Of a stretch of DNA of 48,169 nucleotides, positions 1 to 48,169 are shown piece after piece; the stretch's first letter is position 1; each line of letters opens with the position of its first letter. The stretch covers positions 1 through 48,169 of the forward strand of contig NKIU01000017.1 in NCBI GenBank assembly GCA_002256245.1, in the 5' to 3' direction. The DNA is from Pseudorhodobacter sp. PARRP1. Lineage in GTDB: Bacteria > Pseudomonadota > Alphaproteobacteria > Rhodobacterales > Rhodobacteraceae. The notes below the pieces were generated by a model. That model made no database searches. It was not told the DNA's origin and saw only the letters and a list, made by a program, of their open reading frames with translations. Made by a program: the position numbers and the translations under genes.

Positions 1-56
1 TCGGCCTGCCGCAGGATCGCGAGGATCTGCGCCTCAGTGTATCTGCTTGTCTTCAT
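1..56 (-). CDS. IS3-family transposase OrfA, 5' fragment (runs off the left edge)
   Basis: Only the first 18 codons are in the window. They read MKTSRYTEAQILAILRQA, the characteristic start of the HTH protein (OrfA) of IS3-family elements of the IS407/IS511 type. A good Shine-Dalgarno (GAGGAG) lies 8 bases before the ATG at 54-56. The leftward element's terminal region (C-rich CCCCCCTAAAAGT on the minus strand) lies at about 105-125, directly against the broken KAP NTPase gene. The rest of the element, including OrfB and the other inverted repeat, is outside the window, so the target duplication cannot be read. Confidence 0.8.
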   Translation of the reverse strand, partial: MKTSRYTEAQILAILRQA

Positions 57-112
57 TCGAAATCTCCTCGTGCATCTTGCCGAGAAAATTCTACTTATGC
101 AGCCCCTTACTT

Positions 113-808
113 TTAGGGGGGATTACCCAGGAAGAGCCGCATCGCCTCGAGAGTCGAAATTGTATTGCCTGGAAGGCATCTGTCGAGATTGTCCACGAAC
201 ACCACGAGGCGGCGGTCGATGGATTCTAGAAGAGAGGCGAACTCGTTCCTAAATGCGTCAATTTCCTCAGGTGGATTGCGGATCTCATTCGGGGCCAGCA
301 GTCCGGCGGCGCGTTCCCGGCCCTCTGCGGCGCCTTCACGAAGCGCATTGATATCATCGGCGTTCCCTTGTCCGGAGAAGAGATTCTGAACTGCTCCCAG
401 GCCTTTGGTGATGCCACCGAGAGTGGGTATCCCCATGGCCATAGCGCCGACGTCCAACACCACTCCCATTGCCTTGAGCTTGTTGAGCCGTCGATAGACG
501 TTTGCCGCTTGCACCTTAAAACCTTCGGGTGCGGCGGCGTAGAGGTTCTTGGCAATGACCGTCATCAATGCGGATTTCGCCTCATCGAAGTCTTGGTAAA
601 GCCAAGCATCGAAGTTGACGATCAGATATTTTTCGTGTTCGAGATCGGCCGCGATAAGCTTCAGAAGGCTGGACTTCCCGACACCCCAAGTTCCGTAAAT
701 CCCAATCGATGTTGGGAGCATCGCGTCATCCGAGAGGATATCGACGATCATCTCGGAAACTTCGGAGTAATTCAGATAATCAACATTGCTTTCGCTGTCA
801 GACCACAT
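113..808 (-). pseudogene. KAP-family P-loop NTPase, C-terminally truncated by the IS3 element
   Basis: The preserved part is 231 residues. It has the KAP-family layout: a Walker A (GTWGVGKSS, about residues 39-47), the NFDAWLY motif that follows it in this family, a hydrophobic glycine/alanine-rich insertion and a Walker B with the family signature VVFVDNLDRCLP near residue 210. KAP NTPases are usually well over 500 residues, often membrane-associated, and frequently occur in mobile and defence-type gene sets. Here the frame stops after FLGNPP, at the point where the family continues into the next core strand, and the terminal C-rich stretch of the IS3-family element begins there. The ATG at 808 is chosen because homology starts with the residues just before Walker A; an upstream in-frame extension to 1141 looks non-coding. 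It is probably inactive because the post-Walker-B half is lost. Confidence 0.75.
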
Positions 809-1170
809 AAAAACCTTTAATCTGGAAGCCGCCAGAACAGTAGTTAATTTCACCAAAGGGGCGCGATCTGCCCTGAAAATACTTGTGAAGAAGTGCTGCG
901 TTATTTCGACCGAACTTGAGGAAAGCCTGCAGTTGTCGACATATGAGCATCTGGCTTCGGAGTTGTAAAGCGGCGTCGTGTAGATTGGACACGTTGCGTC
1001 AAGCGATCTTGTCCGCGTTAAGCGACCAAGGTGGGGCAGGTAGGAATGATCGCTCTCGAAATTGCAAAAAATGTTCAAATCCTGTCCCTGCAGCGAACGT
1101 TCGACAGTGCGAAACAGTGAGTAAATTGTGTTCCGCAACAAAAAAATATGAATATATTAATGGGTTAACC
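809..1170. other. Intergenic stretch with two decayed tRNA 3'-end-like copies
   Basis: No convincing gene. At 1073-1092 is GTTCAAATCCTGTCCCTGCA, which reads as a tRNA T-loop plus acceptor 3' strand. A second, more diverged copy (GTGCGAAACAGTG...TTCCGCAACA) follows at about 1104-1132. The same arrangement, including the flank and a following hairpin, recurs near 19.6 kb. These are read as attachment-site or tRNA-end remnants. Confidence 0.45.
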
Positions 1171-1192
1171 GCCGCCCTGCGGGCGGCTTTTT
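1171..1192 (+). terminator. Rho-independent terminator
   Basis: A perfect 7-bp stem GCCGCCC/GGGCGGC with loop TGC is followed by TTTTT. It lies just downstream of the second tRNA-3'-end-like remnant, at the place where a tRNA transcript would end. Confidence 0.7.
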
Positions 1193-1350
1193 GCGTTGCA
1201 AACTCCAGGCCGACAAAACAATCCAAACTGCGTGGGACTCTCGTTCGCCGGTTGGCTGACGGGGCGAGCACCGCTTCCAAACGGTGCGATTTGGGGCTCA
1301 TCAGGCCGAAGGTGTGGCACCTGCGCTCTTTTGTGAATCGTGGACACCAG

Positions 1351-1587
1351 ATGAATGACCTCGATGCAACCAGCCCCCTGTGGGTGAGCGAGCTAAAGCG
1401 CACTGTGACACTGGCTCCCGCTGGTTGTGACCACCTCAGCCAAAGCTTACGCCACTCCACGCGGTCCATCCAATTCTGCTTTGCAACTAGATGCCCGGGA
1501 TGTAACTTACAGAATCACGACCCATGCAGCCCAATAGGGATGACTAATGGAATTCCCGAGCGAGTTAATCCCAATTGCATTTACTAA
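1351..1587 (+). CDS. Candidate lanthipeptide precursor (Cys/Ser/Thr-rich 78-aa ORF upstream of lanM)
   Basis: This small reading frame begins MNDLDATSPLWVSELKR and has a C-terminal half rich in Ser/Thr and Cys, with cysteines at residues 26, 43, 48, 51, 59 and 76. Gene position (immediately upstream, same strand) and composition are what is expected for a LanA substrate of the following LanM. Against it: the Shine-Dalgarno is weak, no GG/GA leader cleavage site stands out, it overlaps the lanM start by 41 bases, and the open frame extends upstream without a stop to about 916, so it may be fortuitous. It competes with the minus-strand candidate at 4478-4642. No homologue is recognised. Confidence 0.25.
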   Translation: MNDLDATSPLWVSELKRTVTLAPAGCDHLSQSLRHSTRSIQFCFATRCPGCNLQNHDPCSPIGMTNGIPERVNPNCIY

Positions 1588-4456
1588 GAGAGAGCTAGCC
1601 AAACTCAGGAAGAACAACCAGCTGAACTCCCTGGAAAAACTGCTCTTGGACATCCTCGAGGCCCTAAGATTTGCGCCCGACACTTTGCCTGAGGCAAATG
1701 CTGCCTTTTCCAAGTTGCCAGAACTAATAGAACTGAGATTGCAAGATTTTGTCGCAGAGGAGTTTGACTCGGGGAGCAATGGCCAAATCGCGTTAGGTTT
1801 TGCCAAGGGATGTCTGCAAAGCATTGAGAATGTAATAATTGCGCTGTACTATGAATATCAGAATTCCGATCCGGACCAAGTCGAAAGCCTGAATGACTTC
1901 GTCGGATGGGACGGCATGCCATGGCTAGTAGAAATGTTTTTCCGTCGACCGGTCCTATTGCGCTATATGTCAGTCCATTTGTTGAAAGCGATTGGCGGAA
2001 TTAATTTTATTTGTGAAGCCGTTTCGACTTTTAAATGCAGCCGCGAAGGTAGTGCTAGCGCTATCTCAGCAATAAAAAGATGCGACGTGGCCCTCTCTGA
2101 TACTCATAGCGGGGGTCTCTCGGTCTCACGTATCGAGTTCGCAGATGGTTCGATCTACTTCTTTAAACCGCGCGCTCTAACTGGTGAGCTTCTCTATTCT
2201 GGAGCATTAAGGTTTATGGATTCAAATGGCTTTAAGCCCCTACCCATGGACGCGAGATTGGTTTCATTTGAGCGATACGGATGGGTATCCGAAGTGAAAA
2301 GACAAGCACTTGATGACCCGGAGGAGCTCACTGCCTTCTTTAACGGTTCAGGAGCTCAACTTGCGCTTCTGTATGCGCTTAACTGCGTAGACGTGCATTT
2401 TGAAAACGTTGTAGCAACAAAGAACGGGCTATTCCCCATCGACCTCGAAGGGGCGTTGCAGCCGGTCTTGCGCTTTCGGCTCCAAGGCCCACCGTCACCT
2501 TTCATGGATTCGTGTTTTGACGATATTCAGCTTTCTGTCTGCGCAATGTCGTATTTGCCAGATTGGACCTCTAACGAGAACTTCGGCGCGATTTCAGACG
2601 TGGTGGTTCGTCATAGAACAAAATTGGTGCTTGTAGCGGATGCCAATCGAGCTTTTGCGTTGACAAAAGAATCGATCACCGAGTGCTTCGAAATCCATCA
2701 ACCATTTCGCGATAACGTGCTTCAGAGCTATTCTGACTATACAGATGAGTTCCTAATAGGTTTTAAGACTGCCTATGATTGGATTTCAGACAGGCGCGAC
2801 GAATTCTTTGCTGCCGTGCACGACGCTGGCCAGGCACATGACCCAAGAATCGTTCTTCGACCAACGGCGCTTTATCAAGATATCATCGATCCGTTGAAGC
2901 ATTGGCGCCAGACAGCAAGCTTTTCAAAATGGAGAGATCATCTCATAAGCAGCCTTCGCGGTCTTCCGCTGCCATTTTCCGACGTGGATGCGTTGGAGAT
3001 TCAGAAAATGGAACTGGCCTCATTGAGCATGTTCGACGTCCCTCATCTAAATCAAAGCGATATGCCCTTAGGTGTTATAGGATGCTTCAGTCGAGATGCA
3101 CTTAGACTCAAAGTCGAACGGCTTGGACCTGCTGATAGGGATATGCAATGTTGCTTAATTGCAAGTGCATTTGAATGGCCGACAAGTAAGGGGCCGCGAA
3201 GCGTAAGTTACAAGGCCCGACGAGCCCGGTTGTCGAAACCCCATGAACAAGAGACCCAAAACTGGTCGCTTGATCGGCACCTAGAGGAGTTTGTCCGACG
3301 GACAGTCGCAGTCCTTGATAGCACCAAGATTCATGTCGCGCAGGGCGGTTTAACTTGGTTCGGATTATTTATGGATCAGGCCAGGCGTGTTCCTGCCTTG
3401 GCTCCTGTCGGGATGGATCTCTACCGAGGCAATGCTGGCGTAATTTTCTTCCTAACGTATGCATCTGAGGTGGTCGGCAGGAAGGCAACTCTTGAGCTGA
3501 TCAACGGCGCTTTGATGCCCCTAATCAATGATCTAGCAAGCGCCCACGGTTGGCATGAGCACTGTCCCGATGTGGGTATCGTTGCTGGTATTACTGGCAC
3601 TCTTTTTACCTTCGCAAAGCTAGATACCGAATTTGGATGGGACCTCGTATCCCAGCACACCCCACGATTTTTAGGTCTAATTTCGCGGAAACTGAAGTTG
3701 GCCGATGAACTAGATGTTTTCGGAGGCGTAGCCGGAGCGGCGCTGGCGTGCGTCAGTGCTTTTAGAAGTTGCGGTGATCGAAGATATTTGGAACTTGCTG
3801 AGCAAGCATGTGATCGATTGGTTTCGCTGCCGGTCGTTGGCTGGCATAAACTCAGATCAGGTCTATCTCATGGCTTAAGTGGGGTATCTCTTGCTCTTTG
3901 CAGGCTGGACGAGGAAATAGACCGCGGCCCCTATTTGGCAAGCGCGGTTTCGGCTTGTTTGCAAGAGGATTTTTCCTATTTCGATGAGATCACTCTTGAG
4001 TGGGGTTCCGATTTAGACCACGGAGGTCACGGCGCCAAGCCCAGCGACTTTGTCTCGCAATGGTGCAATGGTGGTGCTGGAATCAGCCTATTGCGATCTG
4101 AATATTCAAGTCTAATGACGGGACCTGCTTCTCGATACGTCACGCGTCTTACTGATCTCGATCGGTTTCGGGTGAAAATGCAAAATGATGCAATTCATCT
4201 TTGCTGTGGGAGCTTTGGTCGAATGGGGTGCATTATGGAAGCCAGCCGGAATTTAAACCTTTCCCTCCCATATCAACAGGCCAAAACAATATTTTCGAAC
4301 GAGATAAAGCTTAGTCACGCTCTCAATAATTTAAAATGGAAATCTGGCTCGGATAGCACGCATCCATCCTTGTACCGTGGTGTCACTGGGATCGCAGCAC
4401 TTGCCACGTTCGCTCTTTTGAACAAATCTGCTGCGCCGCTTCTTTCGTTTAAATGA
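1547..4456 (+). CDS. lanM: Class II lanthipeptide synthetase LanM (dehydratase plus cyclase, CCG type)
   Basis: A bifunctional enzyme that would phosphorylate and eliminate Ser/Thr of a precursor peptide and then add Cys thiols to form (methyl)lanthionine rings. At 969 residues it is full length for LanM. The N-terminal DUF4135 dehydratase domain retains the catalytic set known from CylM: D185 and H187 in DTHSGG, K207 in FKPR, D282/H284/N287 in DVHFEN and D299 in IDLEG. The C-terminal LanC-like domain (about 620-960) shows the barrel repeats (YRGNAG, GITG, GGVAG, GLSHGLSG, NGGAG, YRGVTG). Zinc ligands are C840 in QWCNGG and C886-C887 in LCCGS. A second Cys, where ordinary LanC has His, is the hallmark of ProcM-like synthetases. 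An AGGG sits 7 bases before the ATG. No LanT exporter or protease is adjacent. Base composition is more AT-rich than the catabolic genes to the right, which suggests transfer. Confidence 0.93.
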   Translation: MEFPSELIPIAFTKRELAKLRKNNQLNSLEKLLLDILEALRFAPDTLPEANAAFSKLPELIELRLQDFVAEEFDSGSNGQIALGFAKGCLQSIENVIIALYYEYQNSDPDQVESLNDFVGWDGMPWLVEMFFRRPVLLRYMSVHLLKAIGGINFICEAVSTFKCSREGSASAISAIKRCDVALSDTHSGGLSVSRIEFADGSIYFFKPRALTGELLYSGALRFMDSNGFKPLPMDARLVSFERYGWVSEVKRQALDDPEELTAFFNGSGAQLALLYALNCVDVHFENVVATKNGLFPIDLEGALQPVLRFRLQGPPSPFMDSCFDDIQLSVCAMSYLPDWTSNENFGAISDVVVRHRTKLVLVADANRAFALTKESITECFEIHQPFRDNVLQSYSDYTDEFLIGFKTAYDWISDRRDEFFAAVHDAGQAHDPRIVLRPTALYQDIIDPLKHWRQTASFSKWRDHLISSLRGLPLPFSDVDALEIQKMELASLSMFDVPHLNQSDMPLGVIGCFSRDALRLKVERLGPADRDMQCCLIASAFEWPTSKGPRSVSYKARRARLSKPHEQETQNWSLDRHLEEFVRRTVAVLDSTKIHVAQGGLTWFGLFMDQARRVPALAPVGMDLYRGNAGVIFFLTYASEVVGRKATLELINGALMPLINDLASAHGWHEHCPDVGIVAGITGTLFTFAKLDTEFGWDLVSQHTPRFLGLISRKLKLADELDVFGGVAGAALACVSAFRSCGDRRYLELAEQACDRLVSLPVVGWHKLRSGLSHGLSGVSLALCRLDEEIDRGPYLASAVSACLQEDFSYFDEITLEWGSDLDHGGHGAKPSDFVSQWCNGGAGISLLRSEYSSLMTGPASRYVTRLTDLDRFRVKMQNDAIHLCCGSFGRMGCIMEASRNLNLSLPYQQAKTIFSNEIKLSHALNNLKWKSGSDSTHPSLYRGVTGIAALATFALLNKSAAPLLSFK

Positions 4457-4477
4457 AGTCAAGACGCCTTGGGAATA

Positions 4478-4642
4478 CTATTTTTTGTGGGTCTTCGAAA
4501 AGCTGGGTGCGGGTGACCATAGACAACAGTCGCGGGCCTCATTGGCGGAAATGTCATCTTTGGGGCTATCCCGAAAAAGCGATTCAATCTCCTCCACGGG
4601 ATCGGCGTGAATGGCCGGTTCAGTTTCCATCAAATTATTCAT
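4478..4642 (-). CDS. Candidate lanthipeptide precursor (54-aa acidic-leader peptide, convergent to lanM)
   Basis: A 54-residue ORF preceded by a good Shine-Dalgarno (GGAG, 9 bases before ATG). The N-terminal 30 residues are strongly acidic (METEPAIHADPVEEIESLF), as in class II leader peptides. The C-terminal tail carries a Cys-Cys pair (C39, C40), then S43, S47, S49 and T51 and a basic end, a composition compatible with a core peptide. It ends 22 bases from the lanM stop, convergently. ProcM-like synthetases are known to accept substrates encoded away from the enzyme gene. There is no clear GG or GA cleavage motif and no family match is recognised, so this is a compositional and positional prediction. 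It could also be an unrelated small protein. Confidence 0.4.
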   Translation of the reverse strand: MNNLMETEPAIHADPVEEIESLFRDSPKDDISANEARDCCLWSPAPSFSKTHKK

Positions 4643-4891
4643 TTTTCGACACTCCAAGTCGATAAGTTGGCTCGTAGTCTTCGTCAACGACGCGGCGAAG
4701 GTGGCACGGATATGCACCATACGTCAAGTTGGGCGAAGAGTCCGGCGCCCCACGATTGACTGTAGTTGATCTGCCGTCTTGGTGTAAGCGCTGTCCCAAC
4801 CCCACCTTCCTGCTGAATCTGTAAGCTGCGATTGCGCTTTGCGTGGAGATTTACTCGGGAGGTGTCAGTGGGGGTCCATCGAGAGCGCAGT

Positions 4892-5266
4892 ATGGAGGCC
4901 GTTGGGTTTGTGGAGTTGCTGGCGGCTCCGGCAGCGAAGCGGCGTTGGTCGGATGAGGCGAAGGGCCGGATGGTTGCCGAGACTTTGGTGCCGGGTGTTA
5001 CTGTGAACGAGGTCGCGCGGCAGCACGGGGTTAAGGCAAACCATCTTTCTTCGTGGCGGACTCTGGCGCGAGAGGGCAAGCTGGTCGTGCCGGAGGTGGC
5101 GGGTGCGGAGTTCGCACCGCTGGTGGCATTCGCCCAGACGTCAGAGCCGCCCATCGTGACTGGCACGATTGATCTGGTCATTGGCCCCGTGACGGTGCGA
5201 CTTGATGCTGCCACGCCTGCGGCTCGGGCTGCAGAATTGGTGATCGCGCTGCGAGTCTGCGCGTGA
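4892..5266 (+). CDS. tnpA: IS66 TnpA (accessory DNA-binding protein)
   Basis: A 124-residue protein with the HTH of IS66 OrfA: RRWSDEAKGRMVAETL, then a helix pair VNEVARQHGVKANHLSSWR. This domain resembles the OrfA/InsA HTH that binds transposon ends. The ATG at 4892 is preferred because homology begins at MEAVGF; an in-frame ATG at 4832 adds 20 residues that do not fit. The stop overlaps the tnpB start, as is usual in this family. It is needed together with TnpB and TnpC for IS66 transposition. Confidence 0.88.
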   Translation: MEAVGFVELLAAPAAKRRWSDEAKGRMVAETLVPGVTVNEVARQHGVKANHLSSWRTLAREGKLVVPEVAGAEFAPLVAFAQTSEPPIVTGTIDLVIGPVTVRLDAATPAARAAELVIALRVCA

Positions 5267-5616
5267 TCTTTCCCTCGAACCGGGTGCGGATCATGGTGGC
5301 AACCAAGCCCATCGACTTCCGGAAGGGCCATGACAGCCTGGCCGCGATGGTGAAGAACGAGTTGCGCAAAGATCCGTTCACGGGGACAGTTTTTGTGTTC
5401 CGTGCCAAGAAGGCTGATCGGCTGAAGCTGCTCTACTGGGACGGCACCGGGCTGGTGATGGCCTACAAGCGGCTGGAAGAGCATACGTTTACCTGGCCCG
5501 CCGTGACGGACGGGTTGATGCTGATAAACCATGCGCAGTTCGAGGCACTGTTTGCGGGGCTCGACTGGCGGCGGGTTAGGGCCATCGAGGCGAAGGCTCC
5601 CGAAGCCGTGGAATGA
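5263..5616 (+). CDS. tnpB: IS66 TnpB (Orf2 family)
   Basis: A 117-residue protein with the IS66 Orf2 signature: VRIMVATKPIDFRKG near residues 8-22, then VFVFRAKKADRLKLLYWDGTG near 45-65, and a KRLEEHTFTWP motif. The start overlaps the end of tnpA by a 4-base GTGA junction (a GTG start is used), which implies translational coupling. Its biochemical role in transposition is still unclear, but it is always present in complete IS66 elements. It appears intact. Confidence 0.92.
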   Translation: MIFPSNRVRIMVATKPIDFRKGHDSLAAMVKNELRKDPFTGTVFVFRAKKADRLKLLYWDGTGLVMAYKRLEEHTFTWPAVTDGLMLINHAQFEALFAGLDWRRVRAIEAKAPEAVE

Positions 5617-5695
5617 CCGGTTCAGCCCTGCGGCAGGATGACTCATTTGGTGCTTTCTTGAGGCATCGCTTGTGGTGGTTTGGTAAAAGCCAACC

Positions 5696-7234
5696 ATGCC
5701 GAACACCGCTGATCTGCTTGGGGAAATTGCGACACTGAAGGCGATGCTGATCGCCTCGGAGGCGCGCAACCTGCGTAAGGATGAGCGGATTGAGCGGCTG
5801 GAAAAGCTGGTCGCGGCCTTCAAGCAGGCCGCCTTTGGTCGGCGGTCGGAGAAGAGCGATCCGGACCAGTTCGAACTGGCGCTGGAGGATCTGGAAACGG
5901 GCATGGCCGCGATCCATGCCGAAGAGGATGCCGAGGATCGGGCTGCCAAGCGCCCCGCCAAGCCGCGTGTCGCCAATCGTGGGGCGCTGCCCAAGCACCT
6001 GCCGCGCGTCGAGGAGGTTATCGAGCCGGAAAGCCTCACCTGCACCTGCGGCGGCTGTCTGCATTGCATCGGGGAAGATGTGTCGGAACGGCTCGACATC
6101 GTGCCCGCCCAGTTCCGCGTCATCGTCACCCGCCGCCCCAAATATGCCTGCCGGTCCTGCACGGATGGTGTGGTTCAGGCTCCGGCCCCTGCGCGGCTGA
6201 TCCCGGGCGGCATGCCGACCGACGCGACAGTGGCCCATGTGCTGGTCAGCAAATACGCAGATCACTTGCCGCTTTACCGTCAGGCCCAGATCTACAGCCG
6301 CCAGGGCGTCGATCTAGACCGGTCCACCCTTGCGGATTGGGTCGGTCGTGCCGCCTTCGAACTTCGCCCCGTCCATGATGCGCTGATGGCCGACCTGAAG
6401 CGGTCCACCAAGCTGTTCATGGACGAGACCCGCGCCCCGGTTCTCGATCCGGGGGCGCGAAAGACCAAAACCGGATACTTCTGGGCGCTTGCCCGCGATG
6501 ATCGACCTTGGGGCGGCACGGCTCCACCGGCTGTTGTCTTCACCTATGCCCCCGGTCGGGGCGGGCAGCATGCCGAACGGATATTGCAGGGCTTCGGCGG
6601 CATCCTGCAGGTCGACGGCTATGCCGGATACAACCGGCTAATCGTGCCTGACCGGATCGGTCCAGCCATCCAACTCGCGTATTGCTGGGCGCACGCGCGC
6701 AGGAAGTTAATCGAGATCACCCGCACCGGACCCGCGCCGATTGCCGAGGAAGGCGTGGCCCTCATCCGCGACCTCTACGCCATCGAAGCCGAGATCCGCG
6801 GCCGTGACCCCGAAGCCCGACTGGCCATCCGGCAAGGCCGCTCTGCCCCGATCCTTACCAACATCGACGACTGGCTCGCCCACCACCGCGCCCGCGCATC
6901 CGCCAAATCACCATTGGGCCAGGCGCTGGCCTACATCGCCAAATACCGCGACGGCCTTGGCCGCTTCCTGACCGATGGTCGTGTGGAGGTCGACAACAAC
7001 ACCGTCGAACGCACCATCCGCCCCATCGCCCTGAACCGAAAGAATGCCCTCTTTGCAGGCCACGACGCCGGGGCTGAGAACTGGGCCGTCATCGCCTCGC
7101 TCATCGAGACCTGCAAGATGAACGGCGTCGACCCCCACGCTTGGCTGGCAAACACGCTCACCTCCATCGTCAACGGCCACAAACAAAGCCAGATCGACGA
7201 TCTGCTGCCGTGGAATTACGCCATCAAGGTGTGA
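5696..7234 (+). CDS. tnpC: IS66 transposase TnpC
   Basis: A 512-residue DDE transposase. The N-terminal part is a leucine-rich coiled coil (EIATLKAMLIASEARNL onward). It is followed by a zinc-finger-like stretch with cysteines in CTCGGC and CRSC at about 113-160, a helical middle and the catalytic core. The core shows FMDETRAP (first Asp), LQVDGYAGY (second Asp) and VDNNTVERTIRP (the Glu), then the C-terminal IS66 tail around NWAVIASLIETCKMNGVDP. Length and order match active family members and no frameshift is seen, so the element is probably functional. Confidence 0.95.
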   Translation: MPNTADLLGEIATLKAMLIASEARNLRKDERIERLEKLVAAFKQAAFGRRSEKSDPDQFELALEDLETGMAAIHAEEDAEDRAAKRPAKPRVANRGALPKHLPRVEEVIEPESLTCTCGGCLHCIGEDVSERLDIVPAQFRVIVTRRPKYACRSCTDGVVQAPAPARLIPGGMPTDATVAHVLVSKYADHLPLYRQAQIYSRQGVDLDRSTLADWVGRAAFELRPVHDALMADLKRSTKLFMDETRAPVLDPGARKTKTGYFWALARDDRPWGGTAPPAVVFTYAPGRGGQHAERILQGFGGILQVDGYAGYNRLIVPDRIGPAIQLAYCWAHARRKLIEITRTGPAPIAEEGVALIRDLYAIEAEIRGRDPEARLAIRQGRSAPILTNIDDWLAHHRARASAKSPLGQALAYIAKYRDGLGRFLTDGRVEVDNNTVERTIRPIALNRKNALFAGHDAGAENWAVIASLIETCKMNGVDPHAWLANTLTSIVNGHKQSQIDDLLPWNYAIKV

Positions 7235-7288
7235 TCAGAACAGCGCTTACGTCTTGGTTAACGTTCAGCGCGGCCTTCGACCAGCCGT

Positions 7289-7555
7289 CGCGGCTACGAC
7301 AACGCTTTGGCCGAGACAAGCAACGGCCTCTACAAAACCGAGGTCATCCGGCGGCGTAGCTCGTGGAAAACCATGGAAGAGGTGGAATTGGAAACACTCA
7401 AATGGGTCGACTGGTTTAACAACCGCCGCCTGCTTGAGCCAATCGGAAACATCCCACCGGCCGAGGCAGAGGAGGCCTTCAATGTAAATTTCAACACACT
7501 GGATATGGTCGCATGACACGGACTAGTTAGTTTTCTGCAAAACCGGGGCGGTTCA
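7289..7555 (+). pseudogene. IS3-family OrfB C-terminal remnant with right inverted repeat
   Basis: After the IS66 right end a frame reads YDNALAETSNGLYKTEVI and later WFNNRRLLEPIGNIPP, the C-terminal part of IS3-family (IS407/IS511-type) integrase-like transposases including the last catalytic Glu region. It stops at 7514-7516 and is followed by ACCGGGGCGGTTCA, which matches the usual terminal repeat (TGAACCGCCCC when reversed) and ends at 7555. Everything upstream of the motif is missing or out of frame, so the element is dead. It is not the same copy as the IS3 element at the left edge, which runs the other way. Confidence 0.8.
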
Positions 7556-8060
7556 TAAACCTCCAAGATTCTACACTAAGTTTGTGTGGTGATGGTCCGT
7601 GATGGAGATTATGCAGAAAGCGATTTTGGAGCTGTCCAACCGCCTCATACAAAGGCAAGAATTTCTGGAATCCTGTCCCCGCAACCAACTTTGGTTGTGG
7701 TTGTCTAGGGCGACTACGAGGGGAGGGCAGAGGAGGTGGGGTCATTGCGTCAGACCACCGTCAATGAGTCCTTCGAGAGTTGTAATAGTAAGTGATCTGA
7801 CCATCTGGTCGAATCTTTAGGAAGCGCCTGCTTAGCTGAATTCAGCCCTTGCCGGGGCTGCTTCATCTCTAGCGGTCCCAATATTTATGCAAAACGCCAA
7901 GCAGTTAGGTCAAAAACTCAATGTCGAAAATATTGTCGACAAAATTATTGACAAAACGGTCCGCAATTCTGACAGTGCTGACAGGACGCTTGCATCCGCC
8001 GCAGCGTTCATCATCTGCCCGCGAATCCCGGCGAAGACCGAGACGAAGCGGGCCCTCAAC
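7556..8060. other. Intergenic region with tRNA-3'-end-like repeat and operon promoter region
   Basis: No gene seen. At 7669-7688 lies AATCCTGTCCCCGCAACCAA, identical over 20 bases to 19599-19618 and similar to 1077-1092. It matches the T-arm and acceptor end, with CCA, of an initiator-tRNA-like gene. A weak hairpin (CAGCCC...GGGCTG) is near 7844-7862. The right part holds the probable promoter and operator of the transporter operon. Confidence 0.5.
7922..7953 (+). promoter_or_regulatory. Probable operator/promoter of the ABC-transporter operon
   Basis: AATATTGTCGAC (7929-7940) shares 11 of 12 positions with the palindromic site between the flavin reductase and GntR genes (AATATTGTCTAC). It overlaps a TTGTCGACAA palindrome at 7933-7942. 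A TTGACA (-35-like) hexamer is at 7948-7953, but no clear -10 is visible. This suggests that the island's GntR/FCD regulator also controls the transporter operon. Confidence 0.4.
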
Positions 8061-8071
8061 AGGGAATGACC

Positions 8072-9634
8072 ATGTTTTTCAAATCCACCCTGCTGGCCGG
8101 CATTGCCATCGCCTGCTTTGCCTCCGCCGGATCGGCGCAGACGCTGCGTTGGGGGGCTGCCCGCGACATTAACTCGCTCGATCCGTATTCTTACGGCTCG
8201 ACCTTCACCATCAGCTTTCTGAACCATGTCTATGAAGGCTTGGTGCGCTACAACGCCGACCTTGAAATTGAACCGGCACTGGCGACCGAATGGGAGGTGC
8301 TGCCGAACAACATCTGGCGCTTCAAGCTGCGCCAAGGCGTGAAATTCCACGACGGCGCAGACTTCACCGCCGATGACGTGGTGTCCTCGCTCGCGCGCGT
8401 CAGCCATCCCGACAGCCCGCTGAAAGGCAACTTGCCTGCCTATAAATCGGCCACCAAGGTCGATGATTACACCGTCGACATCGAACTGGTCGGCACCTAT
8501 CCGTTGCTGCTGAACGATCTGACCAATATCCACATGTTTGATGCAGGCTGGCTGAAGGATCACAACGCCGAACTGCCGACCGACGTGGCCAAAAAGGTCG
8601 AAGGCTATCCGACCTTCAACGCGAACGGCACCGGGCCGTTCATCGTCGAAAGCCGTGTGCCAGACAGCAAAACCGTGCTGGTGGTGAACGACAACTGGTG
8701 GGATACCCCCAAGCACAACCTGAAACGGATCGAGTTCACTCCGATCGCCTCGGATGCCACCCGCGTCGCAGCCCTGCTGTCTGGTGAGATCGACTTCACC
8801 GAAAAAGCCCCGGTGCAGGATCTGCCGCGTCTTGAAGCCACCCCGACCGTCAAGGTGATGGAAGCGAATGAGCTGCGCACCATCATGTTCGGTTTCAACT
8901 TCCACGACAAACTGGCGAACGGTCAGCCGAACTTCTTCCAGCACAAGGAAATGCGCGAGGCTGTGGCGCTGGCCATCGACCTGAACCTGATCCGCGACAA
9001 GGTGATGCGCGGCAAATCCCGCGTGACCGGAACTGTCGTTGCGCCCGCGATCCCCGGTTATGATGCGGCGCTGGATGTCCCAACCGCCTATGATCCCGAC
9101 AAAGCCGCCGCGATGATCAAGGAACTGGGCGCCGAGGGTTTTGCGTTTGAAATCGTCTGCGCCAATGACGTCTGGCTGAACGAGGAAGAAATCTGCAACG
9201 CCATGGTTTCCATGCTGACCCGCGTTGGCTTGAAACCCACCCTCAGCATTGGGCCCAACGCTGTGCAGCAGATCAAACAGACCAATGGCGAGGCGGATAT
9301 GTTCAGCTTTGGCTGGGCGAATGAACCGATGCTGGATGCCTACTCGATCCTGCTGCAAGTTTTCCAAACCAAAAGCGACAACGCCGGGGTATTCAACTGG
9401 GGCGGCTGGTCCTATCCTGAACTGGACAAGCTGATCATCGCGGCTTCGACCGAACTTGATCGCACAAAGCGGTTGGCGCTCGAATCGCAAGCGCTGAAGA
9501 TCGTCAAGGACGAGTCGATCATGCTGCCGTTCCACCAGCAACCGATGGCGTGGGCGACCTCGGACAAGGTGGAAAGCGTGGTGCAGCTTTCGGACAACAA
9601 AGGTCGCCATTGGCTGACCAGGATGACCGAATAA
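8072..9634 (+). CDS. ABC transporter periplasmic substrate-binding protein (SBP_bac_5 family)
   Basis: A family 5 extracellular solute receptor of the dipeptide/oligopeptide/nickel type, 520 residues. A Sec signal peptide (FFKSTLLAGIAIACFASAGSAQ) precedes the mature protein. Family hallmarks include SLDPYSYGS, NHVYEGLVRYNADLEIEPALATEW, the KFHDGADFTADDV block and the FNANGTGPF region. The ATG at 8072 is favoured because AGGGA lies 6 bases before it, whereas the in-frame ATG at 8066 touches that site. It is the first gene of an operon with two permeases, two amidohydrolases and two ATPases, so the ligand is probably the substrate of those hydrolases. The ligand is not readable from sequence. 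Confidence 0.93.
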   Translation: MFFKSTLLAGIAIACFASAGSAQTLRWGAARDINSLDPYSYGSTFTISFLNHVYEGLVRYNADLEIEPALATEWEVLPNNIWRFKLRQGVKFHDGADFTADDVVSSLARVSHPDSPLKGNLPAYKSATKVDDYTVDIELVGTYPLLLNDLTNIHMFDAGWLKDHNAELPTDVAKKVEGYPTFNANGTGPFIVESRVPDSKTVLVVNDNWWDTPKHNLKRIEFTPIASDATRVAALLSGEIDFTEKAPVQDLPRLEATPTVKVMEANELRTIMFGFNFHDKLANGQPNFFQHKEMREAVALAIDLNLIRDKVMRGKSRVTGTVVAPAIPGYDAALDVPTAYDPDKAAAMIKELGAEGFAFEIVCANDVWLNEEEICNAMVSMLTRVGLKPTLSIGPNAVQQIKQTNGEADMFSFGWANEPMLDAYSILLQVFQTKSDNAGVFNWGGWSYPELDKLIIAASTELDRTKRLALESQALKIVKDESIMLPFHQQPMAWATSDKVESVVQLSDNKGRHWLTRMTE

Positions 9635-9694
9635 ACCCTGATCGCTGGCCCGGCGTAGCACGCGCCGGGCACCACCCCTTACGGAGCCAGTCCC

Positions 9695-10666
9695 ATGATT
9701 GTTTTCCTGATAAAACGGCTGGCGAACGCGGCATTTGTGATGCTCGTTGTGGCGCTGATGGCCTTCATGATCTTCCGCTTTGTCGGCGATCCGGTGCAAC
9801 TGATGGTCAACGAACAGACCACCCAAGCCGAGCGGGACGAGTTGCGCGAGCGCCTTGGCCTCAACCAATCCATGCCCATGCAATATCTGCACTTTGTCAC
9901 CAACGCCGTGCAGGGCGATTTCGGGATTTCCTACCGCAACCAGCAAGAGGTGATGAGCCTGATTGCCGAGCGTTTCCCCGCCACCATCGAACTGGTGCTG
10001 ATGGCCACCATCATCTCATTGGTCGTCGGCGTGCCGCTGGGGGTGATCACTGCGATCCATCGCGGTAAATGGTATTCAGAAAGCCTGCAATTCCTGTCAA
10101 TCATCGGGGTCTCGCTGCCCAGTTTTGTCATCGGTATCATGCTTATTCTGGTGTTCTCGGTGATGTTCAACATCCTGCCCGCCTTTGGCCGTGGCGATGT
10201 CGTCAACATCGGGTGGTGGACGACGGGCCTACTGACCCGCTCTGGCCGCGCCGCGCTGATCCTGCCCTCCATCGCCCTGTCGTTCTACCAGATCACCCTT
10301 GTGATGCGCTTGGTCCGCGCCGAAATGCTTGAAGTGCTGCGATCCGACTTCATCAAATTCGCCCGCGCCCGCGGTGTGCCAGCTTGGCGGGTGCATTACA
10401 GCCACGCCTTGCGCAACTGCCTGATGCCGGTGGTGACCATGACTGCCATGAACATCGGCTCGCTCATCGCCTTTGCGCTGATCACGGAAACCGTGTTCCA
10501 ATGGCCGGGCATGGGGCTGCTGTTCATCCAAGCCGTTACCTTTGTCGATATCCCGGTGATGGCAGCCTATCTCTGCATCGTCTCTTTCATCTTTGTCGCG
10601 CTGAACACGCTGGTGGACATCACCTATGCGCTGATCGACCCGCGCCTGCGCAATGCAAAGGCCTGA
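9695..10666 (+). CDS. ABC transporter permease, DppB/OppB type
   Basis: A 323-residue inner-membrane permease. The N-terminal segment (MIVFLIKRLANAAFVMLVVALMAFM) is the typical first helix with the KRL-type start of DppB proteins. Then follow the ERLGLNQSMPMQYL loop, GDFGISYRNQQEV, and the EAA-type cytoplasmic loop (RARGVPAWRVHYSHALRN). About six membrane segments are expected. It forms the membrane pore with the next gene, 3 bases downstream. GGAG lies 8 bases before the ATG. Confidence 0.94.
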   Translation: MIVFLIKRLANAAFVMLVVALMAFMIFRFVGDPVQLMVNEQTTQAERDELRERLGLNQSMPMQYLHFVTNAVQGDFGISYRNQQEVMSLIAERFPATIELVLMATIISLVVGVPLGVITAIHRGKWYSESLQFLSIIGVSLPSFVIGIMLILVFSVMFNILPAFGRGDVVNIGWWTTGLLTRSGRAALILPSIALSFYQITLVMRLVRAEMLEVLRSDFIKFARARGVPAWRVHYSHALRNCLMPVVTMTAMNIGSLIAFALITETVFQWPGMGLLFIQAVTFVDIPVMAAYLCIVSFIFVALNTLVDITYALIDPRLRNAKA

Positions 10667-10669
10667 TCC

Positions 10670-11602
10670 ATGACCGTAAACCTAAGCCCTCCCAGCCTGC
10701 TTACCCGCATTCGCCAAAGCGATCTGTGGTATTCATTCACCCGGCAGCGCAGCGCGGTATTTGCCGCCATTCTGCTGGCCGTGCTGATCATCAGCGCCTT
10801 CACCGCCCCGCTTTACGCCCCGCAAAACCCGTTTGACCCGGCGCAACTGGAGCTGTGGAACGCCGAAATTCCGCCGATCTGGCTAGAGGGCGGCCAATGG
10901 CCCTACCTTCTCGGCACCGACACCCAAGGCCGCGATATTCTGTCGGCGATCCTCTATGGCTCGCGGATTTCCATCCTGATCGGCATCGCCTCGGTGGTGT
11001 TCGCGCTGCTGATCGGGATCGGTTCGGGGTTGGCTGCGGGCTACTACGGCGGATTTGTCGAGAACGCGTTGATGCGGGTGGGTGACATTCTACTCTCGAT
11101 CCCCACCATTCTGATCGCCATTCTAGTCAGCGCTATCGTGCGCGAGCTGCTGCCGGTCAACTTGCGAGATATGGGCGCGGCGGGGGTGCTGGTGCTGGCC
11201 ATCGTGCTCAGCGGCTGGGTGCAATATGCCCGCACCGTGCGCGCCCAGACTGCGGTAGAGCGGCGCAAGGAATATGTCCAAGCGGCGCAATTGCTGAAAG
11301 TTCCCGCCCGCCGCATCATGTTCAGCCACATCCTGCCCAACACCCTGACCCCCATTCTGGTGGCGGCTACGCTGAACTTCGGCATGGCGATCCTGACAGA
11401 GGCCACACTGTCTTTCCTTGGCATCGGAATGCCGCCCAGCCAACCCAGCCTTGGCACGCTGATCCGGCTTGGTAACCAATTCCTGTTCTCTGGCATGTGG
11501 TGGATCGTGCTGTTCCCCGTGCTGCAACTTTGCCTGCTCGTCGTGTCGGTCAACCTGCTGGGTGACTGGCTGCGCGATGCGCTGAACCCGAAACTGAGGT
11601 AA
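10670..11602 (+). CDS. ABC transporter permease, DppC/OppC type
   Basis: A 310-residue inner-membrane permease of the DppC type. The N-terminus has a single helix preceded by a basic cytoplasmic segment. LLGTDTQGRDILSAILYGSRIS is the family's hallmark, and the EAA loop is near KVPARRIMFSHILPNTLTPI. It ends at the start of the amidohydrolase gene, so the operon is tightly packed. It pairs with the DppB-type permease just upstream. Confidence 0.94.
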   Translation: MTVNLSPPSLLTRIRQSDLWYSFTRQRSAVFAAILLAVLIISAFTAPLYAPQNPFDPAQLELWNAEIPPIWLEGGQWPYLLGTDTQGRDILSAILYGSRISILIGIASVVFALLIGIGSGLAAGYYGGFVENALMRVGDILLSIPTILIAILVSAIVRELLPVNLRDMGAAGVLVLAIVLSGWVQYARTVRAQTAVERRKEYVQAAQLLKVPARRIMFSHILPNTLTPILVAATLNFGMAILTEATLSFLGIGMPPSQPSLGTLIRLGNQFLFSGMWWIVLFPVLQLCLLVVSVNLLGDWLRDALNPKLR

Positions 11603-11605
11603 GTG

Positions 11606-12808
11606 ATGACCGATCTTCTGATCCGAAATATCCGCCCGATGGCCGGGGCTGCCGTCGACATGTTGATCCGCGACGGCCGCATTGCCGCCATTGGCCCGCA
11701 CCTTGCCGCCGAAGGCGTGTCGGTTGAAGACGGGCAGGGCGCAATCGCCATCCCCGCGCTGGTCGATGCCCACACCCATCTGGATAAAACCACTTGGGGC
11801 ATGGGCTGGTATACGGGCCGCAAAGGCGGCGATCTGCAAGACTTGATCAACAACGAACGCAACGAACGCATCCCTCTGGGCCTTGACGTGCATCGTCAGT
11901 CCATGCGCCATGCTCTGCAACTGATCGCCAACGGCACCGGACATATCCGCAGCCATGTTGACGTGGATCATGACCACAAACTGACCCTGCTGGAAGGCAA
12001 ACTGCGCACGCGTGAAGCCTTGCAAGGCGCGGTCGACATCCAGATCGTCGCCTTCCCACAATCCGGCCTGATGATCCGCCCCGGCGTTTATGAGTTGCTG
12101 GACGAAGCCCTGGCGATGGGGGCCGATGTGGTCGGGGGGCTTGACCCGTCTTCGATGGACCGCGACCCGAAAGCCTCGCTCGACGCAATCTTTCGGCTGG
12201 CCGAAAAGCACGGCAAACCCATTGACATTCACTTGCACGAATACGGGGAACTTGGTGCTTTCACGTTGGAAGAAATCATCACCCGCACCCGCGCCCACGG
12301 AATGCAGGGCAAGGTCGGCGTGTCGCATTGCTTCTGTCTGGGGATGCCCGATCCGCACCGCGTTGGCCCGTTGATGGAGCAGGTGGCCCGCGAAGATATC
12401 CGGATCTTCACCACTGGCCACCCTTCTGCCGAAGTGCCATCGCTGCAAGACATGCGCGCGGCAGGTATCAAGGTGGGAATGGGCTGCGACGGCATCCGTG
12501 ACACTTGGGGCCCATGGGGCCAGCCCGACATGCTGCACCGCGCCCGCATTGTGGGGATGAAAAATCGCATGCGCCGCGATGACGAATTGGAACTTCTGCT
12601 CGACACCGCCTCGCGCGGCGGGGCCGATGCGATGGGCATTGAGGCTTTGGGGCTGGTGGTCGGCGCGGTGGCCGACCTTACGTTGGTGGCAGGCGAAACC
12701 CTCGCCCACGCAGTTGTCGAAGAATCCCCCCGCCCGCTGGTGGTCAAGGGGGGGCGCGTGGTCGCGCGCAACGGCGCATTGACCTTGCCCGGGATCACCA
12801 TGCCATGA
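11606..12808 (+). CDS. Amidohydrolase, cytosine-deaminase-like
   Basis: A 400-residue metal-dependent hydrolase of the amidohydrolase superfamily. Metal ligands are visible: H56 and H58 in VDAHTHLDK (the HLDK form is typical of cytosine-deaminase-type members), H209/H211-E212 in DIHLHEYGE, H241 in SHCFCLG, and D295 in GCDGIRD. Family members deaminate or hydrolyse cyclic amidine/amide rings (cytosine, isocytosine, creatinine, hydantoin-like). The exact substrate is not readable. The ATG at 11606 has a GAGG 6 bases upstream; an in-frame GTG at 11603 is less likely. It lies inside an importer operon, so it probably acts on the imported compound in the cytoplasm. Confidence 0.88.
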   Translation: MTDLLIRNIRPMAGAAVDMLIRDGRIAAIGPHLAAEGVSVEDGQGAIAIPALVDAHTHLDKTTWGMGWYTGRKGGDLQDLINNERNERIPLGLDVHRQSMRHALQLIANGTGHIRSHVDVDHDHKLTLLEGKLRTREALQGAVDIQIVAFPQSGLMIRPGVYELLDEALAMGADVVGGLDPSSMDRDPKASLDAIFRLAEKHGKPIDIHLHEYGELGAFTLEEIITRTRAHGMQGKVGVSHCFCLGMPDPHRVGPLMEQVAREDIRIFTTGHPSAEVPSLQDMRAAGIKVGMGCDGIRDTWGPWGQPDMLHRARIVGMKNRMRRDDELELLLDTASRGGADAMGIEALGLVVGAVADLTLVAGETLAHAVVEESPRPLVVKGGRVVARNGALTLPGITMP

Positions 12809-14295
12809 GCGTATTTCATGACCTGAAGCTTGGGGAACACCCCAAAGGCCGGACCGCGCTGACTGCCGATTGGGTGCTGGGCCACGCCGAAGGCGGCCAC
12901 TGCCTGATCCCCAAAGGCGAAATCGTCTTTGAGGCGGGCCGCATCCTGCATGTCGGCCAACGCTTTGAAGGCGAAGTCGCCCGCCGCATCCATCTTGGAC
13001 CCGCGCTGATCTCCCCCGGCCTGATCGACCTTGATGCCCTCTCCGATCTCGACACCACCGTGCTCTCTATCGACAACAATCCCGGTTGGGCCAAAGGTCG
13101 GGTGTGGCCGCGCTCTTACGTCGAGCGCGGCCCATATGAGATGTATTCCCCCGACGAACTCGCCTTCCAGAAACGCTACGCCTTCGCGCAACTGCTGCTG
13201 AACGGCATTACCACTGCCGCCCCCATCGCATCCCTCTTTTACCGCGCATGGGGGGAAACCACCGCCGAATTCACCACCGCTGCCGAGGCCGCGGGCGAGA
13301 TGGGCCTGCGCGTCTACCTCTCCCCCGCCTACCGCGCGGGCGGCATGGTCCTCGACGCCCCCGGCCAGATCACCCCGCTGTTCGACGAAACTCGTGGGAT
13401 GGCGGGCCTTGACGACGCCGTCGCCTTCATCAGCGCCCATCAGGGCCGCCACAATGGCCTGATCAACGGCCTGCTTGCCCCCGACCGGGTGGAAACCTGC
13501 ACCGCCCCGCTGCTCAAGCGCACCATGGACGCCGCCCGCGATTTGGGTTGCCGCGTCCGCCTGCACATGGCGCAGGGCGCTATGGAGGTGCAAACCGTCC
13601 ACGCCCTGCACGGCACCACCGCCCCCGAATGGCTGGCCAGCGAAGGCCTGCTGAACGACCGCATCCTGGCCCCCCATGCCACGAACGCCACGGAAACCGA
13701 CCTGAACCACTACGCCCACCACGGCGTCAGCGTCATCCACTGCCCGCTGGTTTCTGCACGCGGCGGCTCGATCCTGCGCAGCTTCGGCGGCCTTCGCGCA
13801 CGCGGCATCAACATCGCCATGGGCACCGATACCGCCCCCGCTGATATGCTGCTGAATCTGCTCACCGGCCTGATGACCGCCCGCATCGCCGATCCGCAAG
13901 CGCCCCACCAGCAAAGCGCGGATTTCTGGGATGCCGCCACCTTGGGCGGCGCCCGCGCCTTGGGCCGCAACGACATCGGTTGTCTGAAACCCAATGCCCT
14001 CGCCGATATTGCGATCTTCAGACTGGACGATGCCGTTATGACGCCCGCAATTGACCCGATCACCACGCTTATCGCGGGCGGCTCGGGTAAAGTCACCCAA
14101 GCCACCTTTGTGGGGGGTCGCCTGTCGATGTGTGAGGGCCGCGTCGCAGGGATTGATCTGCTCACCGCACAAACGCGCGCCCAAGGCCAATTCGATGGCC
14201 TGCTGGCAAAATACCCCGAACGCAGTTGGCAGCACCCCCCGGTCGCTGAACTATTCACCCCCAGCTACCCGATCCGACAGGAGGCAGCGCTATGA
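12805..14295 (+). CDS. Amidohydrolase-like protein lacking the HxH metal motif (TRZ/ATZ type)
   Basis: A 496-residue protein with the composite-domain layout of the TRZ/ATZ/chlorohydrolase group. An N-terminal beta-sandwich is followed by the barrel, with RLHMAQG (usual first-sheet His), LAPHATNATETD (second His) and MGTDTAPADML (Asp). The strand-1 motif, normally GLxxxHxH, reads PGLIDLDALSD, so both histidines are replaced (D77 and L79). That suggests either a mononuclear site built from the remaining ligands, or loss of hydrolase activity and a non-catalytic role. The start overlaps the previous stop (ATGA), so it is translationally coupled to the intact cytosine-deaminase-like enzyme. Substrate unknown. 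Confidence 0.8.
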   Translation: MSVFHDLKLGEHPKGRTALTADWVLGHAEGGHCLIPKGEIVFEAGRILHVGQRFEGEVARRIHLGPALISPGLIDLDALSDLDTTVLSIDNNPGWAKGRVWPRSYVERGPYEMYSPDELAFQKRYAFAQLLLNGITTAAPIASLFYRAWGETTAEFTTAAEAAGEMGLRVYLSPAYRAGGMVLDAPGQITPLFDETRGMAGLDDAVAFISAHQGRHNGLINGLLAPDRVETCTAPLLKRTMDAARDLGCRVRLHMAQGAMEVQTVHALHGTTAPEWLASEGLLNDRILAPHATNATETDLNHYAHHGVSVIHCPLVSARGGSILRSFGGLRARGINIAMGTDTAPADMLLNLLTGLMTARIADPQAPHQQSADFWDAATLGGARALGRNDIGCLKPNALADIAIFRLDDAVMTPAIDPITTLIAGGSGKVTQATFVGGRLSMCEGRVAGIDLLTAQTRAQGQFDGLLAKYPERSWQHPPVAELFTPSYPIRQEAAL

Positions 14296-15278
14296 CCAAA
14301 ACCCCAATGCTTGATGTCCGCGCGCTGAGGGTCGAATTTCCCGGCCGTCACGGCTCCGTCACAGCCCTTGCCGACATCAGCCTCACCATACAGCCCGGCG
14401 AAATCCTCGGCGTGGTGGGCGAATCCGGTGCCGGAAAATCCATGACTGGCCTTGCGGTGCAGGGCCTGCTCGAACCCCCCGGCCATGTCGCGGGCGGGGA
14501 GGTCTGGCTGAACGGTCGCCGCATCGACCAGTTGTCAGACCGCGAGATGGAAAAGGTCCGTGGCCGCGAGATCGGAGCGATCTTCCAGGACCCGCTCACC
14601 TCGCTCAATCCGCTGTTTTCGGTTGGCAAACAACTGATCGAAACCATCCGCCTGCACCTTCCGATGAGCCGCAGCGAGGCACGCATCCGCGCCATTGAAT
14701 TGCTGGCCGAAGTGGGTATTCCCGGCCCAGAAATCCGCGTCGACCACTTCCCACACCAATTCTCTGGCGGCATGCGCCAACGTGTCGTGATCGCGTTAGC
14801 CCTCGCGGCAAGGCCAAAGCTGATCATCGCGGATGAACCCACCACCGCACTGGATGTCTCGATCCAAGCCCAGATCACCTCGCTTCTGCGTCGCCTGTGT
14901 AAAGACAACGGCACAGCGGTGATGCTGGTCACGCATGATATGGGCGTCATCGCCGAAACCGCCGACCGTGTGGCGGTGATGTATGCCGGCCGCTTGGTCG
15001 AAATCGGCCCGGTGGCCGATGTCATCGACCGCCCTAGCCATCCCTACACGCGCGGACTGATGGGTTCGATCCCGACCTTGGGCGCACGCGTGCCGCGCCT
15101 GCAACAGATCGACGGCGCGATGCCGCGTCTGGACGCGATCCCGCAGGGTTGCGCCTTCAACCCGCGCTGCCCGCAGGTGATGCCGCGTTGCCGCCTTGAG
15201 CGCCCGCATCTGCAACCAAGTGGCGCAGGACAAAGCGCCTGCTGGCTGAACCAACCCGCACAGGAGAGCGCCGCATGA
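14292..15278 (+). CDS. ABC transporter ATP-binding protein, DppD type
   Basis: A 328-residue cytoplasmic ATPase. It shows Walker A GESGAGKSM (about residues 46-54), a Q-loop FQDPLTSLNP, the signature FSGGMRQR, Walker B LIIADEPTTALD and the H-loop LVTHDMG. The C-terminal oligopeptide extension carries the conserved cysteine cluster (GCAFNPRCPQVMPRC) of the Dpp/Opp family. The start overlaps the previous stop (ATGA). It works with the next gene as the heterodimeric motor of the importer. Confidence 0.95.
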   Translation: MTKTPMLDVRALRVEFPGRHGSVTALADISLTIQPGEILGVVGESGAGKSMTGLAVQGLLEPPGHVAGGEVWLNGRRIDQLSDREMEKVRGREIGAIFQDPLTSLNPLFSVGKQLIETIRLHLPMSRSEARIRAIELLAEVGIPGPEIRVDHFPHQFSGGMRQRVVIALALAARPKLIIADEPTTALDVSIQAQITSLLRRLCKDNGTAVMLVTHDMGVIAETADRVAVMYAGRLVEIGPVADVIDRPSHPYTRGLMGSIPTLGARVPRLQQIDGAMPRLDAIPQGCAFNPRCPQVMPRCRLERPHLQPSGAGQSACWLNQPAQESAA

Positions 15279-16285
15279 CCACTCCCGCCCTCACCGTGAC
15301 CCATCTGTCGCGCCTGTTTAACGTCTCGGCCCCTTGGCTAAACCGGGTGATCGAGCGCAAACCCAAAGCCTATCTGCGTGCTGTCGATGACATTAGTTTC
15401 AGCGTGCCCTCGGGCGGCTGCCTCAGCCTTGTTGGCGAAAGCGGTTGTGGTAAATCCACTGTGGCGCGGCTTGTAACCGGCCTTTATGCACCCACCACCG
15501 GCCAGATGCAGTTTGCCCTCGGCAAGAATGGCAAGCCTCTGGCGGCGCAGATGATTTTCCAAGACCCTTATGCCAGTCTCAACCCCCGCTGGCGGGTTTT
15601 TGACATCATCGCCGAACCCCTGCGCGAGTTGAAACTGCGCGCGAGCGAGGCAGAAATCACCGACCGCGTGGGCGAACTGCTGACCATCGTCGGCCTTGCC
15701 CCCCGAGATGGGCGCAAATTCCCGCACGAGTTTTCCGGCGGCCAGCGCCAGCGCATCTCCATCGCCCGCGCCTTGGCAACCGAGCCAGAGTTTCTGGTGT
15801 GCGACGAGCCGACCTCGGCGCTTGATGTCTCGGTGCAGGCGCAAATCCTGAACCTGATGCGGCGCCTGCAGGATGAGATCGGCCTGACCTACCTGTTCAT
15901 CAGCCACGACATGAGCGTGGTGCGCCATATGTCGGACCAGATCGCAGTGATGTATCTTGGCCGTATCGTCGAACAGGCAGCAACCGAAGTGCTGTTTGCC
16001 AGCCCAAAGCATCCCTACACGCAGCTTTTGCTGGAAACGATCCCGAACGTCACCGACCCCAAGCGTGACCGAGAGGTGCAATCGGGCGAGGTGCCCAGCC
16101 CGATGAAGCCGCCTTCCGGCTGCACCTTCCACCCCCGCTGCCCGCAAGCCGATGCGCGCTGTGCGGCAGAACGCCCCGAGATGCAGGCCTACAACGACGG
16201 CAGCCGCGTCGCCTGTCACCGCGTTGCGGAAACGATGGCCGCGCTTGCCGTGCCACAGGTGGGCGAGCGTCGGCTATCGGCGTAG
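15275..16285 (+). CDS. ABC transporter ATP-binding protein, DppF type
   Basis: A 336-residue partner ATPase. Features are Walker A GESGCGKST, Q-loop FQDPYASLNP, signature FSGGQRQR, Walker B LVCDEPTSALD, H-loop FISHDMS, and the C-terminal GCTFHPRCPQADARC extension. The start overlaps the previous gene by 4 bases, so the operon runs without a break from the binding protein to here. It is the last gene; no strong terminator is evident just after it. Confidence 0.95.
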   Translation: MTTPALTVTHLSRLFNVSAPWLNRVIERKPKAYLRAVDDISFSVPSGGCLSLVGESGCGKSTVARLVTGLYAPTTGQMQFALGKNGKPLAAQMIFQDPYASLNPRWRVFDIIAEPLRELKLRASEAEITDRVGELLTIVGLAPRDGRKFPHEFSGGQRQRISIARALATEPEFLVCDEPTSALDVSVQAQILNLMRRLQDEIGLTYLFISHDMSVVRHMSDQIAVMYLGRIVEQAATEVLFASPKHPYTQLLLETIPNVTDPKRDREVQSGEVPSPMKPPSGCTFHPRCPQADARCAAERPEMQAYNDGSRVACHRVAETMAALAVPQVGERRLSA

Positions 16286-16401
16286 GGCTGGTTGGGGGCG
16301 CGGAAGTGGCTCACGTCAGGGGCAGAAATTGCCCTTGCGCTGCCGATTTGAGAAACGGCGGTCTGAGCCCCATCTGGATGCTGGGTTGTCAGCCGTTCGC
16401 T

Positions 16402-16899
16402 CTATTGCGGGTCGTATACTCCGCCGCCGATAGCGGTCGCAGGTTCCCTGATAAAATCCTCAAGGAAGAACTCGTGTTCGACAAGCATCTCGAGCAATAC
16501 AGGGTCATGTGCTTGGATTTCCTCCTCGCACGCAACACGGCCAACGGCCAAGATTTTGACAAGTTCACTAACGGGCGCCCACTGCGCTTCGCTTTCGATT
16601 TTGCCGTTTCTTAGCGCATTGTTCATGAGAGCTTGGTTCAGCTGGCCGTCGGATCGGAACTTGTGCAAGATGGCTTCGTCTTCATCATGCCCAATGACCG
16701 CCTCGAAAAGTCGGAATTTCTCATTGGCCTCAAGGTTCAAATTTAGGCTCTCAACAACCCACCACTTGCGGTGGTCACCGAGTTCCGGGAGGGTCCGCAT
16801 ACAAACCTCATTGTTAATCTTTAGGGCACGGTTCTTTGACTGCACTTTTGCAGGTCCAAGCCCTCTCCACAATGACAGCTTCGTCCGCTTTGCCGCCAT
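16402..16899 (-). CDS. Hypothetical protein, 165 aa
   Basis: An unrecognised soluble protein. It reads naturally from a basic N-terminus (MAAKRTKLSLWRGLGP) through an acidic, helical middle (EKFRLFEAVIGHDEDE) to a Glu-rich C-terminal region (ACEEEIQAHDPVLLEMLVEHEFFLEDFIRE). There is no signal peptide or membrane segment. Codon use is more AT-rich than the flanking transporter genes. It stands alone, convergent with the ABC operon; the Shine-Dalgarno is weak. A start at the internal methionine (MRTLPELG, about residue 34) is possible. Confidence 0.55.
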   Translation of the reverse strand: MAAKRTKLSLWRGLGPAKVQSKNRALKINNEVCMRTLPELGDHRKWWVVESLNLNLEANEKFRLFEAVIGHDEDEAILHKFRSDGQLNQALMNNALRNGKIESEAQWAPVSELVKILAVGRVACEEEIQAHDPVLLEMLVEHEFFLEDFIREPATAIGGGVYDPQ

Positions 16900-17111
16900 A
16901 ACTCAGCTTTGGCCTAGCCGAGTCACTTTCAGTTGCCGTTACTGGGGTAGTCCTGATGCCACTTCCATAATCCTACGAAAATTAAGGTGGCCCGTGATCG
17001 ACTATAGTCGCGGGCCGTCTTAATATTTGGTAAGCGACACCATGTAAAACATTGATTTCATTCAGAAGAAATTCTATCCACGCGTGGACACACCCCCACC
17101 CCACCCACACA

Positions 17112-17143
17112 CAAAAAAAACCGCGCCGATAGTCTGGCGCGGT
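17112..17143 (-). terminator. Rho-independent terminator of the racemase operon
   Basis: On the minus strand an ACCGCGCC/GGCGCGGT stem with an 8-base loop is followed by eight T. It lies 32 bases beyond the stop of the racemase gene, as expected for the end of the flavin reductase-racemase operon. Confidence 0.8.
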
Positions 17144-17174
17144 CAGGTGTCCCGGATAGGGCATCGGGGAGGGT

Positions 17175-17900
17175 TCAGGCAGTCTCGGCCAGCACGGGGC
17201 CGAATTTCACGCGCGGATAGTCATAAGCGCCGATTTTTGAGGTCGCATAGCCGCCGCCCACCAGCCCCTCGGCCAGCTTCACCGCCGCACTCACGCCATC
17301 AATCACCGGCACCCCGGTCCTGAATTGCAGCCGCTCGCACAGTTCGGACATGCCCGCGCAGCCCAGCACCACAGCCTCGGCCCCGTCGACATCCCGCGCC
17401 GCCTCAATCTCGCGCACCAACCGCGCCTCGGCGGTGATCGGATCGGACTCCAGCGCCAGCACCGGCATATCCACTGCCCGCACATTCCGGCAGCGATGCC
17501 CCGCCCCATAAGCCTCGACCAGATCTTCGATAATTGGAACAGACCGGGGCAGGGTGGTCACAATCGAAAACCGGGTCGCAATCGTGGTCGCCACCTGCAC
17601 CGCCGCCTGACAAATCCCGATCACCGGCCCGCGCGCAATCTCGCGCGCCGCAGCCAAGCCCGGATCGTCAAAGCAGGCGATCACATAGGCATCCACCCCC
17701 CGCGCCTCGCCATCGCGGATCAGATCAAGCATCGCAGGCACCGCCAGCGCCTCATCGGCGTGGCCTTCGATGCTGGCGGGCGTGCCATAGGGGTTCATCG
17801 CTTCAATCTCTGTCGTAGCAAACGCACAACGCCGCGCGCTTTCGCCGATCTGGGCCGTCATGGACGCGGTAGAGTTCGGGTTGATCACAAGGATTTTCAT
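17175..17900 (-). CDS. Hydantoin racemase (Asp/Glu racemase superfamily)
   Basis: A cofactor-independent two-cysteine racemase, 241 residues. The N-terminus KILVINPNS is the family signature. The catalytic pair sits at C76 (IACFDDPG) and C181 (VLGCAGM), the positions described for bacterial hydantoin racemases, which invert 5-monosubstituted hydantoins. The family also contains related isomerases and decarboxylases, so the substrate stays provisional. It follows the flavin reductase by 3 bases, and the operon is divergent from the GntR gene. With the amidohydrolases it suggests catabolism of a cyclic ureide or hydantoin-like compound. Confidence 0.88.
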   Translation of the reverse strand: MKILVINPNSTASMTAQIGESARRCAFATTEIEAMNPYGTPASIEGHADEALAVPAMLDLIRDGEARGVDAYVIACFDDPGLAAAREIARGPVIGICQAAVQVATTIATRFSIVTTLPRSVPIIEDLVEAYGAGHRCRNVRAVDMPVLALESDPITAEARLVREIEAARDVDGAEAVVLGCAGMSELCERLQFRTGVPVIDGVSAAVKLAEGLVGGGYATSKIGAYDYPRVKFGPVLAETA

Positions 17901-17903
17901 CTC

Positions 17904-18539
17904 TCAACCTCCTACCTTCAGGCGGTCCCGCACCGACTCCAGACCCGGCGATGGCATCACAAACTGCCGGTCTGAAGTGATGTAATTGTCGCCATGCAAC
18001 CGCGCGATGGGTTGATAGCGGTCGGGGTCGACATAGCGGCCCTCGGCATCCAGACAGTCGCGTCGCACATGCATATGCACCACTTCACCCAAAACGATCA
18101 CCCGCCGATCATAGTCGATCAACCGCTCAACCCGGCATTCCATCGCGCAGGGGCTCTCCACTACCCGCCGCGCCGCCACCTGATCACAAGCCGCTGCGGT
18201 CAGCCCGGCCAGCGAAATTTCATCCACATCCGACGCCACCGCTAGCCCGCACACCAACATCGCATCGGCAATCGCCATATCCACCATATTGACCACAAAT
18301 TCCCCACTGCGCCGGATATTGCGCACCGTATCCTTTTCCTGCCCATCAGCTTTGGTTTGGATGCCCAGGATGACAATGGCAGGATCATGCGAGAACACGT
18401 TGAAAAAGCTCATCGGAGCAGCATTGTCCTGCCCGGTTTCCGAAACCGTGGACACCAGCGCGATGGGCCGGGGGCCGACAAAATTGGTAAGCAGGCGATA
18501 GCGGTCCTGTGCCGTGATTTGGGTAAAGTCAAAATCCAT
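17904..18539 (-). CDS. Flavin reductase-like protein (FMN-binding split barrel, DIM6/NTAB type)
   Basis: A 211-residue FMN-binding protein. Characteristic segments are LTNFVGPRPIALVSTV, the APMSFFNVFSHDPA loop and FVVNMVD. Such proteins supply reduced flavin to a monooxygenase or act on small substrates (compare RutF in pyrimidine breakdown). The ATG at 18539 is chosen because AGGAA lies 5 bases upstream and homology starts there; the longer frame to 18620 would run through the operator. First gene of an operon with the racemase. No partner monooxygenase is visible nearby. Confidence 0.85.
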   Translation of the reverse strand: MDFDFTQITAQDRYRLLTNFVGPRPIALVSTVSETGQDNAAPMSFFNVFSHDPAIVILGIQTKADGQEKDTVRNIRRSGEFVVNMVDMAIADAMLVCGLAVASDVDEISLAGLTAAACDQVAARRVVESPCAMECRVERLIDYDRRVIVLGEVVHMHVRRDCLDAEGRYVDPDRYQPIARLHGDNYITSDRQFVMPSPGLESVRDRLKVGG

Positions 18540-18613
18540 CGCGCGTTCCTGTCGGCTGATTGCAGGGCTGTAGACTCTTGCAGAATCCACCCGGAGTTTT
18601 TCGGTTGCTGTGA

Positions 18614-18629
18614 TAGACAATATTGTCTA
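18614..18629. promoter_or_regulatory. Palindromic operator for the GntR/FCD regulator
   Basis: TAGACAATATTGTCTA is a perfect 16-bp palindrome in the gap between the divergent flavin reductase and GntR genes. Its right half is shared with the sequence before the ABC operon (7929-7940). Short palindromes of this kind are typical binding sites of FadR/VanR-type GntR regulators. Assignment to this regulator is by position. Confidence 0.6.
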
Positions 18630-18714
18630 CATTTTTGTAGTCAACATCAACCTGCCGCACCGATTGACTTTTTGGTGCAGGCAGCAAGTATGTCGGCTGA
18701 ACAAAGGAGCCTTC

Positions 18715-19401
18715 ATGTATCACAGCAAAGAAACCGTGACGGGTCCGACCGCCGAGATCTGTGAACGCATCTGGCTGTCGATTGCTGAAAAGCGACTGCG
18801 CCCCGGTGCGCGCTTGAAAGAAGAGCAGTTGGCCGAGATTTTTGAGGTCAGCCGCGCGCGGGTGCGCCAGGCGCTTTCAGTTCTAGAAAGCGATGGTCTG
18901 GTCACCATTGTGCCCAACCGCGGTGCGTTTGTGGCCGAGCCCGGGGTGGACGAAGCGCGCGATGTATTTCACGTCCGCAAGCAGATTGAGGCCCGCGTGG
19001 TCGAGCGGTTGATCGACCGCATCACCGATGCGCAGATCCCGTTGCTGCAAGCACATCTGTCGAAAGAACGTCAGGCCGATCAACGCGGCGACACCTCGGC
19101 GATCATCCGGCTTTCTGGTGGGTTCCATCTGCTGCTCGCAGAACTGGCCGGGTCGGATTTCTTGTTCGGCATCCTGCGCGATCTGATTTCGCGCAGTTCT
19201 CTGATCACAGCGATGTATCGTTCGCGCCATCTGCACAACTGTGGTCCGGATGAACATGCAGCTCTAATCGAGCACATCTCGGCCCGCGATAAGCCTGGCG
19301 CGACGCAAATCATGCTCAACCACCTTCAGCACGTCGAGGATGAACTGGACCTGACCGCAGAAGCCCCCACTACCCGCGATTTACGTCAGGCTTTGGTGTG
19401 A
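18715..19401 (+). CDS. GntR-family transcriptional regulator (FCD domain)
   Basis: A 228-residue regulator. The N-terminal winged HTH reads RLRPGARLKEEQLAEIFEV, then SRARVRQALSVLESDGLV and VPNRGAFVAEP. The C-terminal FCD helical domain (about 80-215) carries the usual metal/ligand histidine positions in GGFHLLLAEL, DEHAALIEHI and NHLQHVE. AAAGGAG is 6 bases before the ATG at 18715; longer in-frame starts overlap the operator. It probably represses the divergent flavin reductase/racemase operon and perhaps the ABC operon until a catabolic intermediate binds. Confidence 0.92.
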   Translation: MYHSKETVTGPTAEICERIWLSIAEKRLRPGARLKEEQLAEIFEVSRARVRQALSVLESDGLVTIVPNRGAFVAEPGVDEARDVFHVRKQIEARVVERLIDRITDAQIPLLQAHLSKERQADQRGDTSAIIRLSGGFHLLLAELAGSDFLFGILRDLISRSSLITAMYRSRHLHNCGPDEHAALIEHISARDKPGATQIMLNHLQHVEDELDLTAEAPTTRDLRQALV

Positions 19402-19584
19402 TTGGTGTGTGTGGTCGCATGATTTGCAAACAGCGTGCTGTTTTTGAACCGGATAGTTGCGTCCATCGAGCTTAGCCGAAACTTCTTGACAGAGATGACT
19501 CATCCTGCGGTTCGGATGGATTGCTTTTTGGTGTGTAGCCTTTCCGCTGGCATGCTTCCACCACGTGTGGAATGATTGCCCGTG

Positions 19585-19670
19585 CGAAACAGTGCGCAAA
19601 TCCTGTCCCCGCAACCAAATATAATAACGATATCAACACTATACAGCCTCCTCCGGGAGGCTATTTGCAT
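19585..19670 (+). repeat. tRNA 3'-end-like remnant with hairpin (candidate attachment site)
   Basis: AATCCTGTCCCCGCAACCAA at 19599-19618 is identical to 7669-7688. It reads as the T-stem 3' strand, the CCCCGCA acceptor strand and ACCA of an initiator-tRNA-like gene. It is followed at 19645-19662 by AGCCTCC-TCCG-GGAGGCT and a short T-rich run, like a tRNA terminator. The preceding GTGCGAAACAGTG also occurs at 1104-1116 before the diverged copy there. No complete tRNA can be folded, so this is a remnant rather than a functional gene. Confidence 0.55.
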
Positions 19671-19845
19671 TTGTGCAAACCCTGTGGAAGCACTGTGGAA
19701 GCAACCGGGGCGAAACCAAGGGTGTGGCGGAAGCGATACATGGGAGAAAAATGCTGATCCCTACATCAAACCCCTTGAGCGCGCGCATGGGCTACCCAAA
19801 ATCCTACAGATCAAGGCCGGAAGGCTGCAACTAAAGGCCAGTGAA

Positions 19846-20325
19846 ATGTTTGATGGTGCCTTCCGGTGGATTTTGAGCCACTGGCTGGAAATAGTTACGT
19901 TGCTTGCCACGTTTGCCGCATTGTTCTATGCCCACCTCGCATATCGGTCGTCGGTGGACGCAGCGGCTCAGGCGCGGGCTGCAGAACTGACCAGCCTCAG
20001 AATTCAGGCCAACGCTGGCCTTAGTGATGCTCAACTGAGTCTATTCGCGCTTGAGGCAAACTGTCAGGACAATCGCAGCCAGTGGGCAAGCTAGGAACGG
20101 CAACTTCCACCTCTCAGGCCGCAATCTACGTTTAAGTCTTGGCCAAATGCGAAAGTGCAAAATCGCGCGCGTAGCTTGTTGCATGATCTGAATACGTCCT
20201 TTGCAGCAGTTGAATCCATGACCTCTTTGGAACTAGAAAAACGAGTGCAAGAGACAAGGAACACATCCTTGCAAATTCGCTCACTCGCGGGCGATCTTGA
20301 AGGCCCGCCAGTTCACGGTATCTGA
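19846..20325 (+). pseudogene. Small membrane-anchored hypothetical protein interrupted by an in-frame TAG
   Basis: From the ATG at 19846 (AAAGG 8 bases upstream) the frame encodes one membrane helix (WLEIVTLLATFAALFYAHLAY). A coiled-coil-like Ala/Arg/Glu stretch (SSVDAAAQARAAELTSLR) follows, then a stop TAG at 20092-20094. The same frame stays open beyond it for another 76 codons (NTSFAAVESMTSLELEKRVQETR..., ending HGI at 20325), and that part is also protein-like. A single nonsense change in an otherwise continuous gene of about 160 codons is the simplest reading; a genuinely short 82-aa protein is the alternative. Family not recognised. Confidence 0.5.
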
Positions 20326-20474
20326 CGATAACGGATCGTCTAGGTCGTAGAGTTCAGCATCAGGAAGTGCCCCTAGGCGCGTCAATCCCGAGCGCATTGG
20401 GCATAGAACGTAGCTTAAATCACCCTGCAGTCTTTCCAAGAGTCAGGAAGTGCTTCAAGTAGTTCACTCGGTGA

Positions 20475-20652
20475 TCACTGAAAAAGCCGGCTTCTGCCTG
20501 GACCTGCGGCGAATAGTGAAACTTGCGCGACCAAGGGGGTTACGGCGTCGCGATGCAGGTCTTCAAGGCGGCGGCTGAACGCTACTCCGCAAAGCGCATC
20601 TACCCCAGAGTTCAGTCTTTGGATCAGGGTGTCTTGGAGAAAGCGTGTCATT
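20475..20652 (-). CDS. Hypothetical small protein, 58 aa
   Basis: It starts MTRFLQDTLIQRLNSGVDAL and ends GRSRLFQ. AAAGGA lies 8 bases before the ATG. It follows the 115-aa gene on the same strand by 60 bases and is probably co-transcribed. No domain is recognised; the composition is ordinary and soluble. Confidence 0.45.
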
Positions 20653-20712
20653 GTCGGGTCCTTTGGTTTTACGTTCTGCGGCCGAGCCGCATCTTTCGGC
20701 GGCGCCGCGCGT

Positions 20713-21060
20713 TTAGCGGGAGGAAACAAGCGTCAGTGCAGGCGGTTTGCCGAAGGATGCTCGCGCTTCACCATGCGGGGCAAAGCCATAGGCTGCCGCG
20801 ATGTCGCGCAGCAAGGTGAGGTCAGAACGTCTGACGGCGGGCGCGTCGCTTTTGCGTTGGTTGCCATATTCGATGACGGTCCATCCGGAGGTGGATTCGC
20901 GCATGAAAAGCTCTTCGCCATTGGGTAAGCGCAACACGGCAACCATCCGCCGTGCTGGAGAGGCCTGTTGACGCGGCGCAGCAACGATCTGTGCGGCGGG
21001 CTTTGCAGCGCCTGCGAGAAGTTCGTGCGTTGTGCCGTTGATCGTGGTTTCGGGTGTCAT
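20713..21060 (-). CDS. Hypothetical protein, 115 aa
   Basis: A small soluble protein beginning MTPETTINGTTHELLAG. A strong Shine-Dalgarno (AGGAGG) is 6 bases before the ATG, which decides the start against a longer frame to 21204. The middle (MVAVLRLPNGEELFMREST, then WTVIEYGNQRK) looks like a compact beta-rich domain, followed by a helix (RSDLTLLRDIAAAYGF). No family is recognised. It probably heads a two-gene unit with the 58-aa ORF. Confidence 0.65.
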   Translation of the reverse strand: MTPETTINGTTHELLAGAAKPAAQIVAAPRQQASPARRMVAVLRLPNGEELFMRESTSGWTVIEYGNQRKSDAPAVRRSDLTLLRDIAAAYGFAPHGEARASFGKPPALTLVSSR

Positions 21061-21202
21061 GAGGGCCTCCTGTTCTGTGACGTCAAACTGCCACCGGGCC
21101 GCTGGCATCACAATCTGGGGAAGGCATGGAAGCGCCTGACAAATTGTCGATGCGACCGCCTTAAGGCTTGGGTGGGCTGACTTAAGTATGCCTTCGCGTT
21201 TC

Positions 21203-21237
21203 AAAATTTAGGCCCGGCACCTTTCGGAGCCGGGCCT
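21203..21237 (-). terminator. Rho-independent terminator
   Basis: A 9-bp perfect stem AGGCCCGGC/GCCGGGCCT; on the minus strand it is followed by TAAATTTTGA. It is placed to end the transcript of the 48-aa membrane peptide gene. Confidence 0.65.
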
Positions 21238-21292
21238 GTGAGCAGGGGGTAGCCGTATTAACGCACCAGCCGGCGAGGCTGGCGGGGCGTTG

Positions 21293-21439
21293 TCAACTGA
21301 GGCAGGCAGCGATGATCTGGCACCAAAGATAAAGCCCGCCCAGAACCGATGGCAGCAGCCACCAACCCGGCGGAACGCTGAGGCTCCATCGCGTCGCGCA
21401 GCGGGTCGCCTGCGTGTCGGTGGTGTCAATCAATGCCAT
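21293..21439 (-). CDS. Hypothetical 48-aa single-helix membrane peptide
   Basis: MALIDTTDTQATRC is followed by a hydrophobic Trp-rich segment (WWLLPSVLGGLYLWCQIIAA) that would span the membrane once. GGAGA lies 6 to 7 bases before the ATG, and a terminator follows the stop. There is no recognised family. It sits between the response regulator and the 115-aa hypothetical on the same strand. Confidence 0.45.
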   Translation of the reverse strand: MALIDTTDTQATRCATRWSLSVPPGWWLLPSVLGGLYLWCQIIAACLS

Positions 21440-21631
21440 TTCCATTCTCCGCTTCATCTGTGCCTGCATGACGTTAGGCAATTGCGGCGCAGATTTCCTG
21501 ATGGCGTGCGTATGGTGGGCAGTATCGAAGGGCTTGGCGGCATACTTTGGTCTGGCGTGCTTTTCAGCCAAGGGCGCTCAGGACACGTGGCTCAGGACAC
21601 GTGGCGATGTGCCGCCACCGTACAGATGTCG

Positions 21632-22285
21632 TCAGCCAACGCCCAGATCGCGGGCGATGATGACGGCTTGCGTGCGGTTCTTTGCGCCAAGCTTGCGACA
21701 GATTGCGGTCACATGCATCTTGATCGTCGGTTCGGCCAGTTGCAGGACACGCGCGATTTCCTTGTTCTGCTGCCCTTCCGTCAAGCAATTCAGCACCGCC
21801 TGTTCTTTTTCCGTCAATTTGCCATGGCGCGCGTCCACGCCTGTGACGGGGGCCGGGCGCATCAGCTGCATCGGCAAATATACCTCGCCTGCGTGCATGA
21901 ACTGGATGGCATTGGCGATGCTGCGTGCGGCAGATGTCTTCAGCACGATGCCTGCCGCACCCGATTGCATGATTTCATCCTGCATCCGCGGCGACAGATT
22001 GCCCGTCAGAATCGCCACCGGCCTGCCCTGATTGCGCTTTATCACCCGGCGCAGTCCAACCACGCCGTCCATACCGGGCATGTTCAAATCCAGCAGCACC
22101 ACATCGAACGGCCCCTGCGTCTGGATCAGCGTATCTGCGTCGTCGAGCGTGCAGGCGGTCGTCACCTGCATGCCTGCCGCCTGCGACAAAAACACGACGA
22201 ACATGCCAAGAATCATCTCGTGATCATCGGCAATCAGCACGCGAAGCCCGGCAGGTTTAGAGACTTCAATCATCTGCAGTTTCAT
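21632..22285 (-). CDS. LuxR/FixJ-type response regulator
   Basis: A 217-residue NarL-type regulator. The receiver domain (about 14-130) has the acidic pair in IADDHE, phosphoacceptor D66 in DVVLLDLNMPGMDG, the Thr in ILTGN and the Lys in VLKTS. The C-terminal HTH_LUXR reads LTEKEQAVLNCLTEGQQNKEIARVL, then AEPTIKMHVTAICRKLG. It is divergent from a periplasmic protein and a hybrid histidine kinase, the likely signalling partner via the kinase's Hpt domain. The gene is intact. Confidence 0.92.
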   Translation of the reverse strand: MKLQMIEVSKPAGLRVLIADDHEMILGMFVVFLSQAAGMQVTTACTLDDADTLIQTQGPFDVVLLDLNMPGMDGVVGLRRVIKRNQGRPVAILTGNLSPRMQDEIMQSGAAGIVLKTSAARSIANAIQFMHAGEVYLPMQLMRPAPVTGVDARHGKLTEKEQAVLNCLTEGQQNKEIARVLQLAEPTIKMHVTAICRKLGAKNRTQAVIIARDLGVG

Positions 22286-22508
22286 CTTTAGGTGGCGTCA
22301 GTCACGCCACACGCCCATACATAGGCGGTAAATTCCTTACAATTTACCAACGCGGGTGCAGGAAACGGCATAATTTCCGGCCGGCCTGACTGCGTAAACG
22401 CAATCTTAGCCGTCCTTTCGGATGGTGTTGCATCCGTCCGTCATGTCGCGGCAGCGGCGGTGTTCGTGTATCGCTTTCACATCACAGCAACTGGGAGTTG
22501 TCTTTATC

Positions 22509-22985
22509 ATGCGTATCATCTTTGCTCTGGCAACCACCTGCGCGATGCTCGGTGCCAGTTGGGCCTTGGCTGACGAAGCCGTTCTGACCTTGCGCGCCGC
22601 TGACATGCCAGATCGCGTGGTCGCTCTCGACATGGCGCAGATCGAGGCGATGCCGCAGGTCAGTTTCCGCACCACAACCGTCTGGACCGATGGCGCGCAT
22701 GAGTTCAGCGGACCGACCCTTGCCCATGTCGTGGAAAGCCTTGGCGCGTCGTCAAACACAACGATCCGTGCGCGCGCAATCAACGATTACGTCGTGGAAA
22801 TTCCGGTGGAGTCTCTAGAGCAGGGCGCCCCGATCATCGCCACCCGCATTGATGGCGCGCCGTTTTCGCGTCGCGAAAAGGGGCCTTTGTGGATCGTCTA
22901 TCCCTACGATTCAGACACGCGCTTCCAGACGGAATCCATCTATGGTCGCAGCATCTGGCAGTTGGTAGAACTTAGCGTGGAATGA
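22509..22985 (+). CDS. Periplasmic protein resembling a molybdopterin-oxidoreductase-like sensor subunit
   Basis: A 158-residue exported protein. A signal peptide (MRIIFALATTCAMLGASWALA) precedes a compact domain containing LDMAQIEAMPQVSF, then FSGPTLAHVVESLGA and KGPLWIVYPYD. These resemble the fold of the small, cofactor-free members of the sulfite-oxidase-like (oxidored_molyb) family, which lack the active-site cysteine. It lies 36 bases upstream of a hybrid histidine kinase and is probably co-transcribed, so a role as periplasmic ligand sensor for that kinase is likely. The longer in-frame start at 22422 is rejected because it would bury the signal peptide. Confidence 0.75.
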   Translation: MRIIFALATTCAMLGASWALADEAVLTLRAADMPDRVVALDMAQIEAMPQVSFRTTTVWTDGAHEFSGPTLAHVVESLGASSNTTIRARAINDYVVEIPVESLEQGAPIIATRIDGAPFSRREKGPLWIVYPYDSDTRFQTESIYGRSIWQLVELSVE

Positions 22986-23021
22986 TCATCCACCCTGATC
23001 GCCTTTGCACTTGCCGAAAGA

Positions 23022-25574
23022 ATGACCATGAAATCCCTCGCTCTGGACCGCCTTGAGACCGTGCCACAAACGCAGTCGCGCGTTGTGCTGTCGCTGTTTG
23101 TCATGCTGGTCGTGCTGGGGCTTTCGATTTTCACCTTCATCCAACTCGACCGCGAGTTGGAACTTAGCAAACGTGTGCAATCGGATAACCGCACATGGGT
23201 ATTGGCCCAGATCCAGGTTGATCTGCAAAACATGCATATCAGTCTGATGAAGGCTGCGGCCCTCTCTGATACGGCGGCGCTGGCAGATGTGCGGCGGGCC
23301 TTTGACGTGCTTTACAGCCGGGTGGATCTGGTCAATCGCACCCCATCGCTGGACGAGTTGTCGCTGCGTGCAACGCCCGCCTGGCGCGCACTCGCGGGTG
23401 AGGGCGGGCTTGTTCAAAGCTTTGTGCCGCTGATTGATGGCAGCGACGCGGCCTTGCGGGCGGCACTCCCGGGAATGATGGCCGCCACGTCCGAGAATAC
23501 TCTGCCTGTCCGCGAAATGGTGGTCACCGCGTTGGGAGAGTCGATGAAATTGGGTGACGCGACCCGCCAGGCGCTTCAACGCACGCTGTATTCCTTTCTG
23601 GTGGCGATCGTTGTGACGATGATTGGGCTGACGCTTTTGTTTGCAACCATTTATCGTCAGGCGCGCGCGCAGCAACGCTATGCGCGCATCCTTGAGCTGG
23701 CCGTTCAAAACCTGCGTGCCACCATCGAATCCGCTCCGGATGCGGTGTTGATCGTCAACGCCAACGACATGGTTATCGGGGCCAATACCGCCGGCCAAGT
23801 CATGCTGGGATGCGCGATCACACCAAGCGACCCGATCTCGCTGTCTGACATCCTGGTCGCCGCAGAGGGCGCGCCGTCTGGAACCGGTCGCAGCGCCCGG
23901 ATGCAATGCCGTTGCCGCAACGGTGACACTGTGCCGGTGGAAGTCGCCATCGCTGATGTCACGACCGGCACCGGCGACAAGCTTAAAATCGCATTTCTGC
24001 GTGATATGTCGCAGCAGTTGGAACGCGAACGTCAGTTGGCGCTTGCAGGAGAGCTTGCCCGCAAAGGCGAAGAAGTGAAGGATCGTTTCCTTGCTGTGAT
24101 GAGCCACGAGATGCGCACACCGCTCAGCGGCCTCATATCCGCCACCGACCTGTTGGAGACCACGACAACGCTTGACGCACCACAGGCTTGGTTGGTGGGC
24201 ATCCTGAAATCCTGCGGGCTGGCAGCACTTGAACAGGTCAACAACATACTTGAACTGACGCGGCTTTCTGCAAGCGATGCCAACGAGTTTCCGTTGACCG
24301 ATTTCTGCGTGAACGAAATGGTGCGCGAACAGGTTAAAATTTATCAATCGCTCGCGCTTGATCGCGGCAATGCCCTGACGCTCTCGCCCGAAGATGCGCC
24401 TGCCTGCATGGTGCGCGCGCCTCTGCCGCTGCTGCGCCGGATTCTCAGCAACCTGCTGTCCAATGCGATCAAGTTCACGCGTGATGGTGCAATCGACGTT
24501 GTGTTGATGGATATGCCTGCGGACACGCCGCAAAAACGCCGTTTCACCCTGCTGATCCGAGACACCGGCATTGGCATCCCCGAAGCGGATCTAGAGCGGA
24601 TTTTCCGCAATTTTGAGACACTCGACAGTTCCTATTCGCGGATGCAAGAGGGCACCGGGCTTGGGCTTGGCATTGCAAAGCTGTCTGCCGAGGCGATGGG
24701 CGGCACCATCAAGGTTGAAAGCCGCGTGGGCGAGGGCACCTGCTTTACAGTGACGTTTGAGGCTGAACTTCAGTCGCAGGCCGTGGGTGTGGTTCGTGTG
24801 GAAAGCGCGCCAGCTGCCGTGCACAGGCCGCTGACCATCCTTCTGGCCGAAGATAACGAAATCAACAGCAATCTGATGGAACGGCAGATGACCCGGCTGG
24901 GCCACAGCGTTGTCATTGCATCGGACGGGATCAAGGCGATTGCCGCCGTGCAGCGGCAGCGGTTCGACATCATCCTGATGGACATCTCGATGCCGCATAT
25001 GGATGGTGTGACGGCCACGCGCCATCTGATCGACAGCGGCCTTCTGGGCGACACGCCGGTGATTGCCCTGACGGCGCAAGCCTCGCCTGACCGCGTGCAG
25101 GTGCTTTGCGATGCCGGTATGACCGATGTGGTGATCAAGCCCGTCCAGATGGCGACGCTGGATGCGCTGATGCAAAAACTGGCCAGCGGTGATGCCATGT
25201 CAGGCGCGTCCACCCGGCAACCAGAGTTGGATGCTTTGCTGGACCTTGAAAGACTGGATGAGCTGATCATGGTGATCGGCGTGTCAGAGCTTCAAAAGAT
25301 GTTGGAGAAATTCACGTCTGATATGCAAAGCACGCTGTCGGTTTGCACAAAGGCCCTGAAGGCAGGCAACCTGGATGAGCTGTCAAAGGCCGCCCATCGC
25401 GGCGCGGGTGCCGCGGGTATGCTGACGATGGATGCGCTTTGTCGGCAATTGCGTGATATCGAAACAGCCGCTGCGACTGAAGCACGTGAAAGCCTTGATG
25501 CGCAGTTCAGCACACTCGATCAATTAAGCCACCAAAGCCTAAGCGCGCTGCAGCAAGTTTTGCAGGCCGCGTGA
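23022..25574 (+). CDS. Hybrid sensor histidine kinase (PAS-HisKA-HATPase-REC-Hpt)
   Basis: An 850-residue membrane kinase. There are two helices (about 21-41 and 191-210) around a periplasmic sensor region, then a PAS-like domain (about 220-330). HisKA carries H362 in AVMSHEMRTPLSG. The HATPase domain has N boxes (SNLLSNAIKF), DTGIGIP and TGLGLG. The receiver has D654 in ILMDISMPHMDG, and the C-terminal Hpt has H792 in KAAHRGAGAAG. The phosphorelay H362-D654-H792 would end on the divergently encoded LuxR-type regulator. Either ATG (23022 or 23028) could be used. The sensor stimulus is unknown. Confidence 0.95.
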   Translation: MTMKSLALDRLETVPQTQSRVVLSLFVMLVVLGLSIFTFIQLDRELELSKRVQSDNRTWVLAQIQVDLQNMHISLMKAAALSDTAALADVRRAFDVLYSRVDLVNRTPSLDELSLRATPAWRALAGEGGLVQSFVPLIDGSDAALRAALPGMMAATSENTLPVREMVVTALGESMKLGDATRQALQRTLYSFLVAIVVTMIGLTLLFATIYRQARAQQRYARILELAVQNLRATIESAPDAVLIVNANDMVIGANTAGQVMLGCAITPSDPISLSDILVAAEGAPSGTGRSARMQCRCRNGDTVPVEVAIADVTTGTGDKLKIAFLRDMSQQLERERQLALAGELARKGEEVKDRFLAVMSHEMRTPLSGLISATDLLETTTTLDAPQAWLVGILKSCGLAALEQVNNILELTRLSASDANEFPLTDFCVNEMVREQVKIYQSLALDRGNALTLSPEDAPACMVRAPLPLLRRILSNLLSNAIKFTRDGAIDVVLMDMPADTPQKRRFTLLIRDTGIGIPEADLERIFRNFETLDSSYSRMQEGTGLGLGIAKLSAEAMGGTIKVESRVGEGTCFTVTFEAELQSQAVGVVRVESAPAAVHRPLTILLAEDNEINSNLMERQMTRLGHSVVIASDGIKAIAAVQRQRFDIILMDISMPHMDGVTATRHLIDSGLLGDTPVIALTAQASPDRVQVLCDAGMTDVVIKPVQMATLDALMQKLASGDAMSGASTRQPELDALLDLERLDELIMVIGVSELQKMLEKFTSDMQSTLSVCTKALKAGNLDELSKAAHRGAGAAGMLTMDALCRQLRDIETAAATEARESLDAQFSTLDQLSHQSLSALQQVLQAA

Positions 25575-25646
25575 CGGCAGGCGTCGATACCCCGCCACCA
25601 CGGGCGTCTATTGCACACAGCCTCTTGGTATATGTCTGTGATCAAC

Positions 25647-25671
25647 GGAACCGTAGCGTGGACACACCGTT
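25647..25671 (+). promoter_or_regulatory. EcfG (general stress response) type promoter
   Basis: GGAAC at 25647-25651 and CGTT at 25668-25671 are separated by 16 bases, which fits the alphaproteobacterial sigma-EcfG consensus (GGAAC-N16/17-CGTT). It ends 24 bases before the ATG of the DUF2934 gene. This predicts general-stress induction of that gene. Confidence 0.75.
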
Positions 25672-25695
25672 GTCATGGTGAAAGCGAGGTGTCCC

Positions 25696-26193
25696 ATGAA
25701 CCGTAGTGAATTTCAGGCCCTGGACCAACGTGTCGAGGATCAGGCACGTGATCTTTGGGCGGCTGCCGGCTCGCCCGCAGGGGGGCACGCGCGTTTCAGC
25801 GATCAGGCGCGCGAACTGGTTGCCCTGTCGGAGGTAGATTTGCCCACGCTTGACGTCGCGCAGGCCGCAATGCCGGTCGTTGAAGAGGCTGCGATACAAA
25901 GCAACCTTGGTGAATTTCCCACGTTGCGCGACCAAGGTGACGAGATGACCTTCCCGGATGCCGCGCCCCAGGACGATCCTTACGCCGACGACGATATCCG
26001 GCTTTCGGACGGTGATGCGTCGGAAACCGGCGGCGTTCTGCCGCAAGAAGATTTCCCCGAGCCTGATTTGCCCGATGTATCGACCGCCGACGCGGACATC
26101 GCCTCGAGTGCCCTGAACGCCGAGGATGATCCGCCAAACGACGATCTCAACGACGATGGCGTGCCGGATGTCGATGATCTTGACGCGTCCTGA
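25696..26193 (+). CDS. DUF2934-containing acidic protein
   Basis: A 165-residue protein. The N-terminus (VEDQARDLWAAAGSPAGGHA, then DQARELV) resembles DUF2934, a short helical motif found in stress-related proteins of alphaproteobacteria. The remainder is long, acidic and probably disordered, ending in a repetitive Asp-rich tail (NDDLNDDGVPDVDDLDAS). GAGGT lies 6 bases before the ATG. It sits directly behind an EcfG-type promoter. Molecular function unknown. Confidence 0.8.
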   Translation: MNRSEFQALDQRVEDQARDLWAAAGSPAGGHARFSDQARELVALSEVDLPTLDVAQAAMPVVEEAAIQSNLGEFPTLRDQGDEMTFPDAAPQDDPYADDDIRLSDGDASETGGVLPQEDFPEPDLPDVSTADADIASSALNAEDDPPNDDLNDDGVPDVDDLDAS

Positions 26194-26468
26194 AAGCGCC
26201 AACAGGCGCACGAAGACAAGGTGCCGAAGGACCGGTTTGTGGCGCGTCTAACCATTGAACCAAGGTTGCGCCACCTTGGGTGCATATCTGATGTTCGCCG
26301 ACATATTAGGAAAAGCTGCACGGGCCTACTGTATGGTTTTCCTTTATAAATCAATGACATGCCGACGACGCATCGCGGTAGCAAAGCCGTTCAAATTGCG
26401 TCCAAATCGGCGGCCCAAAGCCGCCGAGGTGTTCCGTTTCCACGCAAAACTGCCAGAGAGTTCATCAC

Positions 26469-27311
26469 ATGCGATTGGACCTCAAGACGGGCTGGAGGTT
26501 TGCGCAAGACCTAAGCGCCGAGCTGAAAAAGGATCGCGTGGGGCTGATCTCTGCGGGGATCGCGTTTTACGGGCTGCTGTCTATCTTTCCGGCAATCGCT
26601 GCGATCATGGCCATCGGCGGGCTGATGACACAACCCGCGGCACTTGTCGGCGAAATGCAGAAACTCGGCTCGATTTTGCCCACCGAAGCAAGCAGCATCA
26701 TCATTGCTCAGGCCACCGAGATTGCCGGTTCACAGGATGGCGGTCTTGGGCTTGCGGCGGTCATTGGCGTTTTGGTGTCGATTTATGCGGCCTCCAAGGC
26801 GGTGGGCGCGTTGATCGAGGGTTTGCACATCGCGGCCGGCGAAACGGACCAACGCGGTTTTCTGGCCAGCACCGCGTTTGTGCTGGTAATGACATTTCTA
26901 GTGATCGCCTTGGCCGTTTTGGCCTTGGTATCAACGGTGCTGGTGCCCGCTGCTTTGGCCGCATTGCGGGTTGAGGGTTTGTTTGCCGTCATCCTGGGCG
27001 CTTTGCGCTGGCCTATTGTCGGCGTTGCGACGGCGCTGGGCTTGGGCGCGCTTTATCGCCTGTCGCTGCGCCACCGGATTGCAGGATCGCTTTGGTTCAC
27101 GCCGGGTGCTGTGCTGGCAACCTTGTTGTGGCTTGCCGGATCAATCGCCTTCTCGATCTACGTGCGCGAATTTGCGGGCTATAACAAGACGTTCGGAACT
27201 TTGGGCGGCGTGGTGTCTTTGCTGATGTGGATGTGGTTGTCATCCTTCATCGTCTTGCTTGGCAAAGAGGTGGATGTGATCATTGGCAACCGTCAAAACC
27301 GGCCCGATTAG
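26469..27311 (+). CDS. YihY/virulence factor BrkB family membrane protein
   Basis: A 280-residue inner-membrane protein of the YihY/BrkB family. The signature SAGIAFYGLLSIFPAIAAI is near residue 30. About six helices follow, with the family's YNKTFGTLGGVVSLLMWMWLSSFIVLLGKEVD block near the C-terminus. Members are often annotated as RNase BN-like but have no demonstrated nuclease activity. It stands 275 bases after the stress-type gene. The stop (TAG) overlaps the convergent paoA/paoC remnant's stop. Confidence 0.92.
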   Translation: MRLDLKTGWRFAQDLSAELKKDRVGLISAGIAFYGLLSIFPAIAAIMAIGGLMTQPAALVGEMQKLGSILPTEASSIIIAQATEIAGSQDGGLGLAAVIGVLVSIYAASKAVGALIEGLHIAAGETDQRGFLASTAFVLVMTFLVIALAVLALVSTVLVPAALAALRVEGLFAVILGALRWPIVGVATALGLGALYRLSLRHRIAGSLWFTPGAVLATLLWLAGSIAFSIYVREFAGYNKTFGTLGGVVSLLMWMWLSSFIVLLGKEVDVIIGNRQNRPD

Positions 27312-27671
27312 CCGGCTGCCGTCCACATGCGCTGTGCCGCGCGCCCGCCTCGGGCGTTGTAGATCGCGTTTCCGATCGCACCCGCAGCACCGCAGATGCC
27401 AAGCTCGCCAAAGGTTCTCGGCAGAGCCCAAACCTTCAATCGTGGTAACCTCGTCGCCGTCATGCATCACCGCAAGGCTCAGGCACGCATTGATGCGCCG
27501 ACCATTGACGATCACGGTGCAGGCCCCGCACTGGCCGTGGTCACAGCCCTTCTTCGTGCCGGTAAGGCCCAGATCAAACCGAAGAAAGTCGAGCAGCGTG
27601 CGTCGCGGATCGCCGTCAAACCTGGCCTCTCGCCCGTTTATCATGATGGTCGCGCCCGCACTGTCTGCCAT
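27308..27671 (-). pseudogene. Deletion scar joining a [2Fe-2S] subunit (PaoA-like) to the end of a molybdenum subunit (PaoC-like)
   Basis: The first 85 codons or so encode the N-terminal [2Fe-2S] domain of an aldehyde/xanthine-dehydrogenase-type small subunit, with ligands C43, C48, C51 and C63 in KGCDHGQCGACT and INACLSLA. After GLGSAENL the frame turns to nonsense, but another frame starts abruptly with GELGICGAAGAIGNAIYNA and ends at TAA 27308-27310. That sequence is the C-terminal motif of the large Mo-binding subunit. Thus the FAD gene, most of the Mo gene and the second [2Fe-2S] domain are gone. The remaining ORF is a non-functional chimera. Confidence 0.75.
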
Positions 27672-27992
27672 TTGGCTTGATCCTGATCAGGTGATGTCGC
27701 GAATTTAACCTGCGGGTCGCAACTTCGTTCCCTGGCCGACTGCAATTAAGCGGCAAGTTTTGGAAGGGGGTTGAACCAAAGCTGCAATCTGGAAAAGACT
27801 GTCGTAAAGGCAGGATCATAAACCAAGCGCGCTTGTTTGGGTGACGCACCCCAAGGCGCGCTGAGGCCATCGCGCCATTTTGGCATCGCAGCTTTGGGAT
27901 GATTCAGTGCTCTGCTTAATTTGTGGAACCGTTCTGCCTATCGCAGGTTTCACACCATCATCCACCGGACGCACACATAGACGAGGGCTTGC
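27672..27992 (+). promoter_or_regulatory. Intergenic region with EcfG-like promoter before the HlyD operon
   Basis: No gene seen. At 27925-27929 is GGAAC, and 16 bases later GGTT (27946-27949), one base off the EcfG consensus (CGTT). It lies 43 bases before the HlyD start. Given the clear EcfG site two genes upstream this may be a second stress promoter, but it is weaker evidence. Confidence 0.35.
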
Positions 27993-28991
27993 ATGAAGCT
28001 GAACACAGTCGCGGTTGCCGCTGGAATAGTGCTTGTTGCCGCGGCGGGCTATTTGCTTTGGACGGTGACGCATCCCGCAGCGCCATTGGTGCAGGGCGAG
28101 GTAGAGGCGACGCGCATTGATCTGTCTGCGATGGTCTCGGCGCGGGTGTCCGACACGCCGGTCAAGGTTGGTGACCGGGTCGCCGCGGGGGATGTGGTGG
28201 TAAGGATGGAAAGTGCTGTGCTGCAAGCGCAGTTTGCCTCGGCAACCGCAGCGTTGGACGTGGCGCGCGCCAATCGTGATCTGACCTATTCGACGCGCCC
28301 TGAAACCATTGCAGCCGCCGAGGCACAGTTGGAATCTGCACGGTCAAATCTGGAACTGGCGCAAAGCAGCTATGACCGCACCGATGCGCTGCGCAACGGA
28401 TCGGTGGTCTCACAAGCGGGGCTAGAGCAAGCCCGCAATCAGCTGACCGCCGCAACCCAAGCCCAGGCTGCCGCCCAAGCCAGCCTTGATCAGGCCCGCA
28501 ACGGTGCAAGCCCCGAGCAAAAGGCCGTCGCCGATGCGCAGGTCAAACAGGCCGAGGCCTCATTGCAACAGATCGCGGCAAGCGTGGCCGAGATGACCGT
28601 CACCGCGCCCATCGCGGGCGAGATCACCACCCGCACCTCGGAAACCGGCAAGCTGTTCAGCGCGGGCGCGCCCTTGATCTCTATCGTCGATGTCGATCAC
28701 GCCTGGTTTACCTTCAACTTGCGCGAAGATTACCTGCAGGGCCTTGCCGTCGGGCAACCGTTGCAGGTCAATGTCCCGGCCTTGGGTGATGCAGGCAACA
28801 ACATCGCGGCCAAGATTGTCGCGATCAACGTTCAGGGCAGCTACGCCAACTGGCGCGCCACCAAGGCCACGGGCGACTTTGATCTGCGCACGTTTGAAGT
28901 GCGCGCCCAGCCTGACGGCCCGGTTGCCGGGTTGCGCCCCGGCATGAGTGTTCTGGTTGACTGGCCAACACCGTCCGGCAAAGGACCATAA
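27993..28991 (+). CDS. HlyD-family periplasmic adaptor (membrane fusion protein)
   Basis: A 332-residue adaptor with one N-terminal membrane anchor (VAAGIVLVAAAGYLLWTV). Then come a lipoyl half-motif (VSARVSDTPVKVGDRVAAGDVVVRM), a coiled-coil hairpin rich in Ala/Gln (about 85-200), the second lipoyl half (MTVTAPIAGEITTRTSETG) and a beta-barrel (FTFNLREDYLQGLAVGQPLQV). GAGGG lies 5 bases before the ATG. It is followed by two ABC-2-type permeases and would link them across the periplasm. No outer-membrane TolC-type partner is encoded nearby. Confidence 0.9.
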   Translation: MKLNTVAVAAGIVLVAAAGYLLWTVTHPAAPLVQGEVEATRIDLSAMVSARVSDTPVKVGDRVAAGDVVVRMESAVLQAQFASATAALDVARANRDLTYSTRPETIAAAEAQLESARSNLELAQSSYDRTDALRNGSVVSQAGLEQARNQLTAATQAQAAAQASLDQARNGASPEQKAVADAQVKQAEASLQQIAASVAEMTVTAPIAGEITTRTSETGKLFSAGAPLISIVDVDHAWFTFNLREDYLQGLAVGQPLQVNVPALGDAGNNIAAKIVAINVQGSYANWRATKATGDFDLRTFEVRAQPDGPVAGLRPGMSVLVDWPTPSGKGP

Positions 28992-28996
28992 CGCAA

Positions 28997-30220
28997 GTGG
29001 CCGCGCGTCATCTTACCCCGGGATTTTGGCGCATCTTTCAGCGCGAACTGCGCCAGATCGCAGCACGGCCTGCGCTTGCGTTCATGTTGCTGCCGTTGCC
29101 GCTTATCCTTTTTCTCACCTTGGCCGCAGTCTTTGCGCCGGGCCTGCCGCGTGATTTGCCGGTTGTCGTGGTCGATCTCGACCGATCGACGCTGTCGCGC
29201 CAGATGGTGCGGATGGTTGATGCCGCCCCCGATGTTGCGGTGGCCGAGCAGCTTGCTACCCTCAGCGAGGCCCGTCAGGCGCTGGTTGTTCGCCGTGCCT
29301 ACGGAGTTTTGTTGATCCCTGCGGGAACCGAGCAAAGGCTGTTGCTGGGACAGCAGCCCGAGGTGGTGGTTTTTTCCAACAACCAGTTTCTGACGGCGGG
29401 CGGCATCGTGGGGCGCAGTATAAGCGCGACGCTTGCAACCTTTTCGGCCGGTGTATCGCTGAACCTGCTAGAGGCGCGGGGGATCGGCCCCGACAGGGCG
29501 ATGGCGCTGATCCAGCCGATCCCGGTCCAGCAAAGCCCGCTGTTCAATCCGTCGCTGGATTACATCCATTTTCTGCTGTCTGCCGTCATGCCGACGGTGT
29601 TGCAGATATTCATCTGCGCGACGGCGGTTCTGTCGTTTTCGCGCGAACATCATTCGCCCAATGGCATGGCACGGCTTTTGCGCCTGTCGGGCAGCCCGCT
29701 TCGTGCCATTCTGGGCAAGCTTTTGCCCTATACGCTGGCGGCTATGTTGGCGTTGCTGTTCGGGGATCTGCTGCTCTTTGGCTTTTTCGATATCCGGTTC
29801 CCCGGAAATGTGTGGGTTTTTTTCTTGAACGGCTTTGTGTTCATTGCCAGTTGTCAGGCACTGGGCGCGCTGATTGCGCTTGTGACCCGCGATGCCACCG
29901 GCGCGCTGGGCATGATGGGCTTGATCGTCGCGCCGTCTTTCGGGTTTGCAGGCGTCAGCTTTCCGCGTTTTGGCATGACGTTGTTTTCGCAGATCTGGGG
30001 GGCGTTGATCCCGCTGACGCCTTACCTGCAACTGCGCATTGACCAAACCCTGCGCGGCGCGCCGCTTGAATATTCTTTGCCGACGATGGCATGGCTGGGT
30101 GTGCAATTCCTCGTGTTTTCCGGCCTACTCTGGTGGATGACACGCAAGACCATGCGGGCGGGTGCCACCGCACAGAGCGCCGCGCCAGCACAGGCCACAT
30201 TGCAAAGGGCGGCGCCATGA
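28997..30220 (+). CDS. ABC-2 type permease (first of a pair)
   Basis: A 407-residue membrane protein of the ABC-2/YhhJ type. One N-terminal helix (PALAFMLLPLPLILFLTLAAVFA) is followed by a large periplasmic domain (about 55-180, starting DLPVVVVDLDRSTLSRQ) and a C-terminal bundle of about five helices. A GTG start 5 bases after the HlyD stop is preceded by AAAGGA at a long spacing. It overlaps the next permease by 4 bases. Such permeases need a cytoplasmic ATPase; none is encoded here. Confidence 0.85.
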   Translation: MAARHLTPGFWRIFQRELRQIAARPALAFMLLPLPLILFLTLAAVFAPGLPRDLPVVVVDLDRSTLSRQMVRMVDAAPDVAVAEQLATLSEARQALVVRRAYGVLLIPAGTEQRLLLGQQPEVVVFSNNQFLTAGGIVGRSISATLATFSAGVSLNLLEARGIGPDRAMALIQPIPVQQSPLFNPSLDYIHFLLSAVMPTVLQIFICATAVLSFSREHHSPNGMARLLRLSGSPLRAILGKLLPYTLAAMLALLFGDLLLFGFFDIRFPGNVWVFFLNGFVFIASCQALGALIALVTRDATGALGMMGLIVAPSFGFAGVSFPRFGMTLFSQIWGALIPLTPYLQLRIDQTLRGAPLEYSLPTMAWLGVQFLVFSGLLWWMTRKTMRAGATAQSAAPAQATLQRAAP

Positions 30221-31365
30221 AGACCCTCTCTCGCTTTCTGGCCGAGATCGTCACCGCGCTGCGCGGCCTGTTGGCCGATGCCAGCGCCAGATCAACCATG
30301 ATCGTGGGGATATTGATCTATGCTGTGCTTTACCCGCAGCCTTACGTCGGAGAGGTTTTGCGCGATGTGCCCATCGCAGTCATTGATCAAGATAATTCCA
30401 CCAGCAGCCGCACCTTCGTGCGGGATCTCGATGCAACCGAATGGGCCGATGTGACGCTATCGGCACCCGATATCGAGGCCGCCGAGGCCGCGTTTTACCG
30501 GCGCGAGGTGTATGGCATCGTCATTGTGCCATCGGGATTTGAGGCCGATTTGCTTTCCGGCAGACCTGCTCCGGTGGCGGCTTACAGCGATGGCAGCTAC
30601 CTTATGATCTATTCCAACGTGATGAAGGCGGTTGTCACCGTGTCAAACACGCTTGGGGCGCAGGTCAATTACGCGCGGCTTACGGCCACGGGGGTGGATG
30701 ATGGTGTGGCGCGCGCCGCACTCTCGCCACTGACGATCACCAGCATCGGCCTTTACAATCCGCAGGGCGGCTACGCCAGTTACGTTATTCCCGCTGCGTT
30801 TGTGCTGATCTTGCAGCAAACCTTGCTGATGGGGATGGGGCTGCTGCACGCGGGGCGCCGTTTGCCTTCGGGGCGCAAGCTTGCGGCGACAGTGCTTGCC
30901 TATCTTGGGCTTTATCTTGGGTGGGTGGGCTTTACCCAAATTCTGCTGCCCTATCTCTACGGCATCCCGCGCATGGGTGAGCTTGGCACGCTGCTGATGA
31001 TCGCGGTGCCGTTCATCTGTGCCTGCATCGCGATGGGCTTTGCGCTTGCGGCGGCAATTCCGTGGCGCGAGGGGGTGGTGTTTTTTCTGGTGGTGATGGG
31101 GATGCCGCTGTTTTTCCTGTCGGGCATTTCGTGGCCGGTCGAGATGATCCCGGCACCGCTGCACAAGCTCTCGCTGCTGGCACCGTCAACTTCGGCCATT
31201 TCGGCCTTTGTCGCGGTGGACCAGATGGGGGCGACGGTGCGCGATGTCGCGGCAGCAATCCAGACGCAGATTGCGCTGGCCTTGGGCTACGCAGCATTGG
31301 CCGTCGCGCTGTCATCCATCGCCGGGGCGAAGCGGCGCAAAGCGGTCGCAACGCCGCAGGCCTGA
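30217..31365 (+). CDS. ABC-2 type permease (second of a pair)
   Basis: A 382-residue paralogue of the preceding protein. It has the same plan: N-terminal helix (SARSTMIVGILIYAVLYPQPYVGEVL), a periplasmic domain beginning VPIAVIDQDNSTSSR, and C-terminal helices. The ATG overlaps the previous stop (ATGA), so translation is coupled; the longer frame to 30091 overlaps the first permease and is rejected. It probably forms a heterodimeric pore with the first permease and the HlyD adaptor, as in YhiI/RbbA/YhhJ-type exporters but without a fused or adjacent ATPase. Confidence 0.85.
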   Translation: MKTLSRFLAEIVTALRGLLADASARSTMIVGILIYAVLYPQPYVGEVLRDVPIAVIDQDNSTSSRTFVRDLDATEWADVTLSAPDIEAAEAAFYRREVYGIVIVPSGFEADLLSGRPAPVAAYSDGSYLMIYSNVMKAVVTVSNTLGAQVNYARLTATGVDDGVARAALSPLTITSIGLYNPQGGYASYVIPAAFVLILQQTLLMGMGLLHAGRRLPSGRKLAATVLAYLGLYLGWVGFTQILLPYLYGIPRMGELGTLLMIAVPFICACIAMGFALAAAIPWREGVVFFLVVMGMPLFFLSGISWPVEMIPAPLHKLSLLAPSTSAISAFVAVDQMGATVRDVAAAIQTQIALALGYAALAVALSSIAGAKRRKAVATPQA

Positions 31366-31576
31366 AAACCTGAAGTCTGGCACGGGGCGACAGGACTGCG
31401 CGATCTGATGCGTCCGCTCTGCCATATCACCGCTTTGCCCCCACCGCGCAGCAAGCCTGCATCCGCCTTCGGTGCAGCCCCCGCAGCATAACCCAACGTC
31501 TTGCCGCCAGAACCGGGCATAGCCGTCGCCCACCTACCGCGCGGGCGACGACAGCGTTTGATGCGCCTGCGCTGGG

Positions 31577-33970
31577 CTAGGGCAGGGTATATGCCATGAT
31601 GTAATCACCGGGCTTGGTGCCGACCGATCCATGGCCGCCCGCTACAATCACCACATATTGCTTGCCATCAACGCTGTAGGTCATCGGCGTCGATTGCCCA
31701 CCGGCGGGCAGGCGGGTTTCCCACAACTGCGCCCCCGTCGTCAGGTCATAGGCGCGGAAGTAATCATCGACCGCAGCGCCCAGAAACGCCAGACCCGACC
31801 GCGTCGTCATCGGTCCACCGATGCCCGGAACACCAAGTTTGATCTTCAACGGCAACGGCGTCATGTCGCGCACAGTGCCGTTCTTGTGCTTCCACACCAC
31901 AGTCTCGCCCCGCAGATCGGCTCCGGCGACAAATCCCCACGGCGGCGCGGTGCAAGGCACACCCAAAGCCGACAAGAATGGCCCCATCACCACGCCATAA
32001 GCCGCACCATCATTGCGGTTCAGGCCCTGCTCGCTGGCTGTTTCATTGCCCTTGGGGGGGATTTCCGCAGCCGGCACCAGACGCGAGGTGAACGGCAGAT
32101 ACGTCGGCATGCCGAACATCACCTGACGCTCCGGGTCCACCGCCACCGAGCCCCAGTTGAAGGTGCCAAAATTGCCCGGATACACGATCGCGCCTTTCAG
32201 CGTTGGCGGGGTGTATTGACCTTCGTAATCAAGCGAGCGGAATTTGATCCGGCACGACAGTTGGTCAAACATGGTCGCGCCCCACATATTGGCCTCGACA
32301 AGCGTTTTGGGGCGCAGCGTCAGCTTGCTGATCGGCTGGGTGGGCGATGTCCAATCTTCGGGAATAGCACCACCCGGCGCAGGCAGTTCCTCACGCGGCG
32401 ACAACGGCGCGCCTGTCCGGCGATCCAGCACCCAGATGTCACCTTGTTTGGTGGGGCCCACAAGTGCGGGGATCACTTCGCCGTCGCGGGTCAGATCAAT
32501 CAGCACCGGCTGCGCTGGCACGTCCATATCCCACAGATCATGATGCACGGTCTGGCGCACCCAACGCAATTTGCCAGTGGCGATATCCAGTGCCACGATA
32601 GAGGATGAGAATTTCTCAACCTCGGCCGAGCGGTCATAGCCCAACTGGTCAGGCACCCGGTTGCCCATCGGCAGATAGATCAGCCCCAACGCTTCATCAT
32701 AGCTGAACACCGACCAGCTGTTGGGCGAGTTGGTCGTGTAACGCGCGCCAGCCGCGACATCAATCGGGGTGGTCTCATCGGGATTTCCGCTGTCCCAGTT
32801 CCACAACAGCTTGCCGGAATCGATGTCAAAGGCGCGAATCACGCCCGAAGGCTCTTTGGTTGAAAAGTTATCGTTTACAGCGCCGCCGACAATGATCTTG
32901 CCTGCGGTGGCAACGGGGGGCGAGGTGGAATAATAGTAACCCGCCGGATTGTATTCCATCCCTTGTTCCAGACGCAGGGTGCCTTGCGCGCCGAAAAAGC
33001 TGCACGGCTTGCCGGTATCGGCGTTCAGCGCGATCAGACGCGCATCAGCAGTCGGCAGATAAACCCGGCGCGGGCACTCTGCCAAAGCCGTGGTGTGCAG
33101 GGCGGTTTGCTCCGGCGTTGCCGTGGCTGGCAGGGTGGTGGGGGTCTCCCACCATGTCACGCCGCGGCAGGTCTGGTGTTGGCGGTCAGGGTTCATGCCA
33201 GAATTCGCATCAAACCGCCAGTTTTCCTGGCCGGTCTTGGCATTCAGCGAAATTGCGATGTTATGCGGTGTGCAGACGTAAAGATTGTCCCCGATCTTGA
33301 TCGGCGTCACCTGATAGGTGGTTTCGCCGACATCATCGGGGCGTTTCACATCTTTGGTCTGATATTGCCATGCCGGCACCAATTCACTGACATTTGCGGG
33401 TGTGATCTGATCCAGCGGCGACCAGCGCTGGCCAAAGCCGGTGCGGCCATACTGCCGCCATTCGCCATCGCCCGCTTCATTGCCAGTGTTCAGGGCTGTG
33501 CGCATCGGTGGCGCGACGTCTTTGGTCAACGCGCCCTTGATGGCAGAGGGGTCCTGAAACATCGCGTATCCCGCCACCGCCACCGATGCGAGCACGACAC
33601 CGCCCAACGCCGCAGGAAAGCGCGCAGGCAGCGCGGGCGGCTGACCGGCTTTCAGATTTCTCCAAACCGAGGGCACCAGCAGCAGCAAGCCAAGCAACAC
33701 CGGAACGCCGCCGCGCGGGGCAAGCTGCCACCAATCAAAGCCAATTTCCCAGACCGCCCAAACAAGCGTGCCGCCCAGTGTCAGCGCATAGATGGCCAAA
33801 GCCTCACGCCGCTTTCGGATCAACAGCACGGCAGTCGCGCAGAACCCGATCCCGGCCAAAACATAATAGGGGCTTCCCCCCAAGCTAAGCAACCATCCGC
33901 CGCCAAGCAGGAGTATAACGCCAAATGCCGCCAATATGACGGCCACGACCACGGTAAAAGTGTTGCGCAA
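31577..33970 (-). CDS. gcd: Membrane-bound PQQ-dependent dehydrogenase, glucose/quinate/shikimate family
   Basis: A quinoprotein of 797 residues, matching the family's usual length (about 796). The N-terminus has five hydrophobic helices (the first starts LRNTFTVVVAVILAAFG), ending near residue 140. The periplasmic beta-propeller follows with typical W-motif blocks: GQRWSPLDQITPANVSELVPAW, IALNADTGKPC, HHDLWDMDVPAQP, and MGATMFDQ-like WGATMFDQLSCR near the active site. The start is taken as TTG at 33970 because AGGAGA lies 5 bases upstream; the in-frame ATG at 34009 is less well placed. It would oxidise glucose or a related polyol and pass electrons to ubiquinone. PQQ synthesis genes are not in the window. 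Confidence 0.92.
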   Translation of the reverse strand: MRNTFTVVVAVILAAFGVILLLGGGWLLSLGGSPYYVLAGIGFCATAVLLIRKRREALAIYALTLGGTLVWAVWEIGFDWWQLAPRGGVPVLLGLLLLVPSVWRNLKAGQPPALPARFPAALGGVVLASVAVAGYAMFQDPSAIKGALTKDVAPPMRTALNTGNEAGDGEWRQYGRTGFGQRWSPLDQITPANVSELVPAWQYQTKDVKRPDDVGETTYQVTPIKIGDNLYVCTPHNIAISLNAKTGQENWRFDANSGMNPDRQHQTCRGVTWWETPTTLPATATPEQTALHTTALAECPRRVYLPTADARLIALNADTGKPCSFFGAQGTLRLEQGMEYNPAGYYYSTSPPVATAGKIIVGGAVNDNFSTKEPSGVIRAFDIDSGKLLWNWDSGNPDETTPIDVAAGARYTTNSPNSWSVFSYDEALGLIYLPMGNRVPDQLGYDRSAEVEKFSSSIVALDIATGKLRWVRQTVHHDLWDMDVPAQPVLIDLTRDGEVIPALVGPTKQGDIWVLDRRTGAPLSPREELPAPGGAIPEDWTSPTQPISKLTLRPKTLVEANMWGATMFDQLSCRIKFRSLDYEGQYTPPTLKGAIVYPGNFGTFNWGSVAVDPERQVMFGMPTYLPFTSRLVPAAEIPPKGNETASEQGLNRNDGAAYGVVMGPFLSALGVPCTAPPWGFVAGADLRGETVVWKHKNGTVRDMTPLPLKIKLGVPGIGGPMTTRSGLAFLGAAVDDYFRAYDLTTGAQLWETRLPAGGQSTPMTYSVDGKQYVVIVAGGHGSVGTKPGDYIMAYTLP

Positions 33971-34060
33971 AATATTCTCCTGGCAATGAAGTATCCGATC
34001 ACGACGCAAGCCAAACGCACCAACGCCCCGTCAGTTCCGCTTGGCCGACATATTGCTTTG

Positions 34061-34098
34061 AATGGCCCGACTTGCTTCGAATGGCCCGACTTGCTTCG
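34061..34098. repeat. Tandem 19-bp direct repeat
   Basis: AATGGCCCGACTTGCTTCG occurs twice head to tail with no mismatch (34061-34079, 34080-34098), upstream of the quinoprotein gene. Its function is unknown; it may be a replication-slippage product. Confidence 0.8.
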
Positions 34099-34250
34099 CA
34101 GGGCCCGTCAGAGGTCACGCAGTCGGCACGAAATACCGCCCTGTGCTGGCGCAAACTGCCCGCCTTTGGGGGCGGCCATGCCGTCACGCGCCAATGGCTT
34201 ATGCGCAGCAAAAAACCGCAGCCTTGGGCACACATTGCTGCACAAACGGG

Positions 34251-34280
34251 AACGGGTTAAGGGATCACCCTTAACCCGTT
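34251..34280. promoter_or_regulatory. Perfect 13-bp inverted repeat (hairpin or operator)
   Basis: AACGGGTTAAGGG and CCCTTAACCCGTT flank a 4-base loop. A hairpin is possible, but no T-run follows on either strand, so a canonical terminator is unlikely. It lies about 280 bases upstream of the quinoprotein start. Confidence 0.5.
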
Positions 34281-34383
34281 GATTTCCCAGTATCTTAGGA
34301 CGTTGGCTCCGGCGGTAGGGATCGGACCTAAAATGGCTAACTCTTTGATTTTGTTATCGATAAACTACATGCTCCGGTCCGCT

Positions 34384-34414
34384 CTGTGATACATAGCTGC
34401 CGGATGTATCACAG
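34384..34414. promoter_or_regulatory. Operator-like inverted repeat
   Basis: CTGTGATACAT, 9 bases, then ATGTATCACAG: a perfect 11-bp inverted repeat with one-turn centre spacing, as for a dimeric repressor. It is in the 600-base gap between the quinoprotein gene (minus strand, downstream of it) and the AraC-type gene. The regulator is unknown. The rest of this gap (33971-34569) holds no recognisable gene. Confidence 0.5.
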
Positions 34415-34569
34415 CGGTAGCGTGATGGCGCGCAGATTTCAATGCATTCTCTCTTGGTGAGCTATCGCAAAGGGCGGACACCGGACCGATGCATTTGCAG
34501 CATCATGCTCGCCACAGCGTGCTGAAGCAGACGCTCGTTTAGCGTGGGGGCCAATTTGGGGGAGCGCGA

Positions 34570-35634
34570 TTAACACGCCTGCAAAGCCGAGATTGCTTTG
34601 TGTGTCGAAGCATCAATGCCAAAATGCGAATACCGCGACGGTGGCACACCGAACCTGCGCCGGAACACCTTGGCGAAGGTGCTTGGCCGTTCATATCCGC
34701 AGATCAGCGCCACGTCTTGCACCGACATGTTGGTTTCAGCCAAGAGCGCGCGCGCGTGGCCGATGCGCAGCTCTGTCATATACTGCACCGGAGTTTTGCT
34801 CAAATGCGCTTGAAACAGCCGCTGCAACTGCCGCGGAGATGTCCCCGCAGCAACGGCCACGCCCTTCAAACAATCCTCGTCGAGAAATCTTTCCTCGATC
34901 CATGCCACGGCTTTGACCAGTGATTTGTTGCGGCTTTGAACACGCGAGGCAATCGTCGCCATCTGTTCGACGGCTTCAGACCGACGCGAGGTGATCACGC
35001 AAGCATGCATCGCCCCGTGGCTGACCTTGAGTCCGCAGCGGTCATGCACCAGCTGCAGGGTCATGTCGGCAGAGGCCACGCCCCCGGCACAGGTGAAGAT
35101 GCGACGGTCGATGCAATAGATCTCGGCACTCGGTTCCAGATTGGGCCATTGGGCTTTGAAGCTTGGCTGATGCGCCCAGTGGAGGGTAAAGCGATGCCCC
35201 GCAAGAATTCCCGATCTTGCGAGCACGAATGTGCCACTGCCAAGGCCGCCGACGCTCTGACCGCGCCGCCAGAGCTTACGGATATGGTCGGGCAGTGTCG
35301 GCGGCATGTTGCGCTCCGGCTGCTCACCGGCACAAACCAACGTGATGTATGCAGTCGCATCACTTTCAACAGAACTGTCGACCGTGATCGACCAGCCTTC
35401 GGAACAGATCACCGGCCCGCCGTCCCACGACATCAGCTGCCAGCGAAAGATATTGCGCCCGGATTGATCGTTGGCGGCCTTGAGCGGCCCAAGTGCTGCG
35501 GTCAGCGACAGCATGTCGAACTTTGGCAGCAAGATGAAAGCGATGAAGATGGCTGCATCCTGTTTCGGCTCGAACCGTGAAAACACGGTCGCAGGGACTG
35601 GGTGGTCTGGCGATGCTGCGAAATGCACGGTCAA
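34570..35634 (-). CDS. GlxA-family regulator (GATase1-like plus AraC HTH)
   Basis: A 354-residue regulator. The N-terminal DJ-1/PfpI-like domain begins FIAFILLPKFDMLSL and contains GLGSGTFVLARSGILAGHRFTLHW. The C-terminal AraC/XylS domain (about 245-345) has two HTH motifs (GVAVAAGTSPRQLQRLF and SVQDVALICGYERPSTFAKVFRRRFG). The GbdR, CdhR and SouR regulators of betaine, carnitine and sarcosine breakdown share this architecture. The gene follows the dimethylglycine/sarcosine-dehydrogenase-like flavoprotein by 36 bases on the same strand, which agrees with such a role. The start is a TTG (35634) or the GTG two codons on; no ATG fits. Confidence 0.9.
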   Translation of the reverse strand: MTVHFAASPDHPVPATVFSRFEPKQDAAIFIAFILLPKFDMLSLTAALGPLKAANDQSGRNIFRWQLMSWDGGPVICSEGWSITVDSSVESDATAYITLVCAGEQPERNMPPTLPDHIRKLWRRGQSVGGLGSGTFVLARSGILAGHRFTLHWAHQPSFKAQWPNLEPSAEIYCIDRRIFTCAGGVASADMTLQLVHDRCGLKVSHGAMHACVITSRRSEAVEQMATIASRVQSRNKSLVKAVAWIEERFLDEDCLKGVAVAAGTSPRQLQRLFQAHLSKTPVQYMTELRIGHARALLAETNMSVQDVALICGYERPSTFAKVFRRRFGVPPSRYSHFGIDASTHKAISALQAC

Positions 35635-35670
35635 CTGGTGTTCCCCACAGGCTATGTTGATGGGACGCGT

Positions 35671-38121
35671 TCAGGCTTTGATGCGTTCGGATTTCGGATC
35701 GTAAAGCGGTGCGAGGCTGGCAATGGCATCAAAGATCTGCCCAGCGACTTCGATGCTGTAGCGTGATGCCAGCATGTCTTCCGCACTTTCGCCAACATCC
35801 CGGCACGGCACATAGCCCAGCCCCACCGCACCCCCAAGCGCGTGGCCATAGTTCCCCGAACTGAGGAACCCAACGATTGTTCCATCGCGCAGGATCGGCT
35901 CGTTGTGAAACAGCAGCGGCTCGGCGTCGGTCAGGCGGAACTGCACCATGCGCCGCTCCAGCCCGGTTTCGCGTTTGCGCAACACCGCATCGCGGCCAAG
36001 GAAATCGCCCTTGGCGGTTTTGACGGCAAAACCCAGTCCTGCCTCCAAGACATGATCTTCATCGGTGATGTCATGACCAAAGTGGCGGTAACCCTTTTCA
36101 ATCCGGCAGCTGTCCATCGCGTGCAAACCGCACAGCTTCAGCCCAGCATCCTGCCCCGCCTCGACAAGCGTTTCGAACACATGCGCCGCCTGATCGGCGC
36201 TGACATAAAGTTCCCATCCCAATTCGCCGACATAGGTGACCCGATGGGCACGGGCGAGGCCCATGCCGATCTCAATCTCTTTCGCCGTGCCAAAGGGATG
36301 CGCTTCGTTCGAGAAATCATTGGGCGAGCAACGCCTCAGCACTTCGCGCGCCTTCGGGCCCATCAACGGCAGCACCGCTTCCGCTGCCGTCATGTCCATG
36401 ATGGTAACATTGCGCGCGCCCGCATGACGGCGCAGCCATGCCAGATCGCGTTGCAACGTCGCTCCCGGCACCACCAGCAGAAACGCGGTTTCAGCCAACC
36501 TTGTCACGGTCAGGTCAGATTCAATGCCGCCGCGCGCATTCAGCATCTGCGTGTAAACCAGCCTGCCTACCTCGACATCCATCTGATTGGCACAAAGATG
36601 TTGCAGCAGCGCCAGCGCGTCGCGCCCATCCACCCGGATCTTACCAAACGACGACATGTCCAGCAGGCCAACGCCTTCGCGCAGCGCCATATGCTCGGCG
36701 CGCTGATTGTCGAACCAGTTCTGCCGCTTCCAGCTGTAGCGATATTCGCGCTCTTGCCCCTCGTTGGCGAACCAGTTGGCGCGTTCCCAGCCGGCGACCT
36801 CGCCAAAAACCGCACCGCGCGCTTTCAGATGTTCATGTAGCGGCGTGCGCCGCACCCCGCGCGAGGTGGTCATCTGCCGATAGGGGAAGTGATCGGCATA
36901 CAGCAGCCCCAGAGTCTCGGTCACCCGCTCTTTCAGATACTTGCGGTTTTTCTGGAACGGCTGGGCGCGGCGAATATCGACCTCCCACAGATCGAACGGC
37001 GGCTCGCCGTCATTCATCCATTGTGCCAACGCCATGCCCGCTCCACCGGACGAGGCGATGCCGATAGAATTGTAGCCAGCCGCGACCCAATAGCCGCGCA
37101 GCTCCGGTGCCTCACCCAGATAGTAGCGATCGTCGGGGGTAAAGCTTTCGGGACCGTTAAAGAACGTGTGGATACCCGCTTCTGCCAGCATCGGCATCCG
37201 GTTGATGCCCATCGCAAGGATCGGCTCGAAATGGTCAAAATCTTCCGCCAACTGGTCAAAGCAGAAATCCTCGCGGATGCCGTCCATCCCCCAAGGCTTC
37301 GCGACGGGCTCAAAAGCACCGAGCAGCATCTTCCCGGCATCTTCCTTGTAGTAGGCGCATTCGTCCGGCACGCGCAGCACTGGCATTTGTGTCAGACCCG
37401 CAATGCCCTCCGTCACAATATAGAAATGCTCGCAGGCATGAAGCGGCAGCGTGACCTTGTTCTGCGCCGCGAGATCACGGCCCCACATGCCACCGCAGTT
37501 CACCACCATATCGGCCGCGATATGGCCCCGTTCGGTGCCCATCTGCCAGTTCACCCCGGTCACACGCCCCCCCGCCTGGGTAACCGAGGTGACTTTCACC
37601 TGTTCGGCGATCAACGCACCGTGCCTGCGCGCGCCTTTCGCCAGTGCCAGTGCGATGTTGCCCGGATCGGCCTGACCATCCAGCGGCAAATGCACCCCAG
37701 CCGTGACGCCATCAATGTTCAGATACGGGTAAAGCTGCTTCACCTCTGACGGCGAAAGTTCGTTCACCTCGACGCCGAAGGCGCGCGCAAGGCTGGCCTG
37801 ACGCAGTATTTCTTCCTTGCGCTCCATCGTCAGCGCGGCGGTGATTGAGCCGCATTGGCGGAACCCAGTGGCGAGGCCAGTTTCGGCTTCCAGCTTGGTG
37901 TAAAGATCGGCCGAGTATTTCGCGAGCCGGGTCATGTTCTGGCTCGCCCGCAGTTGCCCCACAAGCCCCGCCGCGTGCCAAGTCGTGCCAGAGGTCAGCT
38001 GTTTACGCTCCAGCAGAACGATGTCCTTCCAGCCAAGTTTGGCCAGATGATAGGCGACCGAGCAGCCAGAGATGCCGCCGCCAATGATGACGACGCGGGC
38101 TTGCGAGGGAAGTGAGGTCAT
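35671..38121 (-). CDS. FAD-dependent oxidoreductase with GcvT domain (dimethylglycine/sarcosine dehydrogenase-like)
   Basis: An 816-residue flavoenzyme. The N-terminal DAO domain has a Rossmann GGGISG (14-19) and SGTTWHAAG with H49 at the position that carries covalent FAD in dimethylglycine dehydrogenase. It continues through NCGGMWGRDLA and PDECAYYKED, a linker and a GcvT-type folate-binding domain (about 430-720), then the GcvT C-terminal barrel. Such enzymes demethylate N-methylated glycines and transfer the one-carbon unit to tetrahydrofolate. AAGGA is 9 bases before the ATG. It is divergent from an XRE-cupin regulator with an operator between them. Confidence 0.9.
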   Translation of the reverse strand: MTSLPSQARVVIIGGGISGCSVAYHLAKLGWKDIVLLERKQLTSGTTWHAAGLVGQLRASQNMTRLAKYSADLYTKLEAETGLATGFRQCGSITAALTMERKEEILRQASLARAFGVEVNELSPSEVKQLYPYLNIDGVTAGVHLPLDGQADPGNIALALAKGARRHGALIAEQVKVTSVTQAGGRVTGVNWQMGTERGHIAADMVVNCGGMWGRDLAAQNKVTLPLHACEHFYIVTEGIAGLTQMPVLRVPDECAYYKEDAGKMLLGAFEPVAKPWGMDGIREDFCFDQLAEDFDHFEPILAMGINRMPMLAEAGIHTFFNGPESFTPDDRYYLGEAPELRGYWVAAGYNSIGIASSGGAGMALAQWMNDGEPPFDLWEVDIRRAQPFQKNRKYLKERVTETLGLLYADHFPYRQMTTSRGVRRTPLHEHLKARGAVFGEVAGWERANWFANEGQEREYRYSWKRQNWFDNQRAEHMALREGVGLLDMSSFGKIRVDGRDALALLQHLCANQMDVEVGRLVYTQMLNARGGIESDLTVTRLAETAFLLVVPGATLQRDLAWLRRHAGARNVTIMDMTAAEAVLPLMGPKAREVLRRCSPNDFSNEAHPFGTAKEIEIGMGLARAHRVTYVGELGWELYVSADQAAHVFETLVEAGQDAGLKLCGLHAMDSCRIEKGYRHFGHDITDEDHVLEAGLGFAVKTAKGDFLGRDAVLRKRETGLERRMVQFRLTDAEPLLFHNEPILRDGTIVGFLSSGNYGHALGGAVGLGYVPCRDVGESAEDMLASRYSIEVAGQIFDAIASLAPLYDPKSERIKA

Positions 38122-38192
38122 GTTCGGCAGTCCTTGACGTTCCGGCCCAGATCGACTCGGGCCTGCATGGCGGGTGCCTCACAATCGTATAG

Positions 38193-38227
38193 TATAAATG
38201 AAATTTCAACATATAATTTCATTTATA
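38193..38227. promoter_or_regulatory. Perfect 13-bp inverted-repeat operator between divergent genes
   Basis: TATAAATGAAATT and AATTTCATTTATA flank a 9-base spacer. This AT-rich dyad stands out in GC-rich DNA, between the flavoprotein and XRE-cupin genes, and is the likely site of the XRE regulator and its autoregulation. Confidence 0.7.
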
Positions 38228-38358
38228 ATGATTTGGTCCTTAATAGTTTCATATTCGCCGGAAAATGCTTGGAAGATTGTCGCCCTCATTCTACCACTGT
38301 CGCTAAGATCGCGGCTCAAACTGCGATCCGTAGAACCACATCATTGTCAAGGGCACGT

Positions 38359-38913
38359 ATGGGCAGGCAGATCGGCGAAGACATCCGCGCGCTACGGAAA
38401 TCCCGTTCGCTGACACTAAAAGATCTCGCCTTGGCCATCGGTCGCTCGCTTGGCTGGCTCAGTCAGATTGAGCGTGGCCAAACCGAACCCTCGGTGCGGG
38501 ATCTTGGGCTGATCGCCGACCACTTCGGCATCAGCATCAGCTTCTTCTTCCGCTCGGCAAGTCGGCGCGAAGAAGAACGCGGTCTGGTGCTGCGTGCCGC
38601 TGATCGCACCCCGATTGGTTCGACCGAAACCGGATTGACCGAGGAACTTCTGTCGCCGTCGCTCTCTGGCTCGTTCGAGATGATCAAATCGGTGTTCGCA
38701 CCGCGTTCGAACAGCGGCGGAACGGTCATCGCCCGTGAAAAAGAAGACGGCGGTGTCCTGATCAGTGGCCGGCTGACCCTCAGGATCGGTGAGCTGGAGT
38801 TACAGCTTCACCCCGGCGACAGCTTCCAGTTTGTCAACAAAGGCTATGATTGGGCAAATCCGCATGACGAGCCTGCTGTAGCGATCTGGGTGATTTCGCC
38901 CCCGATCTATTGA
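38359..38913 (+). CDS. XRE-cupin transcriptional regulator
   Basis: A 184-residue regulator. The N-terminal Cro/CI HTH reads IGEDIRALRKSRSLTLKDLALAIGRSLGWLSQIERGQTEPSV. The C-terminal cupin_2 domain is around GGVLISGRLTLRIGELELQLHPGDSFQF. This architecture is common for regulators of amino-acid, polyamine or methylamine catabolism. The ATG at 38359 has AAGGG 6 bases upstream; the longer open frame to 38134 runs through the operator and is rejected. It probably controls the divergent flavoprotein gene. Confidence 0.92.
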   Translation: MGRQIGEDIRALRKSRSLTLKDLALAIGRSLGWLSQIERGQTEPSVRDLGLIADHFGISISFFFRSASRREEERGLVLRAADRTPIGSTETGLTEELLSPSLSGSFEMIKSVFAPRSNSGGTVIAREKEDGGVLISGRLTLRIGELELQLHPGDSFQFVNKGYDWANPHDEPAVAIWVISPPIY

Positions 38914-39101
38914 GCTAGGAAACGGGCTTGGAGGCCCCGTAGATCAGGCCTGCGCCAAGTCAGGCTGTCCCTCTGCAGCGCTGTCGAAAGGCGGTTTCGA
39001 GCCTTAAAACTGACAACGCGTTGGCGATGTTTGCGCGGCTTTGCTTCGTGCAATTCGGGCGTGACCGTGCAAATCTTGTCTCCTGATTTCAAAAGGGAGA
39101 G

Positions 39102-39902
39102 GTGCCGTTGCCACATCATCTGAGTGGAGAAACCCGCCTGTTTCCCATAATCGGCGACCCAATTATCTACGTCCAGTCGCCTGACAGATTAACCCGCGCC
39201 CTCGCGGCGGTCGGCCAGAATGGGATTTGCATACCGATGCAAGTCGCAGAAACCGATTTCGCTTCTGTGATGGCAGGCCTTACGCGGACCAACAATGTCG
39301 ATGGCATTCTGGTGACCATGCCGCACAAATTCACAGCCAGAGGGTCCTGCACCACGTTGTCGTCGCGGTCAGCGTTGCTTGGCGTTGTCAGCGTCATGCG
39401 TCGGAATCCTGATGGGACATGGCACGGCGACATGCTTGACGGGCTGGCTTTTTTGAAAGCACAAAAGGAACAAGGCGCTGCATTTCAGCAGGCCCGCGTC
39501 TTGTTGCTCGGCGCAGGTGGTGCGGGCCGCGCTATTGCGTTGGCACTTATGGCTGAAGGTTTGCGCGAGCTTGTCATATTTGACAGCAGCACCGAGAAGG
39601 CGGCCGAGTTGGTGGCCTTGGCAGCTGAAGCGGGCGCCGGGAAAATTCTGGTGGGGTCCCCTGATCCCCTTGGCTTTGACGTGATTTGTAATGCCACGCC
39701 GATAGGTATGGGTCTCGGCGATCCTCTGCCGCTTGACGTCACGTTCCTACAGCCGACGACGTTTGTGGGCGACGTAATCAGCGGGCATGGCGAAACGCCG
39801 CTGTTGCGGGCTGCGCGGAGTCGCGGATGTAAAACGACAAGCGGCGATCAGATGGTCGAGGCGGTCCAAACGATGATGCTGGACTTCTTGCTGCACCGTT
39901 AA
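39102..39902 (+). CDS. Shikimate dehydrogenase-like protein (AroE family, divergent active site)
   Basis: A 266-residue AroE-type protein. The N-terminal substrate domain keeps the catalytic Lys (K76 in VTMPHK) and Asp (D113). The NADP domain has GAGGAG (137-142), then CNATPIGMG and GDVI. However, the usual NTD triad reads MLD, the SxS substrate motif is reduced to YVQSP, and the AVNT strand is replaced by GVVSVM. It is therefore unlikely to be the housekeeping AroE and may be a YdiB-like or quinate-type paralogue with another substrate. The start is GTG at 39102 or TTG at 39108, after GGGAGAG. Confidence 0.8.
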   Translation: MPLPHHLSGETRLFPIIGDPIIYVQSPDRLTRALAAVGQNGICIPMQVAETDFASVMAGLTRTNNVDGILVTMPHKFTARGSCTTLSSRSALLGVVSVMRRNPDGTWHGDMLDGLAFLKAQKEQGAAFQQARVLLLGAGGAGRAIALALMAEGLRELVIFDSSTEKAAELVALAAEAGAGKILVGSPDPLGFDVICNATPIGMGLGDPLPLDVTFLQPTTFVGDVISGHGETPLLRAARSRGCKTTSGDQMVEAVQTMMLDFLLHR

Positions 39903-40116
39903 AGTTGCCACGCTTTATCAATGGCAACCTCGTCCGATCTCAGACGGTGGTCCACCGAACAGCTGTTGACAGCATGAATGAACGAACTGGTCATGGGCAG
40001 CTCTAGGTTGCTCAGAGCTTCGACTGACGACTTTGGGCCGAACACGTCTTAGCGTCGCAACGGGCGGAAAGCCGCCAGACCGCAACGCTCCATCGCATCG
40101 AAGAGTGCCTCAGTAG

Positions 40117-40320
40117 TTGCCGTGCGAGGTCTACGAAACCATCCGCAGGCTTTGCCAGTCTGTCGAGGTCGAACGATGGCACCAGACACTCAAGAACCCG
40201 ACCCTCGCTGACCACTCCTTCGGGCGTGGCGAATTCATGCTAGCCGAAAGGAGGCGCGTCAAACAGAAAACCATCCAAAACCGACGCTTGAACCATCAGT
40301 CTCTGGCGGCATTACCTGAT
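40117..40320 (+). pseudogene. Transposase C-terminal remnant (integrase-core IS, IS3/IS481 type)
   Basis: The frame reads VEVERWHQTLKNPTL, then FGRGEFMLAERRRVKQKTIQNRRLNHQSLAA. These are two pieces of the C-terminal part of integrase-core transposases, where they are normally separated by about 30 residues (the region with the HYNH/YHESL motif), now deleted. No start or inverted repeats remain. It marks past insertion activity between the AroE-like and LysR genes; the surrounding 39903-40395 holds no gene. Confidence 0.65.
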
Positions 40321-40395
40321 ACCGATGAGCGCCCTACATCCGCTCTGAATTCGGGCTTTTTCCAGATCATTCGACCACCGACAGCCATGCAATGG

Positions 40396-41313
40396 CTACT
40401 CTTCAGGCGGCCTGTTATCCCTGATGTGATCAATGAACGCCCGCAGCGGCGTTGGCAGAAACCGCCGGTTGGCATAATACAGCTGCGGCCCTTGGAAACT
40501 TGGCCACCAGTCGGGCAGGACGGGGACCAGAGCACCGCTGGCGAAATGCGGCTCAACCCAGTTGCGGAACACACAACACAGACCCAGTCCCGCGATGGCA
40601 TGACCGATGAGCGCTGCCGAAGCGCTGGTGCCGATCACCAGCCTTGGCGCGGGGTCGATGCGGATCACCTCGGCGCCGCGCTGGAATTCCCAGCGCGCAA
40701 GCGCGCCGCTGGAAAAGCGCGCCTGAAGGCAGTCATGGGTGGGCAGCTCGGAGGGGTGCTGCGGCACCCCCCGGCGCGCCAGATACCCGGGCGCCGCGGC
40801 CAGCGCGGCCTGCTGCACCCGCGGCCCGATCGGCACGGCGATCATGTCCTGCGCCAAGGCCTCGCCATAGCGGATCCCCGCATCGCAGCCCGCAGCCACC
40901 GTGTCGATCATCCGGTCATCGACCATGATCTCGACACGGACCCCGGGATGGCGCGCCAGAAAGCTTTCGACAAGGGGTGGCAGGATATCGACCATCACCG
41001 CGCCCGGCACGTTCAGCTTCAGGCTGCCCTGCACCTCGCCCCGGCGGCTTAGCGCGGTATCCACCACCGCCGCCGTCTCGGCCATCAGCGGACCCAACCG
41101 TGCCGCCAAGTCGCGGCCCAGTTCGGTGGGCGCGACGCTGCGGGTCGTCCGGGTCAGAAGCCGGGCGCCCAGTCGTGCCTCCAGCCGAGTGATCGTGTCG
41201 CTGACGGTCGAAGGCGACAGGCCAAGATCGCGCGCCGCATCGCGAAAGCCGCCCCGGCGCAGCACGGCCAGAAACACGTTCAGATCGTCGAAAGAGGCTG
41301 GATTGTTCGGCAT
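40396..41313 (-). CDS. LysR-family transcriptional regulator
   Basis: A 305-residue LysR regulator. The N-terminal HTH is FDDLNVFLAVLRRGGFRDAARDLGLSPSTVSDTITRLEARLGARLL, followed by the periplasmic-binding-like effector domain. The ATG at 41313 (MPNNPASF) is preferred over the longer frame (41349), since homology starts there. It is divergent from an aldo/keto reductase gene 81 bases away, the usual target arrangement. Confidence 0.92.
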   Translation of the reverse strand: MPNNPASFDDLNVFLAVLRRGGFRDAARDLGLSPSTVSDTITRLEARLGARLLTRTTRSVAPTELGRDLAARLGPLMAETAAVVDTALSRRGEVQGSLKLNVPGAVMVDILPPLVESFLARHPGVRVEIMVDDRMIDTVAAGCDAGIRYGEALAQDMIAVPIGPRVQQAALAAAPGYLARRGVPQHPSELPTHDCLQARFSSGALARWEFQRGAEVIRIDPAPRLVIGTSASAALIGHAIAGLGLCCVFRNWVEPHFASGALVPVLPDWWPSFQGPQLYYANRRFLPTPLRAFIDHIRDNRPPEE

Positions 41314-41394
41314 GCCGATCAGCCTATCCGGAATTGCCCAGATTATCAAAGGGGGCCGAACCTGTCATGACAGGCCAATCCAAAGGAGCCCGAC

Positions 41395-42246
41395 ATGACA
41401 CGCACTTTCACCTTTCCCGGCACGGAACTTCAGGTCAACCGCATGGGCTATGGCGCCATGCAATTGGCGGGGCCACACGTCATGGGCCCTCCCAAGGACG
41501 AGGACGAGGCCCGCGCCGTTCTGCAGGAGGCGGTCGCGCTGGGTGTCAACCACATCGACACCAGCGACTTCTATGGCCCTCATCACACCAACCGGCTGAT
41601 CCGTGAGGCGCTTTTCCCCTATGCCGCAGGTCTGGTTTTGGTCACCAAGATCGGCGCCTGGCGGGATGAGGCGGGCGCCTGGCACCTGCGCCGCGACGCA
41701 GATTTCCTGCGCCAATCGGTCGAGGATAACCTGCACCGGCTGGACCTGTCGCAGATGCAGATCGTCAACCTGCGGATGGGCGGCCCCGAGGATGACATTG
41801 AGGCGCCGATGCGCGTCATGCGCCAGATGCAGGACGAGGGCCTGATCGCACATATCGGCATCAGCACCGTGACCGAGGATCAGCTGGCCCGGGCGCGCGC
41901 CATTGCTCCGGTGGTCTGCGTGCAAAACCACTACAATCTGGTGCATCGCAGCGATGACCCGATGATAGACAAACTGGCGCAGGACGGGATTGCCTATGTG
42001 CCCTATTTCCCCCTGGGCGGCTTTTCTCCATTGCAATCGGAGGTGCTGGCCGGTGTAGCCGCCGAGATGGGATCCAGCGCGCAAAAGGTGGCCCTGGCAT
42101 GGCTTTTGGCGCGCAGCCCGAACATTCTGGTGATCCCCGGCACCTCACGCCGCAGCCATCTGCGCGAGAACATTGAAGCCTCGACGTTGACCTTCACCCC
42201 ATCGCAACGCGCATTGCTGGACGGTCTCGCCCACAGTCAGGCATGA
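41395..42246 (+). CDS. Aldo/keto reductase
   Basis: A 283-residue NADPH-dependent oxidoreductase of the AKR superfamily. The catalytic Asp and Tyr are in NHIDTSDFYGPHHTN and the Lys in LVLVTKIG. The barrel continues through LHRLDLSQMQIVNLRMGG to VIPGTSRRSHLRENIEAS, the cofactor-binding tail. AAAGGAG stands 8 bases before the ATG. Regulated, probably, by the divergent LysR gene; substrate unknown. Confidence 0.93.
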   Translation: MTRTFTFPGTELQVNRMGYGAMQLAGPHVMGPPKDEDEARAVLQEAVALGVNHIDTSDFYGPHHTNRLIREALFPYAAGLVLVTKIGAWRDEAGAWHLRRDADFLRQSVEDNLHRLDLSQMQIVNLRMGGPEDDIEAPMRVMRQMQDEGLIAHIGISTVTEDQLARARAIAPVVCVQNHYNLVHRSDDPMIDKLAQDGIAYVPYFPLGGFSPLQSEVLAGVAAEMGSSAQKVALAWLLARSPNILVIPGTSRRSHLRENIEASTLTFTPSQRALLDGLAHSQA

Positions 42247-42339
42247 CCAACCCCCGCGCATTGAGGGGCTTCCGTCTGTCCTGAAGCCTGCGGCCCGAAT
42301 GACGTGATCGGGCCGCCACAGGGCTTCACGTCGGGTCCG

Positions 42340-42929
42340 GCCTACACGCCTCGATCTGCGGTATCCTGCGCCGGGTTCGGTGCGCAGGATCGTCGGATTG
42401 GCGGGGTCGGGCTCAATCTCGGCGCGCAGTTTGCCGATGAAGACCCGAAGATATTGCTTGTCGTCATGACGTGCCAGGCCCCAGACCGCCGGAAGGAGCA
42501 GGCGGTGTGTGGCCAGGCGTTTGTCCAGATCGCTGATCACGACCCGCAAGACCTCTGCCCGTCCCCGGGCGGCATGGCGGGCGGCGGTCTGCCCGCGGGC
42601 TTGCAATTCGCTGATACCAAACGGCTTTTCCAGATGATCATCGGCGCCGAGGTCCAGGGCCGCGAGCTTTTCGGCCTCGTGGTCGCGTGCCGACAGGATG
42701 ATGACCAGCACCATCGAGAAAGCGCGCAGGTCGGTCAACACCGAATTGCCGTCGCGGTGAGGCAGGCCGAGGTTCAACAGGACGGCATCGGGCGCGATGG
42801 AGGCGGCTAGGCGCAAGGCCCCGGCCCCGATCAGGGCGGGGTCCGGGTGTCATATCCCGCGTTCTCCAGCCCGATGCGCAGCATGGTCTGGATTTGTGGG
42901 TCGTCATAACCGATCAGGATCACGGACAT
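42340..42929 (-). pseudogene. kdpE: Decayed kdpE (response regulator)
   Basis: It begins MSVILIGYDDPQIQTML and runs as a receiver start for 32 codons, then stops (TGA at 42831-42833). In another frame the receiver continues with VLLNLGLPHRDGNSVL, then SARDHEAEKLAALDLGADDHLEKPFG. The Asp of the first acidic pair and the phosphoacceptor context are altered. The winged-helix part is reduced to RLLLPAVWG, YLRVFIGKLRAEIEPDP and TEPGAGYR, with about 30 residues missing. These are KdpE landmarks. The ATG overlaps the kdpD stop (TGATG). Frameshift and deletions make it a pseudogene. Confidence 0.8.
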
Positions 42930-43400
42930 CAGACCTCAGCGGGAAGTTTGCCGCCGGGCAGGCGGACGACCATGCGAGTGCCGCGCCGCCGGACGGAGCG
43001 GCTTTGCGCTTCGATCGTGCCGCCCATGGCCTGCACCAATACCCGGCGGATCGACAGGCCAAGTCTCGTCCTCGGTTTGAGCCGATCCGTCCCGCCACAG
43101 CGATAAAATTTATCGAAGACCCGCTCCAGATCGGCGGGTTTGATCCCCGGCCCTTCGTCGGTCACGCTGATCGCCACTTGATCCCCTTGATTGCGGGCAT
43201 GGATGACTACCTCGCCTTCCCCCGCGTATTTATGAGCTTTGTCGGCCAGGTTGAACATGACTTGTGCTAAAAGATCCTGATCGCCTCGGATAAAGCGCAG
43301 ATCGGGGGCGAGACTGATCCGTGTCAGCCGCGCCGGATGGGTCCGCGCACAGCGATCGACTGCGTCGCGGATCGCATCGCCGACATTGACCCAGTCGCGC
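42929..43400 (-). pseudogene. kdpD: Decayed kdpD (sensor kinase) C-terminal remnant
   Basis: About 150 codons of a KdpD-type ATPase domain survive: DWVNVGDAIRDAVDRC, then SLAPDLRFIRGDQDLLAQVMFNLADKAHKYA, DEGPGIKPADLERVFDKFYR and MGGTIEAQS. The N box Asn is replaced (NLADKAHKY instead of NLLDNAAKY) and the G2 box reads TRLGLS. The histidine-phosphotransfer part and the large Kdp-specific N-terminal domain are absent, and the upstream reading (to 43492) is unrelated. No kdpFABC genes are present. Confidence 0.75.
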
Positions 43401-43598
43401 CGGTCCTGGGTCCACCAAAATGCTGCGGACGGCGTGAACTTCCGGTTTGGGGATCGACACCTTGACGCTAGCACCAGCCCGACGGGCAGCAATGGGCCGA
43501 CTACTCTTGGTCGTGAAACAGTGGTCGACCAAGGCCCCCGCTGTCAGAGGTTATGTCCGACGCCAGAGGCCAATTTTCCGGGTTCGGAAATCTCTCGC

Positions 43599-44315
43599 CT
43601 AGTCTAGCTTTTCCGCGTAGGCTCGCATGTCGATCATCGGCACTGTCGCGACCGTCTGCAGCCTCGAGATCAGTTCGAGGAGGAAGCGCGTTACAGGCTT
43701 CTTTTCCGCAAACAAAGAGTAGGCACCATCATCATTTAACCAGAAGTTGCCGCTGTCAGCAACGCAACCGACGTCGAGACGCTTGTCGCCCCGCCCTGCC
43801 GTGACGTAACCCAGCATGGTTTCACCAAAGACTGGGCTCCATTTGCAGCTGAGGGTCAAAATTCCACCCAAGACGGGCGTCAGTTCCTTCGCCTTTTTTG
43901 TGCCGTCGATCGTTGGGACGGGGAGCGAGGTGCGGTGCAGCCTGCGAACGGATGCAATCTTCTCCTGGGCGTAGCCGATGTGGCTCGCATTCATATCTTG
44001 CTTGGATTCAAACACTGCATAGACGCTCTCAGCGGGCACGACATGCTTATCCCTGAAGGTAAAAACAAGCGGCGTGTATTGCCGGTCGTGAATTACCACG
44101 TCGATCTGCTCGCTAAAGGTGCCTGTGCTATCGACAACGGTAGCCTTGATGGCATGATACCGGCGGGGAAGATACTTGTTAAAGAGCTCGATCCAGATTT
44201 CCTCGGTCGCGTCTCCAAGATCGGTCGGATGTCCAAGTGATTTCCGCGCGCGCTGCAGGTCGGCCGTCACCGACGCATTCAGCTCATTGAGAAGTATGGG
44301 AAGGGACCAATTCAT
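43599..44315 (-). CDS. DUF6602-like protein with PD-(D/E)XK-type nuclease signature (putative effector)
   Basis: A 238-residue soluble protein of DUF6602 type. The conserved block runs from an acidic helix (TEEIWIELFNKYLPRRYH, E38/E39) through VVDSTGTFSEQIDVVIHD (D72) to AVFESKQDM (E103-x-K105), spaced as in the PD-(D/E)XK nuclease fold. This is an inference from motif order, not a demonstrated activity. The C-terminal half (DVGCVADSGNFWLNDDGAYS onward) is unassigned. Its start overlaps the nucleotidyltransferase stop (ATGA), so the two are translationally coupled and probably act together. Proposed role: effector that is switched on by, or held inactive by, the partner enzyme or its product. 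Confidence 0.75.
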   Translation of the reverse strand: MNWSLPILLNELNASVTADLQRARKSLGHPTDLGDATEEIWIELFNKYLPRRYHAIKATVVDSTGTFSEQIDVVIHDRQYTPLVFTFRDKHVVPAESVYAVFESKQDMNASHIGYAQEKIASVRRLHRTSLPVPTIDGTKKAKELTPVLGGILTLSCKWSPVFGETMLGYVTAGRGDKRLDVGCVADSGNFWLNDDGAYSLFAEKKPVTRFLLELISRLQTVATVPMIDMRAYAEKLD

Positions 44316-45070
44316 TCGACAATCTGGTTCCAGTTGGTGGCCTGTCGCGCGATGGACGCCGCATCGGCCAGGTCCTGTTTCTCTTTCGCGGTCAGGTCAT
44401 CGGAAATTCTGTTATTAGTATTCGCAGGATCTATGAAAACGCCCATTTTGATATTATCGCGGACATAGGCCAGCGTCGTCCAGACATTCTGCGAAAGGTC
44501 ACCAACTTTATGACCGCGGCATGCCTCAATCGTGACGAGTTCCAGGTAGAAGGAAGGGAAAGTCAACCGCTTCTGCTCCCGCCATGCTTTCATGATCATG
44601 ATCTCTTCTGCGCGACCCGAGTTGCGAACTGTGTTAATGTGGCTGATGATGTTGGTTTGGGTCCAGGTCTGCTCTTTGCGGCGAAAGAGGCTATGAAACT
44701 CGCCTGTTGGTCCATGCCTGCGCGCCGGCACGACATCGACCGAATAGCCGCCAATTTTGATGCCGATTGAGACATTCTGCGGCCTCGGACCAAAACCATC
44801 ATCACGCAACCTGTTTAAGAGCGTGTTGTAGATGACCGAGAGGCTTTCCGACACTTGGCTCGAGAGAGAGGCGAAGATGTCGATGTCGGTGCCGCCACGG
44901 ATGGCCGTGCCCTTCGCAAAGGAGCCGCTCGGTTCCATGCTGACCAGATACTGGCCAGCCCATCGCAGCAGCGAGGGGCGCAAAGCCATCTGAACCCCAC
45001 GAGCTGGCGAATTTGGTCCTGTATCAACTCGAAGCCTTGCAAGAATTTGGCGGAGATAGGCGTCAGACAC
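44312..45070 (-). CDS. CD-NTase/OAS-like nucleotidyltransferase (Pol-beta superfamily)
   Basis: A 252-residue nucleotidyltransferase. The GS motif G49-S50 (PSGSFAKGTAIRGG) is followed by D62-x-D64 in TDIDIF and the third carboxylate D112 in YSVDVVPAR, a complete metal triad. The C-terminal helical part has FPSFYLELVTIEAC, and the tail FIDPANTNNRISDDLTAKEK resembles the DP(A)N-type end of 2'-5'-oligoadenylate synthase and CD-NTase proteins rather than MNT or CCA enzymes. A GTG start is used; GGAGAG lies 8 bases before it. It is the first gene of a two-gene operon with the DUF6602-like protein. It may make a (cyclic) oligonucleotide signal; product unknown. Confidence 0.85.
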   Translation of the reverse strand: MSDAYLRQILARLRVDTGPNSPARGVQMALRPSLLRWAGQYLVSMEPSGSFAKGTAIRGGTDIDIFASLSSQVSESLSVIYNTLLNRLRDDGFGPRPQNVSIGIKIGGYSVDVVPARRHGPTGEFHSLFRRKEQTWTQTNIISHINTVRNSGRAEEIMIMKAWREQKRLTFPSFYLELVTIEACRGHKVGDLSQNVWTTLAYVRDNIKMGVFIDPANTNNRISDDLTAKEKQDLADAASIARQATNWNQIVE

Positions 45071-45479
45071 TTAGGGGGCTCTCCAAATGCTTGGCTTCTG
45101 CGTGGGCGGGACGCAAACACATAACTACCAGCTCACGCTTTCGGCAACGCTACAATGAGCCTCTAAGCAATTATTGCGACGAATAAACTCTGACACCTGA
45201 TGCCACGCTTTGTCCCGCACAGCTAAATCGCCAATCGGAAGCTCGCTGCGCCGCGTCCAAACGACGGCTTTGACGAATGCTGCAGGGCAGCGCGACTGGG
45301 GTCTTACCGTCCGCAAAGGGCCGGAAGCGCCAGTCTCTACCTGTTTGATCCCACGGTCTGCTGCTGCAGACTAACATGGGGTGTGGAGTTGTGAATAAGT
45401 AGCCAAATAGCGATAGCCCTAAAAAAATGGGTTTCATCTCAACCCCAACCCTCCGCCGAACTGGAACAGGTGACGTGCA
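45071..45479. other. Intergenic region between divergent nucleotidyltransferase and dap genes
   Basis: No convincing gene, RNA or strong palindrome is seen. It must contain the promoters of both the NTase-DUF6602 operon and the D-aminopeptidase gene. Confidence 0.5.
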
Positions 45480-47036
45480 ATGACGAAGATCAACCTTGAT
45501 GCCGTGACTGCGGCGCTTGATAAGCTGCCAAAGCTTTATCCCGGCCCGGGTGGCGTGGCGGGGGTGATGCTGGATGGTAAGGTGATTGCCGCCCGCGCTT
45601 GGGGCTTTGCGAATGTTGATACCGCGCAACCAATGACCACCGGCACACGTTTGCCGATCTGCTCGATCTCCAAGCAATTCACCTGTCAGGTGCTTTTGGC
45701 CACAGTGGGCGAGCCTGCCAAGCTGGATGGCAAAGTAGCTGCGTTCTTGCCACAGTTCACCGCAACATTGCCAACGGTCAAACAGTTGTGCGACAACCAG
45801 TCCGGCCTGCGCGATTACTGGGCCTTGACGGTTTTGCAGGGCGCTTTTGCCGAACAGCCGTTCCGGCGCGAGGATGCACTGCCGCTGATTGCGCGGATGA
45901 AGACCGGGCATTTCCCACCCGGCACGCAATACTCCTACTGCAACTGCAACTTCCGCATCTTGTCCGAGATGATCGAGGCAGAAACCAGCTTGGCGCTGGA
46001 TGCGCTTTACAAGCAGCACATCTGGGGTCCGGCACAGATGAAAACCGCCGTGCTGACGGCCGACACCAGCCGCCCAGAAGACGGTGTGGTAGGCTATGAG
46101 GGGAGCGACGCGACCGGGTTTTTCCCCGCCGAGAATGCAATCTATTGGGTGGGCGACGCGGGGATTTCCGCCTCGCTCTCGGACATGCTCGCCTATGAAG
46201 CCTGGATTGATGCCACGCGCGATGATGAAAGCAGCCTTTACCGTCGTGCTTCGGTGCCACCGAGTTTCGCCGATGGCAAGCCCGCCGCCTATGGCTATGG
46301 GCTTTCGCGCGAAACGATCGCGGGACTTAATTTCAGCGGCCATGGCGGTGCTCTACGCGGGTTCCGAGCGCATCGATTAAATGCCCGCGCGGCGCGGTTG
46401 TCGGTGGTGGTGATGTTCAACCACGAAGCCGACGCCCATGGTGCGGCAGAAGCCTTGGTTCAGGCCGCGATGGGCCTAAAAGCTCCGGCCGAAGCCCCAT
46501 TGCCTGATGGCTGGGATGGCCAATGGATTGGTCCCAATGGGCTTCTCACGCGCTTGGAATGTGGACGCAACTCTGCCAAACTACACCATGCCAGTGGGGC
46601 CGAGCGGCTAACGCTGGCCGCCGATGGTGGGCTGACATCGCCGGCGGCGGGGCTTGAGCGGCGAGCGACTGGCTTGACCCTGACGCGCCCGAAGGACAAC
46701 ACCGAAGCCACATTGGTGCCTTTGGCCATTCTGGATAACGCCAACGCCGCCGAGATTGCCGGGCAATATCACTCGACCGAGTTGGAAGCCTCGATGGAAA
46801 TTGTGGCGCGGGACGGCGCGGTTTATGCGCGATTCAGTGGCCTTCTGGGCAGTGGTCGGATGGAGCGGATGGCACCCGCTGGCCTTGATGTGTGGACAGT
46901 TGCCACCCGCCGTTCAATGGACGCGCCTGCACCGGGTGACTGGACGATGATGATAAAGCGCGATGCCAGAGGTGCAATAAGCGGGCTGACTTTGGGCTGC
47001 TGGCTTGCCCGCGAAGTGACATATCACCGTGTCTGA
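45480..47036 (+). CDS. dap: D-aminopeptidase (Dap), serine hydrolase of the beta-lactamase superfamily
   Basis: A 518-residue enzyme that removes N-terminal D-amino acids from peptides and amides. The penicillin-binding-protein-type active site is complete: S62-x-x-K65 (CSISKQF), Y153-C-N155 (SYCNCN) and H288-x-G (SGHGGAL). The serine/lysine and tyrosine positions are those of the Ochrobactrum anthropi enzyme. The C-terminal part (about 335-518) corresponds to the two antiparallel beta-barrel domains (B and C) of that enzyme, and total length agrees. No signal peptide is seen, so it is cytoplasmic. Confidence 0.93.
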   Translation: MTKINLDAVTAALDKLPKLYPGPGGVAGVMLDGKVIAARAWGFANVDTAQPMTTGTRLPICSISKQFTCQVLLATVGEPAKLDGKVAAFLPQFTATLPTVKQLCDNQSGLRDYWALTVLQGAFAEQPFRREDALPLIARMKTGHFPPGTQYSYCNCNFRILSEMIEAETSLALDALYKQHIWGPAQMKTAVLTADTSRPEDGVVGYEGSDATGFFPAENAIYWVGDAGISASLSDMLAYEAWIDATRDDESSLYRRASVPPSFADGKPAAYGYGLSRETIAGLNFSGHGGALRGFRAHRLNARAARLSVVVMFNHEADAHGAAEALVQAAMGLKAPAEAPLPDGWDGQWIGPNGLLTRLECGRNSAKLHHASGAERLTLAADGGLTSPAAGLERRATGLTLTRPKDNTEATLVPLAILDNANAAEIAGQYHSTELEASMEIVARDGAVYARFSGLLGSGRMERMAPAGLDVWTVATRRSMDAPAPGDWTMMIKRDARGAISGLTLGCWLAREVTYHRV

Positions 47037-47429
47037 GCAAATTTGATTATCCCGATGTCGAAAGCCTCTGGCGCAGGGATGGCTGTTCCGTTCGAGTTTG
47101 CATCATTGCATATCGCAAGAAGGCGGTGCCGATGCCGATATTGCGATGTCTATGGCGTGTCAAAACGCATCGTCTTTGGCCATTCGGGCTTATTCCTGCG
47201 GTTCTTTGCGAAATCCTATATGGCAATATCCCCCTTCCTGTTGACGTGAACGGCCGAAAACCCCACTTGAGCCACTGCCGTTGGGCCGGTTGAAATTCGA
47301 TCTTTGTCCTTTTCTTTTGTGCTTATTCCACTCTGCTTCTGTTCTCATTGAATTCCGGTCCGGGCGGGGCCTGCGATCCGCTGCGGAACTTGCACTTCTC
47401 TTCACACGCCAAAACTTTGGCCCCGCATT
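47037..47429. other. Intergenic region between convergent genes
   Basis: About 390 bases between the dap stop and the metallophosphoesterase stop. I see no gene, RNA or strong hairpin; composition is more AT-rich than the flanks. Confidence 0.4.
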
Positions 47430-48169
47430 CTATGTCCTTATCGAAACCAACCCGCGCAGCAGCAGTTCCGCTTCCGCGCCGTCAGCGGTATCATCGGGGT
47501 AGCCGAGGGAGATATTGGTGACCGGCACGCCGTGAATTTTGCCGCCGAACTGGCGATGTGTGTGGCCAAAGAACCAGCCATCTGGTCGATGGGCTCCGAT
47601 CCAGCTGTCGAGATCTGATGCAAAGGCGGCTGAGAGGCCATTCAGCGGTGCGACAGCAGCGGCGGTTGGTGCGTGATGCGTAACGATGATGCGCTGACCG
47701 TCCCAAGGCTGCATCATAGCGTCAGCAAGCCAGTCCAAATGGTCATGATGGACCGCGACCGTGTCTTCAGGTTGGATTGGCCCACAGGCCAATGCGCCGC
47801 TTTTGCGGATGCGCGCGTAGTCTGGCATGGTCATGCAGGCGCGGCGCATTGCGGCATCTCGGCCGCCTGTAAGGTTGAAGTCGGTCCACAGCGTGCAACA
47901 TAGAAATCTTGACGATCCAATGTCGATGGCACGCTTTTGCGCAAAGTTCATGCCAGCATTTGTCACCACTTCCTCAAGCGCGGTATCGCCCTCGAGGTGA
48001 AAATTCCAGTAGTCATGATTGCCCGGAATGATCCAGACCCGAGCCGGATCAATCAAGCGACCGATGCGGGCTAGGGCGCGCGGCCACTGATACACAGGAT
48101 TGTTGGCAAGATCGCCCGCGATGATCAGGCCATCAAGATGGCTGATGATCGGTGCAGTGGATGCGAAAG
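47430..48169 (-). CDS. Calcineurin-like metallophosphoesterase (5' end outside the window)
   Basis: The reading frame is open to the right edge. Visible family motifs in order are GLIIAGDLANN (GD box), WIIPGNHDYW (GNHD), VTHHAP (the downstream His) and FFGHTHRQFGG (GHTH), which supply the dinuclear metal centre. The first GDxH-type metal motif lies beyond the window. The C-terminus is complete. Substrates of the family are diverse (phosphodiesters, UDP-sugars, Ap4A), and none can be chosen. Confidence 0.9.
   Translation of the reverse strand, partial: FASTAPIISHLDGLIIAGDLANNPVYQWPRALARIGRLIDPARVWIIPGNHDYWNFHLEGDTALEEVVTNAGMNFAQKRAIDIGSSRFLCCTLWTDFNLTGGRDAAMRRACMTMPDYARIRKSGALACGPIQPEDTVAVHHDHLDWLADAMMQPWDGQRIIVTHHAPTAAAVAPLNGLSAAFASDLDSWIGAHRPDGWFFGHTHRQFGGKIHGVPVTNISLGYPDDTADGAEAELLLRGLVSIRT

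Follow-up and report, generated by a model that had tools for sequence, protein, structure and literature searches.

Two overlapping genes on the minus strand of the window, by which we mean the whole 48,169-nucleotide stretch of Pseudorhodobacter sp. PARRP1 DNA that was analysed, very probably form a two-gene CBASS operon of type I. Its most likely role is abortive infection, with NucC activated by cA3 from the cyclase. One gene (44312..45070, minus strand, GTG start) encodes a predicted short CD-NTase of 252 aa, i.e. a CBASS oligonucleotide cyclase, and the other (43599..44315, minus strand) a protein of 238 aa that belongs to Pfam DUF6602 and is assigned below to the NucC endonuclease effectors. 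The original prediction placed two coupled ORFs at 43599-45070, and both are present there on the minus strand. They share an ATGA (44312..44315, minus strand) that holds the stop of the NTase gene and the start of the NucC gene, and through this 4-base overlap the sensor and the effector are probably translated in a coupled manner. The prediction of a minimal two-gene defence-type operon was right. The further claim that the pair is a new module was wrong, as it consists of a full-length CBASS cyclase and NucC, and two-gene (type I) CBASS is already known.

Under this reading, phage infection would switch the cyclase on, and the cyclase would join three ATP molecules into cyclic tri-AMP (3′3′3′-cAAA, or cA3). 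This cA3 would bind the NucC trimer, the trimers would pair into hexamers, and the hexamers would cut double-stranded DNA, such that the infected cell would die ahead of phage release (abortive infection). The NucC biochemistry behind the model comes from excerpts of two papers (PMC8682760, PMC10419184).

The short cyclase and its likely product

The NTase matched the PADLOC cyclase model PDLC00803 from end to end (E = 3.5e-84, residues 2-252 to model positions 3-253 of 253). Fourteen other PADLOC cyclase models also matched, all more weakly than PDLC00803. The best score against the named NCBIfam CBASS cyclase models was 63.2 bits (cut-off 200), and Pfam SMODS scored 20.7, under its cut-off of 26.5. 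Because both fall below their cut-offs, general annotation would miss the short cyclase.

In searches of the PDB, E. coli CdnC was recovered at 5.6e-9 with the single NTase protein and at 8.6e-14 with a 19-row cyclase profile (profile A2, built without L006, L018, L024, L032, and L035). The same profile found Bacillus cereus CdnD (9sa4) at 4.2e-13. Further PDB relatives were 6p8u, 6p82, and 6p8j, the last of which is P. aeruginosa CdnD according to an excerpt of PMC13424991. At E values up to 0.01 the profile had seven PDB matches, six of them CD-NTase or bacterial nucleotidyltransferase sequences of the CBASS kind; the seventh, last and weak (0.006), was human OAS2. An archaeal CCA model matched the NTase at 3.5e-6 and CBASS_cyclase_a at 2.2e-17. 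When aligned with six CdnC-type cyclases in hhalign, the NTase gave a probability of 99.0 (E = 2.7e-18, 220 columns, approximately 27 per cent identity). The kinship of the NTase is therefore with CD-NTases rather than with tRNA or antibiotic nucleotidyltransferases, and the prediction of a CD-NTase of CBASS type holds given the end-to-end match to PDLC00803 and the CD-NTases among its PDB relatives. An AlphaFold2 model of the NTase, built from seven sequences (the window and six relatives), was of low confidence (mean pLDDT 47.2), so the assignment of the CD-NTase fold rests on sequence homology.

The residues G49-S50, D62, D64, and D112 all stand at the numbers given in the original prediction. 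The XGSX motif of the NTase includes S48-G49-S50 (codons at 44921..44929, minus strand), its DxD is D62-I63-D64 (44879..44887, minus strand), and its third catalytic Asp is D112 (44735..44737, minus strand). From the alignment with 9sa4, the ends of the segment T139-H144 (44639..44656, minus strand) are the equivalents of the Lid 1 Thr and Lid 2 His. The meaning of the XGSX motif and of the lid positions is taken from an excerpt of PMC13424991.

These positions are well conserved across a table of twenty-three short-cyclase rows, which excludes L024 (NTase in two pieces, with one stop) and the second L032 frame. The lid Thr and His were kept in 23/23 rows, SGS in 20/23, and the DxD and the third Asp in 22/23 each, the exception both times being L034 from a Calothrix plasmid. 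Among rows with an adjoining NucC, the DxD, third Asp, and lid Thr/His were kept in 19/19. The L034 short cyclase (L034:3492-4235) has Glu and Asn in place of the first and third catalytic Asp, lacks a NucC in the stretch examined, and is possibly inactive.

For CD-NTase clades C and D, the excerpt of PMC13424991 reports that a small first XGSX residue and a Lid 2 His accompany 3′3′3′-cAAA, that a Lid 2 glutamine accompanies cAAG, and that Lid 1 is a threonine. The window cyclase has SGSF, T139, and H144 at these positions. SGS and the His at Lid 2 point to cA3 as the NTase product. Excerpts of PMC8682760 and PMC10419184 give cA3 as the known activator of NucC, and the reading from the lid and XGSX residues and the reading from the NucC ligand concur on cA3. 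This putative product is thus read from a few cyclase residues together with the known ligand of the partner.

The NTase also resembles E. coli CdnC and the type III cyclases (6p80; CBASS_cyclase_a), with which it has in common SGS, the DxD, the third Asp, the lid Thr/His, and a C-terminal IDPxNxxN. It differs from CdnC in length (252 aa versus 321 aa) and in having no HORMA partner. Its gaps relative to CdnC lie near the N-terminus, in loops, ahead of IDPxNxxN (a gap of approximately twenty residues), and at the C-terminus.

The DUF6602 protein as NucC

The partner protein matched the PADLOC model PDLC00745, ‘Effector, Endonuclease (NucC)’, over residues 2-237 (E = 8.1e-96), and the PADLOC ‘NucC’ model at 6.9e-51. 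Its DUF6602 assignment in the original prediction was confirmed by a match to Pfam PF20247 (E = 1.3e-29). A search of the PDB at E < 0.1 returned five matches, from 4.8e-78 to 4.1e-39. The best of these (6q1h, 4.8e-78) is deposited as ‘Bacterial protein ORF C62’, which we take to be Pseudomonas aeruginosa NucC. The others were two E. coli MS115-1 NucC sequences (1.4e-72 for 6p7o, and 7.3e-72), Vibrio metoecus NucC (1.2e-65), and Serratia NucC (4.1e-39).

The residues E38/E39, D72, E103, and K105 were all found at their predicted numbers, and the assignment of the protein to the PD-(D/E)XK nuclease family was correct. D72 (codon at 44100..44102, minus strand) aligns with E. coli NucC D73, and E103-S104-K105 (44001..44009, minus strand) with E104-x-K106. 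The set D72/E103/K105 was kept in 30/30 NucC rows (with L015 and L016, which are remote DUF6602 proteins, and L032, of <200 aa, left out); the 6p7p and 6q1h sequences have Asn where the catalytic Asp stands. We also compared the residues that are presumably the cA3 contacts of E. coli NucC, namely R53, Y81, and T226. These align with R52, Y80, and T224 of the window protein, which were kept in 30/30, 30/30, and 28/30 of the NucC rows, respectively (again with L015 and L016 left out). Compared with the NucC proteins 6p7o and 6q1h, the window protein is thus alike over its full length, in its D..E-x-K set, and in the pocket residues that we presume to contact cA3.

Relatives of the effector were present in eighty-five plasmid records. 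Of the best sixty of these eighty-five, thirteen are named ‘CBASS effector endonuclease NucC’ as their product (50.6-53.6 per cent identity), and many others among the plasmid matches listed are named ‘DUF6602 domain-containing protein’. By these matches, ‘DUF6602’ and ‘NucC’ are labels for one family here, and the DUF6602 protein of the window is assigned to NucC, an established CBASS effector. The original prediction named NucC among the usual effectors and did not recognize it in the DUF6602 protein; its claim of a non-standard effector is contradicted by PADLOC, the PDB, and the plasmid product names. With the NucC matches and the conserved catalytic residues, this protein calls for no new effector class.

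Layout, neighbours, and spread of the pair

Type I CBASS consists of one cyclase gene and one effector gene (excerpt of PMC10419184), and this is what the window contains. We used tblastn with five HORMA/TRIP13 proteins and found no match in the window; the same search finds these genes beside long cyclases. One HORMA and one TRIP13 query also had no match in the window’s own genome, in a search run without a positive control. The nine flanking ORFs that were scanned all belong to families other than HORMA and TRIP13. The window therefore falls outside type III, which is recognized by HORMA and TRIP13 in the operon.

Long cyclases (approximately 321 aa) occur with HORMA, TRIP13, and NucC in L036-L040, and L041-L043 have TRIP13, two HORMA-type genes, a cyclase, and NucC. 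The difference is clearest for the E. coli plasmid locus L040, where NucC stands with a CdnC-type cyclase, HORMA, and TRIP13, whereas the NucC of the window has the short cyclase only. L002 is the sole short-cyclase locus with HORMA/TRIP13 genes, and these belong to a distinct TRIP13-HORMA-HORMA-cyclase set that has a cyclase of its own and starts 1.7 kb behind NucC. This region (L002:6001-11911, Rhizobium sp. BK376) holds two CBASS units side by side. A 232-aa protein with no NCBIfam or PADLOC match starts right after the cyclase-NucC pair of L002.

The flanks of the window pair include two truncated genes. The first is a response regulator (42145-42816, minus strand) whose best NCBIfam match is KdpE (2.9e-36, starting at profile position 41). 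The second (42929-43492, minus strand) retains the C-terminal part of a sensor histidine kinase. It matched NCBIfam WalK (5e-23), PnpS (2.1e-22), and KdpD (2.7e-21), and is likely a kdpD piece. The predicted decay of kdpDE was thus correct as to truncated two-component genes and as to KdpE, the best match; KdpD is just the third match and its identity is likely. On the other side is a full-length D-aminopeptidase (45480-47036, plus strand; NF009622, 5.8e-210). A repeat scan of the pair gave one direct repeat of 17 bases, lying within the genes, and no inverted repeat. Four promoter-like sites also all lie within the two genes. Since the repeat and the promoter-like sites are intragenic, they identify neither the edge of an element nor the operon promoter.

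Fifteen genomes of the window’s genus have at most single flank genes in common with the window, apart from L051, and no empty site was found among them. L051 is a stretch of 2879 bases from a genome of this genus, with NucC-like matches in two pieces (the best at 47 per cent over residues 141-237) and no short cyclase in the stretch. In rhizobial copies of the pair, a gene of approximately 280 aa lies near NucC on the downstream side (L020:7023-7865, L028:4960-5829, L029:4988-5830), where the window has the kinase remnants. The L020 copy of this gene had no NCBIfam or PADLOC match, and the L028 copy had no NCBIfam match.

We compiled twenty-seven short-cyclase loci, comprising the window, seven genome contigs, two further genomes, fifteen plasmid loci, and two predicted viral contigs. 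NucC adjoins the cyclase in 23/27 (22/26 with the window left out), and the pairing exceeds chance. The prediction that the two genes co-occur in other genomes was thus borne out. Three of the twenty-three have a broken NucC (L006, L032, and L052, the last split by an IS21-type element), and L024 has a cyclase with one stop. NucC is absent from the stretch examined in four loci (L018, L033, L034, L035), and the cyclase match of L018 stops at residue 206. The count takes in fifteen of the twenty-five short-cyclase plasmid records (H21-H43, H56, H57). For six records outside it (H25, H26, H28, H29, H30, H32), coordinates place NucC directly behind the cyclase; H36, H37, H56, and H57 are also outside the count. 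Compared with the two-gene CBASS that has a PDLC00803-family cyclase beside NucC, the window has the end-to-end cyclase match and the same neighbour as in these twenty-three loci, and we found no differences.

Based on longest-ORF starts, the two genes overlap by four bases in the window, L002, L005, L007, L017, and L028-L031, and by twenty-two bases in L003, L004, L008, L019-L021, and L023. Hosts are mostly Pseudomonadota (mainly Alpha- and Betaproteobacteria), plus one Paenibacillus plasmid, and the pair occurs on two predicted viral contigs as well as on genome contigs and plasmids. The nearest relative is L017, from the Paracoccus zhejiangensis plasmid pPZ02, whose proteins are 86 and 88 per cent identical to those of the window. 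The L017 pair shares the 4-base overlap and differs in being on a plasmid, flanked by Mu-type/TniB/TniQ transposition genes and an N-6 DNA methylase. One Tolypothrix contig (L005) has 95-99 per cent DNA identity to L008 from Sphingomonas metalli over several kb around the pair and may reflect contamination or recent transfer; given this identity, we left cyanobacteria out of the list of hosts. On a Calothrix plasmid (L035:934-4115), an E1-E2 gene (PDLC00837, 1.8e-176) and a JAB gene (PDLC00896, 1.5e-53) are followed by a divergent short cyclase. Judged by these matches, the compact cyclase family occurs in a type II-like layout too.

The source genome (4.35 Mb, twenty-eight contigs) has the NTase once and the DUF6602 protein once. 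In a sample of the class, the short cyclase was found in 1/385 genomes, which is the window’s own; a class-wide search of the 385 genomes with the NTase protein gave two matches outside this genome, both long cyclases. In the phylum sample the PADLOC model matched in 5/398 genomes, three with short cyclases (one the window’s own and one with a stop) and two with long ones. Such rarity of the short cyclase is what one would expect for a defence operon. Viral contigs scanned with the single NTase protein gave no match and gave two when scanned with the profile. Phage records gave no match.

Alternatives and significance

The pair could instead descend from a type III CBASS (CdnC-HORMA-TRIP13-NucC) in which the regulators were lost while the cyclase and nuclease survived, and NucC is indeed common to both layouts. 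We built a NucC tree of twenty-nine proteins, leaving out L015 and L016 (remote DUF6602), L032 (<200 aa), and L006 (<180 aa when trimmed). At least three changes between type I and type III are required on this tree, which would fit an exchange of NucC between the two layouts, though its well-supported branches force just one change and several rows are long-branched. The window NucC itself falls in a supported group of eight type I rows (97/98), which argues against a remnant of type III. So does the short cyclase, at approximately 250 aa as opposed to 321 and with a PADLOC model to itself. The two-gene layout also recurs in Alphaproteobacteria, Betaproteobacteria, and a Paenibacillus plasmid, and from this recurrence it looks old and stable. 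We consider loss of the regulators very unlikely.

Still less probable is a toxin-antitoxin-like pair, one of the two options named in the original prediction. The NTase would then hold the nuclease in check by modifying it directly or by binding to it. Carriage of relatives on plasmids would fit such a system, and so would the two overlapping genes, though beyond this overlap we found no such feature. No Pfam, PADLOC, or NCBIfam match of the pair points to an antitoxin. Both proteins instead belong over their full length to CBASS families, for which the logic of signal and effector is established, and the catalytic residues of the cyclase and the presumed ligand-pocket residues of NucC are kept. 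It is just as hard to credit that the pair, next to broken kdp-like genes, is itself a defence relic that has decayed and lost its function. The adjoining two-component genes are truncated, and relatives of the pair include the broken NucC copies and the interrupted cyclase described above. Both ORFs of the window, however, are full length with zero internal stops and have kept their key residues, and the nearest relative retains high identity in both proteins.

Taking the pair as a type I CBASS operon, we tentatively suggest, as a possibility that we hold somewhat doubtful, that the compact cyclases of approximately 250 aa are self-contained sensors that detect a phage product directly, free of the HORMA/TRIP13 control found with the longer NucC-linked cyclases. 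If so, the pair would represent the most compact cA3-NucC alarm that still works. Among the matches listed (best 20 of 118 and best 15 of 549) in the open-licence literature, no title dealt specifically with the short cyclase; the main CBASS classification work lies outside this literature. The pair can be accounted for with a known effector class, and the close DUF6602 neighbours of other short cyclases would by the same reasoning be NucC too. As a putative cA3-NucC unit without HORMA or TRIP13, it would be a tidy object for asking what triggers a CBASS cyclase that has no regulators.
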